A stretch of 64,000 nt of DNA, taken from contig NC_064760.1 of NCBI RefSeq assembly GCF_011397635.1, positions 25,493,356 through 25,557,355 on the forward strand, read 5' to 3'. This document shows positions 1 to 64,000 of the stretch, in pieces. A program made the translations under genes and the position numbers. A model generated the notes under the pieces. It saw nothing but the letters and a program-made list of their open reading frames with translations. It did not search any database and was not told the DNA's origin. This stretch comes from Epinephelus fuscoguttatus. Lineage: Eukaryota > Chordata > Actinopteri > Perciformes > Serranidae. Positions within the stretch are counted from its first letter, which is position 1. Each line of letters opens with the position of its first letter.

Positions 1-1165
1 ACATGATAAAGGAGATAGGGTCACACGGCTCATTGAGACAAAGACGGAGATGGCTGGAAGGTTTACCTCGGTGTGCCACTAAACACAGGGCAAGACATAG
101 ACTGTGCACCCAGATACAAGACACATGGGCTGTTTAGAGCTTTCTCATGGAAATATGATCCCATGAGCAAATGTCAATCAATAATCAGTGTCACCCAGCT
201 GATGAGCACAATGCAACAAATCTAACTCAGACATCACAAGTTACAGGAGAGACTGTTTAACATTGAAAGTAGCCTTAAAGCACAGCACACATACTTTTCT
301 GCCTACCTTAATGGCAGCTGCATTTTGAAATAGTTTGCCAGCTCTTCCGGCCTGGATCTAATCCCTGTCCTCTGACTCCTCCACAGCCTCACCCTGACCT
401 TAAATAAACATTAGGGGCTTAATGTCTATCTCAAACATCCTACTCCCCGCTAATTGGAGTTTCACACAGCAAAGACACCCTGACCTGAATTGGAACAGGT
501 GGATAGATAAACTGTAAGTGGACTACACAATTGGCTTATGGGCTACAAGCTCTCACACACACACCAGCCAGTCAGCTTCACACACATGCGGTGGTGAGAG
601 AGGTAGCCTACTTACATCCTTCACTTTAATTAAAAGTAGGCCTAGGCTACGCTACCAGAATGTAGAAATACTCTGTTACAGGGGAGAATCCTCAAAATCT
701 ATCTTAAGAAAAAACCCAAAAGCATTAAAAGCATTTTGAAGAATGGTCACTCTTACATTGCAATTTCAAGGTGTATTAATTATATTAGGCTTTTTTTAAC
801 GGATTCATTAGCTACATATAGGCTACATGTTAACATTTAGATACTGTAGCTGGTCAGCGTGGAGGTGTAAGCTTTAAGTATACTGTAATTCATGGCAGAA
901 CATTGCATTATATTTTATAAACTGATAATGTGTTGTGTATGAAAGACACACACGCATTTATACCTAAACTGCCAATGCCAGAGTTATTTGTGGCGCAAAG
1001 CCAATATTCACACTCTCCTAGTATTTACATTTGCCTCTTATATTTACTTCTTTTTTCCTTAATTAGATTATGCGTGGTAGTTTATTGAAATAGGGCGACA
1101 CCCTAAGGTGGAAACGTGGCTCTCTCCGCCGCGGTGCATTGTGGGCTCATTTGGCTCACTCTCTG
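1..1165. other. upstream flank of rbm22, no gene seen
   Basis: No reading frame here looks like a conserved protein or has a convincing splice framework. The base composition is ordinary AT-rich teleost intergenic DNA. The last 100 bases (about 1075-1165) become GC-richer and contain short CpG-bearing stretches (CCGCCGCGG near 1127-1135), as expected for the promoter of a housekeeping gene. No TATA box is seen close to the start. Confidence 0.6.
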
Positions 1166-1178
1166 CAAAATGGCGACA
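1166..1178 (+). promoter_or_regulatory. YY1-like element over the rbm22 start codon
   Basis: The sequence CAAAATGGCGACA covers the initiation codon. It matches the known YY1 core (AANATGGCG), which in many vertebrate housekeeping genes sits just downstream of the transcription start and often includes the ATG. The motif is seen directly; its use is inferred. Confidence 0.5.
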
Positions 1179-4100
1179 TCCCTAGGATCCAACACCTACA
1201 ATAGACAGAACTGGGAAGACGCGGTAGGTTTAATCGGCTTCATAGCTTACCGGATCGGGAATATGACTGACAGAGTGTCTTTTTCTCTTATATTCAGTGA
1301 GTTAACATGATTATGAAAGCTACCAGCTTGCTACAAATCTGGTCGGTTTGCTTGTTAGCTTGTTAGCCAACCGTTAGCTAAAGTTAGCTAGTATAAGCGT
1401 GGCTGCTGCCTTTATAAAATGTTTCTGTTAGCTTCAATGTAAACGTTAATTCATAAAACAGAATAATATCATCTGAACCCAATAATAGTGAGCTACAGAA
1501 AATTGTCAATAACGTTAGAAATTAGGCTCAAAGCAAATACTCGGCTATTGTAACATTAGCATGTTTTATGCTAACGTTAGCTCCATGAGCTAGTGAAGGC
1601 TAGCACAAGCAGGCTAACAATAATAAAAGTGAAGTTACCTCACGCATGAGTTAATCCAAACCGAGCCAGTCCGACACATACGTTTTGCCTGCTATTTTAG
1701 GTCAGCTTGGTTCTTGGTGTGTCAGTCATATTTCTGTAAACCTGTATTATAACGATTTAATTGTATCGTTAGATTAGCAGGCGCTCACAGGAAATAACCA
1801 AATCCGCTTTCCTGACAGGTTAATCTCAATTTTATTTTACGATTTATGAAATTATCAGAAGAAACATGGTCTGTGTTGTAACCGGCTTTCAGTTGTTTTA
1901 TTATTTTAACCATGCTTGTCGCTGGTCATTGTGGGGAAACGAACTGATGTGACTTTGCATTTGAGCCATGTTAAAGTTAGCACAACTACCAGATTTGAAC
2001 TCTTGTATTTGTGCGTCAATCAACTGTATTTTTAATTCTCTTAAAAGGTTTACACACTACTATGTAAGGTATCAAACCCGTTTCCTCTCTTATACCATGA
2101 CACATCAGGATCTTCAGCCAATGTTGGTTTTAGTAAGACACCAGAATATAAACTTTGCAACCTTAGACTGCGTCGTTAACGCTTGAGCCCCAAGAGCTGC
2201 TTATATTTAGGTGTTTGGCTGATGCTGTCAGTTGGATGGATTAAGGCGAGGTCATTTTCAGCAGCCTGCACGTAGATTGAAACAGCATCCTTTGACAGAT
2301 GGAAAAGGAGTGAGCAAGTCCCATTTCACTCCCTGTAGTCACACATGTAACATTGCCAAGGCAAAGAGAAACTGAGAATGTTACTGCTTGAGATAACTTG
2401 TACCAGGAGACCATTGGGTGGATAACAGATTTGGTGCATGGATTTTACTAAATGAATATCTGTTTGTCTCTTGTCTTTGCAGGATTTTCCAATTCTGTGT
2501 CAGACATGTTTAGGAGAAAACCCTTACATCCGTATGGTGAGTGTCATCATAATGATTTGGAGGTTATTTTCTCGTACTGTTGATACCAGTCGATGTGCAG
2601 GTTAAAATCTATCTATGCTTTCTTTTACAGACAAAGGAGAAATATGGGAAAGAATGCAAGGTATGTTTTGCATTGATACTTGAAAATTTATTTCCGCAGA
2701 ACACTACATGACACAGATTAAACTCTGAACACCATGTACCCTGCATAATCATTTTTTATTCTTTGCCTGTCAGATCTGTGCTCGTCCCTTCACTGTGTTC
2801 CGGTGGTGTCCAGGGACACGAATGCGTTTCAAGAAAACTGAAGTCTGTCAGACTTGCAGTAAAATGAAGAATGTTTGTCAGACGTGTCTGCTGGACCTGG
2901 AGTATGGTAAGTCTCTGCAACTGACTCCTTTTTGTTGTGCATTGTTTATGGCTTGCTGAAGTATATACAATAGCTGTGTGATTTTAATCCTCTTGTCACA
3001 TTTCTTGTTTATCAGGTTTGCCTATCCAGGTCAGAGACACAGGGCTGTCAGTGAAAGATGATGTTCCCAAGTCAGATGTGAACAAAGAGTACTACACACA
3101 GAACATGGAGAGAGAGGTAATAATGGCTCTCTGATGCAAACAAACAATGTTTTTTTTAATGTTTACTGTGATTTTCATACATATACAATTGCTAAAACTA
3201 GTATAAATTGAGTATCTACCTGGCTCGATTTTTATTTTAATGATTTGTCTTCCCTAACCAATAGAAAAGGTTTGGACTGGTTTGGGCATTTCTTTAATTT
3301 CACAATTAATAACAAACTGAAGTGTGGATTTGAACCAACAGTAGCACTTTATTGGTTTGGTTCACCTGTAAGATTTAGCTACGATAGGGGACATAGCAGG
3401 ACATCTTTAAGTAGTCTGTGTGTCCCTCTAAGGTTTGGATTTTTTTTGTCACTGATCTCTTGTGTCCGTTTGAACCTTTGTGCTCCCAGATAGCCAATTC
3501 TGATGGTACTCGGCCAGTGGGCCAGCTAGGAAAAGCACCCAGCTCTAGTGATATGTTGCTGAAACTTGCCCGGACCACTCCATACTACAAGAGGAACCGG
3601 CCGCACATCTGCTCCTTCTGGGTGAAGGGAGAGTGTAAAAGAGGGGAGGAGTGTCCCTATAGGTGAGTGACAGGCCACAGTTGCAGTTCATTAGGTGTCA
3701 AACTTGGTGTTGTGGGTTCAGCAGTGTGCGCTTATTGTTTCTTGTCTTGATTTTTTGAGTACTTATTACCATAGGAAAAATAGAAATTGGTGTGTTCTTT
3801 TTGTTCTGACTGTAATTTCCTTATATTTGTTACAGTTGTCGCACTGTCAGCATTTTCTCAATATGGTTCTCCATTTCACACAGGCACGAGAAGCCAACAG
3901 ATCCTGATGACCCTCTAGCCGACCAGAATATTAAGGACCGTTACTACGGCATTAATGACCCAGTAGCTGACAAGCTGCTGAAACGGGCCTCAACTATGCC
4001 CCGACTGGACCCACCAGACGACAAGTCTATCACCACCCTCTACATAGGGGGTTTGGGAGATACTGTCACTGATGGAGATCTCAAGTAAGTATTTCTGTTT

Positions 4101-6270
4101 CATAACAACTGTACATCGTCCTGTGGTCATTTCGGGCAGGGTCATAAAAGAACTGTTGTATAAGTTTTAAACCTCTAACTTCAAATGTTTTGGGTCTAAT
4201 GAACTTTTATCTGTTTGATTGTAGGAGTCACTTTTACCAATTTGGCGAGATTCGCACCATTACCATAGTACAGAGGCAGCAGTGTGCCTTCATCCAGTTT
4301 GCCACTCGGCAGTCAGCTGAAATGGCTGCTGAGAAGTCTTTCAACAAACTCATCATTAATGGACGGAGGCTCACTGTCAAATGGGGAAGGTAAGAAACAA
4401 ATCAAGAAGGGAAGAGTGTTTCATTCATTAGGAATGCCGTGGTGAGAAGATTTTCCCACTGATTAATTAACAGCTTGACAACACTGGTGTTACCGATTAC
4501 ACTGGGCATTTTACAAGAAAAGATATTCGTTGATGGTGTGTGTGTAGATAAGAGGTGTTGCCTCCAGATACTGCCACCTTCATCGGACAAAAATTACAGT
4601 TAGCCTCCTTAATGTTTTCACGTTTCCTATTAGCACTGGGTTTAAACCTGAAATTTTTGCTTTGCTTCTGACACCAAATCTTTCGCTTTCGTCTTGTCAG
4701 CCATCTTGTTACTCTCGTCACTTCATGAGTGAAATCTGACTCCTGCTACTCTGTGATGCAGCTTTACTTCTGCTGGTGTACAGAGCAGACTCTTTCACTT
4801 GCTAATTGTAGCATCTGTCATCGGACTGAGAATTGATAACAAGCTTAGCCACAAATCACTTTTTTTATTTGATAAATGTGGCTGCTGATTCGTGAAACTG
4901 AACTAAATGGGTTTTATTTCTATTTACAAAAACTAAGCAAAATTACAGTGGGCTGCCCAAACACTATGCAACACCAACTACCGTGGCAAGCCAAGCATAG
5001 AGTAGATGCAACCCAAAAAAAAGCACTCCTGCCATCAAAAATTCGTAGCTTTCATACAGCCCTACTAAGTGGAGCCACATGGGAGGAGAAGTGAAGATTT
5101 GTAGTGATAATTTGCGTATTAAATGCCTGGTGGTGTTCAGAGTGCGTGTGTATTTGAAAGTAACAGCCTAGAATAATGCTACAGTCACAACTGAGAGTAA
5201 ACTAGTGACTGCAGTGCTCTGAAATATTATTACCCACACAATAAAAGCTTTACCACAGCAAGGAATTAGTGCACAGCAGGTCACTTCAACTTTATTGTTC
5301 TGGACAGAATTCTTCTGCTGCACACTGTTAAGTGGAATTAAATAAAGTGTTGTGATTTGATATGAACAGTAGAACATGAATTGTTTGTCTTTTTAGGTCT
5401 CAGGCAGCAAGAGGGAAGGAAGGCATCAAAGATGGTGTCAGTGAGATGGGCACCAGACTTGATCCTGTACCTGGACTGCCTGGAGGTGAGTCTGTAAACA
5501 CAGGGAGAGCTGGAATTTTTGTGTGTGCTTGTGTACGCATTGTAACATAGTCATGTGAGTGCAATTTCAAGTCGTCTCTTAAGTCTACATTGTGTCAGTT
5601 GTTGCTGGCTCTTTCCTTTTTTTTGTTCATATATAATAGAAAATTGTTGGGATTAATAGTGGAAATTAAAATGGTTAAAACGTATTTGTTGTTTCTATAA
5701 TTCTGTTTCTCTTTGTGCTGTAGCTCTTCCTCCACCACCAGCTTTGGATGAAGAAACTCCTGCAAATTACTTCAACCTGGATCCCAGCACCTCTCCTGCG
5801 ATCATGAACATTGCTCTGCCCCCACCTCCAGGCATCAACCCGCCTCCTCCAGGTAAAATCATAACCATTGATGCAGCTTATATCACAAGCACAGTAACAG
5901 AAGTCAAAAATAAAACAGTTATTTAGAGCAATCCCATTAAATTTATACTGCTATTATAGTAACTGTGGTAATCTCAATCTGTTATTGAACACAACACATT
6001 TTTGCAAAGCAGCTGAAAAGAGTTTATTAATCAGGTAGCATGGTGTGAATTATGTAAACACACTGATAATAGATGCTTAATGGTGTATTCTTTTTCTTTT
6101 CTTTTGCTCAATCAGGTTTTGGTCCTCCGATGTTTCACCCCATGGGTCCCATGGCTCCACCTATCCCCCCTCCAATGAGCATGAGACCTCCTGGTCAAAT
6201 CCACTACCCCTCCCAGGATCCTCAGCGCATGGGTGCGCATGCTGCACATGGCTCGCGTCATGGTGATTAG
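1170..6270 (+). CDS. rbm22: pre-mRNA-splicing factor RBM22
   Basis: RBM22 (yeast Cwc2/Ecm2 relative) is a nuclear spliceosome protein that contacts U6 snRNA and the pre-mRNA near the catalytic centre. Eleven coding exons join in phase: 1170-1223, 2483-2536, 2631-2660, 2774-2906, 3016-3116, 3490-3662, 3884-4084, 4225-4389, 5397-5485, 5724-5852, 6116-6270, giving 427 aa (human about 420). The N-terminus [18 protein letters not shown] is essentially the vertebrate start. It is followed by a cysteine-rich zinc-binding region (CQTC, CKIC, CQTCS, CQTCLL). A CCCH finger has Cys165, Cys173, Cys179 and His183. One RRM spans about 230-305, with RNP2 LYIGGL and RNP1 QQCAFIQF. The tail is Pro-rich and ends in a [13 protein letters not shown]-type segment as in mammals. 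Codon use and splice sites are normal and nothing is broken. Confidence 0.97.
4402..5396 (+). other. rbm22 intron 8, nothing coding
   Basis: This is the 1.0 kb intron between the second RRM exon and the exon beginning SQAARG. No conserved frame, RNA gene or clear mobile element is visible in it. Confidence 0.5.
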
Positions 6271-6840
6271 CTGCTAGAGTGAAGTCACACAGCCGACAGG
6301 TGTCATTCTTTTTCTAATGTCAGACCTGGTCAGGTGCTTTCACCTCAGATGCTGTCAGCGGGCCTGAAACCTGCAGATGACTTCTGGGAGAAAACACAGT
6401 TATGTCTTACAGGATAACATCTGATTTATCATGCCACCTGCAGTGCAGTGAACAAACTGAACAAGGACCCTCTGTGTTTCGGGAAAGACAACCAGGATCT
6501 TACAAGACGACTCTGTCACTACTCGCAGTTACAAAGTACTAGATCAGCATCAGCAGACTTTCAGAATGAGAGTAGTGGCCCAATGTGATCAGGACCATGT
6601 GGTTTTTACAGGCTCCTGCGGTCGGAGCCGTTGTACATATAAAAATGTAAACTGTCAGTTTAAGCTTGTATTTGTCACACTGTGCAACATTGAGTAGAAA
6701 TCTGAGGAGCAAAAATTTTTTAAAGCTTTTAATTTTCAGTTACTTTTTTATTTGACACAAACTTAATATTCCACAGCATATTGACTTTGTTTATTGTAAG
6801 GCTTACATTGTTTTCACTTGTCATTAAAATGACCTAATTT
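6271..6840 (+). other. rbm22: rbm22 3' UTR with poly(A) signal
   Basis: The sequence after the TGA stop has no conserved frame. A variant poly(A) signal ATTAAA lies at 6823-6828, where the transcript probably ends. The next recognisable sequence is a short inverted-repeat element starting at 6908. Confidence 0.5.
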
Positions 6841-6907
6841 TGTCATTGATCATGTGCGAGTTCATGTTGTTCATTAACACTCCTGCTGAGTTATCTCCTA
6901 CAGTTGC

Positions 6908-7253
6908 CAGGGTTCCCACGGGCCTTTGAAATCCTTGATTGTTTGCGAATTTGAGAGGAAAAAATCATGGCCTTGAATGTTTTTTTAAATAGCTGGCACA
7001 AACATGAATCATTGAAAGTGCTTGGATTTATTTATTTTGTGCAAGAGTAAAAATTGTAGTTCTTCTGATATTGTCAGTCATCACTGTATCAGCACATTTG
7101 AGAGGCATTCATACATATAAGCCTCTCTGTTTTTAATTGTGTAATTAACCTTGATCCATGTTTCAAGCTTTTCCGCGTTGGGTCTTTCAATGAGGGTAAA
7201 ATGGGCCTGGAAAGTCCTTGAATTTGATGTAGATCAAGGTGTGGGAACCCTGA
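6908..7253. mobile_element. short inverted-terminal-repeat DNA element (MITE)
   Basis: About 350 bases start CAGGGTTCCCACGG and end GTGGGAACCCTG, which are reverse complements. The inside contains TCATGGCCTTGAAT on one side and GGAAAGTCCTTGAATT on the other, so the arms pair for most of their length. There is no coding capacity. This is a non-autonomous DNA transposon, possibly hAT-like judging by the CAG...CTG ends; no clear target duplication was found. Confidence 0.7.
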
Positions 7254-7636
7254 TTTGCTCTTGCACAGTATTACTGGACAAAGGGGGAGATGAAAATGTA
7301 CAGTTACAGCGTATAAATGATGAGATGCAGACTGGGAGAGGGGACAGAAGGGTGTCAGGTATTGACATTGATGGGATCAGATACTGCGAAGGATAGCAAA
7401 AGGAAAGCTGTAGAGCTTGTGGCAGTGTTGTCAGGGACTCGACTGTAGTGATGAACAGATTCCAGCAGTCAGGGTTTACCTTGTCTGGCCAAGCAGCAGC
7501 AAACCACTTTATGTATCATGCAGGAGTGTTTCTCTCTCTCCTGCAGTGCCCACTGATTAACAGAGGTATCATCTTTGCAGGAAGTGAGCAGCAAGCATAG
7601 ATCAGTGCTTTAGTCTTAAGCTGATCAGCCCCCTTT
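7254..7636. other. myoz3 3' side, probable 3' UTR, no other gene
   Basis: This interval between the MITE and the myoz3 stop codon should contain the myoz3 3' UTR on the minus strand. No canonical AATAAA was recognised on that strand and no conserved frame is present. Confidence 0.4.
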
Positions 7637-10600
7637 TCATAGTTCATTAGATTCAGGGCAGTGATCAATTCCCCATCCCCTGGGTGCTCTGTTGAAGTTG
7701 GGCCGTCGACACATGCGCTCCAGAGCGATGCCCGGCAGGTTCTGGGATTCCACCGCCTCAAAGCCAATCACTGGGATGACCCTCCTGCTTGCCATAGCTC
7801 CTCCGAATGGCATGGCGGATCTGAGAGACAAAAAAGAGTTGTTACTAAGCAGGCTGAGTGCGTTGTGTTTCATGGTCCTGACAGAACATGACCCGAGGTA
7901 TCACATGGCTCAGCCTCCTTCCCGTAAAGGGGGAAACTTTCAAATAATACATGATATCCAATCTGGTCAGCTCTGATTTGAACCAGAAAGTCAGCTGGGA
8001 TTTAGGATGACTCAAACTGGGTGTGGGCTGAACTTTTTTACTCCTTGTGTAGCCGCTCTGACCATTAGAGTTTAGATTTAATTAAGGCTTCACAATAATC
8101 TTAAGGGCGTAAACAGATCCGTCCACAGGGGGTACAGTTCCAGACTGGCTGGCAGAAACCGACTGATTGACAGCCTTAATTGAGTAAAGTCAGAGTTTGT
8201 CTTTCATACATTCTCCATTTCTCCATCTGCCCAAGCTTAACCTTTGTGCTGCCTCGCTGCTGCGATGCGATTCCTTGTGTGCCAGGAGAAAGGTGATTCC
8301 CTTTCGTGCGTAATCTGTCTTGTGAGGGGCATTAAAAGCTGGCAGCCCCCTCAGTGGATCATCTTTCAAGAGCCAAGGTTCAAAATAGCCATCACGCAGC
8401 AACACTCCCAAGGAGGTGCAGGCCAGAGATTCATTTTCAAACTGTGGAAAAATGGAGTGGAGCCGAGGGAGGAGATGATTGTGATGGATGATACGGTTAG
8501 GTCATCTGCGGGTCTATTTGAGGATGGGTGGGTCTGACCGCCTGTTCCTCCGACTGAATAGGATTTAACAAATCAAAGGCAGATTTACCTGTTGAAGCAC
8601 CTGTAGTTGGCTGGTTGTAGCCCTTGTGGGAGCTGGGGCAGCTGGGTATAGATGGTGTTCAGGAGCTCTGTGTTGTCTCCCAAAGCCTCTCTCCATGGGG
8701 AACTGAAGGATTTGGGGATTACTGTTGTGTTGAACTTCTCATGAGGAATATCTTTGAGAGGACCAGAATATCCTGATAAAAACAAGTCCAATGTCAGTCA
8801 ATAAAAATGACATACAAGTATGGGTAAAATCAAAGCTTTGTTACTTTAATTTGGGGTAATTTTTAAATTCAGTGTAAGCTAAATAAACCTCCCCTTTGTT
8901 CAGAAAAAAAGATTCCTTTGGTTTTAAAACTAATAACCAAACCCATTAGGTAACTTCAGAGAAAGCAAGCCCCAACAAAGCACCAACAGATCTAATATTC
9001 ATATAAATCTCTTTGATGTCACTCCTGTCAACAATAGCAACTACAGTAATTAGATCTCAGTGTGAATCCCGGATAATAAACAGAGCCCAGCTCGCTGTCA
9101 GTCAGACTGTAAGCAGTGCCTTCTGTCAGGACTAATACACAACAGCACTCAGCAAAGATGCTCACATAACTGCTTTCTGCAAACTGCCAGCTCTCCTGGC
9201 ACTGATAATAGGAAAAGTAATTTATTTGCTCAATAAATTTCCATATGAAAAGTGAACACTAGCAAAAGTAAGATGCAGTGTCCATGCATTGCCAAAGCGT
9301 TCGGCATGGTGGTGAGTTAGTTCTGTGGCAGTCTGTGGCTTTACGTTACCGTGTGTTACCATTTACCTGGAGCGAGGACATCAGGACTGCCCTTCTTTGC
9401 TACAGTCTTCTGAAGGTTCATGACCAGGCTATGCTTACCAGGGATGGAGAAAGTCTGGTTCTCTTTTCCTCCCTGCAGCTCTGGGATGGCCTGTGGGGGA
9501 GGAATGGCTTCTGCATGGACCTGGGAAATGGACAGTGTTGGATATCTGTGAATTTATGTCAGTTTTCCCCTCTATTCAAAGGTTTATTTGTCGCATATTT
9601 TCAACATGTGCAGTGAAGTAGGGATGGCATACTATTTTTATTAATTTAAATTATAAATATATGTAATATCATGGAGGTAGGAAGGTGTTTCAACAGAAAG
9701 CCTGCATTAAAAACTTGAGGTGTGGGGTATGAAAAAAGTGAGCTTTTGGGAGGCAGTTAAAGACACCACTGAATTGTGTTACGGGAAGTTAAAGCTTTTT
9801 TGGATCTTGTCCCAAACTGAAGACAAAGAGTTATTCATCAGCCTCCGCTGCTCCCATATTGTCCATTTGTCTCGCTAACAAGTGCATTACTAAACTGCTG
9901 GAGTACCCCTGTAATATTTCCTCTTAAAAAGGGTAATTGGTTATTAAGGATATTCCTGTCTGATTAAAAATAATTTCCCATTACTCATGTATATTCACTC
10001 ATCAAGGCGCAATCAGCCCGTTTTGAGCGTGCAGCTATTGTGATAAGATGATAAATGTCTGTTAGTGTACTCCAAAGACAGAAGACAGCAGACACTGAGA
10101 AAGGTCAGATAAGAGTCAGACATCGCTAGCCATTAATCGCAGCTCTTTGATCAATACTGCAAGGAGCTGTTATTAAGAATTAAAGGACTACTTCACCCAC
10201 AAAATGATCATTCGTATATCAATTATTCAACTGCTCTACTTGAATTTGTGGCAAACGCTCTCACATGCCTCCACGGTGAACAAAGAATCCAAAAAACTGA
10301 GGAAATTCATGATTAATCGGATGAAAAGGCATGTGTGTTGAACTATATCAAAACATCTATTTACAAGCTCTCACACAACCCATGCAGTGTAATCCAAGTC
10401 TCATTTATCCAGTCGTATGCTCAGTGCTTCCCCAAAGCATGCTTTTTTGCTAAAACCCTACTATTTAAAACACTTCTGCATAAACAGTCTTGTGCACAGA
10501 CAAGTAGCGTCCCAGGGTAAGTGCGCTACTTGTATGCGGAGGTGTTTTAAATAGTAAGGTATTAGCAAAAATGTATGTTTGGGAAGCACGGTGCACACAA

Positions 10601-12205
10601 CTGGATAAATAGATCGTACTGCATGAGTTGTGTGAGAGTTTGTAAACAGATGCTTTCTGCAGCTGTTAAATTTGGCCCCCTCTTACTCCACTTCATCAAG
10701 ACTTTTCTCAGTTTTTGGATTCTTCATTCACCGCGGAGGCAGTTCTCTTCACAAACTCAGTGTTACGCGTGGTGAGTAATCAATACGCAGATGATCATTT
10801 TGTGGATGAAGTATTCCTTTAACCACGTCTCAGAAATACAGGTGCATTGTTCTGGGTGTTTAGGTCGCAGTGAGGTCAGTGGATAGGAGTCGTCGTGTGT
10901 TATGCTCCGTCTCTCAGTTCCTCACAGTGTTGGTTTTGTAAACAGGACCATTCGCAGCATCCTCCAGTGTGAACTTCTCCACCCTCTTCTGTCTCTCCTG
11001 AAACATGCGAGAGCCCCGATTAGACGGGAGGTTGAGCTCCTCCATCATCACGTCCTTTGGAACGCTGATCTTCTTCCCAAGGTTCAGACCCCCTGGCACA
11101 ACACGGCAGACAAATGACGGTGCTTTAATAAGTCATTACATTTAATCTCCTCATGCATTTTCAAAATGGAAGTTTCAGAGCAGAGATGTCTGTTTGCCGC
11201 AGGTCTTTATGCTGTGTGGCGTAGCATGGGGTGAAGAGGTGACTCTAACCTTGCATAAATACATCATGACATTTAGTGGCTAGTGCAAAGGCAATGATAA
11301 CAGCAACTTCCAGACATTCGGAAAGAGAAGGGAAGTAACACAGACTAATAAGGACCTTTGGCACAATGTCTCCTCTGATCTTCTTGTTTCTGTCGACTTT
11401 AAACAGCTGAGGGGCACTGATATAAAAAAGCCAAACTGTGTGCAGCATCACTAAGTTGGTATCCGCACAGCTTTTGCTCAAGGTCTCTTCTCGTGTTATA
11501 TCATGGCACAGTGGAGGGTCTGAAATAGCCTCGAGATGATGTCAAGGGGTGTGTAATGTTTGTTGTGGTCCAGGGTTGCATGGGTAACTGGGCATATAAA
11601 TAGGATCTTTGGATGAAAGACTCATGTAAGAGCAGATGGCCCTCTTTCTCGCACATAAAAAAATGTTAGGAGAAGTCTGTGCATGTGCCGCCCTTGAGGC
11701 GTTGCCTTTGATCGTCTTGAGCAAAATTCAGTGGTGGGAGTCAAATTTTGCTGAGTTTAGGAGACTTGGTTTCAAAGCTGGCGGGCAGTGCTAGAAAACA
11801 AACAACTGGGATAGTCCCTGCTGGAATGTTTGGAGAATTTCAACAACACACTTGCACTCCTGGGATTTTGAGTGTAGGGCTATATCACATGTGTCCCCAC
11901 TCTGGGGTTACACACTTTGATGTTTGGCTTAATTACATCTGACAGCCCGGGCTTGTGATCACACAGTATGACTGTTTGAATATGGGTTTAAATACATGCA
12001 AGAGCATACCAATTTCTTGACACAATATGTTAACTAATAAGTGCATTAGCTTACTTCCAAATATTGCAGATGTGTATGTCAGTTCTGTCTTAAATTAACT
12101 CATCACACCCCATCGACACTTACCTCCCCTGGCCCCCTTAGACAGAGCCTTAGCCTGCAACATCCTCTGCTTGGTCATGTCATCCAGGCCTGACTGCATC
12201 ATCAT
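7637..12205 (-). CDS. myoz3: myozenin-3 (calsarcin-3)
   Basis: Myozenins are Z-disc proteins of striated muscle that bind calcineurin, alpha-actinin, filamin C, telethonin and LDB3/ZASP. Five coding exons on the minus strand join in phase: 12205-12124, 11092-10926, 9520-9367, 8772-8589, 7820-7637, giving 256 aa (human MYOZ3 251). Family blocks are seen in order: LNLGKKISVPKDVMMEEL, the NRGSRMF block, GYSGPLKDIPHEKFNTT, SPWREAL, FNRSAMPFGG and FNRAPRGW. The C-terminus CPESNEL resembles the MYOZ3 ending LPESEEL and marks this as myozenin 3 rather than 1 or 2. The start was taken as the first of three consecutive ATGs; a splice acceptor nine bases upstream implies a non-coding first exon. Large fold-back elements occupy intron 2 and the 5' flank. 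Position next to rbm22 matches human chromosome 5. Confidence 0.93.
10180..10822. mobile_element. 643-bp near-palindromic fold-back element, TTAA-flanked
   Basis: The left end reads TTAA-AGGACTACTTCACCCA and the right end TGGATGAAGTATTCCT-TTAA. The two halves are inverted copies of about 300 bases meeting near 10500. For example CTACTATTTAAAACAC (about 10460) pairs with GTGTTTTAAATAGTAAGG (about 10543), and CTCACACAACCCATGCAG with CTGCATGAGTTGTGTGAG. There is no transposase. It is a non-autonomous DNA transposon in myoz3 intron 2. A shorter relative lies at 44226-44508. Confidence 0.85.
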
Positions 12206-12436
12206 TATCTTCCTCTGATGGACACAGATGTTGTCATGTGAATTATTTTAAGGAAATTACTATTTCATAAGGATTTTTCTAAATTGTTTTATGATACTTA
12301 TTTAGTGTCAAAATCAAGAAAAAGTCTTCTATATCTTAAACTCAGATATGCCACAAGTCGTAAGAGCACCTCCATTATGTTGTGAGTAAATTACATCAGT
12401 CATGTCTCCAGGAAATGCCTGTACTGATATTTTGCT

Positions 12437-13223
12437 AAAAGGGACACTTCAGTCCAAATTCAAAAATACATATTTTTCAGTAGTGCTATTTATCAGTAGA
12501 TTGTAGAGATATAGACATAGAGATGTCTGCCTTCTCTCCAGTATAATGGGACTACATGGCACTCGGCTGGTGGGGCTCAAAGTGCCCAAAAAAAAAAAAA
12601 CAACAACAACAACAACAAAAAAAAAACATTAGAAAAATTCAACAGCAATGTCTCTTTCCAGAAATCATGACCCGGTTATCCAAGATAATCCACAGACCTT
12701 GTTGTGAGCAGTTTCATGCTGGAACTATTTTCTCTCTACCAAGCTACACCATGCAGATGAAAGCTGCATCTACTGTTAGCTCACCTAGCACAAATAAGCT
12801 AGCTAACGTCGACGCTTAGCCAAGGTTGATGCCGTTACTGCTTACATCTCGCATTGTCACAAGCCTCTCGTCCATGAGTCGATGCACGTCTCCTTCTGCA
12901 CGGTGATCTGGTTGGCAGGTGTAGTTCGGAAGAAAGAAAATAGTCCCTTCATGAAACTGCTCACAATAAGGTCTGTGGCTTATCCTGAGTAACCGGGCCA
13001 TGATTTCTGGAAAGAGACATTGCTGTTAAGTTTTTAAAATGTATTTTTTGGCGCTTTGAGCACCACAAGCCGAGTGCCATCTAGTTTCATTATATTGAAG
13101 AGAAGGCAGACATCTCTATGGCCGATATCCAACAACTCACACCAGAACAGCGTAGACTGATAAATAGCTCCACAGGTAAGAGGAAAAACATGTTTTAAAT
13201 TTTGGGCTGAACTGTCCCTTTAA
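12437..13223. mobile_element. 787-bp fold-back element upstream of myoz3 exons
   Basis: The arms are inverted copies meeting near 12830. The left arm has AGGGACACTTCAGTCC, AGATGTCTGCCTTCTCT and CAGCAATGTCTCTTTCCAG. The right arm has the complements, ending GGCTGAACTGTCCCT-TTAA. The left TTAA has decayed to TAAA. An A-rich run and CAA repeats (12589-12628) interrupt the left arm. There is no protein. Small frames in both arms are mirror copies of the same repeat and are not genes. Confidence 0.85.
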
Positions 13224-13800
13224 GTTTCTAAAATCAAATTATTTATTTTCTTTTTTAAGTAAACTGCCTTTTCTGCATTCATTTCATTATAACAACATAA
13301 ATTAAAAGTGTCACATTGTAGCAAAACCACTGTGCATCTTCCTCTCCAGCATTTCCCACCAAGTTCCCTGTTTACAGTTCATCTAAGGACCTGGTGGCTT
13401 CCCCAGTTTACTCTCTGGTCAGTCAGACTGTAAGTAACGCCCTCTGTCACTGCTAATATTGAACATAATAAAGGCCTACATGTCCCTCACCTCAGTCCTT
13501 ACCTGTGTCTCCTGCCTGCCTGTATGTCGGGTGCTGGAGCTGGTCTGGATGGTCGTGTGGTTTGTCCCGTACTGGAGCTGGGATGCTTTCACGCTCCACT
13601 CGGACTCTCCTCAGCAAAGAAGGAACAGTCTGTATAAAACTCATCGCGGGATGCCTCGGGTACTTACCTCACTGGGTTATTTTAGCAGAAGGATAAGAGG
13701 GTGGATGGAGGGAGCGTTTAGGGGGAGGGTATAAAAGGGTAATCAAGGCGAAGGGGCAAGTATAATGATTTACATCCTGACCTCAAGTCTCTTTGTAATA
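13224..13800 (-). promoter_or_regulatory. probable myoz3 5' region with a non-coding exon
   Basis: The first coding exon of myoz3 has an acceptor immediately upstream (ATCAG then AGGAAGATA), so an upstream exon is required. On the minus strand an excellent donor, ACACAG then GTAAGG, lies at 13502-13501, so a non-coding exon may end at 13503. The exon start cannot be placed. A TATAAAAG motif near 13730 lies on the plus strand and so does not fit myoz3. Confidence 0.3.
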
Positions 13801-13810
13801 AAAATATGAT

Positions 13811-13855
<45 letters not shown>

Positions 13856-13948
13856 CTCTCTCTCTCTCTCTGTATGATAACAGCTGCTGTCCAGACAGTA
13901 ACACTGAGCTCTCAGAGAGGTCAAACAAGCTGCCTCTCCACTGCAAAC

Positions 13949-13981
<33 letters not shown>
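13811..13981. repeat. (CT)n then (CA)n microsatellites
   Basis: A CT tract of about 60 bases, interrupted once by TTG (13811-13871), is followed after 78 bases by a CA tract (13950-13981). The tract lies between the divergently transcribed myoz3 and guanylate cyclase genes. Long frames on the minus strand with Glu-Arg and Cys-Val runs are repeat artefacts. Confidence 0.95.
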
Positions 13982-13983
<2 letters not shown>

Positions 13984-15409
13984 TTCCATTTCTCCCCTCC
14001 TGTAAAGCTCTTTGTTACAACTCTGCCACATAGCTGCTTAAAAGCACGCTCACCATATGTTTCCCACATACACACAGTTTTACAGAAGCCGCTGTAAAAT
14101 TAATGAGGTCACTGCAATCAAAGGTTGTGATTCACTTTAGCAGTTTGAGGTCAAAGGTTTAAGTCTGTGACAGTTTGTTCCTCCATTTTTGACGGCGTCA
14201 GACTGTTGACATCGTTTTCTGTCACCCTGCTGTGAGTTTTGGGCGTTCTTCATACCTCTCAGTTATTCAGCTGTGTAGAAGATTGTCATAAATAACACAA
14301 TATTTTTGCTTACAAACTGCTGAGAAACCGCGGTTGTGAATTCTGCATAAACTCACGTTCTGTGCTACATGAAAAGGGATGCCTTTTTAACTTTATATTT
14401 GCTCGGCTTTTTTGAACTCAAGTTAGTCTTTATCGAGCAGCTTTTTCCCCCCACAAATTGATTCATTGAGCTCAGCAGGAGCTCGGAGGGAAAAAAACAT
14501 TTTCCTTATCCCTGTTGAGATTGGATATCGATTTCGCACCTGCCCTGCTCCACAACACTGCTATATCCCCCCCAGTGGGAAGCCTCCCGGCATCTGAAAG
14601 AAAATGTGGAGTCATCCCGAGTCACATAAAAATCATCCGCAGACACACAATAGAAGTTGAATAGTTGCTGCCCATTAAGGGTTTATTTAAGAGTGTTTGT
14701 TTAGGAGCAAAAGCGAGTTTGCCTTAGAAAAAGAAAGCACAGTGGGTTAGCAGCCTCCTTTTAACAAAGCTTTTGTGTGGCACTGGATCACACTGAGCCT
14801 TAGTGATTCGAATCAATTTCTCACTTTCATTTTATTTAAAGCTTTTTCTTCTTAAATTTCATTACAAATGGGGTTATTATGACAAAATGTCTGCGATAAT
14901 TCAATGATTTACAATGTAATGTCTTTAAAAAGGACAGTAACAAGATTATTGTGACCTGTGACTGGTGTCATCTGTGTTTGAGAGGTGGCTTCCACAGTGT
15001 GCTCATGTCACATAAAGAGAGGTGCCACCAGGTGCTGACAGCTGACACAGGAACAATAGAGGCCCATTCAGACTCAAGGGCTTGTGCCATTAAGGCACCT
15101 TTAAAACGTTTTGCCCTGTTGGCCTTCAGATGAAACTTTATCTGGCTGACTAGTCTGAGGAAGTTCCAAACTCCACAGGTAACGTTGAGAGCAAGGGAAA
15201 ACAAAAACAGCAATATTCAGCATACAGCTTTTTATAGCTTCACAGCTGAGAGCTAAACGCATTAAAATTCAGCTCGCAGCGCTGGAAAAGTCATCGTTCG
15301 GAACTTTTGTTATTCGCTTGCAGGTGCCTTTGGGAGGACTGTTGGAAGTCAATCAGTTGGGGAGCTGTCTTGACAGTGCTCAGTTTGAGCTCCGATCCAG
15401 AGAGACATA
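13982..15409. other. 5' flank of the guanylate cyclase gene
   Basis: No protein-coding exon or RNA gene is recognised. The cyclase transcription start should lie in the distal part. A TTTTTATAGC stretch near 15230 could serve as a TATA-like element, but this is only a suggestion. No transposon ends were recognised. Confidence 0.4.
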
Positions 15410-18400
15410 ATGTACGGGCTGCTGTGTGAGAGTCTTCATGACTTCATCAAGGAGTCGTACGGAGACGATGTGTGGAAGCTGGTCAGAGAAAGAGCTGATG
15501 TCAGGTTGCACTCTTTTGTCACCCACCAGGTACAGCGTCTGACACGAGTGATATAATTCCGTCTGTGTGCACTGAATAGTAATATGTGCTGTCTGTGCGC
15601 ATCCACGTCAACCTGTCTGCAGTTTCTGTCACTCTTGTCTGCTTTCGTTTGAGGCTTTATAGTCCTGATGTCAAAAGAAATATTTTTTTTCATAAGATAA
15701 GGTCTGTGTGTCTGCAGGTGTATAGTGAGAGTGTGATTCCTCGGATTGCAAAGGCAGCCAGTGGAGTGACAGGGACGCCCTACAATGAGCTGATGAACTC
15801 CTGGGGTGTCTACTTCCTGGGCTTTGTTGGAAAGTACGGCTATGACAGGATCCTCAAGGTGAAGAAAGATCTCTCGCTCAAACCTGTCAGAACTGTTTTG
15901 TCTTTGATAGATGTGTGAGGAAATTCTTAAACACCCAGGGAGCTATGTATCCTTAAAACTGCTTTTGTGCTAGTGGAAATGTTTTGGTTTGTAAATCTTT
16001 GCATTTATTATTGTCTCATATATATATTATAGTCAATGAGGAAGGAAGATGTGACTCAGAATCTGAAGTATGTGGTTTCTAAAATATGTGGTCAAAATGT
16101 CTGCAGCAAAGTGCAAAATATCCTGATTTGTAGTCACTTTTCACCTATTTAAACTGAGGTGAGCTTTCTTCTATCGACACCTTCCACGACCCAGCACTAC
16201 AGGGGTGCCAGGAGAATTCCCCCCAAAAGAAATTTTAAAAACCTTAACAATAAACTGACCAATTTGGAGCCCTTTGAGAGAAAAATCTTATATCATGAGT
16301 TCTCAAAGTTTTGATGGCTGAGTGCTGTTTTTGAAAACATCATATGATTGAGGGCCACAAAGGAAAAGTACACACATACGTTTTAATGACATATTATACT
16401 ATAACTTTTTGAAAATTATATTTTTATTACATACGAACACTTAAAAAAAGAAAACTGTAATAATTAACAGTGACAAAACCAACATAGCTCTCATATTAAA
16501 GCCTGTTCATATTCTGAAGTTGTTGAATACCGCCGCTTTGTCAGTGATTTCGGTGTCAGATACCTGATGCCAAAAGCCACCTCTTGTGGCGATAGAATAC
16601 ATGGCCAGGTGGCGTCAGTATGTAATGCAGCTGGACATAACTTTTTGCGTTGTTATGATACACTGCTGGTCAGCCGGATGGCACCTGTCGCAGTGGTATG
16701 ATACACCGCAGGATGGCGTCAAGTTGAAATGCTGTCGGTAATGACGAATGAACATAAGAAACTAGAAAGTCCCTATAGGGTGGAGGGGGGGATGGTGGAT
16801 GGGTTCAACAAATCCTGGACTTTCGCCTTAGAGCCTGGTGTTTGCTTCCCAAATGCCAAACCAATTTTTTTTTTTCTAGACGTAACCACATGCTTTTCTT
16901 GCCTAAACCCACGTGCTTCTGTTGTCGTCCAGTTGGTATAGAATAGAATAAAATAGCTTTATTGTCATTGTACATGCACAACTAAATTGAATTCAACTCC
17001 TCAGTACAAGAGCTTATAAAAAAACAGTTACAAAATATATGGTAAAAAGTAAAAAAGTAACAAATATGAAACTGAAAAAACAGGCAGGGTATTCCACCTA
17101 TTGGCACAAATCCCTGATATTGCACTGAGGCATATTGTCACAGTCAAACCTTAGTGCATTTATTCAAGTGCAACTATTGCTTTGGATCAAAGCTGTTTTT
17201 TAACCTGCTTGTCCTTGTTTTAACTGTCCTGTATCTCCTGCTTGAGGGCAGCAGTTCAAACAGATGGTGTCCTGGGTGGGATGGGTCCTTGAGAATGTTT
17301 TGGGCCTCTCTGAGGCAGCGGGAACTGAAGCAGGTCCTGGAAAGTCAACAACAGATGCAGGAGGATACCTAGCGTGTAATATGTCCTCTAACAAAGCAGC
17401 AATGTGTGACAACTTGGGATGAGAATGTGTTGCATATTACATGCTAGTTTTCCACTTTTAAATACATTTTGAAGCGATTCAATAGAGAGACAGTGATGGT
17501 ACCTACTTTTCCACAGCAGTGAGCAAGGGCATCAGCTGGGGTACGACAATGCCACTTGCACAAACCACACACAGAGCTGCAGAACACCATTATACCAGAA
17601 TCAGTAGTAATAACAATGGCAATTTGTTAAAAGTTAATTTATGATAATGATAACATTTGCTATAGTGAGGGAGCTTATTTGAATATTGGGGGGGATTTGT
17701 CCCCCCTAGTATATATTATAATTGCCCTGGCTTGTATGAGTCAAGCTCCAAATATACTCACCCTAATTTTGTTTTAATGGTTTGTCCCTGAGCGTAAGCT
17801 AAGATAACTCTGATGACATCTATAGGGTTCTTTTTTTTCTCTAGTTTTCCCCCAGGACCTCAGAAGACATTATGCAACTGCTTTTACAGGCTGAGTAGCT
17901 CAGCTCATGACAAGAAAACTGAACACTGACTTTAAAAGTACTATCATAAAAAGGTAGGGCAACTACGGTCTGTCACCAGTGGTGTAGTTGTAGTTGCTGA
18001 GGTGGGTGTAGTGCGAGGTAAATGGGCACGTTACTGAGGAGGAAGTGGGTTTACACTCCCATATATGATGGCTTTTTGCCTGATTCTTTGACTATAAAAG
18101 GATGTGGATAAACCCTGTGTATGTGCGTATACCATCCACTACACCACCCCCTGTCTCTGCCTTCAGGTGCTGGGCCGTCATGTACGTGACTTTGTCAACG
18201 GCCTTGATAACCTCCATGAGTACCTGCGCTTCAGCTACCCCAAGGTGCAGCCTCCAACCTTCTTCTGCCAGGAGGAGTCAGCCACTGGAGTCACCCTGCA
18301 CTACAGGTCTGAGATGAGGAAGGACGAGGAAGATGGCAGAGAGATTGATAGAATATCAGGCATCAGACATAAGAACAGGGCATACAGAGAGAAAGCTGTG

Positions 18401-21400
18401 ATCAGTTTACTTCCAGTGATATTGAATTTTCTGCCTCTGTGACCGGCAGGAGTAAGCGCAAAGGCTATCTGCATTACGCCATGGGTCAGCTCAGGCAGAT
18501 GGGGAAACAGTTCTACGACACCGACATCCATGTGGAGGTGCTGTCTGAGCAGATGGTCGGAGACTACTCCCATGTCACCATGAGGTACACACACACACAC
18601 ACAAAGCTTTTTTACACTCAGTGATGGAAAGTAACATTTACTCGACTCCTGTTCATGAGCAGATTTTGAGGGATTTTTGAGTATTTCCATTTAATACTAC
18701 TTCATAGCCCACTACATTTAAGAAGAAAATATTGTATTTTTTTTATGCCACTATCTATATTTATCTATATATAAACAAAAAAAAAACTAACCCAGGAGTT
18801 ACCATTCTTTTTGGCTTGTGACCCCTTAAGAAGAAAGCAATGTCTAGCTGGGGTCCTTTGTCATGTTTCAGTTGTTAGCAGCTTCACCAAATAGATATTT
18901 CCCTCTAAACTTCTGAGATGACCTCATTTAAAAACTGTTTAAGTCCTAAAGAGGCACAGTAATTTAATGGTCAACAAAAAATGGCAAAGATTATTTAAAC
19001 AGCCTAAAAATGACACATTCATGTAGCAGAATTATGTTTTATCTTCTGTACTGCCCCATGAATCATCTCATGACGCCTCACATTTATCTTGTGATGGTTG
19101 TAGGCGCCTGACCCACAGTTTGAGAACTACTGGACATAACTACCAAACTGTATATACACAGTGGTTAAAGGTAGCTACGCAAGATGGTACATACAACCAA
19201 AATTTAACTTCATTACACTGGCTACCTTAAAATCAATTTTAAGATTTTAATTTTAACTTTGAAGGCCTGGATGGGACTGACTTCTGACTATGTCAGTGAA
19301 AGTTTAATCCCACATGAAGCTAAGTGTGAAGTCTAAGATCCAAGTTAGAGGTTCCAAAATCTGGCCTGAAAACCAAGGGGCAACCGCATCTTTGCTATCA
19401 GGGCCTGTCACTCTGGAGTGATTTGCTGGAGGAGGTCAGGGAAGCCACATTGTTGTACTCCTTTAAAAATGCACTTTTAAAATGTGTGTCTATTTAATTC
19501 CTTGCTGTGTATGTCTATTATTGTATCTTCTTTATATATCTTATCATATCTTTTTTTAGTTTATTCTTACTTTTGTGCTCTTTTTATTTTGCTTTTATTT
19601 TACTATCATTGTATCATCAAGTGATAATAATTATTATTTTCATTATTACACTTGGGCTAGCACTAACCACAACAGCATTTTAAAAATATCAGGATATATA
19701 TATTGTTTATCAAGATATAGCCTAAACATATCATGATATAATTTTCAGGACATGCCGCCCAGCCCTATCAGGTATCAATCTAATAATGAAACATATAAAA
19801 GTATGACACTTACAGGGACAGTGTTTTTGTGCAGACTGAATACTTAAACTTCTGATACTTTACGCACAATTTCTTCTTGATAATTCTTCTCTACTTTTAC
19901 TCAAATACATTTTTGAAACCAGTAATTTTACTTGCAGTATAGTATTTTCACTTTAAGTAAAGGATCTAGATTCAAGAGTCATTCAAGATTAAAGACGTTC
20001 ATGTCCCAGAGGGGAAATTTGCTTCACAGACAGTATTCTGACACAAATACATCAAATCATACACAACACATCTCCTACACTGTCACCACGAATTATGGGA
20101 AAAGACAATGAAATGACAGCAGGTGGAACAAAGGTAAGTCTGCATCCATTTGGATCAATCTGGATCTGGATACAAATACTTTTCATCAATCTTTATAAAA
20201 CATAATGATCTGTGTGTCTGTGCAGGCTGAACTTTGACAACTCAGCCTACCGCTACATCATGAAGGAGGATGAGGAGGAGCAGGAGATTCTGCCCATCAC
20301 CTCAGACTTCTTCTTTGAGGTCTTCCCCTTTAACATCGTCTTCAGACAGGTGATCCTACTGAGCTGTCTTCCTAAACTCACCTAATGAATGAAATGAAGC
20401 ATAAAGGAATTTACAATCACTGCAATTTTTTGATTCTTTAGGACATGGTAGTGCATAATGTTGGCTCAGGCCTGGCTACTGTCTTCCCTGATCTGGATGG
20501 GAAGAAGATCAATGATGCCTTTTTGCTGGCTCGCCCCCTAGTGGAGTTCACCTGGAACATGGTGAGACACCACTTTACATGTTCCCCTTTTAGACAGGGA
20601 CAATTCAATGTTTCCAGCTGACTGTATGTTAACACATTAGCTTTAGACTGTGTGCTGACAAGTCCTCAGAATACTGATGTGGTGATCTGTGCACAGATCA
20701 TCTCCCACCCCAACAACCTGTTTGAGATCATGTCCAAGGAGCCTGTGAAGAGAGAGAGGAACCTTCACAACCGAGTCCAGAGTAAGAGGGGGAGCCATGC
20801 AAACACTCGCAGGGGTGTGTGTCTGGTGGGCGAGGACTCTCTGGCTCTTGGTCAGATCAATTTCAGCACAGTCAGTCTCAGAAGACACGCTCGATTTCAG
20901 TTTCATTAAGTAACAAAATAGAGCAGGTGTTCAGTAAAATGGATGTCTGTTCTTGTACGATAGCTCCAACATGAACATTTCACCTTGAAAACATTTCTGA
21001 ATTATAGTTGAGAGTTTAGGAGGTCTTGCAGTTGCAGAAATTGAATTGTTTGATGTCTTGATTGAAGTTAAATTGATTGAGTTCAGTGGAACTGATCCCA
21101 GCCCTGGCTGTCATGGGTGGAGGGTGGAAATGTGAATGTTTGTGGCTCTGATAGTTTTACCCTGTTTTCCCACAGATTCAGACTATGAAAATGCCAATCG
21201 CTCTGCTGACGTAGACGTGGAGCTCATGGCTTTCCAGTCCATCATTGGAGATGATTACAAAGGTCATAACCTTTTCAAACAGCACGCAGTGAGATCTGAG
21301 CAGACACTAAACTATAGGCTGGCTGACATTATTAATACAATAACAATATTAAACTGAACTAGTAAAGACACAGACACATCAAACTAAAAACGTTTCACTT

Positions 21401-24400
21401 CAGATGAATAGTTTGACCCTTTGGAAAACATAATTATTTGCTTTGACAGTTGCTGAGTTGATGGGAAGCTCCATTCATTACATAACCGCTCTCATGCCTG
21501 TACATTCTATACAAAGCTGGAGTCAGCAGTAGGTTAATGAAGCTTAGCATAAGGATAGGAAAGAGCTAGCCGGGCCAAAGGTGACAAAAATCTGCCTAAA
21601 GCTCCATTATTAACATTTTATATCTTGTATGTTAACAAACTGTTTGGCTGCCAGGCAACCAGTGGACACTCCAGGAAGTTAATGCTCCCATCCAGGAAAT
21701 AGTCCAGCACAAAACCTACTGAAAGCCATTAAATGTTGTTACCTTTAAGTCCCAGACAAACCAAACCTACTGTATATCAAAGTATCAATGGTGATGAAGG
21801 CCAACTGATGTATTACTTTACATTGCCAAAAAGTTGCACTTGAACACACCGCAAAGACCACAGCCAATGGCCAACTAGCACATACATTCTGTGCTTGCAC
21901 GAGTAGAAATAACTCAATAGAAGTCTGCATTTGTCTCTCAAAAAGGGGATGTGGAAGACCAACGGGGTGAATTCAAGATGCTAGTTAGCCAGTTAGCACA
22001 ATACAACCTGATGTTGAAAGAACAATTGATACTACCCATGTGCTAGCGAACTATAACACAAACAACTACAAACTGTTTGTGCTAAAGAGCTCAATGGCTA
22101 AAGAATAATCTTACCCAATATAACCAACACATTCTCACTCCCACCTCATCACATATTGACATTTGGTCATGGACTTTCCACGTCCACATACGACGTGCAA
22201 GGTACCCTGGGTGTGTTGGTTGTTGACGTTCTGGGACAAGGTGTCAAGTTCTGCCTGTTAAATGCATTGTCTTCTTTCAAAATACACTTCCGTTTTCACA
22301 GGAAATTTAACATTTATATAAATTCTCTTTCAAAATAAATGCACTACGTCAGTACAACACTGCAAATTCACGTATTTTTCCTTCAACAACAAACCCACAT
22401 GGTTAGGTTTAGGGAAAAACAACAGGGTTTGACTTTGGAATCTTACGGGACGTGAACGCCGCTCTCTCTGGTGATAGTCAATATTTGTTGGACCCATCCA
22501 CCACCCCTCCCAGCTGCCCCCACTTTCGTCCTTGTCCCACTGCATTTCCCCCTGATGCCGTAGGGTGCCATTTAACTATATCGGCAACTGGCAGTGTATC
22601 ATGTCGACATTAAAGGACGCCTTTTTTGTTGGTTTCTGACGCCACAAGTCAATGTCTAAGCGCTGGATTTTGACAACTTTGGGGGTGAGACCCAGCTCAT
22701 ATAACACGTTTGTTTTGATCTCATGCCCTTTTGACTTCAGTTGTTTATCTGTTTTCCTCACTACTGTTTTTATTCTTGTCCACTGAGCTGAATTGCCAGA
22801 GTTATTTTACTCACCAATGGGCTCTGCCGTCTCTGACTCAACATGCTGAATCAGCTGACGAAGGCCGACTAGTGTCAAACTAGGGCAACAGATGCTCACC
22901 GATGGCCTGACATTGACCGACAGTTGACAACTGGCTTGGTACGTCAGGGCCTTTAGACAGAGCCAGGCTAGCTCTTTCCCTCTGTTCCCACCCACTTACT
23001 TATGCTAAGCTATGCTATGCTATTCTACCCTCAACAACTGGCTCAAGCTTCACATTGAACACACAAATACGAGCAATGCTATCAATCTTCTCGCCTAACT
23101 GTCGGCAAAGAAAGCAAATAAGCGCCTTCCCCAAAATGTCCAACCGTTCCTTTAAAAATGCTACACTGCCAAATCCATTAGACATAGTTAACACAGCGCA
23201 GTTATTATCTACTGCTGAAATTGAACCTGAAACACCTCTGTAAATGTTTGCTGTTGGCATTTCATCGTGCTCCTCTTTTAGACGGTAACAGTGCTAATGC
23301 GATGGAGAGCTGGGGCGATGGGAGCCGCTGCCTGAAACTAAAAGGACAAATGAGATACATGCCAGAGTGGGAGTCTATCATCTTTCTGGGAACCCCTGTG
23401 TAAGGCCCACACACACTCACAGAAACACACACAGAAACACACAGATAGACACAGATCTTTATTAAAACGCTGCAGTTGAAAAGTAAAACATTCTAAAAAG
23501 CAGCAAGAGCTAAACTGAATTACGAGGCTGGAAATAAAAGCCTGGGCAGTGAATCAAATCAGGGGCCCATTCTAACAGCACTTACCATGCATGAAATGAG
23601 CTGCTAATTAGCTTGTAATCAGACAGTGCAGCTCTTGTGAGCCTAATGGGAACCCATTTGCAACTGAGAGTGTTTTCCACAGAGTACATTACCAAAACAT
23701 CTCCCTCCTCTTCTCAAACATTTTGTTTTGCAAGTAAATGCCCTTATGCCTGTATTGACAAAACTACTGAAATGTTAAACGCCACATCACACTGCTTACA
23801 GCATTTATACTGTCGGAAACTAAAAATAATACCTCTTAGAATTACTGTCTTTTAATTCCCAGATTTTTTACTGCCATTGTTATTTCTAAATGGATTCCAT
23901 AATTGTTTTAGTGCATATTATTATCATTATCGTCGCTGTAATTTGTCTATTATTTTTTCTCTCTAACTGTGTGTGTGTGTGTGTGTGTGTGTGTAGGATG
24001 GAGAGTCTCAGTGCCATGTTTAAGACTGGCCTATACATCAACGACCTGAGCATGCACGACTCCAGCAGAGACCTGGTGCTGGCGGGCACACAGCAGTCAG
24101 AGGAGCTGAAGAGAGCTCTCATACAGGTTCACTCTGCCGACGTGCAGCTGCATTTTATATGTGTCATCAGCTCACTTGTCACTCTGCATTATGCAAAGTT
24201 GCTCTGAAGCCCTTCTTTCAGCCTGGCAGCCCCAGATCACCTACTGCCTGCAGACCTGAGATGAAACAAACTCACAGTGTTATTATTCTGTCTTGTTGCC
24301 CACTGTGAGCGCAGGAGCAGAAGAAGTCCAGTAAGCTGGAGGAGAGCATGAAGATGTTGGACTATGAGATGAAGAAGACCGATGACCTCCTGTACAGGAT

Positions 24401-27400
24401 GATTCCCAAGCCGGTGGCTAAAAGGCTGCGCAAAGGAGAGCCAGCTGTGAACACTTGTGAGGTCAGGGTTGTACATAGTGCCTTATACTCTTTTCACCAG
24501 GATTCATAAAGGTGCAGTCAGCTATTCTAATCCAGTACACCTTTTCTCAAATTTAGCAAGTACCTGCTCACAGTCTACAGCTGTTCTGTGTGTGCACTGA
24601 AAAAAAAATCTCATGTTCATACAGAGCCCTGTTTGGTTGCTCCTCTGTAAATGGGAAACAGACTGAGCCACACGACACTATTCCAGCTAATCCGCAACAG
24701 GGGGCCTTCGTGCTATTGTACAGGACATGGATGTACACAGAGAAAAGCAGTGGGAGCGAGATGGATGGTAAATCTGGCACATGCCAATGTGCTGAACTCC
24801 AGAGCAAATATCAACAATCTCCCTCCCGAATAGCCGACTCCACCTTTTAACAACAGAAGCAAGCATTTCAGTCATCCAACATTTGCTGCTCTTTGAAACA
24901 TGAGTCCATCATTGTGGGACATAAAATCATTCCCTTTCTTCTTGTGAGTTAGATGAGAGGACTGATATCACTTTTGTGGTTGTATGGTAAACATGAGACT
25001 ACAGCAGCTGGTCAGGTTAGCTTGACATAGAGACTGGGAACATAGGGGAGCAGCTCTGTACAAAGGGAAGAGATGTAGAAGTGCTGTCAAGTGGGTTCTG
25101 CTACCTTTGGACAGAACCAGACCAAGTGGTAACTAATGTGAAATGCCAATAACTGCAGTTCCTCTAATGGCCACTTGAGGCTGGCTTTAAAACTGAGCCA
25201 ATCCCCATTAGTCTCGCTCACCAGACCTTTCTCAAGAAAAGAAAGTTCTGTCTGGGCCAACTCTCACTTTGAGATTGGAGAAAAAAACGCTCCGGCTGCT
25301 TGTACTTCTTTCAACCAATCACAATTGTTCTGGGCGGTGCCACAGCAACGGTGCGCTTGCAAAAATATTCCTGGGGGGAAACAGGTTTTGGTGTAACACG
25401 CCCACAAAAATATCACCTACAGGATGCGAACCATGGCAGAAAAATGGCTACATCCCCGCAAGATCAAACACCGCAAAAGTTAGTAAAGGACGTGTTGAAA
25501 ACGGTTGAAAACTGCTACACAACCGGAGGTGGTAGGGCGGGACTTCAGCAGGTGGCTCTTTCTGCCCAATGAGAGGCTGATCTCTGCAGCGAACTTCCGC
25601 CCTGGTACAGAAAACTGTTTTGATCTCTCTCTGTACAGAGGATACATTTTTATATAATTCACCCGTTCAAATCTTTTTAAGGCTTAAATTTATGCAGAAT
25701 TAAGGGCATGGTTGTCTGCAAGGTGTTGCTACAGTCTATGAGTCAGATCCACCTCTCGCTACTCAAGATCTCTACCCTCTTGTCCAAATATGGTCACTAC
25801 TGGCTCCAAAATCCAAAATGGCACAGAATGCCAAACTCAAGGCTTCAAAACAGGAGTCCATAAACCAGTGGGTGACATTACGGTGGCTACATCGACTATT
25901 TTCATACAGTCAATGAGCCAGGCTAACTGTTTTCATGGGTAAGATCTTCCCCCAGTTTTCAGTCTTTTGGTTAAACTAAGTTGATCACCTGCTGGCTGTA
26001 GCTTCAGTTTTATCATTCAGACATGAGAGACATACACAGACACATCAGCCTTCTCAAACAACTCCCTTTAACTCACATTCATGCACCAAATCACCTAAAT
26101 GTTTGGCACAATTTTCTGGTTAAAGGTTGAATATTGTCTATCACAAGGTACAAACGAAGGTTTTTACTTGCCTAAAGCAGATGGTGGCTGACTGAGTACC
26201 TAAACACACAAACACCCACGCTGTATAAATCCTCTGAATTCTAACCATTGGAGACTTTTCGCCATAGTAAAATTCAGGTTGATGGAGTGCTGCTTCCTGA
26301 TGGTGCATAACAGCCTGGGCCCATGAATGCCTGCCTCCCCCACCTCTGTGTGTGTGTATGCAGAATATCAACCTGCCTGCTCATCAACTCTCTTATCTCT
26401 TCTCTCTCAGGTGTTCCCAGATGTGACCATTCTCTTCAGCGATGTCGTGGGATTTACTCGCATTTGCAGCCACATCACTCCAATGCAGGTGGTCTCCATG
26501 CTCAACACTATGTACACGCTGTTTGACACGCTCAGCGAGAAGCACCGCGTCTTCAAGGTTTGTGTTAGTTTTCCCCACTGTTATCTGTTAAGTGCCGCCG
26601 CATGAGAGCTGCTCTTCCTGTTTTTTCCAGGTGGAGACGATTGGAGACGCCTACATGGTGGTAGCCGGGGCTCCGGAGAAGACAAAGTATCACGCTCACA
26701 ACATCTGCGACATGGCCCTGGACATGGTGCGCTCCATTGATCACCTTAAGGACCCCTCGAATGGCAACAACATACAGATTCGTGTTGGTGGGTAGAACGC
26801 GTGTCGGCCTATTTGTGTGTTTATGTCGGTGAGCTAATGTGTTGTTGTGGTTGCAGGGATCCACTCTGGGATGGTGGTGGCAGGTGTGGTGGGACACAAG
26901 ATGCCACGTTACGGTCTGCATGGTGACACGGTCCACACTGCGTCTGCCATGGAGAGCAACGGAAAGGTAGGAAAGCTAAATCCCTATGTCTACTATATTC
27001 ATGATGACTATAGTGATTATGTGATTTTGTTGTAACTGCCTTGTTGCCCTTTATTTCATTCAGGAGATGCACATTCAGCTAAGCAGCGCCACCTACGAGC
27101 ACCTGAAAGGAAGTCATTTTATTTTCGAAAGGAGGGGCACCATTACCATCAAGGTTGGGGGTCAAAGCTGTTACCACAGCAACTATACCCACCTGATTAT
27201 ATGCATTCACTCAGCCACTGTAACAACATGTATTTAATATGATTTGCTGTCAGATATATGAGCAACACACGGTGTTTCCCCTTCATGTTATCTGCACATT
27301 ATACACGATCAACCTGAAGCTAAACATCGAAGCTTTTAAGTCTGTGTTAACGGCAGATTTGTGTATCAGCAGTCACACATTAGAAACAGTTCTGAATCTA

Positions 27401-28538
27401 AAAAATACATGAAATAATAATAACTCACAATGTTTTGGCTCTGGGGACTCAGCACACTTAGCATTCAGAGCTGGTGATCGCAGCTTGCTTGTTGATTTGC
27501 CAGTCTATTTATCACTGGGTCTGACTTTGAGGCTGTACATTCAGTGATAATGCCGGCAAAGTGACTCCCAAAGGTTTCTAAGGCAGCTGATTACAGGCGG
27601 CAATCTCAAGGAAGCGAGAGCGACTCATTTTTCATCAGGGAATTCTGATTATTGAAAATCTGCCACCTGCCATTTTCCTCCCCTCCGTAACAGAAATTGT
27701 GCCTGTGAGCATGTCTTTGAATATTTGTGCATAAGTCAGGCACCTCTGTGTCCTTGAACCTCTGTGTCACTTTTTTTCATCTCTTTGTCCGTTTTTAGGG
27801 GAATGTTGAAATTGAGACCTACTGGCTGAAAGGAAAGAGGGACAAAGATGGGAACGCTCAGGCGGCGTGTCCTCAATTTGAGACTCAGACCATCAGCAAG
27901 GCCATCAGCAAGGCCAATATCTCAGGCCCTGAGGCCCCAGGAGATGAGGAGGGCCTGGTAAAAATTCAACCAAGACATACTTGAATGGCTTACGCGCTCA
28001 TTTGCTTCATTGCCACCATCATCATCATTATCATGATCTCTGATTCCCTGAGTCTCCGTCTGCCTTTGCCCCCAGGTGTTCCCGCTGGTGGCGGGAGAGG
28101 ACGAGGATGATGTCAAGTCTATTCGCTCTCATCGTATCAAGATGGAGATTTCAGGTCATTCTCTGGAGGAGTCGATGGAGGAGTGCCGGATGGAGGAGAT
28201 GTCTGTTAATAAGGTGGGAGGTATTACCTGGTGGCAGGATATCTAGATTGTTAGACTTTTAATGACTCCGATTTAGATATACTATGCGGGATTGTCTGTT
28301 GCCATCTCCTCCTATTAGCTGTTAGTGCTGTTGTACACGTGCTGTTTTGTTAACCATGCACAAAACTGAACTGTTCCTTCCCCAGTCCCACTTAAAGGAT
28401 GCTTTGCAGGACGGCCTTCAGGACCCTCACCTGGAACTGGACTCACCTGTGTCTGACGGCAGAGACTCCATCATGGACTCCCGTGCCAGCTCCTGCGACT
28501 CCCGCTGCTCCAAGAGTGCCACGTGCTCCGTGTCATGA
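15410..28538 (+). CDS. soluble guanylate cyclase, Gyc-88E-like (atypical beta type)
   Basis: Eighteen coding exons join in phase: 15410-15529, 15718-15858, 18167-18306, 18450-18584, 20226-20349, 20442-20561, 20697-20781, 21176-21262, 23282-23399, 23997-24126, 24315-24461, 26411-26557, 26631-26787, 26857-26966, 27064-27153, 27799-27957, 28076-28213, 28386-28538 (766 aa). Order: H-NOX haem domain (1-180) with haem ligand His104 in LDNLHEYL and Tyr133/Ser135/Arg137 in LHYRSKR; PAS-like HNOB domain; coiled coil ([20 protein letters not shown]); cyclase domain from about 445; acidic tail. Blocks such as [25 protein letters not shown] and VVSMLNTMY resemble Drosophila Gyc-88E, an oxygen-sensing cyclase, far more than vertebrate beta-1. 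Metal-binding Asp460 and Asp504 are 44 apart, as usual. Substrate positions are altered: Gly570, His577 and Ala581 replace Cys, Asn and Arg. The C-terminus CSVS fits a CAAX box. Annotation could also read GUCY1B2-like; I left the symbol empty. Confidence 0.92.
16530..16830 (+). repeat. dispersed repeat, copy 1 (second copy at 22440-22670, inverted)
   Basis: This stretch shares segments with the reverse complement of about 22440-22670: a TTGTGGCG motif, ATGATACAC beside CACTG, GGATGGCACC versus AATGGCACCC, and GGTGGATGGGTTCAACAAA versus GGTGGATGGGTCCAACAAA. Both copies are in cyclase introns. The class is unknown to me and no protein is encoded. Confidence 0.6.
16941..17400. repeat. teleost dispersed repeat in cyclase intron 2
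   Basis: It begins with an AATAGAATA-type run and CTTTATTGTCATTGTACATG, a phrase I recognise from a common teleost interspersed repeat. It continues through GGTGGGATGGGTCCTTGA and GGCAGCGGGAACTG. The small frames within it are not conserved genes. The repeat class is not resolved. Confidence 0.5.
18585..18602. repeat. (CA)n at the donor of cyclase exon 4
   Basis: The donor of exon 4 is GAG then GTACACACACACACAC, so the splice site opens directly into a short CA tract. Confidence 0.9.
18622..19985. mobile_element. split DNA-element host copy with nested insertions
   Basis: The outer parts (18622-18760 and about 19780-19985) carry phrases such as GATGGAAAGTAACATTTACT, GAGTATTTCCATTTAATACT and ACTTTTACTCAAATACATTT. 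These belong to a very common teleost element also seen at 37975-39210. The material between is unrelated and includes a second element ending CAGTTTGAGAACTACTG (about 18788-19132) and a LINE remnant (19195-19482). I infer an old element interrupted by later insertions. Confidence 0.6.
19195..19482 (+). mobile_element. non-LTR retrotransposon (LINE) reverse-transcriptase remnant
   Basis: Translation on the plus strand gives a broken protein resembling the very end of L2/CR1/Rex-type reverse transcriptase: [25 protein letters not shown], then GNRIFAIRA and SFKNALLK. Stops and frame changes interrupt it, so it is dead. It lies in cyclase intron 4. Confidence 0.6.
21405..23155. mobile_element. 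about 1.75-kb inverted-repeat element in cyclase intron 8
   Basis: The left arm (about 21405-21600) contains TTATTTGCTTTGACAGTTGC, GAAGCTTAGCATAAGGATAG and GAGCTAGCCGGGCC. The right arm (about 22945-23155) contains the complements: GCCAGGCTAGCTC, TTATGCTAAGC and AACTGTCGGCAAAGAAAGCA, and ends near CCGTTCCT-TTAA. The inside holds other repeats, including the inverted second copy at 22440-22670. Matching arms recur at 39690-39850 and 40751-40790. Confidence 0.65.
22440..22670 (-). repeat. dispersed repeat, copy 2 (inverted relative to 16530-16830)
   Basis: This is the second member of the pair described at 16530-16830, in the opposite orientation and inside the larger inverted-repeat element. 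The shared motif GGTGGATGGGTCCAACAAA is read on the minus strand. Confidence 0.55.
23970..23996 (+). repeat. (GT)n abutting the acceptor of cyclase exon 10
   Basis: An uninterrupted GT tract runs directly into the AG of the acceptor, and exon 10 starts at 23997. The pyrimidine-rich stretch TTTTTTCTCTCTAAC lies just upstream of the tract, so the repeat separates it from the AG. Confidence 0.95.
25175..25935. repeat. two adjacent teleost dispersed repeats in cyclase intron 11
   Basis: The first part (about 25200-25640) has phrases such as CTCACCAGACCTTTCT, CCAATCACAATTGTTCTG and CCAATGAGAGGCTGATCTC. The second (about 25690-25935) has GTTGCTACAGTCTATGAG, CCATAAACCAGTGGGTGACA and TTTCATACAGTCAATGA. 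Both read as interspersed repeats I know from other fish genomes. Short frames inside are not conserved genes. Confidence 0.5.
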
Positions 28539-29590
28539 ACCAGACAGGCGCTAGCTGATGCTATAGGCAGGGAACTTATTTGTGTGACTATTTCTAAGGC
28601 GCTTTTTGTACAGCTCAGTAAAAGTTACGCCAGACAGGGATGTCATTTTTGCTGTTATTTTGGCACTCTTGTGGTGATGCCTTGACAGTCTCTAATGGTG
28701 TATTGTTTGTACATGGCCTAGACTGTAATGCTTGATATTTCTAGTGGCCTTGTGTGGTGTTATGTTGCTCAGCAAAAAACATCAGGTCTTATTTAGTTCA
28801 TTCATTCATCTTCTAACCGCTTCATCCTCTTGAGGGTCGTGGGGGGGCTGGAGCCTATCCCAGCTGACATCGGGCGAGAGGCAGGGTACACCCTGGACAG
28901 GTCGCCAGACTATCGCAGGGCTGACACATAGAGACAGACAACCATTCACGGTCACATTCACACCTACGGACAATTTAGAGTTATCAATTAACCTAGTCCC
29001 CAATCTGCATGTCTTTGGACTGTGGGAGGAAGCCGGAGTGCCCGGAGAGAACCCACGCTGACACGGGGAGAACATGCAAACTCCGCACAGAAGGGCTCCC
29101 ACGCCCGGGATCGAACCGGCAACCCTCTTGCTGTGAGGCGAGAGCGCTAACCACCACACCACCGTGCCGCCCTTATTTAGTTCAGAGAACACAAAAATAA
29201 ATCGCAGCTATCAGTGTGAAAATCACACTCAGATCAATTGGCAGAGTAGTCTCCTCTTTAATTAATACCTCACATCTGGTGATTCAAGGCTAAAACTTTG
29301 TACCCACTGTATAACATGATTTAATACCAAAAAGTGGTCACTGCCACGCGGTTCAGCTGCACACCAGCTCAGTAATTTCCTGTTTGTCTGCTGCACCTTG
29401 TAGATTTGACATCTTATTTTATCCTTTGGATAAATCCCTCTGTATCTCTCCTCTGTCCCTCTCCCTCCTCCCTCCTTCATCCTGCACGTCTGGATTCATT
29501 GTTCTATATCAGTCTTGTCAAACACACAGCCACGGCACAATGTAAACGCTTGTCAGCTCAGTGAAAATAAAGCAAGATGACTGCTGAGCC
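28539..29590 (+). other. guanylate cyclase 3' UTR
   Basis: This sequence follows the cyclase stop. A canonical AATAAA at 29566-29571 is the best poly(A) signal on this strand, giving a UTR of about 1.0 kb that includes the SINE at 28801-29172. No conserved frame is present. An earlier minor signal cannot be excluded. Confidence 0.5.
28801..29172 (-). mobile_element. tRNA-derived SINE, full length, with intact target duplication
   Basis: Read on the minus strand it starts GGGCGGCACGGTGGTGTGGT. It has an A-box-like GTGGTTAGCGC and a B box GGTTCGATCCC, then the body (TTTGCATGTTCTCCCC, CAGTCCAAAGACATGCAG, CAGCTGGGATAGGCTCCAG), and ends in an ATGAATGAATGAA tail. The direct repeat TTATTTAGTTCA flanks it at 28789-28800 and 29173-29184. 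The perfect 12-base duplication indicates a fairly recent insertion in the cyclase 3' UTR. The 128-codon minus-strand frame over it is an artefact. Confidence 0.92.
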
Positions 29591-29680
29591 GTGTGTGGAT
29601 CCGTTGTTATTGTTTGTCTCATCACTCAAAGGCATTGGCATTCAGACTCGCATTTACATTTATTTTAGCTTTTTTACTGA
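29391..29680. repeat. segment duplicated at 32140-32400 (copy A)
   Basis: This segment aligns colinearly with 32140-32400: CACCTTGTAGATTTGACATC versus TGCCTTGAAGATTTGATATC, ACAATGTAAACGCTTGTCA versus ACAATGTAAGTGCTTGTCA, GACTGCTGAG versus GACAGCTGAG, and GTTATTGTTTGTCTCATCAC versus GTTATTGTTCCTCTTGTCAC. It does not resemble the other repeats in the window. Confidence 0.7.
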
Positions 29681-30055
29681 AGACGTTTCTTCGTGGACAT
29701 GTTTTTATTGTGTCTGTGTGTGCTCATGTGACGTGCATGCATGTGTACCTGCAGGAAACTAAGCACACAATCTTTTTATGCCCTTGTATTTTAGCGTCAA
29801 AATGCATCACAGCTGTGTTTTTGGTGGTTATGTTGTTTGAACAACCCTGCTACCGTCATCAATCAAACACAGGGACAAATCACATAGCAAGACATGGCAA
29901 ATCAATAAAGCAACAGCTCAAATTTAATGCTTTGGTTTAAGAAAGGTGTAATTACTCTCTGCGTTACACTGCTGTGACTTCCAAACATGGCACCATAACA
30001 AGAACACGAATACATTGATAGTCACATATCAGTCATCCTGGCCTAGTGTCCCCAT

Positions 30056-30436
30056 TCAGACAATGTTCCCCACTGACTGGTTATCAGAGGAGCTGCACTT
30101 ATAGGTGGCGTCCTCACGGTCTAGGCTGCATCTGTTGGCTGTGCGTGAGTCTTTAGGCAAAGAACCGATGGAGCAATGGAAACAGAAGGCGTAGAAGAAG
30201 GCAAGCAGGAGCAGGAAGCAGACAACGCAAAAAATGACCACAATCAGGATGGTGTGCACCTGCATGTGCACCTCCTCCCATGGGAGCGCTGTGGTGGTGG
30301 TCAGGAGGCTGGAGGTCATCAGGGTTGCATTAGGCTTCATGGAGGGCAGGTGGGCGACTTCCGGCATGATGGGAAGCCTGGGTGGCTTGAGGATATTTTG
30401 TTTCAGCTTCAAGGAGACAGTTGGATTTGCATGCAC
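30056..30436 (-). CDS. unrecognised small single-pass membrane protein
   Basis: I do not recognise this protein. The open frame encodes up to 126 residues. Its features are consistent with a real gene: one strongly hydrophobic segment (about 61-86, core ILIVVIFCVVCFLLLLAFFY), a Thr/Ser-rich N-terminal part with an NAT glycosylation sequon, and a polar Cys/Ser-rich tail ending SVGNIV. The true start is unsure: MHAN opens the frame, MPEV at residue 24 is an alternative, and the 5' part may come from an upstream exon. A good donor (TTCCAG then GTAGGAAC, at 30718 on the minus strand) supports that exon, which could add residues beginning METLPVIPGPP. A minus-strand AATAAA at 29659-29664 could end the transcript. 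Confidence 0.55.
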   Translation of the reverse strand: MHANPTVSLKLKQNILKPPRLPIMPEVAHLPSMKPNATLMTSSLLTTTTALPWEEVHMQVHTILIVVIFCVVCFLLLLAFFYAFCFHCSIGSLPKDSRTANRCSLDREDATYKCSSSDNQSVGNIV

Positions 30437-30900
30437 AGATAAACACGGACAGTAATGAGATACAGAAGTTATTTTAATTCAAGTGGAGTTAATTATATCA
30501 AATGATGAATCAGCCTGCTGAAAACTACAGAGAGCACGGGCATAAAAATAATGACTTTGAATGATTTTCACATTCTTAAACCAAGCCAGCACAATGATAA
30601 GCCAGAAAGAACATTATTAATCAACTTCCAAATATGCTCAATTAACCTGCTGCTTTTAAGCAGGTCAATCATCTCTCTCACCGACAAGCAAACACAGACG
30701 TGGCTTTTGTTCCTACCTGGAATGTGTTGTCGTCCTGAGCAGGCTTTCTTTTGATGAGCAGAGCTTGGGAAAATGAAAGAAATGGAGGATAAGAGAGGGA
30801 GGGCTGGACTGAAGAAGTGAGGTGGCTGGTGGACCAGGAATAACAGGCAGGGTTTCCATGGCAACACTAGCTGAGGGGCCACTTGAATGGAAGTGACATC
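30437..30900 (-). other. probable 5' part of the small membrane-protein gene
   Basis: On the minus strand, a frame from an ATG near 30861 runs to a consensus donor at 30718. If joined to an acceptor inside the main exon (CCACCCAG then GCTTCCC), phase is kept. It may instead be untranslated. No other gene is seen here. Confidence 0.3.
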
Positions 30901-32139
30901 ACAACACCTTAGGATTGATAGTGTGTTCTGAAAGTGTACAAATGGGAGATATTAGGAGGTATTAACAGATGACAGTGAAATTACTTTGAAAAATGTACAG
31001 AATTAAAACCACAATATGAACATCTAAATCACCTGTTGTTTATATAGCGTATAGATAGGGAACAGAATTTACCTGCTCTATTAAATCCTGATTTCTGGAA
31101 CAAAGCAAATGAAATTAGAGTGTGTCAGATCACTTATTTGTAGAGAGCAAAAGCCTCCTCATTAGCCCTGAGATGAGTCAGGCTCTCTAATACTGCCCCC
31201 TGTTGGTAGAAGAGGCAGCAGTGAGCAACACACTGCAGACTGCAGCCTCACCTCCCCACCAGCTCAGCTCCTGTGCCGTCTGGTCTCTTTCAAACAGCCA
31301 TAATGATCCTTTAGTACAAGTTGTAATTGGTCCTGCACCCCCTGCTGTGCTCGCCCAACAGGAGCTGATGCCTAAAAAATGTTTTAGGACTTGCACCAAA
31401 TTTTAGTTGCCATGGAGATAACTCAATATTCACTAATTTTTAGCAAGTAAACCAGAGTGCTGTTTTTCCTTTATTTTTTTTTTTTTCCAAAGCCACTCAT
31501 AAATACCAGACAAAAGACAAGAAAAAAATATTCATTAGCATAATTTCATGTAGAGGAGGACACGGAACAAAGCCCGCCAGCTGATGTGATTTTAGAGTGC
31601 TTTCAGATGGTTAATTACAGCTCCAGACAATAGAAACAAAAAGATCCATTAAATCCAACTGCAGCTGAGTAGAGCCAAAATGGCTGAATGGAGGACTTAC
31701 ACACCAAGGTCAGTGTAAAGGACAAATATGTGAGGGAAGACCTCAGGGCTGTGCGGGCCTTGAAGTCTAGGGGGGAGGTTTCTGTCTGCTGTCGTCCCAG
31801 TGGAGATGAACCGTATGTGGGTAAAGACTGAAATCAATGATCTGCACAATCTCTGCTGCAGATCTCAGAACAGAAGGTGAAGAGGGATTTTACCTCAAAG
31901 TTGCTCACACAAAGTAGGCTATTTGAATCTCTGCTGGGAGAACGAGCCAGTGCTCACAGCTGGACATTAGACGTGTCATATGGCCAACTACCTCTGTGAG
32001 GAGGGATCCAGACAGTTCTAACGTTGCTGCGAGAGAGACTGCACGCTATGTAATAGTCCCGGAATTTACATATAAAACAAACATTTTCAGAAAAAGTCTC
32101 TCTGATGCAAATTAGTCAGCCTCTCTGCGTGTAATTTGC
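30901..32139. other. intergenic, no gene seen
   Basis: AT-rich intergenic DNA with a poly-T run near 31470. Overlapping short frames around 31190-31400 on both strands have no recognisable protein content. No transposon ends were identified. Confidence 0.5.
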
Positions 32140-32400
32140 TGCACTGTTTGCTCTGCTGTGCCTTGAAGATTTGATATCTTGTTCTGCCATGCAAGTGTTT
32201 AATTGTGAACTCTCGTCTCTCTCACTCTCGCTCTTTCAATTAGTCTCTCCCTCACTGTACAATGTAAGTGCTTGTCATCGTGGTGTGGAAATAAACTAAG
32301 TTGACAGCTGAGCAGGAGTGGATCGGCTCGTTATTGTTCCTCTTGTCACTCATGGAAGCGCTGACATTTACAGTCACATTCACATGTTTCCGCTGGCAGC
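32140..32400. repeat. segment duplicated at 29391-29680 (copy B)
   Basis: Second member of the diverged duplicate pair described at 29391-29680, same orientation, about 2.7 kb away. It lies just beyond the ARL3-like 3' UTR end. Confidence 0.7.
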
Positions 32401-32529
32401 TTTTTACAACTATCATTTGACCATTAATATCTTGTTTGTTTGTGCGTGTATGCGGACAGAGAATTTGATTACTGATGTCTACATAGAAGCTGAAAACAAG
32501 AAAGCAACATAGCAGAAATGACTAATTAT

Positions 32530-32967
32530 TTTATTGTCAAAAACCTCAAAACACACACTTTACACTCACACTGAACTGGTGCCTATGTAACTGACAAACC
32601 CCAACACTTCTACATGGCTACACACTCAGCTTGGTTTTCTCGTTGTTTCAGAAAGCACACAGATTCACCAGACAAGGACCCGTGGGATAAGGGGGACAAC
32701 AACATACATTACTTAGGACAGAACAATGATTAATAAGTGCCTAATTCACTTATCGTAGCTAAAAACTGTCTTTACAGTGGCTACATTTGCAAAATATTCA
32801 TAAAAATGACAAAAATTGTAAAAACAAAATTATTATTAGAATCTGTCAGGGGGCAGGATCTGTCATAGGTGAGGTGTGTCGACATTAAATGAAGTGACAT
32901 GTTTTTAATCCCTTATGTGATGCTGGTTCTCGGTTTGACTCTGGTCAGTGTTGTCTGTGTCGCTCTG
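32530..32967 (-). other. ARL3-like 3' UTR with poly(A) signal
   Basis: This lies downstream of the GTPase stop on the minus strand. A canonical AATAAA (TTTATT on the plus strand) at 32530-32535 gives a UTR of about 440 bases. No other feature is visible. Confidence 0.6.
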
Positions 32968-35900
32968 TCACTTCTTCTTATTCACAATGTTGTTGCAAAT
33001 CCAGTTCATGCCATCCTGTCAGGGAAATAAAACAGTATGAATCAGTGTCATATTCAAAGATAAAAAATAAACCATCAAACTAAGCAAGTCAAAGAGGTTG
33101 CTGGTAGAAATATGGTCTCCATTAAAGCTGTTAAGACTGATTTTCAGCACACTATTGTACAGCAGGAAGGAGCACTTTTATTTGGTTAATTAGGTTCCAT
33201 GTGAGGAAAAATCAATAAATCAAGGTTGGCTCTAGGTCTGACCTGAACTCCCTCTCCAGACACGGCTGAGCAGGCCTGAATCTGCCACTCACGGTCCCTG
33301 TACGTATGAAGGTTGAGTCCCTCGGCGATCTCACTGGCCGGTGACGCTGTGGCCAGATCCTGCTTATTGGCAAAGATGAGCACTGGAACGCCCTTTAGAT
33401 TCTCCTCATCAATCAGCTCGGACAGCTCCTGTACATACAATCACATGGAAATGTTAATGATTAAAAAAAAAGAAAAAAAAAAGATAAAAAAACAACTATC
33501 ATATATTAACTTGAGGTAGTTTTAATATGATTCTCGTCAGAAATGACATCAAGCTCACCAGCCCCGTCTCCTCAAACCGCTTCTTGTCCGCGCTGTCAAT
33601 AACATAAATCTGAAATAACAAAAGTGCTTATGTAAATACATGTGATAAATATATGCAGATATGTAAAATTCGCTGACAAGCAAACAGAAAATTCATGGAC
33701 AAAAGTTTTCTTTTTGGCCTCAACGCTTTAAACTCCTGAAGGTGTCAGTGACTCTCTCACAGTACACAGCTGCTGCTCTTGTACGGCAGCCAAAAAGTCA
33801 ATGTTAATTGAGAACAGGAGTCACACTTGTCAACCTCTCAAAAATGTTCCACAACATTAGAGTTTTGCCAACAAGCTCCGTCATCAAGATACAATTACAC
33901 TGCTTAATTTGTGCATATATGTGATACGTAAATGTCATGGATATTTATTGCTTCATATTCTTTTTGTGGTGTATTCTCAGTGATCAGTCAGGACTCCCGG
34001 GTGACACACAACCACTTTGTAAACACTAATTTGGATCCAAGAGGAGAATAAAGTAAATGTCTCCCTGGGGAAGATTTTAATTGATTTGAATTAAGTTCAG
34101 TGACTCACCAACAGGTCTGTGTTTTCCAGGTACTTTTTCCAGAAGGGCCTGATCTTCCTCTGTCCTCCAATGTCCCAGACGTTGAGTTTCATGCCATGAG
34201 AGGCAACACTCTTTATGTTGAAGCCCTGGAGTGAAGCACAAAGCTGGAGTCACTGCACTGCACATCACTGCCTTCAATTTAACACAGTTCCAATACGCAG
34301 CACCTGGAAAGCCTCGCAAATGGTTATGTAGCAATTCATTTAGCTGCGAGGTACTAGAGCACAGGTGTGTGTGTTAAATGAATCACCGTTTGGTTACTCT
34401 GTAATGTAACCTTGTTACATATCAGCAGGAGAGCAACATGTGCTCTGAGCACTCCTAAGGAAGTGGTCACTGTGTTAATCCGCCGCCGTTTTTTTCGCAA
34501 CGCGGCTCCTTTCTGCTGCAGTCGGCGAGGTTGTATAACAACTTTATCCTGAGGGCCAGCTGAGGAGCAAATCTGAGGATAAGACTGGAAGGATCAAGTC
34601 CAGTGTATATGTTTATGTGTCAAGTCTGGTTTAGCTTTGTGTTGACTTGTCATGCTGGACTGCATCATCTCCGCCTGATGTCTGACGAGCTGTCACACTT
34701 GTCCAGGACCTGGCACTACATCTGCTCTATGTCTTGCCTTGTGAGAGTAATGCAAGGGTATTAGATAATAATATTAGAGGTTAAATAGTCACATGACAAG
34801 AGGGTGATAAAAAAAGAAAGGCCTCACTACAACGTTAGGATCCTCTGAGAAAATATGTGGAGAACAAATCGGGACGGTCGTTTCCTGCTGAAAGGTTATT
34901 TAACATACGACTTAACAGGATGATTGGACAATCTCAAATCATTATTTTACTGATTGATGGTAAAAGCATGTGTACTGTAAGGCCAATTGTTTTTATTTCA
35001 CAGCGTGTCAGAAAAGCAAAGGTCGTCTAAATCACATTACTTCGAGTGACAGCGTGCACTGGTCCAGCTGGTCTCACAAGATTAGATACAATCCCCCTGC
35101 CTTTTACAATGCTGTGTTACAGCACCATGAAAATACAGAGTATCTTTTGGAAAGTGTGAATTAAACGAGATAAATCCATCAGTGTATGGCTGCTTTTGCA
35201 AAAGGAATTAATCACAGTGGGCAAATTATCTTTAAAGAGTGGCAACTTGGGGGTTATCATAATATTGGTGGCATATTTCTGGCAGATGCACACCGTTTAT
35301 CTAAAATACACCTTATAATGAACATCAGGTGGTAACAGTATAAAGTGACTCAGCTGTTCACATCATATCATATACAATGCAAGCGACGCTTCTTGCCTTA
35401 TTATGCTGTACAGTAAGTGACGTTCCTTCAGGTCACAATGTGTTTGTGTGAGTTTTAACATCTAACTTCCTCTCACCTGCGTCGGTGTGATGGTGTTCAC
35501 ATCTTCAGAGGCGAGGCTCTTCAGCAGGGTGGTCTTGCCAGCGTTGTCCAGCCCCAGAAGCACTATCCTGACCTCCTGCTCTGTGGATCCCTTCAGTTTC
35601 TCAATGACAGAGAGTAAGCCCTGCGTGTGGGAAGGAGGGTGGGATGTGGAGGGAGAGGACAGGTCATAAACTTATTGCTGCATTAACACAGCATCCTTTA
35701 TTGTTTGTGAAGCAACTCCTGTGGAAGTCGACCTGGTTTACAATACAAAAGCATGTGAGCGCCCGTCTATTTATAACATTATATTTTTGAAGGGGTGCAA
35801 CGTTTCTTTGACACACTCTGGAACATCCAACATCGTATCAGGTGATATATAAAAATGCAAACATAGTTTTCAGACATACTTTACACCTCAACACTGATCC

Positions 35901-36523
35901 CACTGACCTCTTTCTGATTTGAGGTCAAAGCTCCAGTTACATACAACACTGCTGACCACACTTGCGTGCCCATTTTGCTCCACCCACCCACCCACCCACC
36001 AATCTCCAGCTCTCCTTCTCTTCCTACTGTATAGCTCCCACCTCTGTTCTGTAAAAAAAATTAATCTGTTCCTTCATTTAGAAAAGCATTGGTTTTGATT
36101 AGAGCTCCATTCATATAATGGTGCACTGTTTAATGTGATTAGTCTGAAGCGAGGTTGCGCAATCGCAGACTGACACACTGCTGACAAAAGTGGCGCTGCA
36201 GCTTTAAATATTTCATTCAAGGTGACAGGTACTACAGTGTACGTGTGATTAAGTGTAAATCAAAGAGCAGTAGAGGTTCAGTTTAGATGTATAGTCATTA
36301 CATCAGCAGTGTATCAGCAGAGCAATTTAGAGAATCCAACCGTCTCAGCAGAGCCGCATCTTAACAGCTACTAAATAATGTAAAACAGCTATTTGTACAC
36401 ACTTTTGGAGCCATAACTACCTGTAAATAGTTGCTTGTATCAAACAAATACTGAAGGTTCACATTTGGGTTCATAAGTCCTGTTCCTTCAGATCAGGTCA
36501 CTTACCTTTTGAGCTTCTCCCAT
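32968..36523 (-). CDS. arl3l1: ARL3-type small GTPase, fish paralogue
   Basis: ARL3 GTPases release lipidated cargo from PDE6D/UNC119 carriers at cilia and bind RP2 as GAP. Six coding exons on the minus strand join in phase: 36523-36506, 35620-35477, 34225-34109, 33609-33559, 33428-33243, 33015-32968, giving 187 aa (human ARL3 182). All G motifs are present: P loop GLDNAGKT (29-36), switch I Thr in [11 protein letters not shown], switch II WDIGGQ (71-76), NKQD (131-134) and a CSAVSGEG base loop. The ending [12 protein letters not shown] resembles ARL3. The N-terminus is [16 protein letters not shown], five residues longer than ARL3 (MGLLS...), and the first exon codes only MGEAQK. I assign it to the fish paralogue known as arl3l1 from this N-terminus; the family call is much firmer than the symbol. 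The ATG has a good context (GCCACCATGG). Confidence 0.93.
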
Positions 36524-37970
36524 GGTGGCGTATATCCTGTGGCTAGGCTGGAGGGCTGCAGCTACATTCTCCAGTGAAGCTCCCACAGGTGTGTTAGCTA
36601 TCCAGGTCACCCAGGTTAGCTATCCAGAAAAGCTTCCAGCAGCCTCCGTCTTCTCGTTCTTCCTCCTCTGTAAACTTGAGCGGGTTAAGTGCTATGTGTG
36701 TATGTGATAGTAATGTCTACCTGGGCGTCAATTGCTCCTCACTGTCGCCGTGGAGTTAGCAAGCAGGAAGAGGGGGAGGGTGGATGGGACTGGGATTAGG
36801 AGGCCCGAATTAGCCCTAGTCATCCATGCAAAGGCCACCCCATCCCCCCTCCCCCTCCTCCTCTATCCATCCCTCCATCTCCACTTTGCAGTGGCTTTAC
36901 CTGGATTATCCCTTAGCCACCTGCTATAGGAGGAAACTGAATAAACAGTCCTTCCTGACACACTATCAAACACGGATATTGTGAGGAGAAAAACAGATAA
37001 AAGTTCAGACATGTTGCCAAATGGCTGAGGGGGGAAACCTGCTGTTAATACAGAGAAACAAAGGCACTGTGAGCAGCATGAGGAGTGACAGTGTGCACAG
37101 AGCTTAACACACGAACTCCAGAGGATTATACCATGTTGTTGAACCACCAAACTTATTATTTCTGTGTTCATAAGTCAACTCTCAAATCCCACATCCCACA
37201 TCCATCCCTCTCTTGGAGAGGAGTAGATAGCATTATCATCCCATATATCCATTACATGCCTGCTGCTGTAAAGCTGCTCTGTGTGGGTCGTCTGTAGTGT
37301 GTGCGTTCCTGTGAGTAGAGCATTCAGTGGGATTAGTTTGAGCGCGCCTGTCCTGTGTCTGGATTATAACGTTTCTAGACTCTTTTCCTCAACTGAGCAG
37401 GCTTTCTGGTGGGCGTGGTTAACATTAATGCTGCGTTGAACGAAGGATCCACCCTGATCTGGAAATGGCTATACATAAGCTTGTAACCTCAGCTGATCAC
37501 ACACACGTAGCCTCAGAGACAGAGATTAAAGACAGTTTATTTCTATATTACATTAAATCACAGCAAATTATGAAACAATACAGCAGAATTCTCTTAATTT
37601 TTTCTAACATTTTCTCTTAGTTTTCAGTCAAGAGAAGAAATATGAGATGACAAATCCAGATGCATAAAACATTTTTAGCCATCCGAATTTGCTCTTACCC
37701 AGGTGGTGACTGATGAATCCCAAATGATCATAAGTAACCTAGTAGCATAGGTAACACCCCTTAAACCCTCCATAAGGGTAGGTGTCGTGCTGTGCGCAAA
37801 GACTTCGGCACATGCCCAAGAACTGGGGAGATGCCTACAAAAAGACTGCAAGAGGAAAAACTTCTGCAGTTGTAAAATTATCGTACTATTAATTAACTTG
37901 TGATTTTCTAAGGTGTCAGACCTGAAGTTAGAGGAAAATCAAAAACAAAGTCAAAACATTTGTGATCCTG
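36524..37970. other. 5' flank of the ARL3-like gene, no gene seen
   Basis: Promoter and intergenic DNA. A pyrimidine-rich stretch (about 36835-36875) lies upstream of the GTPase start. Short frames on both strands near 36730-37300 do not resemble proteins. No RNA gene was recognised. Confidence 0.4.
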
Positions 37971-37974
37971 CATC

Positions 37975-39210
37975 AGCAGCGCTGGAGGAAGTATTCAGAT
38001 TCTTTACACACTGTAAAATACTTACTACTAACTTTAGTTTCTAGTAAAAGCCCTGCATTGACAATGTTAATTAAAGGGGCAAAAAGCGAAATCGTTTCAC
38101 CGCTAGGTTTGCTGTTGTGCACTGCCTGTAGACCAAAACAAAGTGTGTCATGAGCCACTCCTCCCTCTACCTCTGCTCTCCGCCCACGAGTCAGCTGCCC
38201 ACTAGGCTAAAACATCGTTCTCACTCACGGAGAAGAGTAGGAACGTTAGCGTTAGCTCCCGGTGTTAGCACTAGCTGGGATCCGGCGATGTCTCTGGCCG
38301 AGTCGGCTGCCACTGGCTACTGGAGTAACTTACAGCTATGGAGCGCTTCTATCATCTCTTCTAGTTACTGAGCCTCGCCTCCATTTCAGCAAATATATTA
38401 CAAAAATGTAGCCTTGCAGGCTGCCCGCGAGGCTACATTTTACAGTGCTAAGTGAAAATGTTAGCTGGGCTGCCGAGCTAACTTACTCACTTAACACAAC
38501 CGTAACACCTGACCCATTGCTGGGACCGAGCCGCTAATAACTCAAGCTCCAGACATTAACCCATCCCAGTGAACGCGCAGCCAGACCGGCTTGTAAACAA
38601 TGGGCTGGAGATCAACACAGAGAGAGGGTGTGTGAGGTCATGCTATACTCCAGATGAAATTACACCTCTAGTTCTTCACATAACAATTTTTTAATTCCTT
38701 CAATCTAGAAATGATGAATTTCACTTATTGCTCCTTTAAGTTACAAATATGTCAGTACAATCAGGAAAATGTATTTACATACTTAAAGTAAAAGTAATCA
38801 TTGTAGAACATTTTATATAAATGTAATAAATCAAAAATAATTAGAATTATTTTTTTTAATAAAAGCAGAAACTGGAACCATGAACTATGTTTTTTGCATG
38901 AAATTTGTCTTAAAAGATCGTCAAAAAGGTTACCAATTAATTTTCTAGCCAATCGAATAATCGTTCCAGTTGCACTTTTAGTTGTTATATTGTTTGTGTG
39001 CAAAAATCTTGACTTGTAAAGTAACTACAGTTATCAGATAATTGTAGTGGAGTAAAAAAGAATAATATTTCCCTCAGATGTGTGTAGTAGAAATAGAAAG
39101 TGGCATAAGATTAAAATACTCAAGTGAAGTAAAACTACCTCTAATTCGTACTTAAGTACAGAACTTGAGTAAATGCTTAAATGTATGTTACATTTCAGCA
39201 CTGATCAGCA
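37975..39210. mobile_element. older DNA element, host of a nested insertion
   Basis: The outer parts (37975-38070 and 38740-39210) carry GGAGGAAGTATTCAGATTCT, TAGTAAAAGCCCTGCATTGA, GTGGAGTAAAAAAGAATAAT and CTTAAGTACAGAACTTGAGT. These mark the same common teleost element family as at 18622-19985. It is interrupted by the TTAA-flanked element at 38071-38739. Confidence 0.7.
38071..38739. mobile_element. 669-bp TTAA-flanked element nested in an older repeat
   Basis: The left end is TTAA-AGGGGCAAAAAGCGAA and the right end is TTCACTTATTGCTCCT-TTAA, so the ends are imperfect inverted repeats. It includes an internal hairpin, GTAGCCTTGCAGGC...GCGAGGCTAC near 38408-38436. No transposase is encoded. 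The frame at 38150-38371 is inside this element and is not a gene. Confidence 0.8.
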
Positions 39211-39515
39211 GAGGGTCTGCACAGTCTTACACAGTAACTGAAATTACATTAATGGTGATGAGTGGACTAAGTATTGTAGTATTTCTTTAGCCTATAAATT
39301 TAGTAATATAATTTTAATTAAAACATAATAATCTACATTTCTTGGTAAGAGTGCCACACGTAAAATTGTCTCACCTGAGAGAAGAGCAAAAATAATAAAA
39401 CACTGGTGAATCCCAGAAATAAATGGTCACTGAGAAAACATGAACAAATCATGGATGCCAAAGAAAACCCAGAATCACGATCAATGAGTTTTGAAGGTGA
39501 TCGGCTGGTTCTTTT

Positions 39516-42500
39516 TTAGGACTCTCTTGGTGTGAACGGAGCTGGAACCCTGCTCTGCTCGTCCTTTGCCTTCTGCCTCGCCCTGTCTCTGTGTTTAGCT
39601 GCAGAGTGAGAGAGAGAGGAGGTGTCATACTTCATAATGCACACAGAGAGAAGTCAAATCTGTAATTCTAAAATTAGCAATATGCAAAAATTAAGGTAGC
39701 AATTTGACAACCTGGCAAATATGTTTGTTTGCTTTCCTGTAGAGATAAGAGGATCAAAAGCACTGTCATGCCTATATGCAAAATATGTAGCTGCCAGTTA
39801 GCTTAGCTTAGCATAAAGAGGGAGAGAGTGAGCCAAAGTCCACCTACCAGCATCATAAAATTTCACGATACAGCTCCTTTGTTTTACCGTCACAAAGTAC
39901 AAAAACTCAAAACCACTCAATAGTTTATTAGTTAGTTCTGCTCAGTGGTGAGGAGTGAATTGAGATTTTGGACACTTATCGATCATCGTCATTTTTTGTT
40001 GGCATCACTGACAGCTGTAGAGTGGCACAAATGGAAAATTTCTGGACTTCACCACACTTGCAGACTCATAGACTTTGCGGGCTTGTTCCCATGAAGTGAG
40101 TGAGAGTGCTGAGGATGGGCCAAATCTAATGCAACACAGACGTGACATAGTTTTTTTTTCAACTGACAACTAAAAACACTAAACAACCTTATTATTGATG
40201 TGTAAAAACAACTGCTGTATTAAAATATTACTCATATCATGTCGGCCAAAAATAAGATTCGACGACATCATGACACAGAGTATAAGCTCCACCGCAACGA
40301 GAGAAATAGACCTGGGGCCTTGCAATCTTGGGCCCACAGAGACTTGACGTGACGACAGTGAAGATGTCACAGTACATATGACTAAAGTCCAAGAGGACTC
40401 AGTCCAGGATGCCAGAGTGTGGACATTTGGATTGAGCCCGCAGAATGTGATGCATGACAAATGGATACATTGTCACAATCGAGACACTCCAATGGAATGG
40501 TGAACAGTTAATGTGGTACACTATAAAGTAAATGTGGAGTAATATTGGGCACAGCCTAATTCTTGGCAAGTGGTAGTAACATCTAAGAGTCTCTGTTGGT
40601 TGCATGACAACTGCTCCTGTCCAAGAGATATGAAACCACCTGTAACACTCGCCATTTTGTTTCTTCAGTTTTTGTACGGATTAAACAAACCACATATAAC
40701 ATGTTAGTAATGAGTGAGCTTTAGTGGTTCTGGTGAGGGAATATTGTTGCTTTGGACAGAGCCAGGCTAGCTGTTTACACCTTTGTATGGTTTTGCTTGC
40801 AGCCAATCACCACACATGTTTTACTACAGTAGCAGCAACACCCCATACAATCCGTGGCTTGATGAAGTCGAGTGTGGTGAATTTAACAGAGTTGGCAGTT
40901 CAGAGAGATGGCAACAGAACGTTGGAAAGTATGGCTACACTACACGCCTGTAACATCTGGTGTCATGATGGGTATCGAGAAAAATAGAAAAAATGCTATA
41001 AATGAAGTACTCTATTGGTACCAGTATCACTTTAACAATTCTGGTGGTAGTGTTTTCTTTAAAACAATACTCAGCCCTAATCGTGAATTATTAAACACAC
41101 ACTGAAATCAAGTGTTAATTTATACAGATGCATAAGCAGCCTGTCTTTAAAATACTTGCTCAGGTGTATGTCACTTGTGAAACCGGTTTCATCGGCCATC
41201 ATCATCATTTGCATTCAAGGTGATGCATCTAAGACAGAGGAGGTGCCTTGGACCCCTGTGTTAACTAATATTACAGATCAACCACAACTGACCGTTACCA
41301 ACTTACCGTTGTCTCTTTTCAGCTTGAACTTCATGGCCAGCCCCAAAATCACGACCAGGGCCAATGCGGAAACACCACAGATCACCAGGAGCACCACAGT
41401 GTTGTCTGGATGAGGACACAATGACAAATGCAGAGACATACAGAGACATTAAAAACACATTCTCTCAGAGGTCACTGAGGAGTGGTTTTATTATTCATAT
41501 CTCTATAAAAATGTTTCAGCTCTTTTGTTTTCAATTCAGGAATTGTACAGTGGGCTGGTTCAGGTGCTAAAATCGACATTACATAGGCACATGTAATCTG
41601 TGGCTCTGTGAAATAAGCAGGGAGATGTCTACTTACTGTTTACAGTGACATCATGTGGCGAAGACTCGTATCTGCCACACCGGCTGACCACAGTGCAGGT
41701 GTACTTTCCTGCTTTGTTTGACAACACCTTTTTGAGAGACAGCTCAGTTTTATTTCTTCCGTCCTTGAGTGTCATCCCATTCCTCTTCCACTCAAACTTC
41801 AGAGTCAAATTGGGAAGGTTGTGTATGCATGAGAGGTCGATGTCTTCGCCCTCTTCTACCTTGGATTTATTGCTTTTGATGGAAACCTGAAAGTCTGATG
41901 GGCAGGGTAAATATTTGAGGGGAGGGAAGCAAATGTATCAGCGTTAGGTAATCAGATGGTCATCACTCTATGTGTGCACTGCCACAGATGGGGGCGTTGT
42001 TCCAGGTTACCTTTTTTGCAGTTCTTTGGAATAGCTGAAGGTTCTAGAGAGAACAGCAGAAACACAGCCTATATGACACGTTTATTTTAAGATAAAAAAT
42101 AAAGTTCTTTTTGAGAATATTTATTCACTCTATCTTATTCTACTCAGCAATAAGAACAATCAAATTTATAAGCATTTGCATTATTTTTCATGTTTGCCAT
42201 GTTCGATTAACCCCACTGTGCCATCACACGCCAACGTCAATTACTGTATCTAATATACCATATGTAAAATTCACAGGATTATCTTTAAGTAAACAAATGG
42301 AAAGAAAGACAGGCACTTACTAGTGATACACGATGGTGGATTACTTGAGCAGTTGGCACAAGGATCTGTAAGGAAAACAGAGGTGGAAATAATAGCATCA
42401 AGAACATTTTACCTTTGCGTCTCACCTCGCAATTATTTAATGGCAGACAATGTTCGAGTACATTAGCTGCTACAGGACACTTCCAGAATGCTACATGCAG

Positions 42501-42750
42501 TCTACATGTTTCTGTCGTTCATTTACCTGCCTGAGTTGCTCCTGTGGTGTTACAGTTCAGACACTCTGGAGGAACACAGGGAGAGCCAGCGCCAACGCCA
42601 GCTAAAATAAAGTACAAATAAAATAAAATGTAAATGTGTAGAGCTGAACAGACATATGGAGAAAAGAAAATATGTAACTGTAATCTTCAAAAGTTGCTCC
42701 TTACCAATGAGGAGATGACCGAGCAGGAGATAAAGTGATATCTCCATCAT
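39516..42750 (-). CDS. unrecognised one-Ig-domain receptor-like membrane protein
   Basis: I do not recognise this family member. Seven coding exons on the minus strand join in phase, all internal junctions being phase 1: 42750-42705, 42601-42527, 42365-42321, 42043-42011, 41894-41637, 41405-41307, 39598-39516 (212 aa). Order: signal peptide MMEISLYLLLGHLLIG; a short Cys-rich stalk from three tiny exons (CVPPECLNCNTTG, DPCANCSSNPPSC, KNCKK); one Ig domain (about 67-152) with the B-strand Cys in DIDLSC, Trp in FEWKRNG and Cys in AGKYTC, plus an extra Cys in SRCGR; a membrane segment (about 156-177); and a basic cytoplasmic tail ending PAPFTPRES. Several N-glycosylation sequons are present. No ITIM or ITAM tyrosine motif is seen. 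A leukocyte or adhesion receptor is plausible; no ligand can be named. Confidence 0.75.
39690..40790. mobile_element. second inverted-arm element, relative of 21405-23155
   Basis: The left part (39690-39850) reads GTTTGCTTTCCTGTAGAG, then CCAGTTAGCTTAGCTTAGCA. The right part (40751-40790) reads TTTGGACAGAGCCAGGCTAG. These match the arms of the element in cyclase intron 8. The interior is unremarkable and non-coding. It lies in the last intron of the Ig-domain gene. Confidence 0.5.
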
Positions 42751-42975
42751 AACTATTCTCTGTTGGAAAAGACTTGTATTAATAAATTGCTTTAACCTAT
42801 GAATAAGTTCAACAGTAGAATGAGACTCCTCGTCTATACATGTCAGAGTTTCTAAGAATAAAAGCTATAAACATTTAAACAAATTAGAGCAGGTCATAGC
42901 ACTCACACATGTAACATCTTGCACATGAGGTGTTAAATATCATTGTAAAAGGTAGAAAAATGTTTTTCTAATTAC

Positions 42976-43100
42976 CTGTGGTACTGTTGTCTCCTCACAC
43001 GCAGAGAGGTTGAATGATGACCTGCTCTGTTTTGCCTAACCCAATGGTCTTTGCGTCAGAAAAGGCACGGCAGAGCTGATTATAAACACTGATACCAATG
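42976..43100 (-). promoter_or_regulatory. probable non-coding first exon of the Ig-domain gene
   Basis: On the minus strand a sequence ending AACAGTACCACAG then GTAATTAG gives a donor at 42975. The coding exon has an acceptor (TTCCAACAG) nine bases before the ATG. Together they imply a short 5' UTR exon here. Its upstream end is not defined. Confidence 0.4.
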
Positions 43101-43579
43101 CAAATAAATTCTCTCCTGGAACTTAACGGCACAGACAACACCGACTGTTTGTGTGTTTTATAGACGGTTGCAATGGCAATGATGACTGTAAGGCTGCTTT
43201 TTATGATGTTGAGTGACACTAAGGTTAAAGTTATGGTATTTTTACACTTAAACAAAGATAGATCAAGAAATGTAGTGACAGAAAAAATAAAGAAAAACAG
43301 AGAGATAGAGGTATACTGAAGTATAACCTGTTATAAACAAAACAGTGCTTTACCTATGCAAACTACCCACTGCCACTGCACACACTGTACACTGTGACAC
43401 ATACCAGGAATAATTTTGCTCAGAATCTTTATGGTCAAACTGACTGAATTCAAAGACTTGAAGCTTGAAAATACAATATCAGCCTTCACTGAAGTCATCC
43501 ACGGCCCTCATGCACAGTATTTATTCTCGCAGTGGCCAGCAGAGAGTGCTACTGATCATCCATCTTTTTCTCTTAACAC

Positions 43580-43860
43580 TCATCTCTTCAGGGTCATGGG
43601 GAGCTGGAGCCCATCCCAGCATACACAGGGAAAGAGACAGGGTGCACACTGGACAGACTGCCAAACATAAATCACAATCCTAAGCCTAACAGCCAAAAGG
43701 CAATTTAGAGTTTTATTTAATCAAACCTGCATGTGTTTGAGCTGTGACGGGAAAACAGAGCATCAAAACAAAAAGCAAAAGAGAACAAACACACACAAGG
43801 TGAACATGACCATGCAAACGTCACGGAAATAACCAAACGGTGTTTGCGGATTCAAATCAT
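43580..43860 (-). mobile_element. degenerate tRNA-SINE copy
   Basis: Contains CAGGGTCATGGGGAGCTGGA, GCCCATCCCAGC, CAGGGTGCACACTGGACAG and GGCAATTTAGAG. These line up with the body of the intact SINE at 28801-29172 in the same orientation. The 3' tRNA part is decayed. Confidence 0.75.
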
Positions 43861-44225
43861 CTCTGAATCACCTCCCCACATCAAGGATAATGTACTATCA
43901 TGGCTGGTGTTGTTTCCCCATCGATTTCTGTTTTCTGTTATCTCAACATTACACTGACCCCACCTCTAACCTAAGGCTGTACCCTGATAATGAAGGGCAA
44001 CAGTATGGGGAAACATTATCTGAAGGGGAAACAGACTTTAACACAAGACCATGGTCTCAGATATTCTCCCTAACTGTAAACTCTTTATTGTTAATTATAG
44101 CATTAAGATGTTTTAGAGAAATATCAATTTGAATTTAGTGCTCATCACAGCATGAGTCAGCTCTCGTCAAAGCTGTAAATAACCTGACATAGTGTATGAA
44201 TCAAAAGAAACTCCCACTTTTACCA

Positions 44226-44508
44226 AAGGAATACATCCACAAAATGACCATTTGTATATCAGTTAGTTATGCTGTGTTACCTTGAATTTGAGAGCACAAC
44301 TACACCAAAGCATCCATTTACGAACTCTCACACAACTCGTGCTGTATAATCTGAGTTGCATTTATCCATTCATGTGCTCAGTACTTCCCAAACACAAGCC
44401 GTTTTCTGGAGGCAGACAAGCAACACAATGTTTTCTTCACAAAGTCAAGGTAACACAACATGACTCATAGATATACAAATCATCATGATGTGGGTGAAGT
44501 ATTCCTTT
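44226..44508. mobile_element. short fold-back copy related to 10180-10822
   Basis: The left end AGGAATACATCCACAAAATG and right end TGTGGGTGAAGTATTCCTTT match the ends of the intron-2 myoz3 element. The inside keeps CTCACACAACTCGTGCTGTA and TTATCCATTCATGTGCTCAG but is less than half as long, so it is an internally deleted relative. Confidence 0.8.
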
Positions 44509-45676
44509 CACACAGGACCAAGGTCTGAGCTGTTCTGTCTGCCTGTACACACTTTGTTATTATTTATTACAATAATCTAAGTGGCTCTTTGTTTATGAGG
44601 GAACTATCAACTTGTATATTAAGCTTATCACAGCATTGAGGCAGCTTTAATTAACACTATGATCTCACAAAGTATATGAGTGTGTGTACTTGCTTTTACC
44701 ACTTGACTATGATATACTGTATGTTTCAGTGTGGGGCATCGCTAGCAGCTAAGCTTGGGCTGTATCAAGGTATTATCGTATACCAGGGTATTGAGAAATC
44801 CCAAAGATTTTCAATACTATCACAAACCAGACCTCTTTCTATTTAACTGGTACAGAGATGCTGTACTGTATTGTAGTGCACAACACACACCACCAGAGGT
44901 CAGTCTCTACTGGTGGAGCAGGCAGCTGAGCTGTGAAAGATGGACTTTGGGTTGTGGGAATGATATTACAGTACTAGTAAAAAAGAAAAATGCCTCTGCA
45001 CCTGTTTAGCAGTATTGACACATGTAACTTTATCTGAGATGACTTCTTCCAACCACAAAAGCAGCATATAAGCAACATGTTCATCATTTCCGCTCAGCAA
45101 CAAAGGGTGTATTTCCTATCTATTCATTATTCTATCAGCCATAAGTATTTAAACCCCAACAAGAGTTGTCTGAATTAGTTCACTGCTTATCAGAAACACA
45201 GAATTGTAGGCTAGACAATGACATACACGCTACAACAGGTATGTCCAAAGTCCACCCGGCCCGCGGCTTGTCGTTCAAAATATACTACTTATTTTTCTGT
45301 TTGCCTCATGATCGTAGGATTATCATACAATTTGTAGACACCAAGTAAGAACTCCACAGGTGCAACTAATGAGTTCTTATAAACAGACGTAATCAAGCAA
45401 ATCAACAGTTACCCAACGGCAGATGTTTCCTGCGAGGTAGCAGACATAGTCACAGCAAAGAAGCGTAACGTCGACAGAGAGGGCTGCCATTTTTGGTGGA
45501 AAGATAATTACTTTCTCACCAACTTTTTCACCGTTGCATTTGTCTCATTTTTATGTGTGTTTTTTTACTAATACAAATTATGTGAGAAGCAGCTGCCCAG
45601 GTATTTCCACATTATCTTTTCTGGCCACCATTCAAAATAGATTGGACACTCTACCTCGGTGAAGTGTCACCAAGGT

Positions 45677-45679
<3 letters not shown>

Positions 45680-45750
<71 letters not shown>

Positions 45751-45768
45751 ATATGTATATATATATAC
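45680..45768. repeat. (AT)n-(GT)n-(AT)n microsatellite
   Basis: About 53 bases of alternating AT, then about 18 bases of GT, then alternating AT again. No gene is nearby. Confidence 0.95.
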
Positions 45769-45874
45769 TCAGCTCAAGCCTACTAGCAATCATATCTTTT
45801 CAGTTTAGTATTTTTGTGGTGGTATTTTGGGTTCAATTTTTGGCAGCAAAATGCTGCATTCTTTGCTGTACTCT

Positions 45875-46145
45875 GATGCTAACGTTAGTATGTTAGAATG
45901 CTAACCGTTAATTTACTAACATGCTAATTTAACATGCTAACATCAGTGTTAGCATAATAAAATTATAACTTTAGCATGTTGCACCAAATAGCTACTGTAC
46001 ACATGTTCACAAGTTATCATATTAAACCCCAAATAAGATGCTACTGTCAGCATGCTAAAATCTTCAAGGTACTAGACGTTAGCATGTTAACCTAACAGCT
46101 TGTGTTAGCAAATTAGCAAACCATTTGCACGTTAGCAAGCTAATG
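45875..46145. repeat. GCTAAC/GTTAGC-rich repeat block
   Basis: Many spaced copies of ATGCTAAC, GTTAGCAT and GCTAATTT occur in both orientations across 270 bases, for example GCTAACGTTAG, CATGCTAACATC and CACGTTAGCAAGC. This low-complexity motif cluster recurs in teleost genomes. It is not coding. Similar GTTAGCT-rich sequence occurs in the first rbm22 intron (about 1350-1620). Confidence 0.7.
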
Positions 46146-46836
46146 ATAGTAAACAGTTGAAGGTGGAGTAACTTACAGGTGAGGTGATAATAACTGTGCC
46201 AGAATTTAAAAAAAAAAAAAAAAATACACTTAAGACTGAATTTAACATTGTGGGAATTCAAAGGACACTTTTGAAGTGTGTTACATTCGGAAATATTCCT
46301 CTTAATTTCACAATAGTCTCTGGACTGGACCAGATAAGGCTAGCAATTATACATTAGCTACAATGCTAAAAATGCTGCAGAACAAAGTGCTACTATTGGG
46401 ATGTTTATGTAGCTATATGACATATCACCTGACACCACAAGTTATGTTTTCTCATTTTGTCTTGCTGATTCCCTTTATTATTTGAAGGCTTAACTGCATT
46501 GCAAGTGAATACTATTTTTAGTATTGTGTAAACTTTGCCATTTTAATCACAACTAGCTTATCTATGCTATGTGCTGTAATGTCACTTCTTAACACAGCCA
46601 CTTTGCAACAGGCTTTTATATCCAAGAAAAGTCACTGAAACATTTAAGTCAGAGCCAAGCTACTTGACATTTCAAAAGACAAAATTTTGCACTGTTAATT
46701 GTCCTGCATCGCCTGTGTGGTGTGCTTCTGCGCATGTCAGGACTCAGCTAACAAGTCATGGCAGTTGATTAACTCTCACCTGTAAACTTCTTCGTCGCTG
46801 TCGTCTTCAGTCGCAGTGTGTTTGTTTCCGCTGAAG

Positions 46837-46959
46837 ATGGTCGCCCTTAGAGGACTTTATCACAGTTTCTCCCGCCTGGCAAAAGTTACTGCAAAGAAGC
46901 AATTGAGGAGACATGACAAATGGTGCACCATAGCCACGGGCATCGTGGCGGACAGGAAG
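46837..46959 (+). CDS. candidate alternative first exon of rgs14
   Basis: An ATG begins a 41-residue frame (MVALRGLYHSFSRLAKVTAK...) that ends at a consensus donor, AGGAAG then GTACGAC, in phase 0. Exon 2 of rgs14 (51370) also begins in phase 0, so the two could splice. The encoded segment is basic and amphipathic, like a targeting peptide, and unlike the main rgs14 start (MAKNCNALG). I do not recognise the peptide. It could instead belong to an unrelated transcript or be a chance open frame. Confidence 0.3.
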
Positions 46960-47189
46960 GTACGACAGTCATTTCACACACAAGCTAATCTAAGAGTGCG
47001 TGCATGCTCGGTAAAAAAAATAAAGTGTGGTGTACAACCATGGCGTATCATGAGACAATGGGCCCCTGTGCACAGTCATGTAAAAGGCCCCACCACCTCC
47101 CCTGCATGAGACTGTGGTGATTTTGGCTTTTTGGTCAATCACTTTATTTAGGCCTATTTGTTACATGAAACCATAAAATATGATCTTAG

Positions 47190-47560
47190 TCAACTTTTTT
47201 TTTTTTATAGTAGTAGACATTTTGTGTCTTTTTTTTAGTTGCTTTGTGTCTCTAAAGTAATTTCATGCAGTTTTTTTAATGGGAGGGGGGTTGATTTTGT
47301 GTCTTTTTGGTTGTTTTGTGTGTCTTTGTAGTCAGTTGGTGTCTTTTGAAGTAATTTTATACTTAAGATATAATACTGTTTTTTGGGGAGGGGGTGCGTT
47401 TGCGTCTTTTTGGTTGCTTTGTGTCTCTTTGTAGTCATTTGGTGTCACTTTATAGTCATTTTGTGTGTCTTTGAATTTTGTGGGGGGTTTATTTGGGGTG
47501 GGGTGTCATTTTTGGTCATTTTGTGTCTCTTGTAGCGTGTTTGTGTCTGTTTGAGGTCAT
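47190..47560. repeat. diverged minisatellite, TTTTGTGTCT units
   Basis: Repeated variants of TTTTGTGTCTTTTTGGTTG, CTTTGTAGTCATTTTGTGTC and GTGTCTCTTTGTAGTCA run for about 370 bases with G-rich interruptions. Minus-strand frames rich in Thr, Lys and Gln are repeat artefacts. Confidence 0.75.
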
Positions 47561-48253
47561 GGCTTGGCAATAATCCATCCATGTGTACAATTTGCACTGC
47601 GTATATTAGCCACAGTGAATATATATATCTACATTCATTTAATTGCTGTTGCTGCAGAATAATACTCATATAAAGTTAATGGTGAACCTCTGATGCTCTG
47701 TGTGCCAAACCTCATGGTAATCTGCTTGAATTTGTTTTTACAAAAGGACGCCAATTATTGTTAGAGAGATGTGAAGTTGAAGTTAATGCTCCATCTCAAA
47801 GTTTAGTAGTGTTTGGAGAGTGCAACGACTTTGACTTTTATATTGTAAGGCAGGAAAGCCCTCTTAAAATAAGCGAGGAGGCATTGTTTTCTACTTTAAA
47901 TGTCTAAACCTCAGTGACTTCCAAGTAAAAGGAAACTTCAGTGTGACTTAAAAAGAGAAGAGAAGTGTCACATGCTTAAAAACATTCTCAGATGCAGCGC
48001 TGTTACTGCGAAACTGCCGTCTAGATTGTATAATGGCTGTAAGCTGTGTCAAGTAACTCGCACAGTGACTGTACATCAAAAGCAGAATGAGTGCGTTTGT
48101 CTTGTCTGTGTTCCCACATCATAGTGTTTCTCAAGACGTAGGCTGAGAACAGTTTGATCATAGTAACCATACTTCCTCTTTTGTGGCTTGTTGCTATGGC
48201 AAGACTTCCCTTCCAGGCAGGAAGTGACAGGAAGACCCAAATGATGAGTTCTT

Positions 48254-48254
<1 letters not shown>

Positions 48255-48290
<36 letters not shown>
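48255..48290. repeat. (GT)n microsatellite upstream of rgs14
   Basis: A pure GT tract of about 36 bases lies about 115 bases upstream of the rgs14 start codon, within the probable promoter or 5' UTR. It is followed by three copies of TTGGGTG. Confidence 0.95.
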
Positions 48291-48292
<2 letters not shown>

Positions 48293-48406
48293 TGAGTGTG
48301 AAGAGTGTGTTGGGTGTTGGGTGTTGGGTGGAGCACTTTATTGTGTCCCCTGACAGTGTGCACATCGCATAAAAACTTCAGCTTGTAGTCTGGTGTCTGA
48401 GCCACC

Positions 48407-51400
48407 ATGGCGAAGAACTGCAACGCTCTAGGGATTCCTGTTGGCCACTTGGTGAGTTGGCAAGCCTCTTGATAGTTTTGGTTTTGTTCTGCAGCTGTTC
48501 TTTGGGTCTAGTGGTTTGTTCATACATTTTTGCTGTATAAAGGAGGATTTATCAGCTCTTAGATGGAGGTTTTCAAGACTGGAAGCGTAGTGTGAGGAAT
48601 AAGTTGTAGTTAAGTGTGTTGAATACCTGTCACCTGTAATGATTTGGCTCACAGAAATGTCTTTTTTTAAGTTTTAACTGCTTTTTCAGTCTGCCTTTTT
48701 AGCTGTACTCATGCTGTTGAGTTGACTCCGAGGTCAGAGTACCAAGAGAATGATAGTTTCATGTGTTAGCTTGTATTGTCTGCCTCAACTCCTCAGAGGT
48801 GCCAGAGCCAATCAGGCTGTGTGGCTAACAGTTGGTTGCTCTTGAAAACAGACTAGGCCTGCTTGAGTCAAAAGCGGAAACCAAGCCATGCCTGTGTGCC
48901 AATCTGTCATGTGTAGGCCGACTTGGCTCCGGTCAGGTCTGTGTGAAACTGTTACGTTTCTTGAATTGGTTCAGTTCTGCAAAAGGTGTGAAAGTGTATA
49001 TAAAGATATACTTCACACGGGCAGAGAAGTGCTGGGTGTTTCTAGAGTTTTAAAAAAGCCTGTCTGTGCTTTGCATTTTGTCTGATTGACAATGTTCCTG
49101 GAAGTAGTGCTGCATCAAACTCTTCCCTCACATAGTGTGTTTGCATATTTTGTCTCTCCTTTAAAGGATTTGCAGAGAATCCTAATCCTTTAGACATTGT
49201 TCTGTGTTGCAGTGTGTGAGAATGAAAGGTGTGCGAGCAACACTGTGATGAAACATTTGCTGTCATTACAGTTAGTGGATGAATGTGTATGTTGGCTTCC
49301 TCTGTGAAGTGTGTCTGTAGGCACCGACATGTTGTGTTTTTGGAGCCAGAGTTTGAGAGCAAAAAAAAACAAAAAACGTGAAGAGGTGGAGTCACAGTGG
49401 AGCTCACACCTGCAGAAACTGCCAGCCCATGTCGGCCTTATATGGACAAAGTTTATCAGTTGTGAACAGCGGTTGCCTTTGAGCTATTGTCAAGCACTAA
49501 CAGAAAATGACGCTTTCTATTTGCGTGCACTAAAAATCCAACACATGCAGTATACTGTATTTTCTCACTGGCAATTCGTTTTATAGTGTGGGTGCAGTGC
49601 TCTTGTGTTAAAGACTTTTTGACCATCTATTTCTACATAGGAGATAGGTCTTACTCATATCGATACTAATATAGCTGACTGGACTCAGCAGCATGCTGAT
49701 TTTTGAGTCACATCAGTGGGTGCTGAGAGTTTTCTCTCAATCTCATTAAGACATGTAGTTTTCTCTATGACTCAGCAATTGTCTCCGTTGCGTTTGATGT
49801 AAACGCTTTATGGGTTATTCTAGAAATTAGGTTAAAATAAGGTGATTTCTATGAAAGTCTTGACTTGAGTTAATCTAAAGAGAACATTTTTAAAAATAAT
49901 TTTACAAAGCTAACCCAGAGCTATACTGATCAGGAAAGTTGAAGTCTGCTTTCTACAACCAAGAAATCTCCATGTACATCAAAGACAGATCTTATCAATT
50001 CACAATAATGCAGATATAGATAAAATAATATTTCTGTGTAAGCACTCAGATTATGCCGCCTGATAGGTGGCAGATTTCTTAATCTTTCTTAATCTTATTT
50101 TTACCCAAATGGCATTCAGAGCGTGCGTGACAATGTTTCTTCCAAGTTTATTTTTACACCCAGTGTACACTGTGTAGGCTAGTCTTCTGAGTTGCAACCT
50201 GCCCATAGACAGACAGAAACGCTCACATTCACACCTCTGGGGAAATTTTAGATGTGTAGATGGTGGGAGGAAACCCAGACAGACGAAAGGTCACGTGAAC
50301 TCAACACAGAGAGGCTTTGGATTAAAACCAAGGACCGTTGTCCTGTGAGCCACGTTTAAATGATATTTCTGTATAACTGGCTTCTTGAGCAGGATCTTGC
50401 TTGTGCCGTTTTTGGAACTCAACACCAGTTAAAACTGATCCAGTTACCCTGTTGATTCTGTTTTCTAAAACAACTCCTGGGGGGTGTTGATCAGTGTCTA
50501 CTAGAGCTGCATTGATTTATTTGTTGTCAACTATTAAATTAATTGTCAACAAATTTGATAATCATTTATTTTTCTTAAGACAAAAAGTGAAAATTATCTG
50601 ATTCAATCTTCTTTAACTGTGAATATTTTCTGGTTTCTGTGACAGTAAACCTAATATCTTGGAATTGTGGACAAAACAAGACATCTAAGGACGTCTTCTT
50701 TGGCTTTGGAAAACACTGATCGATATTTTCACCATTTTCTGACATTTCATAGACCAAAGAGCTAATCGATTAATCAAGAAAATTATCAGCAGATAACTAA
50801 CATAATCATTATTTGGCAGCCATAATATGTAGGCCCCATGATACCTGATTGGTGTGGTTACCAGCACTGGTTTGCAGAACGTAGGTATTGGCAGTATTTA
50901 AGTGTGAACTGAAACAGAACTTTTACAAAATGTGGATTTCTGTAAGCTCTAAAGCTGAATGAGAGCCATTGTCATCAGTGTCACAACCACTTCCTGTGAA
51001 AACAGCCTTGACTGATTGCACTACATTGTTACATAGAGGAAAAAAGCAAAAAACATGCAGCTGGTTTTCACATTTCACTTCCTAAATGTATGCCTCTGTG
51101 CTTGCTTATATGCGTCAATCTTCAAGTTCTATTTGGAGTACACTGTACAATGTGCATTAAAGAGCTGTTGCTGTAATGTTTAAATGTTTTTTTTGTTGTT
51201 GTTGTATGCTTTACTTTTGATTGCAGTTTCGTAGAGAATAAATGACTTTAAATACAGTTCCTCTTTGAGTATATTATCCATGACAGCCTTAGCGAGGTGT
51301 TTTCCATTTTATCAGATGTTTTAGTTTATTGTCGTTCCCTGCCTTACCTCTCTGTCTCTCTATTCACAGAGCCAGGCAGTGTCAGACGGAGGTAAGCATG

Positions 51401-54400
51401 AACAACCAGCATGTGCTCCGACAGTCCTCTACATCTCGCAATCCTCCAAACTGAAACGTGTCTGTGCATGACAGGAGAAAATATCTGATTCAGCCTCGTT
51501 CTTGGTCATGCTTTTCAGTGCTGATAAATGGGTGTGTTTGTGTCTGGATGTGTTTGTAGAGTTGAACATGTCTGCTCGTGGCTGTGGAGGCAGCAGCTCC
51601 AGTCTTCCAGGGACTCCCGGCGGAGACGTCACCCCAGCCAACAGTGTGCTGAGCTGGGCTGTCTCATTTGAGAAGCTGCTGGAGGACCCCTGCGGCGTCC
51701 GCCACTTTACGGTGAGACACACTCAGCAACACATGGCGTGTTATGTCGTAACTTTCAACAAGCTCAGGGATAGGTGTTAATAAGTGCTGGTGTTTTCAAA
51801 CAAATTCTCAGGAAGTGTTTCATATGTGTTCATACACAGTTCTGTGTCTTCCTCCACAGACCTTCTTGATGTCCGAGGTGAGCGCGGAGAACATTTTATT
51901 TTGGCAGGCTTGTGAAAAATTCAGGAAGATCCCAGCCAGCTCCTTGAACGAGGTATGATGGGACTTTTTTTTTTACTTGTACATGGTTAATCATCTTACC
52001 TGTAATTTGTGATTCATCATGATGTGTGTTTACTCAGCACAAGCTCCCTTTATAAATACTCTTCTCCGGAATTTTCCTGAAACTTATTTTTGTAGTTGTA
52101 GACAACATGTTGAATGTTTACAATGTGGGCAGCTTGGTTGCTATGCTGCTGTAATTGTGCCTGTGTGACAGTCAGGAGGTGCAGGTTTATGTTTTTTGCT
52201 TTGATATTACTGTTATTATGTTACAGTATTTTTATATGTAGTTAATCAGCCTTAAAGGTCCAGTGTGTAGGATTTAAGGGAATATATTGGCAGAGATGGA
52301 ATGTAATATAGTAGGTATGACTTCTTTAGTTTATAATCACCTGAACACAAGAATTGCCGTGTTTTTGTTACCTTAGAATGAGCTGTTAATATCTACATAG
52401 GGAGTGGGTCCTCATCCATGGAGTTTGCCATGTTGCACCGTCATGTTTCTACAGTAGCCCAGAACAGACAGACCAAACACTGGCTCTAGATCAGGCCATA
52501 CCTGTTTTCGCATCGGCCACTGTAGTCGGTAGCCCCCATCTGCGATGACCAATGTCGGACTCGGAAAACCACTGATTTCTTTAACATGAACCTGCTTATT
52601 CAGTGCTTTTACCGGTTTAAATCACCAAGTCTGTTGTTTCAGACAGGAAGTGACATCTGTGGATAATTCATCTCACGGTAAAAACCTCATGAATGTCTAG
52701 AACTTAAGTTATCAGACAAAAAAGGTGAGCCGCATTAGCAGGAGTTGTGCTGGCTTCTCTGCTACGAGCCAAACAGTGTCAGACAAACACTGATTTTTTT
52801 AAAAACTGCTTTAATAAGCATTTTTACCGGTTTAAATCCCCAAGTCTGTTTGTTTTGGCAAGGAGGAGACCTCTGTGGATAATTCGGCTCACGGTAAAAA
52901 CCTCCTGAACGATGAACACTGTAGGAATTCTAGGCACATCAGAGAAGTTTGAGCAGGTTGCAGTCCGCAGTCCTCACTGCTAGATGCCATTAAATCCTAT
53001 GAATCCTACACACTCCTCCTTTTAAGTAGCATTGATAAACAGCTCAGTAAAAAATGTATACATTTCCTGTTGACCTCAATGACGGATGAAGCTGTTGTTC
53101 AGCCATCGTTCTTGGGATGTTTTCCTTCTTTTACACCATTTATTTAAATAAAAGTAGCCCGCTAGGAAGCTTAAAAAGCTGTATTCATCTTTTAATCTAT
53201 TTTGTACCTCCTGGCAGACTTGCTGTTCGGTCAATTAAATTCTATTGTAGAAACAGGAAGTGCAGAAATTGACAGGGTTGTTGACTGTCCATGCATCAGT
53301 CGAGTTTCTCTGGCTGCTCAGCTCTCTGTGAAATGAATTGCCTTTTAGTGACTTATTGATTGAATGACTTCCAGTGTGGTTCCTTGGAAAGGGTTGATTT
53401 GATTCTTGGTACACTTAACAAGGAAAGACACCAAGTCGGTATACATATATACACACACTGAGTGGTTTTGTAAATTGGTTAATGAAAGCTGCATACTCAG
53501 CTAAATGCTCAAACAAAATCCAAAGGGAAATTGGTTCAGTGTGTCACTGGGGTTTGGTTGAAAAGATGTCTCATTAGCTAAGAAACAAGCTGTTCTGTTC
53601 CCAGCTGAAAGTGTCAGCTCGCTCCATCTACAACACCTACCTGTCTGACAGCGCTCCCTACTCAGTCAACATCGATGACACAGCCAAGACAGAGGAGAAG
53701 GACCTGGAACAGCCCACACCTGACATGTTTAACAAGGCTCAAGCACAGGTTGGTGTGCAGTCCACACTCCCATATTAGCTCCGTAATACAGTGATATGTT
53801 GTCAGTGCCTCTGCTGACTGTGTGTGTGCATCCATCCCTGCTTTGTGTCAGATATTTAAACTGATGAAGATGGACAGCTACAGGCGCTTTGTGCGCTCTC
53901 CTCTCTATCAGAGCTGCACCTTGGCAAGTGTAGAAGGTAAACCTCTACCTCAGCTCTCCAAAGGGCCGGCTCGCATGGGGTCCTGGGAGTACATGGCTCC
54001 CAGAAGCCCCTTAAATGATAAAAAGGTAGAGTGAGAGGGACAAAATGCACTAAGGGGAGGAAGGGGGAAACATGCAAGGTTTTCTTGTTTTAGTTATGCT
54101 GTTATGACATTTCTGGCGTCACTGTGTCAAACAGAACAAGTCGGACTCCAACAGCTTGCCAGGTGGCAAGAGTGCCTCGGAGAAACAGCGGCAGAAAAGA
54201 GGATCCTGGGGAGGTAGTGCCTGTCAAGTGGCAGATCTTGTGCTTCTGAGTTATGCCTTGATATACATCCTGTCACTTCATCTCACAATTTCACCCTGGC
54301 TCTCTTTTTGTCCTCATTGATAACAATAGATACATCCGACATCCATGGTTCGGTCTCCCGGAAAGATTCCCACATGTCCGTCAAGTCAAGCAGCAGCGTG

Positions 54401-57400
54401 GAGCTCGGCTCCCTCCACAGGCAGGTGGAGGTCAGTGCATTTGTGATATCAGGACACACGGGGATTAAAAAATACTGCTCAAAGTGACAAATCTTACAGT
54501 TTAGAAAAAAATCATCCATAAAGTAAATTGTAAATTGTTTTGAAGTATATTTTTAACTCTTGTTTTCTCCATCTGTGATGTAGAACGGCAGATCAACTCC
54601 AGAGCAGGGTGGTGGTGGTGGAGGTGGGAGTCGAATAGGAGTCGAGGGGGGCTACTGCTGTGTATACCTACCCGATGGCACTGCCTCCCTGGCCCCAACA
54701 CGTAATGGCCAACCCATCAAAGACATGCTGGCTAGCCTGTGTGAGAAGAGAGGCTTCCCGCTGAAAGATGTTGTCATCTACCTTCACGGCAAGGACAAGG
54801 TGAGATCTTAGCTGCTCTTTCTGCAGCAGCAGCTGCAGCTTTAGATCAAGAAGCTGTTAAAAGATATCTACTGTACCCGACTGCAAAGTTGTTTTGCAAC
54901 AGGCGGTATGAGAAAGATGACTACCTTCTTCCTGTTCTAACATCCTCTCAACCTCTCAACCTCTCACTCCCTCTTTTCATTTCTCTAACTTATTTGAAAG
55001 TATCTGCAGTTGATGCTGACGTATCTGAAAGTTACTTCTCTCTGTCTGACATGCCGTTTGTTCTCTTTACAACAGCCCTTATCACTGGACCAGGACTGCT
55101 CCGTACTGAGAGATCAGCAGGTCTCTCTGGAGCTCAGGGTGATGTTTGCGTGAGTCGACTGTTATTTCCTTCACTTCCTTTTTTTTTTTTTTTTTTTCTC
55201 TTTGCCTTTGTCACCATAGCAGGCTTTCCCACCCCCGTCCCCACTTCAGCAAGCCACTTCTCACCATATTAGGGGGAAGTCCTTGTGTTAACACCAGACA
55301 CAGAGCCTGGCTCTCTGCGCTAAAATCATTTTTAGTCATCATTTGAATTACATGCATTATCAAATTGCCACATAAAATCAGATGTGGATTTCCTGCTAAA
55401 GTATCATGGGGTGGCAGAGACAGGCTTCAAACGATTAGATTCAATGATACAATACAGCACTGCATTCACTGTTTGTGTTTACTGTGTGAGGGAGGTCATT
55501 GAAATGCATGTGTGTTGCAGGCTGGAGATTGCCTTCACTGGTAAGACGGTGGGGATCATGGTGAAGTCCAGTAAGACGCTGCAGGACACACTCTCTGCCG
55601 TGCTGCAGAAACATCACCTCAAGCCACAAGAGGCTGTGGTCACCATGGTGAGTGTCTGTATGTATGAATGGGACCATAATATGTCGTCAGCGCTTAAGTA
55701 GTTCCACCGAATAATCATAATTAATCCAGGGTGTCTGCGGGGTCTTAAAAAGTATTAAAAGTTGATAAATCAAATGTCAGAAAATTAAGGCCCTTAAAAA
55801 GTATTAAAAAGTCTTAATCGCGATTTTATGAAGCATTACATTTTCTTGGCATTCAAGCTTTGACAGAAAGTGTCCATGAATGTATAATTTATTTTCCTCC
55901 TCGCGATTATTACAAACAACGATGTATAGGTAGGCACATTTGGACTGCCTCTCGGGGTCGTGCGCGTACCTGTGCGACATCACGCGACAGCGCACGTCCA
56001 GGCGCCAAACAGAGGAACAAAAGACAATAAAAAATCCTTCTCATCTTATCTGGGTTCTGTTGTATGTTTGTGCTCCATATATTTAATTGCAAACTACAAC
56101 TGATTAATAATTTAAAGATGTGTTGCTGCTAAGGACAGCTTGAAGTGGCGATGAGGTCTTAAGGTTTTTTTGGAAGGTCTTAAAAAAGTCTTAAAAAGGT
56201 ATTGAAATTAACCGCAGGATTCCTGCAATATACCCTATAATTCTAATAATTATAATAATTTTCTGCCTGTTGTAAAGGAACAATTATTCTAGTTCAATCA
56301 AACAAGTAATAATCTTATATATCTAGTAAGTACATATTTACACGGACATGAATAACCTGTTTATGAGACTTATCCTGGTTATGATCATATTCAGGATCTA
56401 GTGTTTACATGAGCACGGAGAAATCAGGTTATTTATGTTCCCTGTACACATGAATACTAGTAACCGGGTTACTGACTACTGCAGTCTATTTGCAAAGGTG
56501 ATGCAGTGTTTACAAAAACAAGCTGGCAATTGGGACAGGAACTGTTAAACAGTACACTGTACATTTAGTACGGCTTTACAACTTAACTGCTAATTTCTTT
56601 TAGCTCTGCACGTATCTAATTTCTCTCTCTTTTCCTCTTTTAACCGCACACACAAATGTACACTGCGTAGTAACTCACCTAAAAGCAGCTACACTACTCT
56701 AATAACACTGTCATCCACACTGATGCCAGCCTGTCACATCACTGCATATAGCACAGACGAGCAGCGGAAGAAGACAAAACTCAATTTCCTCAGTGCTCCA
56801 GGAGTGAGACCCTGTCGCTGCCGTCATGTTTTGTATTTCTCTTAGGCACTTAGTTGAAGCCATGCCTGCGCAGGTAGTCGGGTGCTCTCAAAAACTCGGT
56901 GCATAAAGCAGCAGTTTCCCAGTTGGGATAGGATCTTATCCCGGTGTCAGAAAACAGGATATGGTGTGTACATGCTTACACACACATAAGAGGGATATTC
57001 CAAAACCCGATCACAAACGGGTGATTCATGTCCACGTAAACGCACTCATTGATGACTCACCTCTGCTTCTCAAAGCAGCAGACTTGTGCGACATTTTTAA
57101 ATGTACCACTTTTTAGACATTCTGTCCGTCTGTTGTCTGCCTCTCCTGCTTTCTGCAGCTGTTGCTAGGCAACCGTTTACGCGTCACTGTGCATGTTAAT
57201 ATTTATATCAAATCTGTAATTTTAATTTGAAAATGTAATGTCGCACTGCCATGTTGGTGGAATAAGTGACGAGGATGACACCATCTTTGTTTTCTCTGTC
57301 ATGCATCATTTTCTGTGGGGTTTCTTCTTAATCCCCACAAAACTGTGCATCTGATTGTGAGTCAGCATCTGTCTGAAATGTCTTATTTCCTTGTTTGTTG

Positions 57401-60400
57401 TAGGTTGGAAGCGACGAGCCCGTGAACATGACGGGCCCTGTGTTCAGACTGGCCAATAAGACGCTACGGCTCGACAAAACTAAAGGTTAATACACTTGAC
57501 CTTTTTAAAACGCAGTGTTTCTCTTTAATGGGACCCAGGGAGAATCATGTTTACATATTTTTAATAATAACTACACTGCTCCTCCAAAAGCACAAGCAGC
57601 CACAGGATGAAAAGAAACTCACTTGGCCAACGAGTAAATTAAATGAGTTCAATCAAACAGAGAAAGGCACGTTCGAGCCCTCCAGCCACTGTTAGTTGTC
57701 GAAGATGTGGGCGATACATCGGTGCAGCTTTGTGTGTTCTCTTGTGCTGCCTGAGCCCTGCCTGTGCCTTCTTATTCATGTAATTATTTCTTAATGGGTC
57801 CTTGAAGTGTTTCTGCATTTCTTGGTCTCACTTGCTCTTAGCTGGCGGCAAGGAGAAAGTCTTTTCAGTGTCCACTTTAGTGCCCTGGTTTTTCTGCGTC
57901 ACTGTCTGCATGTTCCTTTTTTGCCCACTCTGATTTCTTTGTGCGTCTCTCTCCGCGTCTTCATTCTTTTCTGTGCGTTTGAAATGTCTGAGTCCATTTG
58001 GTTTGTTGAGCGCTGTGTCAATTTGAGTTCACTCACCTCATTTCCCAACTGCTGAGAGACCAGAACCAACTTCACTTTGGATCAGCGCTCCTCACCTCAG
58101 CCCCATTATATGCATTAAGGAAGAAGGGAATGGATTAGATTGGAGTGGTTGCATCCCAGCAGGACCAGTTTAATTGTTGTCAAGAATATTTTATCTGGCC
58201 AATATCAGTGTTTAACACAGTGGGGAAGTTAGGTTCTGTTGCATCATCAGCAGTCCACTGATTATCTTTCTACTGGAAGGGAAGGTTCTGTCAGAAACTG
58301 AGGTGTATTTTTTTGTGTGTGTGGTTTTAACAGGAAAAGACCAGACCAACATTTCCAAAGGCAGCGGGTCTGCTGCAGCCACACAGGTGAGCCAATGTTA
58401 ACGGACTGCCGAATATCAAAAATAATGTTGTTGCCATCGTAACAAAACAAAAAAAACATACAAGGAAAACTGCTGAGATTAGAGCTGCAACAATTAGGTG
58501 ATAAATCAATTAGTCGTTTGAAATAAAATTAAATGGAAACTTTTTTTGATCATGGAATAATTGAATTGAATCAAATATTCTGAATATTTTATAAAGCAAA
58601 AAAAGCCGAAGATTTGCTGTTTTCTTGCCTCTTAAATGTTAGAATCTGATGCATTTCTTCATCATAAATGATAATAAACTGAATAATTTGGGATTTTTGG
58701 ACTACTGGTTGGATAAAATATACCACCTGAAGACGTCACCTTGTGCTCCGGGAAATGACACAGGACACTTTTTTTTCCACTTTTTTTTTTCATTTGAAAG
58801 CAACGGCTTTGCACGAACAAGGGAGTGATGATTTGCAGGCGACCTTGGTGACAACCTTTGTTATATTCTTATTTAATTACCAAAAACGTGTCAGTGTCTT
58901 GCCTTTTTTGTAATCATTCAGTAGATGATCTTTTTTGTTGGTTATATTGGGAATAGAGTAGGAAATATTTTTGCATCCAATGAAATGTGACACGTTGTAG
59001 AACGATAGCAGAGAGTCATGTACAACTATGGACACTTTATTCCCATTACGGAAAATTTACAATGGCTGGCAGTATTGCACAATAGAACAGTGTTGTAGTC
59101 AAGACCACCCAAACCGAGACCAAGTCATGACCAAGACCAGGACAGAGAGAGTCCCACACTGCACAACACACTTACGATGAAATGTGGATCACGCCAATCA
59201 TAGTCACTCCTCAAACTGATCCAACAGATCCAATTTCCCAGTTTCCCTTTCATTCACCTCTTTTATTGCCATAGTGTATGTGCGTGTGTATCAAGTGTAC
59301 CATTAAAAATGTCTTGATAAAATGATCAAAAGGCATTGCAGAGGTTAATTTTATGTGTGGGAATTTCCCTTTGTTTTCTATGAGCAAACAAATTCAAACA
59401 CTCAGAGGCACATATCAGTTTAACCATCTGTATTGAACACAACTCACACAACAACTCTTGTGCACAGGCAGTTTAGTGATATCCCCACAGTTGTGGTCTT
59501 GACTGGTCTTGAAATAAAATCCATAGTCCTCTTTGTCTGAAACAGACAAGACCAAGTAAAAGTGCGGACTCAGTAAAGACCTACAAAAAGTGGTCTTAAA
59601 TGTGCTTGGGACACATCTTCTGGACACCACCAAAATCACTGTTGAAAAGCATCAACATTTCTCTGATGAAATGTATTGATCATGTGATTTCTAAAATTTG
59701 TAGTGAAGAGTGTTACTAGGATTTAAAACCTTGGAAACTTTACTTTGAACATTAATAATGCTTGAATCTTTTGGTCGCAGGCAGGAGCAGCGAGCGCAGG
59801 CGGAGTGGAGGCCCGGTCAGTGCTTCAGACAGACAAAGCCAAGACTCAGCACAAGCCCAGTAAGAACCGCGACATGGAGGGTAGGACATCTCAGCTGCAT
59901 TTAGTAGGGTTAGGCAACATGGCAATATGCACTGTAAGAGGATAGATGTTTGATAACTGTCACTGTGTTTTCCATTCTATTTACAACAAGGAATCTATGG
60001 CAAATTGAATTGACAGGATGTTTTAATCAATGTGGGGACATACCTTGACCTCTCGAGGTCGAGGGTTCTTTCTAAGAATCACTGTTGTATACATATTGAT
60101 TAATAATAACATAATTGTTATTATTCTATATTTCTTAAACTTATTGAGAATACATTGTGTTGCCTAACCCTACTCCCAACTATTAAATGTGAATGCAGGA
60201 GGCAGATTAAAAATAGCACAGTGTTATTTATTTATTTATTTATTTATTTGAAACAAATGTCAGAATTAGCATGATGTTTTTGTGTGTCAGTGTTTCTGGA
60301 CATGCTGACGAGGGCTCAGGGCTGCAGGGTCGATGACCAGCGAGGCCTTTTGACCAAAGAGCAGCTGGAGCTGCCTCTGTTCCTGCAGCTGCCCTCAGAC

Positions 60401-60571
60401 CGGGGACAGGACACAGAGCCAGGTGAACCTGGTACAACCAGCTCCTCCTCTGCAGACTCCAAAGAGGACAGTGTGAAAGAAGAAGAGACGTCAAGTTCAG
60501 GTGGTGCAACGGCGGAAACTTCGAACTCTGCTGAGCCTGAGGCCAAAAACTTACGAGAAACAGCAGTTTGA
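48407..60571 (+). CDS. rgs14: regulator of G-protein signalling 14
   Basis: RGS14 is a GTPase-activating protein for Gi/o alpha that also binds Ras/Rap and inactive Gi alpha, linking G-protein and MAPK signalling. Fifteen coding exons join in phase: 48407-48451, 51370-51391, 51560-51711, 51860-51952, 53605-53748, 53852-54025, 54135-54213, 54330-54430, 54584-54799, 55076-55149, 55521-55647, 57404-57485, 58334-58386, 59781-59880, 60291-60571 (580 aa; human 566). Domains: RGS about 55-174 ([16 protein letters not shown] with the G-alpha contact Asn84, [13 protein letters not shown]); first Ras-binding domain about 294-365 ([22 protein letters not shown]); second about 368-440; GoLoco 486-508 ([15 protein letters not shown], with Gln504-Arg505). 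GoLoco separates RGS12/14 from other RGS proteins, and the absence of PDZ and PTB domains fits RGS14. The start has a perfect Kozak context (GCCACCATGG). Which fish copy (a or b) is not resolved. Confidence 0.95.
50170..50360 (-). mobile_element. degenerate tRNA-SINE copy in rgs14 intron 1
   Basis: GACAGACAGAAACGCTCACA, TTCACACCTCTGGGGAAATT, GATGGTGGGAGGAAACCCAG and GAACTCAACACAGAGAGGCT align with the body of the SINE at 28801-29172, same orientation, heavily mutated. Confidence 0.75.
50490..50830. repeat. dispersed repeat, first copy
   Basis: Starts TAGAGCTGCATTGATTTAT, continues AATTAATTGTCAACAAATTTG and ends with AGCTAATCGATTAATCAAGA. The family start TAGAGCTGCAACAATTAG recurs at 58485. 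It is a common teleost element, possibly a hAT-type MITE, in rgs14 intron 1. Confidence 0.6.
52252..53025. mobile_element. 774-bp TTAA-flanked element with internal duplication
   Basis: The left end is TTAA-AGGTCCAGTGTGTAGG and the right end is CCTACACACTCCTCCT-TTAA. Inside, two tandem copies share TTTTTACCGGTTTAAATC, CCAAGTCTGTTTG, CTCTGTGGATAATTC and CTCACGGTAAAAACCTC, about 220 bases apart. It lies in rgs14 intron 4. No protein is encoded. This is a well-known type of teleost non-autonomous element. Confidence 0.85.
55725..56230. mobile_element. inverted-end repeat in rgs14 intron 11
   Basis: Starts GGGTGTCTGCGGGGTCTTAA with repeated AAAAAGTATTAAAA. Ends with GGTCTTAAAAAAGTCTTAAA and ACCGCAGGATTCCTGCA. 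The two ends are rich in matching TTAAAAAGT/TCTTAAAA blocks. Non-coding dispersed element; the exact class is not resolved. Confidence 0.55.
56320..57055. mobile_element. possible inverted-end repeat in rgs14 intron 11
   Basis: Left: TACACGGACATGAATAACC-type sequence with TAACCTGTTTATGAGACTTA and ATCCTGGTTATG. Right: CGATCACAAACGGGTGATTC, ATGTCCACGTAAACGCAC. The ends are roughly complementary (ACACGGACATGAAT against ATTCATGTCCACGT). Non-coding. Confidence 0.5.
58485..58720. repeat. dispersed repeat, second copy (see 50490)
   Basis: TAGAGCTGCAACAATTAGGTG and AAATCAATTAGTCG open a copy of the same family as at 50490-50830. It lies in rgs14 intron 13. Confidence 0.6.
59090..59610. mobile_element. 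inverted-end repeat in rgs14 intron 13
   Basis: The left end has GTGTTGTAGTCAAGACCACC and GACCAAGACCAGG. The right end has GTTGTGGTCTTGACTGGTC and AAGTGGTCTT. The ends are approximate reverse complements, as in a MITE. Non-coding. Confidence 0.55.
60224..60249. repeat. (TTTA)n tract before rgs14 exon 15
   Basis: About six tandem TTTA units, 40 bases upstream of the last rgs14 acceptor. Confidence 0.95.
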
Positions 60572-61440
60572 AAGACTGTGTGTGTGTGTGTGTGTGTGTG
60601 CGTGTGTGTGTGTGTGTGTGTGGGATGGACAATATCAGAAACTACGGCAAACATCTTGCAATGTCATGTGACCATCATGTCAAAAGATGGGAAAAATGGT
60701 CAAGCACTTTTTATAACTGTTTACAAATAAGCTCTGAGACAGCAGTGTGGTATCATCTCTCCTGATAACTTCCTCTTGAGGCAATATGAAAGACAAAGAA
60801 GAACAAGAAAGATCATGGCAAACATTTATAGTGTCATTTCAAAACACTACAGGTTAATTGGAAGAAAGTTTGCTATGAATTGTTTAATGTATCAAAAATG
60901 CTCGAAGAAGTTTCAGTTCAACATTTCAGCCTGAAGCCAGTGTGTTTGCTCGAGTGTTTCCTGACGGATTAATGTTGTACAGTTTGTAGATTACTTTGCT
61001 TTAATTTCTCACAGTCTCACATTTCAGGCTTTTCTTTAAACTCTAAGCAAAGACATGTTTCTGCACAGGACTGTCCAGAAGGGCGTATTGAAGTGTATTG
61101 CACTTTTTTTTCTCTTTATTCGAATTAAGATTATTGAATATTTTACTGAGATGAGTTTTAAATATTTTAAATTAGCAGTGTTCATTTTGTGTGCTTACTT
61201 AATGTTTTCAAATGGGTTGTTTTTTTTGCAGTACTTCTGCATCTTGTTTGCTGTGATGGCACTTTGAGAAGCCCTGGTCAAGTCCTGTTTTCCCTTCTCA
61301 CGTCAGACTACATCTCAGGGTCCAGATCATGAATTAGTAATCTGATATTACAGGGAATGAATCAGATGATGTGATCATCAGAAAATATCCCACAGGGTGT
61401 GTCCAAAGAATTAAAGTGTTTCATGATGAAATGTGATCCT
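60572..61440 (+). other. rgs14: rgs14 3' UTR
   Basis: The stop codon is followed at once by a GT tract (60577-60621, with one CGT interruption). AT-rich UTR sequence without conserved frames continues to about 61420. An ATTAAA near 61410 is the most plausible poly(A) signal seen. Confidence 0.45.
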
Positions 61441-61472
61441 TTCCATCTGTATTTGTTGTTGGGGGAAGACGT

Positions 61473-61514
61473 CAGCTTTCAGCTTTCAGCTTTCAGCTTT
61501 CAGCTTTCAGCTCT
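61473..61514. repeat. heptamer tandem repeat (CAGCTTT) x6
   Basis: Five exact CAGCTTT units followed by one CAGCTCT unit. Confidence 0.97.
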
Positions 61515-62205
61515 CTGTGAGAGGAAGTTTTTTGGGTGAATCACTGAGGTCAGTTTCTGGCTTGACAAATGCTACGTGATTTGATTTTATATGTGGGGCA
61601 GCCAGACCCCTCTGCCCCTGTGGAAAGGCTGCATGACTCATGCAGTGTAAAACAAGCTGATGTGAATCTTGCAGTGAAGGTGTCAATTGTAACTAGCTCT
61701 GATTACATTATCTTATCCTGGGCGAGAAACCTAAAATGCCATCATGTAATGACGTCATTTTTGCACAGTGACGGCTGATCGTTGCAGCGCTGTGATTGGC
61801 TCTTTGTCAAGGCTTTGTAGTCAATGGTTTGTCTCATCTGTACACCGACTTGTTGCTGGAAGGTGTTTGTCAGGAGCCTAGGAGAATTGTTATGGGGTGC
61901 ATGTGGCTATTGTATGAGTTACCAAACAAATTAGATGAGTCATCGATGGACTCATCCCCATCGATGATGTCAGCAGCATGTATATATCAGAGTACGTGAC
62001 AGTATGGGGTGTGTGAATCGTCTCATTCACCCACTTTGTAGATTGGATTGTCTCTGAGGTAATTAACAATTAGGCAGTTAGCAGACGTGTGGAGGAAAAC
62101 AATATTGTGCACTATATGATACCTGTTTGTCACGCCCACAGTTTCCGTCTGCCAAGCTGAAAACATTAGCATACAGAGCTGTGATTGGCACACCTGGCGT
62201 TTATA

Positions 62206-62270
62206 TGTATGTGTGTGTGCGTGCGTGCGCGCGTGCGTGCGTGCGTGTGTGTGTGTGTGTGTGTGTGTGT
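62206..62270. repeat. (GT)(GC) alternating tract
   Basis: About 65 bases of alternating purine and pyrimidine with a GTGCGTGCGCGCGTGCGTGC centre. Long minus-strand frames of Thr-His and Ala-Arg repeats over it are artefacts. Confidence 0.95.
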
Positions 62271-63790
62271 CCATGCATGAGTGGTGCGTTGGCGGAGCTA
62301 TGAATGGGCAGAGAGGGGTGTGCTCTCACAGACACCATAGCAGCAGTGGGATGAGGAGTGCCATCTACTCCACTGCACGTCTGTACTGAGAGAAGGAAGG
62401 AGGGAGAAAAGGAGGTGAGTGTCTGAATTTCCCCCAGGCGTTTGACTAATCTCATTTTTGGGGGTGATCGCTGTGCTTGTTCAGTCAGTAGATGTGTCTG
62501 CCTGCCCTTTCTCTCTCTGTCACTCCCATCATTCATCCTCTCCTCCTGTCTGTCACTCAGTGCATTGCTGTGCTTGATTAAACGTCTCGTGCTGTCTTGA
62601 GATAAACCCTCCTTCGTCTCTTAATTCATAGAAAATCTCACATGTTATGCCAGTGCCTTTCTCCTATCTCTGTTTGCTGCTGTCAGTAATCGACATTGGG
62701 ATGGATAACAAACAGCTTTTGAATATCTGGGAAGTGTTTATTTTCTGAACTCAATCCTCTGCTAATGGGAGCTCTGAATGGTGCTCACTGTGCCTTTGAG
62801 AGTCCTGCAGAGGAATACATAAGTGGTGTAAAACAAAACCCATCCATCAGATCAATGCTCGCACATTTACTGTGCGCTGAGAGATGCTGCTCAGCCGGTG
62901 AAGGACAGACTCTGTGCTCAGTGTGTTAAAAAATGAAAATGATAGTGGATTCATTAGCTCTGACTCAGTTATCAGGTGAGAGACACATGGTCGAGATGTG
63001 ATGCAGGCTGGGAGCAGCTGTGCAGGTTGGCTGCTGACTGAATTCATCCAGCTGCAGAGAGTTGGGGTGTACATGTATGTGTGTCACACCTGAGTGTGGC
63101 TGAACAGACAGCCCATTATCATCAATTACAGGACATAATGTCCTTGCCACTGTGAGCCGTCTTATTGTGCTCCCTACTGCCGGTGCACCCACTGTCCGCA
63201 TGCTCACCTTTGTGCTCCAACCATTTCTGTGTGCATGCATGTTGCTATATAATTATACACATCATGTGCATGTGATCTTCTGTGATTAGCAACAGCAGGG
63301 ATGTAGCGAGGCGGCAATGTCAGGCCAGGCTTCAATTTCACCTCCTGGAGCTGAATTCTAAGGATTAGTTGACCCAAAGGAGGAGGAGTGGAAAGTAGGG
63401 TGTTTATCACTCATGTCACAGCTGAAAGGACGTTTTCTGTCACCATTGCAAGATGAATGGATGAACACTGATGAGCACCAGTTGGAGACATCATCACAAG
63501 TCTTCAGTATTCACCGTCAGATAGGCCGACCTTTCAAGAATCAGACGAGATCTGCTCACTGTATTAAAAGCTCCTAGCAATGCCTAATGACGTGGGCTGA
63601 CCTCTTTGATTCATGCCTTAATATGATATTTTCATTCAGCACCTGTAAAAGTTCTTCGGATGTGCGTGCCCTCCACCCTGCTTGTTCCGACCTTTCAAGA
63701 AGCCAACAGGAGCAATGATGTTGATGCAACCTGACCGTACTGTTCACTTTGATTTCTTTCCTGTCCTTGTGAAACTCCCTCTTACTCTTT

Positions 63791-63813
63791 CACACACACA
63801 CACACACACACAC
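63791..63813. repeat. (CA)n microsatellite
   Basis: Short pure CA tract in intergenic DNA. Confidence 0.95.
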
Positions 63814-64000
63814 TGAAATGAAGCTTAAGAAATCCATGCGATGCTTCTCAGTTGGGGAGTTAATTAGTGTTGACCCAACATTTAAAGATTCGAGCTGGGC
63901 CGATCTCAGTCTCTGCCGGTGTTTATGGATTCAAATCTTCAGAGCAGATTTTCTTCTTATGCAATGCAGATGCTCACATCAGCATTTTATTTCAGACCGT

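Follow-up and report, generated by a model that had tools for sequence, protein, structure and literature searches.

A soluble guanylate cyclase of Epinephelus fuscoguttatus that has lost three substrate-side catalytic residues, and a paralogue with the reciprocal pattern

The gene in the window and its domains

The window analysed here is a stretch of 64,000 nucleotides (C9:25493356-25557355, C9 being our contig label) from the genome of the fish Epinephelus fuscoguttatus, which comprises 1.047 Gb in 26 contigs. It contains a guanylate cyclase gene of 18 exons on the forward strand (15410..28538; positions are those of the window unless a contig is named), which forms one open frame of 766 amino acids without internal stop. 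The exon borders were placed by hand, and 17 of the 17 introns are of the GT-AG type. Pfam detects in the encoded protein, in this order, the domains HNOB (residues 2-164, E 5.5e-51), HNOBA (residues 202-438, E 1.7e-73) and Guanylate_cyc (residues 451-629, E 1.1e-63). The best solved relative is the soluble guanylate cyclase (sGC) subunit beta-1, chain 6jt0_B (E 1.2e-106), and we take 6jt0 to be the human protein. We assume the gene to be of the 88E type, a name used in a fish annotation that appears in a passage of PMC12673963. According to that passage, the pikeperch gene LOC116049087, “soluble guanylate cyclase 88E-like”, is transcribed in brain, and it thus provides a fish gene of this name, but it is named by annotation only, carries the GO term “enables guanylate cyclase activity”, and could match either the window gene or its paralogue described below.

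The H-NOX part begins in exon 1 (15410..15529, residues 1-40), which holds the start codon and matches Pfam HNOB, and continues in exon 2 (15718..15858, residues 41-87). Exon 3 (18167..18306, residues 88-134) contributes the haem ligand His104 (18215-18217), Pro117 and Tyr133, and exon 4 (18450..18584, residues 134-179) contributes Ser135, Arg137 and the distal-pocket Tyr143 (18475-18477). HNOBA sequence is encoded by exons 5 (20226..20349, residues 179-220), 6 (20442..20561, residues 221-260), 9 (23282..23399, residues 318-357) and 10 (23997..24126, residues 357-400), with exons 7 (20697..20781, residues 261-289) and 8 (21176..21262, residues 289-318) lying between them, and exon 11 (24315..24461, residues 401-449) covers the linker helix region. 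In exon 12 (26411..26557, residues 450-498) the metal-binding Asp460 (26441-26443) is found within an intact FSDVVGFT loop, while exon 13 (26631..26787, residues 499-551) encodes the guanine-binding Glu500 (26634-26636), the metal-binding Asp504 (26646-26648) and the triphosphate-binding Arg549 (26781-26783). Exon 14 is treated separately below. Exon 15 (27064..27153, residues 588-617) retains the triphosphate-binding Lys617 (27151-27153), exon 16 (27799..27957, residues 618-670) completes the cyclase domain and starts a C-terminal tail that extends into exon 17 (28076..28213, residues 671-716), and exon 18 (28386..28538) encodes residues 717-766 and the stop codon.

Downstream of the cyclase gene, the reverse strand carries pieces of a gene for an ARF-family GTPase (33186-35671; Pfam Arf in two of three open frames tested), which by eye resembles ARL3. 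Between both genes, also on the reverse strand, an open frame of 140 amino acids (30056-30478) shows by eye a hydrophobic, membrane-like stretch; a Pfam search with it gave no match.

The haem motif of the window protein is complete, with His104, Pro117 and the YxSxR residues Tyr133, Ser135 and Arg137, and Tyr143 occupies the distal-pocket position that is Ile145 in beta-1. In sGC, a distal tyrosine alone has not always sufficed for O2 binding. A passage of PMC1435932 assigns a distal tyrosine at this position to the O2-sensitive basal clade and isoleucine to beta-1 and beta-2. The atypical soluble guanylate cyclases of Drosophila, Gyc-88E and Gyc-89Da/Db, share with the window protein the order H-NOX-HNOBA-cyclase, the haem histidine and, by that passage, the distal-pocket tyrosine of the O2-sensitive basal clade.

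Catalytic residues and exon 14

An earlier sequence-only reading of this DNA had claimed that one exon of a guanylate cyclase has lost three catalytic residues, and this is borne out in detail. Exon 14 spans exactly 26857..26966 (residues 551-587), is bordered by an AG acceptor and a GT donor, and is in frame with the 17 other exons. Within a block of 19 residues, the Cys that binds guanine, the Asn and the Arg are replaced by Gly570 (GGT, 26913-26915), His577 (CAC, 26934-26936) and Ala581 (GCC, 26946-26948). The beta-1 equivalents, counted along 6jt0_B in the alignment, are Cys541, Asn548 and Arg552, which show the same 7- and 4-residue spacing. The alignment to beta-1 adds that a fourth conserved position is gone, as His572 stands for the Phe of the CLFG motif (beta-1 Phe543), and that two further catalytic positions, Arg549 and Lys617, are kept. 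Also the statement that the metal side is intact proved correct, with Asp460 and Asp504 being 44 residues apart and Glu500 likewise kept. Neither tblastn nor a six-frame motif scan of the window revealed a second or alternative exon 14 with Cys, Asn and Arg.

In the structure of CYG12, as a passage of PMC2576301 describes it, monomer A contributes the two metal-binding Asp residues and an Arg to each active site, and monomer B contributes Glu, Cys, Asn, Arg and Lys; the Asn orients the ribose, the latter Arg is the transition-state residue, and both are described there as conserved across cyclases. The window protein retains three of three residues of the A side (Asp460, Asp504, Arg549) and two of five of the B side (Glu500, Lys617). 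The full catalytic set for a homodimer is absent, and the earlier prediction that a homodimer of this protein would be inactive finds support in the loss of Cys, Asn and Arg beside a whole metal side.

The sequence-only reading had further compared this pattern to that of alpha subunits. Indeed, the metal side is kept and Asn and Arg are replaced, but alpha subunits retain the Cys and the Phe, as seen in the PDB alpha-1 chains and in both alpha-type genes of this genome, and they possess Thr for Asn and Lys for Arg. As alphas keep the Cys, the analogy is only partly right. The window protein also has the haem ligand His104 and the YxSxR motif, whereas a passage of PMC2576301 states that the H-NOX region of alpha subunits does not bind haem. 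Identity with an alpha subunit was rejected, since alphas keep Cys and Phe of CLFG and since the window protein groups with its paralogue in the tree described below.

For comparison within the genome, 20 guanylate cyclase genes were read, namely the window gene, its paralogue on contig C8, five other soluble and 13 receptor-type genes. They were picked by hand from at least 134 exon matches (150 of 152 candidates scored), and 16 clusters presumed to encode adenylyl cyclases lay outside this set. Calling genes of this genome alpha, beta-1 or beta-2 is our choice, which the tree backs for alpha-1 and beta-1. All 18 genes other than the window gene and the C8 paralogue have both Cys and Phe; Asn is found in 14 and Arg in 15 of them. 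Thr and Lys take the places of Asn and Arg in both alpha-type genes, Thr and His do so in a receptor gene on C25, and a receptor gene on C23 has Thr for Asn but retains Arg. The window gene is thus not alone in lacking Asn and Arg. The loss of Cys and Phe is found in the window gene only among the 20 genes read.

Column by column, the comparison used rows made of tblastn exon pieces with gaps, in which the exon-12 piece is missing for the C17, C18 and C25 receptor genes, the second-Asp columns are missing for C10 and C23b, and exons 15-16 are mostly missing. Conservation of 80% or more among the other genes, judged from 12 rows or more, holds for 63 columns, of which seven are changed in the window protein and six in the C8 paralogue. 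Three departures are common to both (461, 495, 524); those of the window protein alone are 497, which is a mild Tyr-to-Phe change, 570, 572 and 581, and those of the paralogue alone are 463, 465 and 503. The column of Asn577, conserved in 14 of 18 genes, is just below the cut and thus outside the 63.

The C8 paralogue and its reciprocal pattern

Whole-genome searches with the window protein, HNOB and HNOBA revealed one close paralogue, at C8:862251-882439. Of 141 candidates in the window-protein search, 59 were scored, which makes the paralogue count from that search alone a lower bound. The searches with HNOB (18 of 18 scored) and HNOBA (29 of 29 scored) led to the same soluble cyclase places on C3, C5 (twice), C24, C8 and C9, and as they add no other close one, the C8 gene is considered the sole close paralogue. 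Its model, from C8:862251 through exon 16 at 882439, comprises 693 amino acids with GT-AG introns and no stop, the far C-terminal end lying outside the model. Identity to the window protein is 100/182 in H-NOX, 94/188 in HNOBA, 132/183 in the cyclase domain and 31/37 in exon 14. A Glu/Lys-rich insertion is found between the HNOBA pieces of C8 (C8:867681-868483), which the window protein does not have.

In a cyclase-domain tree of 17 of the 20 genome rows (those with more than 110 residues; C17, C18 and C25 were dropped) and three PDB rows, the window protein and C8 are sisters with a support of 96/94, on branches of 0.31 and 0.17, respectively. The path between them is 0.47, compared to 0.11 for beta-1, 0.28 for alpha-1 and 0.19 for the natriuretic-receptor-like gene of this genome, each measured to the respective PDB counterpart. 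In the models with hand-placed borders, C8 lacks intron 5, has intron 3 shifted onward by 35 bases, and differs by 8 bases in the positions of introns 1 and 4. This tree path and the intron differences suggest an old duplication or fast evolution.

The C8 paralogue displays a reciprocal pattern, which goes beyond the earlier reading. Its 19-residue exon-14 block has Cys, Phe, Asn and Arg intact, and its substrate side is therefore whole. The metal loops are altered, reading FSDVVKFNE for FSDVVGFTR and VETIRDAY for VETIGDAY, with both metal-binding Asp residues remaining, so that Lys, Asn and Arg stand at window positions 463, 465 and 503 beside these two residues. Gly503 is present in 16 of 16 other genes with that column; column 463 has Gly in 13 of 15 and Thr in the other two, and column 465 has Thr in 14 of 15, with beta-1 having Asn as in C8. 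In total, the cyclase domains of both proteins differ at 51 of 183 positions, most of which are non-conserved or uncovered columns. Mapped by residue correspondence only, the changes at 463, 465, 503, 570, 572 and 581, and also that at 577, would all lie in the same site of a C9/C8 heterodimer, whose other site would stay whole, much as in sGC alpha/beta.

The haem residues are present in C8 as well, which has Phe at positions 140 and 143, and Tyr143 occurs in the window protein only of the two. For this reason both chains may carry haem, and O2 would more likely be held by the window chain than by C8.

The surroundings of the exon-14 block had been described as constrained, and the comparison with C8 agrees with this. 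For the cyclase domain, dN is 0.196, dS 1.31 and dN/dS about 0.15, a ratio that is rough because dS is high, and the base differences number 32, 28 and 87 at codon positions 1, 2 and 3 (87 of 147 at the third). In exon 14, six of 37 residues differ, including the three catalytic ones (chance 0.0026) and, together with these, the Phe (0.0002), both figures being calculated after the fact. Within codons 566-584, the four replaced codons hold eight base differences, and the 15 other codons encode the same amino acid with eight silent third-position differences. A base-calling slip was rejected, as eight base differences in just the four key codons are too many.

A putative heterodimer and other readings

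As the window protein keeps the metal half and C8 keeps the substrate half with an altered metal side, both may work as a pair. We consider it on balance probable that the window protein is the metal-side subunit of an atypical, haem-bearing and possibly O2-sensing heterodimer, with C8 as the most likely partner. In this atypical soluble guanylate cyclase, the window protein would take the role of the “A” subunit (alpha-like or C1-like), and the active site would be formed by its metal face (Asp460, Asp504, Arg549) together with the substrate face of C8 (Glu, Cys, Asn, Arg, Lys). The remaining site, pseudosymmetric to it, would combine Gly570, His572, His577 and Ala581 of the window protein with the KFN and IRD metal loops of C8 and would be dead or regulatory, while a gas, possibly O2, at the H-NOX haem would regulate cGMP output. 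The suggestion that the protein is the alpha-like half of a heterodimer thus gains a plausible partner in the genome that has the missing half, but it is not an alpha by residues or tree. Counting against the pairing, Asn465 of C8 is also found in beta-1, and the window protein still has Glu500 and Lys617 of the B side. Moreover, since both metal-binding Asp residues and the A-side Arg remain in C8, this protein may be active by itself, without any partner; judged from the residues, its metal-side change is weaker than that of beta-1, where the first Asp and this Arg are gone.

Comparable divisions of labour are known. In sGC alpha-1/beta-1 (GUCY1A1/GUCY1B1), one subunit keeps the metal face and its partner the substrate face, but in view of the alpha and beta differences mentioned above, the C9/C8 split differs from sGC in its residues. 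Transmembrane adenylyl cyclases also distribute complementary half-sites over two cyclase domains, C1 and C2 (a passage of PMC2576301; AC8 and AC5 alignments), but there both halves are on one chain, the specificity is for adenine, and a haem domain is lacking. A passage of PMC11568450 reports that the atypical cyclases of the fly are mostly inactive singly and more active when co-expressed, and that they are thought to be mostly heterodimers, and one of PMC2576301 has several atypical cyclases predicted to act as homodimers. Gyc-88E belongs to the Figure 1 set of PMC2576301, whose catalytic residues are called conserved in the text of that paper, and by this description it is set apart from the window protein, which lacks Cys, Asn, Arg and Phe.

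Accounts of gas-sensing cGMP signalling in vertebrates usually feature NO and the alpha and beta subunits. Tentatively, and with less confidence than the pairing itself, we propose that, apart from the NO-sensing alpha/beta enzyme, fish possess a haem-based, probably O2-sensing cyclase heterodimer whose two paralogous subunits would have divided up the active site independently of alpha/beta and C1/C2. If true, this would provide a direct O2-to-cGMP route in fish through a second pair of subunits that bears reciprocal changes and a haem pocket of the O2 type, and the half-site division would have evolved again. A sharp prediction of the pairing is that the changes of either protein should be immaterial once the two are together. 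The residue loss may be confined to one lineage, as the comparison covers one fish genome. In the titles, abstract starts and passages covered from the open-licence PubMed Central literature, neither a fish 88E-type pair nor such a residue loss was found described.

As an alternative to the pairing with C8, the window protein could be a pseudocyclase that, whatever dimer it forms, yields no cGMP but serves as a haem-based gas sensor, as a scaffold, or as a brake that traps C8 or a beta subunit in dead dimers. The loss of the transition-state Arg and the ribose-orienting Asn, which its own homodimer would need, and its longer branch in the tree (0.31 vs 0.17 for C8) are in line with this. However, a pseudocyclase would not obviously need the metal face that is kept here (Asp460, Asp504, Arg549 and the FSDVVGFT and IGD loops), and C8 keeps the complementary face, so we regard this reading as rather unlikely.

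It could also be postulated that the metal-side subunit pairs with beta-1 or a beta-2-like gene instead of C8. In the fish beta-1 (C3, 19.04 Mb), the first Asp is gone (FSG) and Cys, Asn and Arg are kept, so that this subunit needs a metal-side partner. Two soluble genes that we assign, presumptively, to the beta-2 type (C5:22376001-22386000 and C24:6633001-6643000) both possess FSDVVTFT and an intact exon-14 block and are possible alternative partners. But two alpha-type genes in the genome could serve beta-1, and the nearest relative of the window protein is C8, with its own changes on the complementary face; we think that a beta partner is unlikely to be realized.

A homodimer with changed chemistry appears very improbable. 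His577 and Ala581 would have to take over from Asn and Arg, and without the Cys the choice of the base would be relaxed, resulting in weak activity or another product. In favour of this, Glu500 and Lys617 of the B side are kept, but the Asn and Arg have the ribose-orienting and transition-state roles that the passage of PMC2576301 calls conserved across cyclases. Least credible of all is that a redundant gene has begun to decay, or that the assembly is wrong here. The window protein does have a longer branch than C8, but 18 open exons with GT-AG introns, the dN/dS of about 0.15, the confinement of changes in the 15 other codons of 566-584 to silent ones and the concentration of eight base differences in just four key codons all stand against such readings, in keeping with the earlier view against simple decay.

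Among the receptor-type genes, the exon at C25:1119801-1121350 (at about 1362 in the locus) encodes a stretch of 21 residues in which Thr stands for the catalytic Asn and His for the Arg, the Cys being retained, and this gene is a candidate for a second half-site or pseudo-cyclase in the genome. The receptor-type cyclase at C23:19381951-19382300 (at about 221 in the locus) has, in a stretch of 12 residues, Thr for Asn, with Arg and Cys kept.
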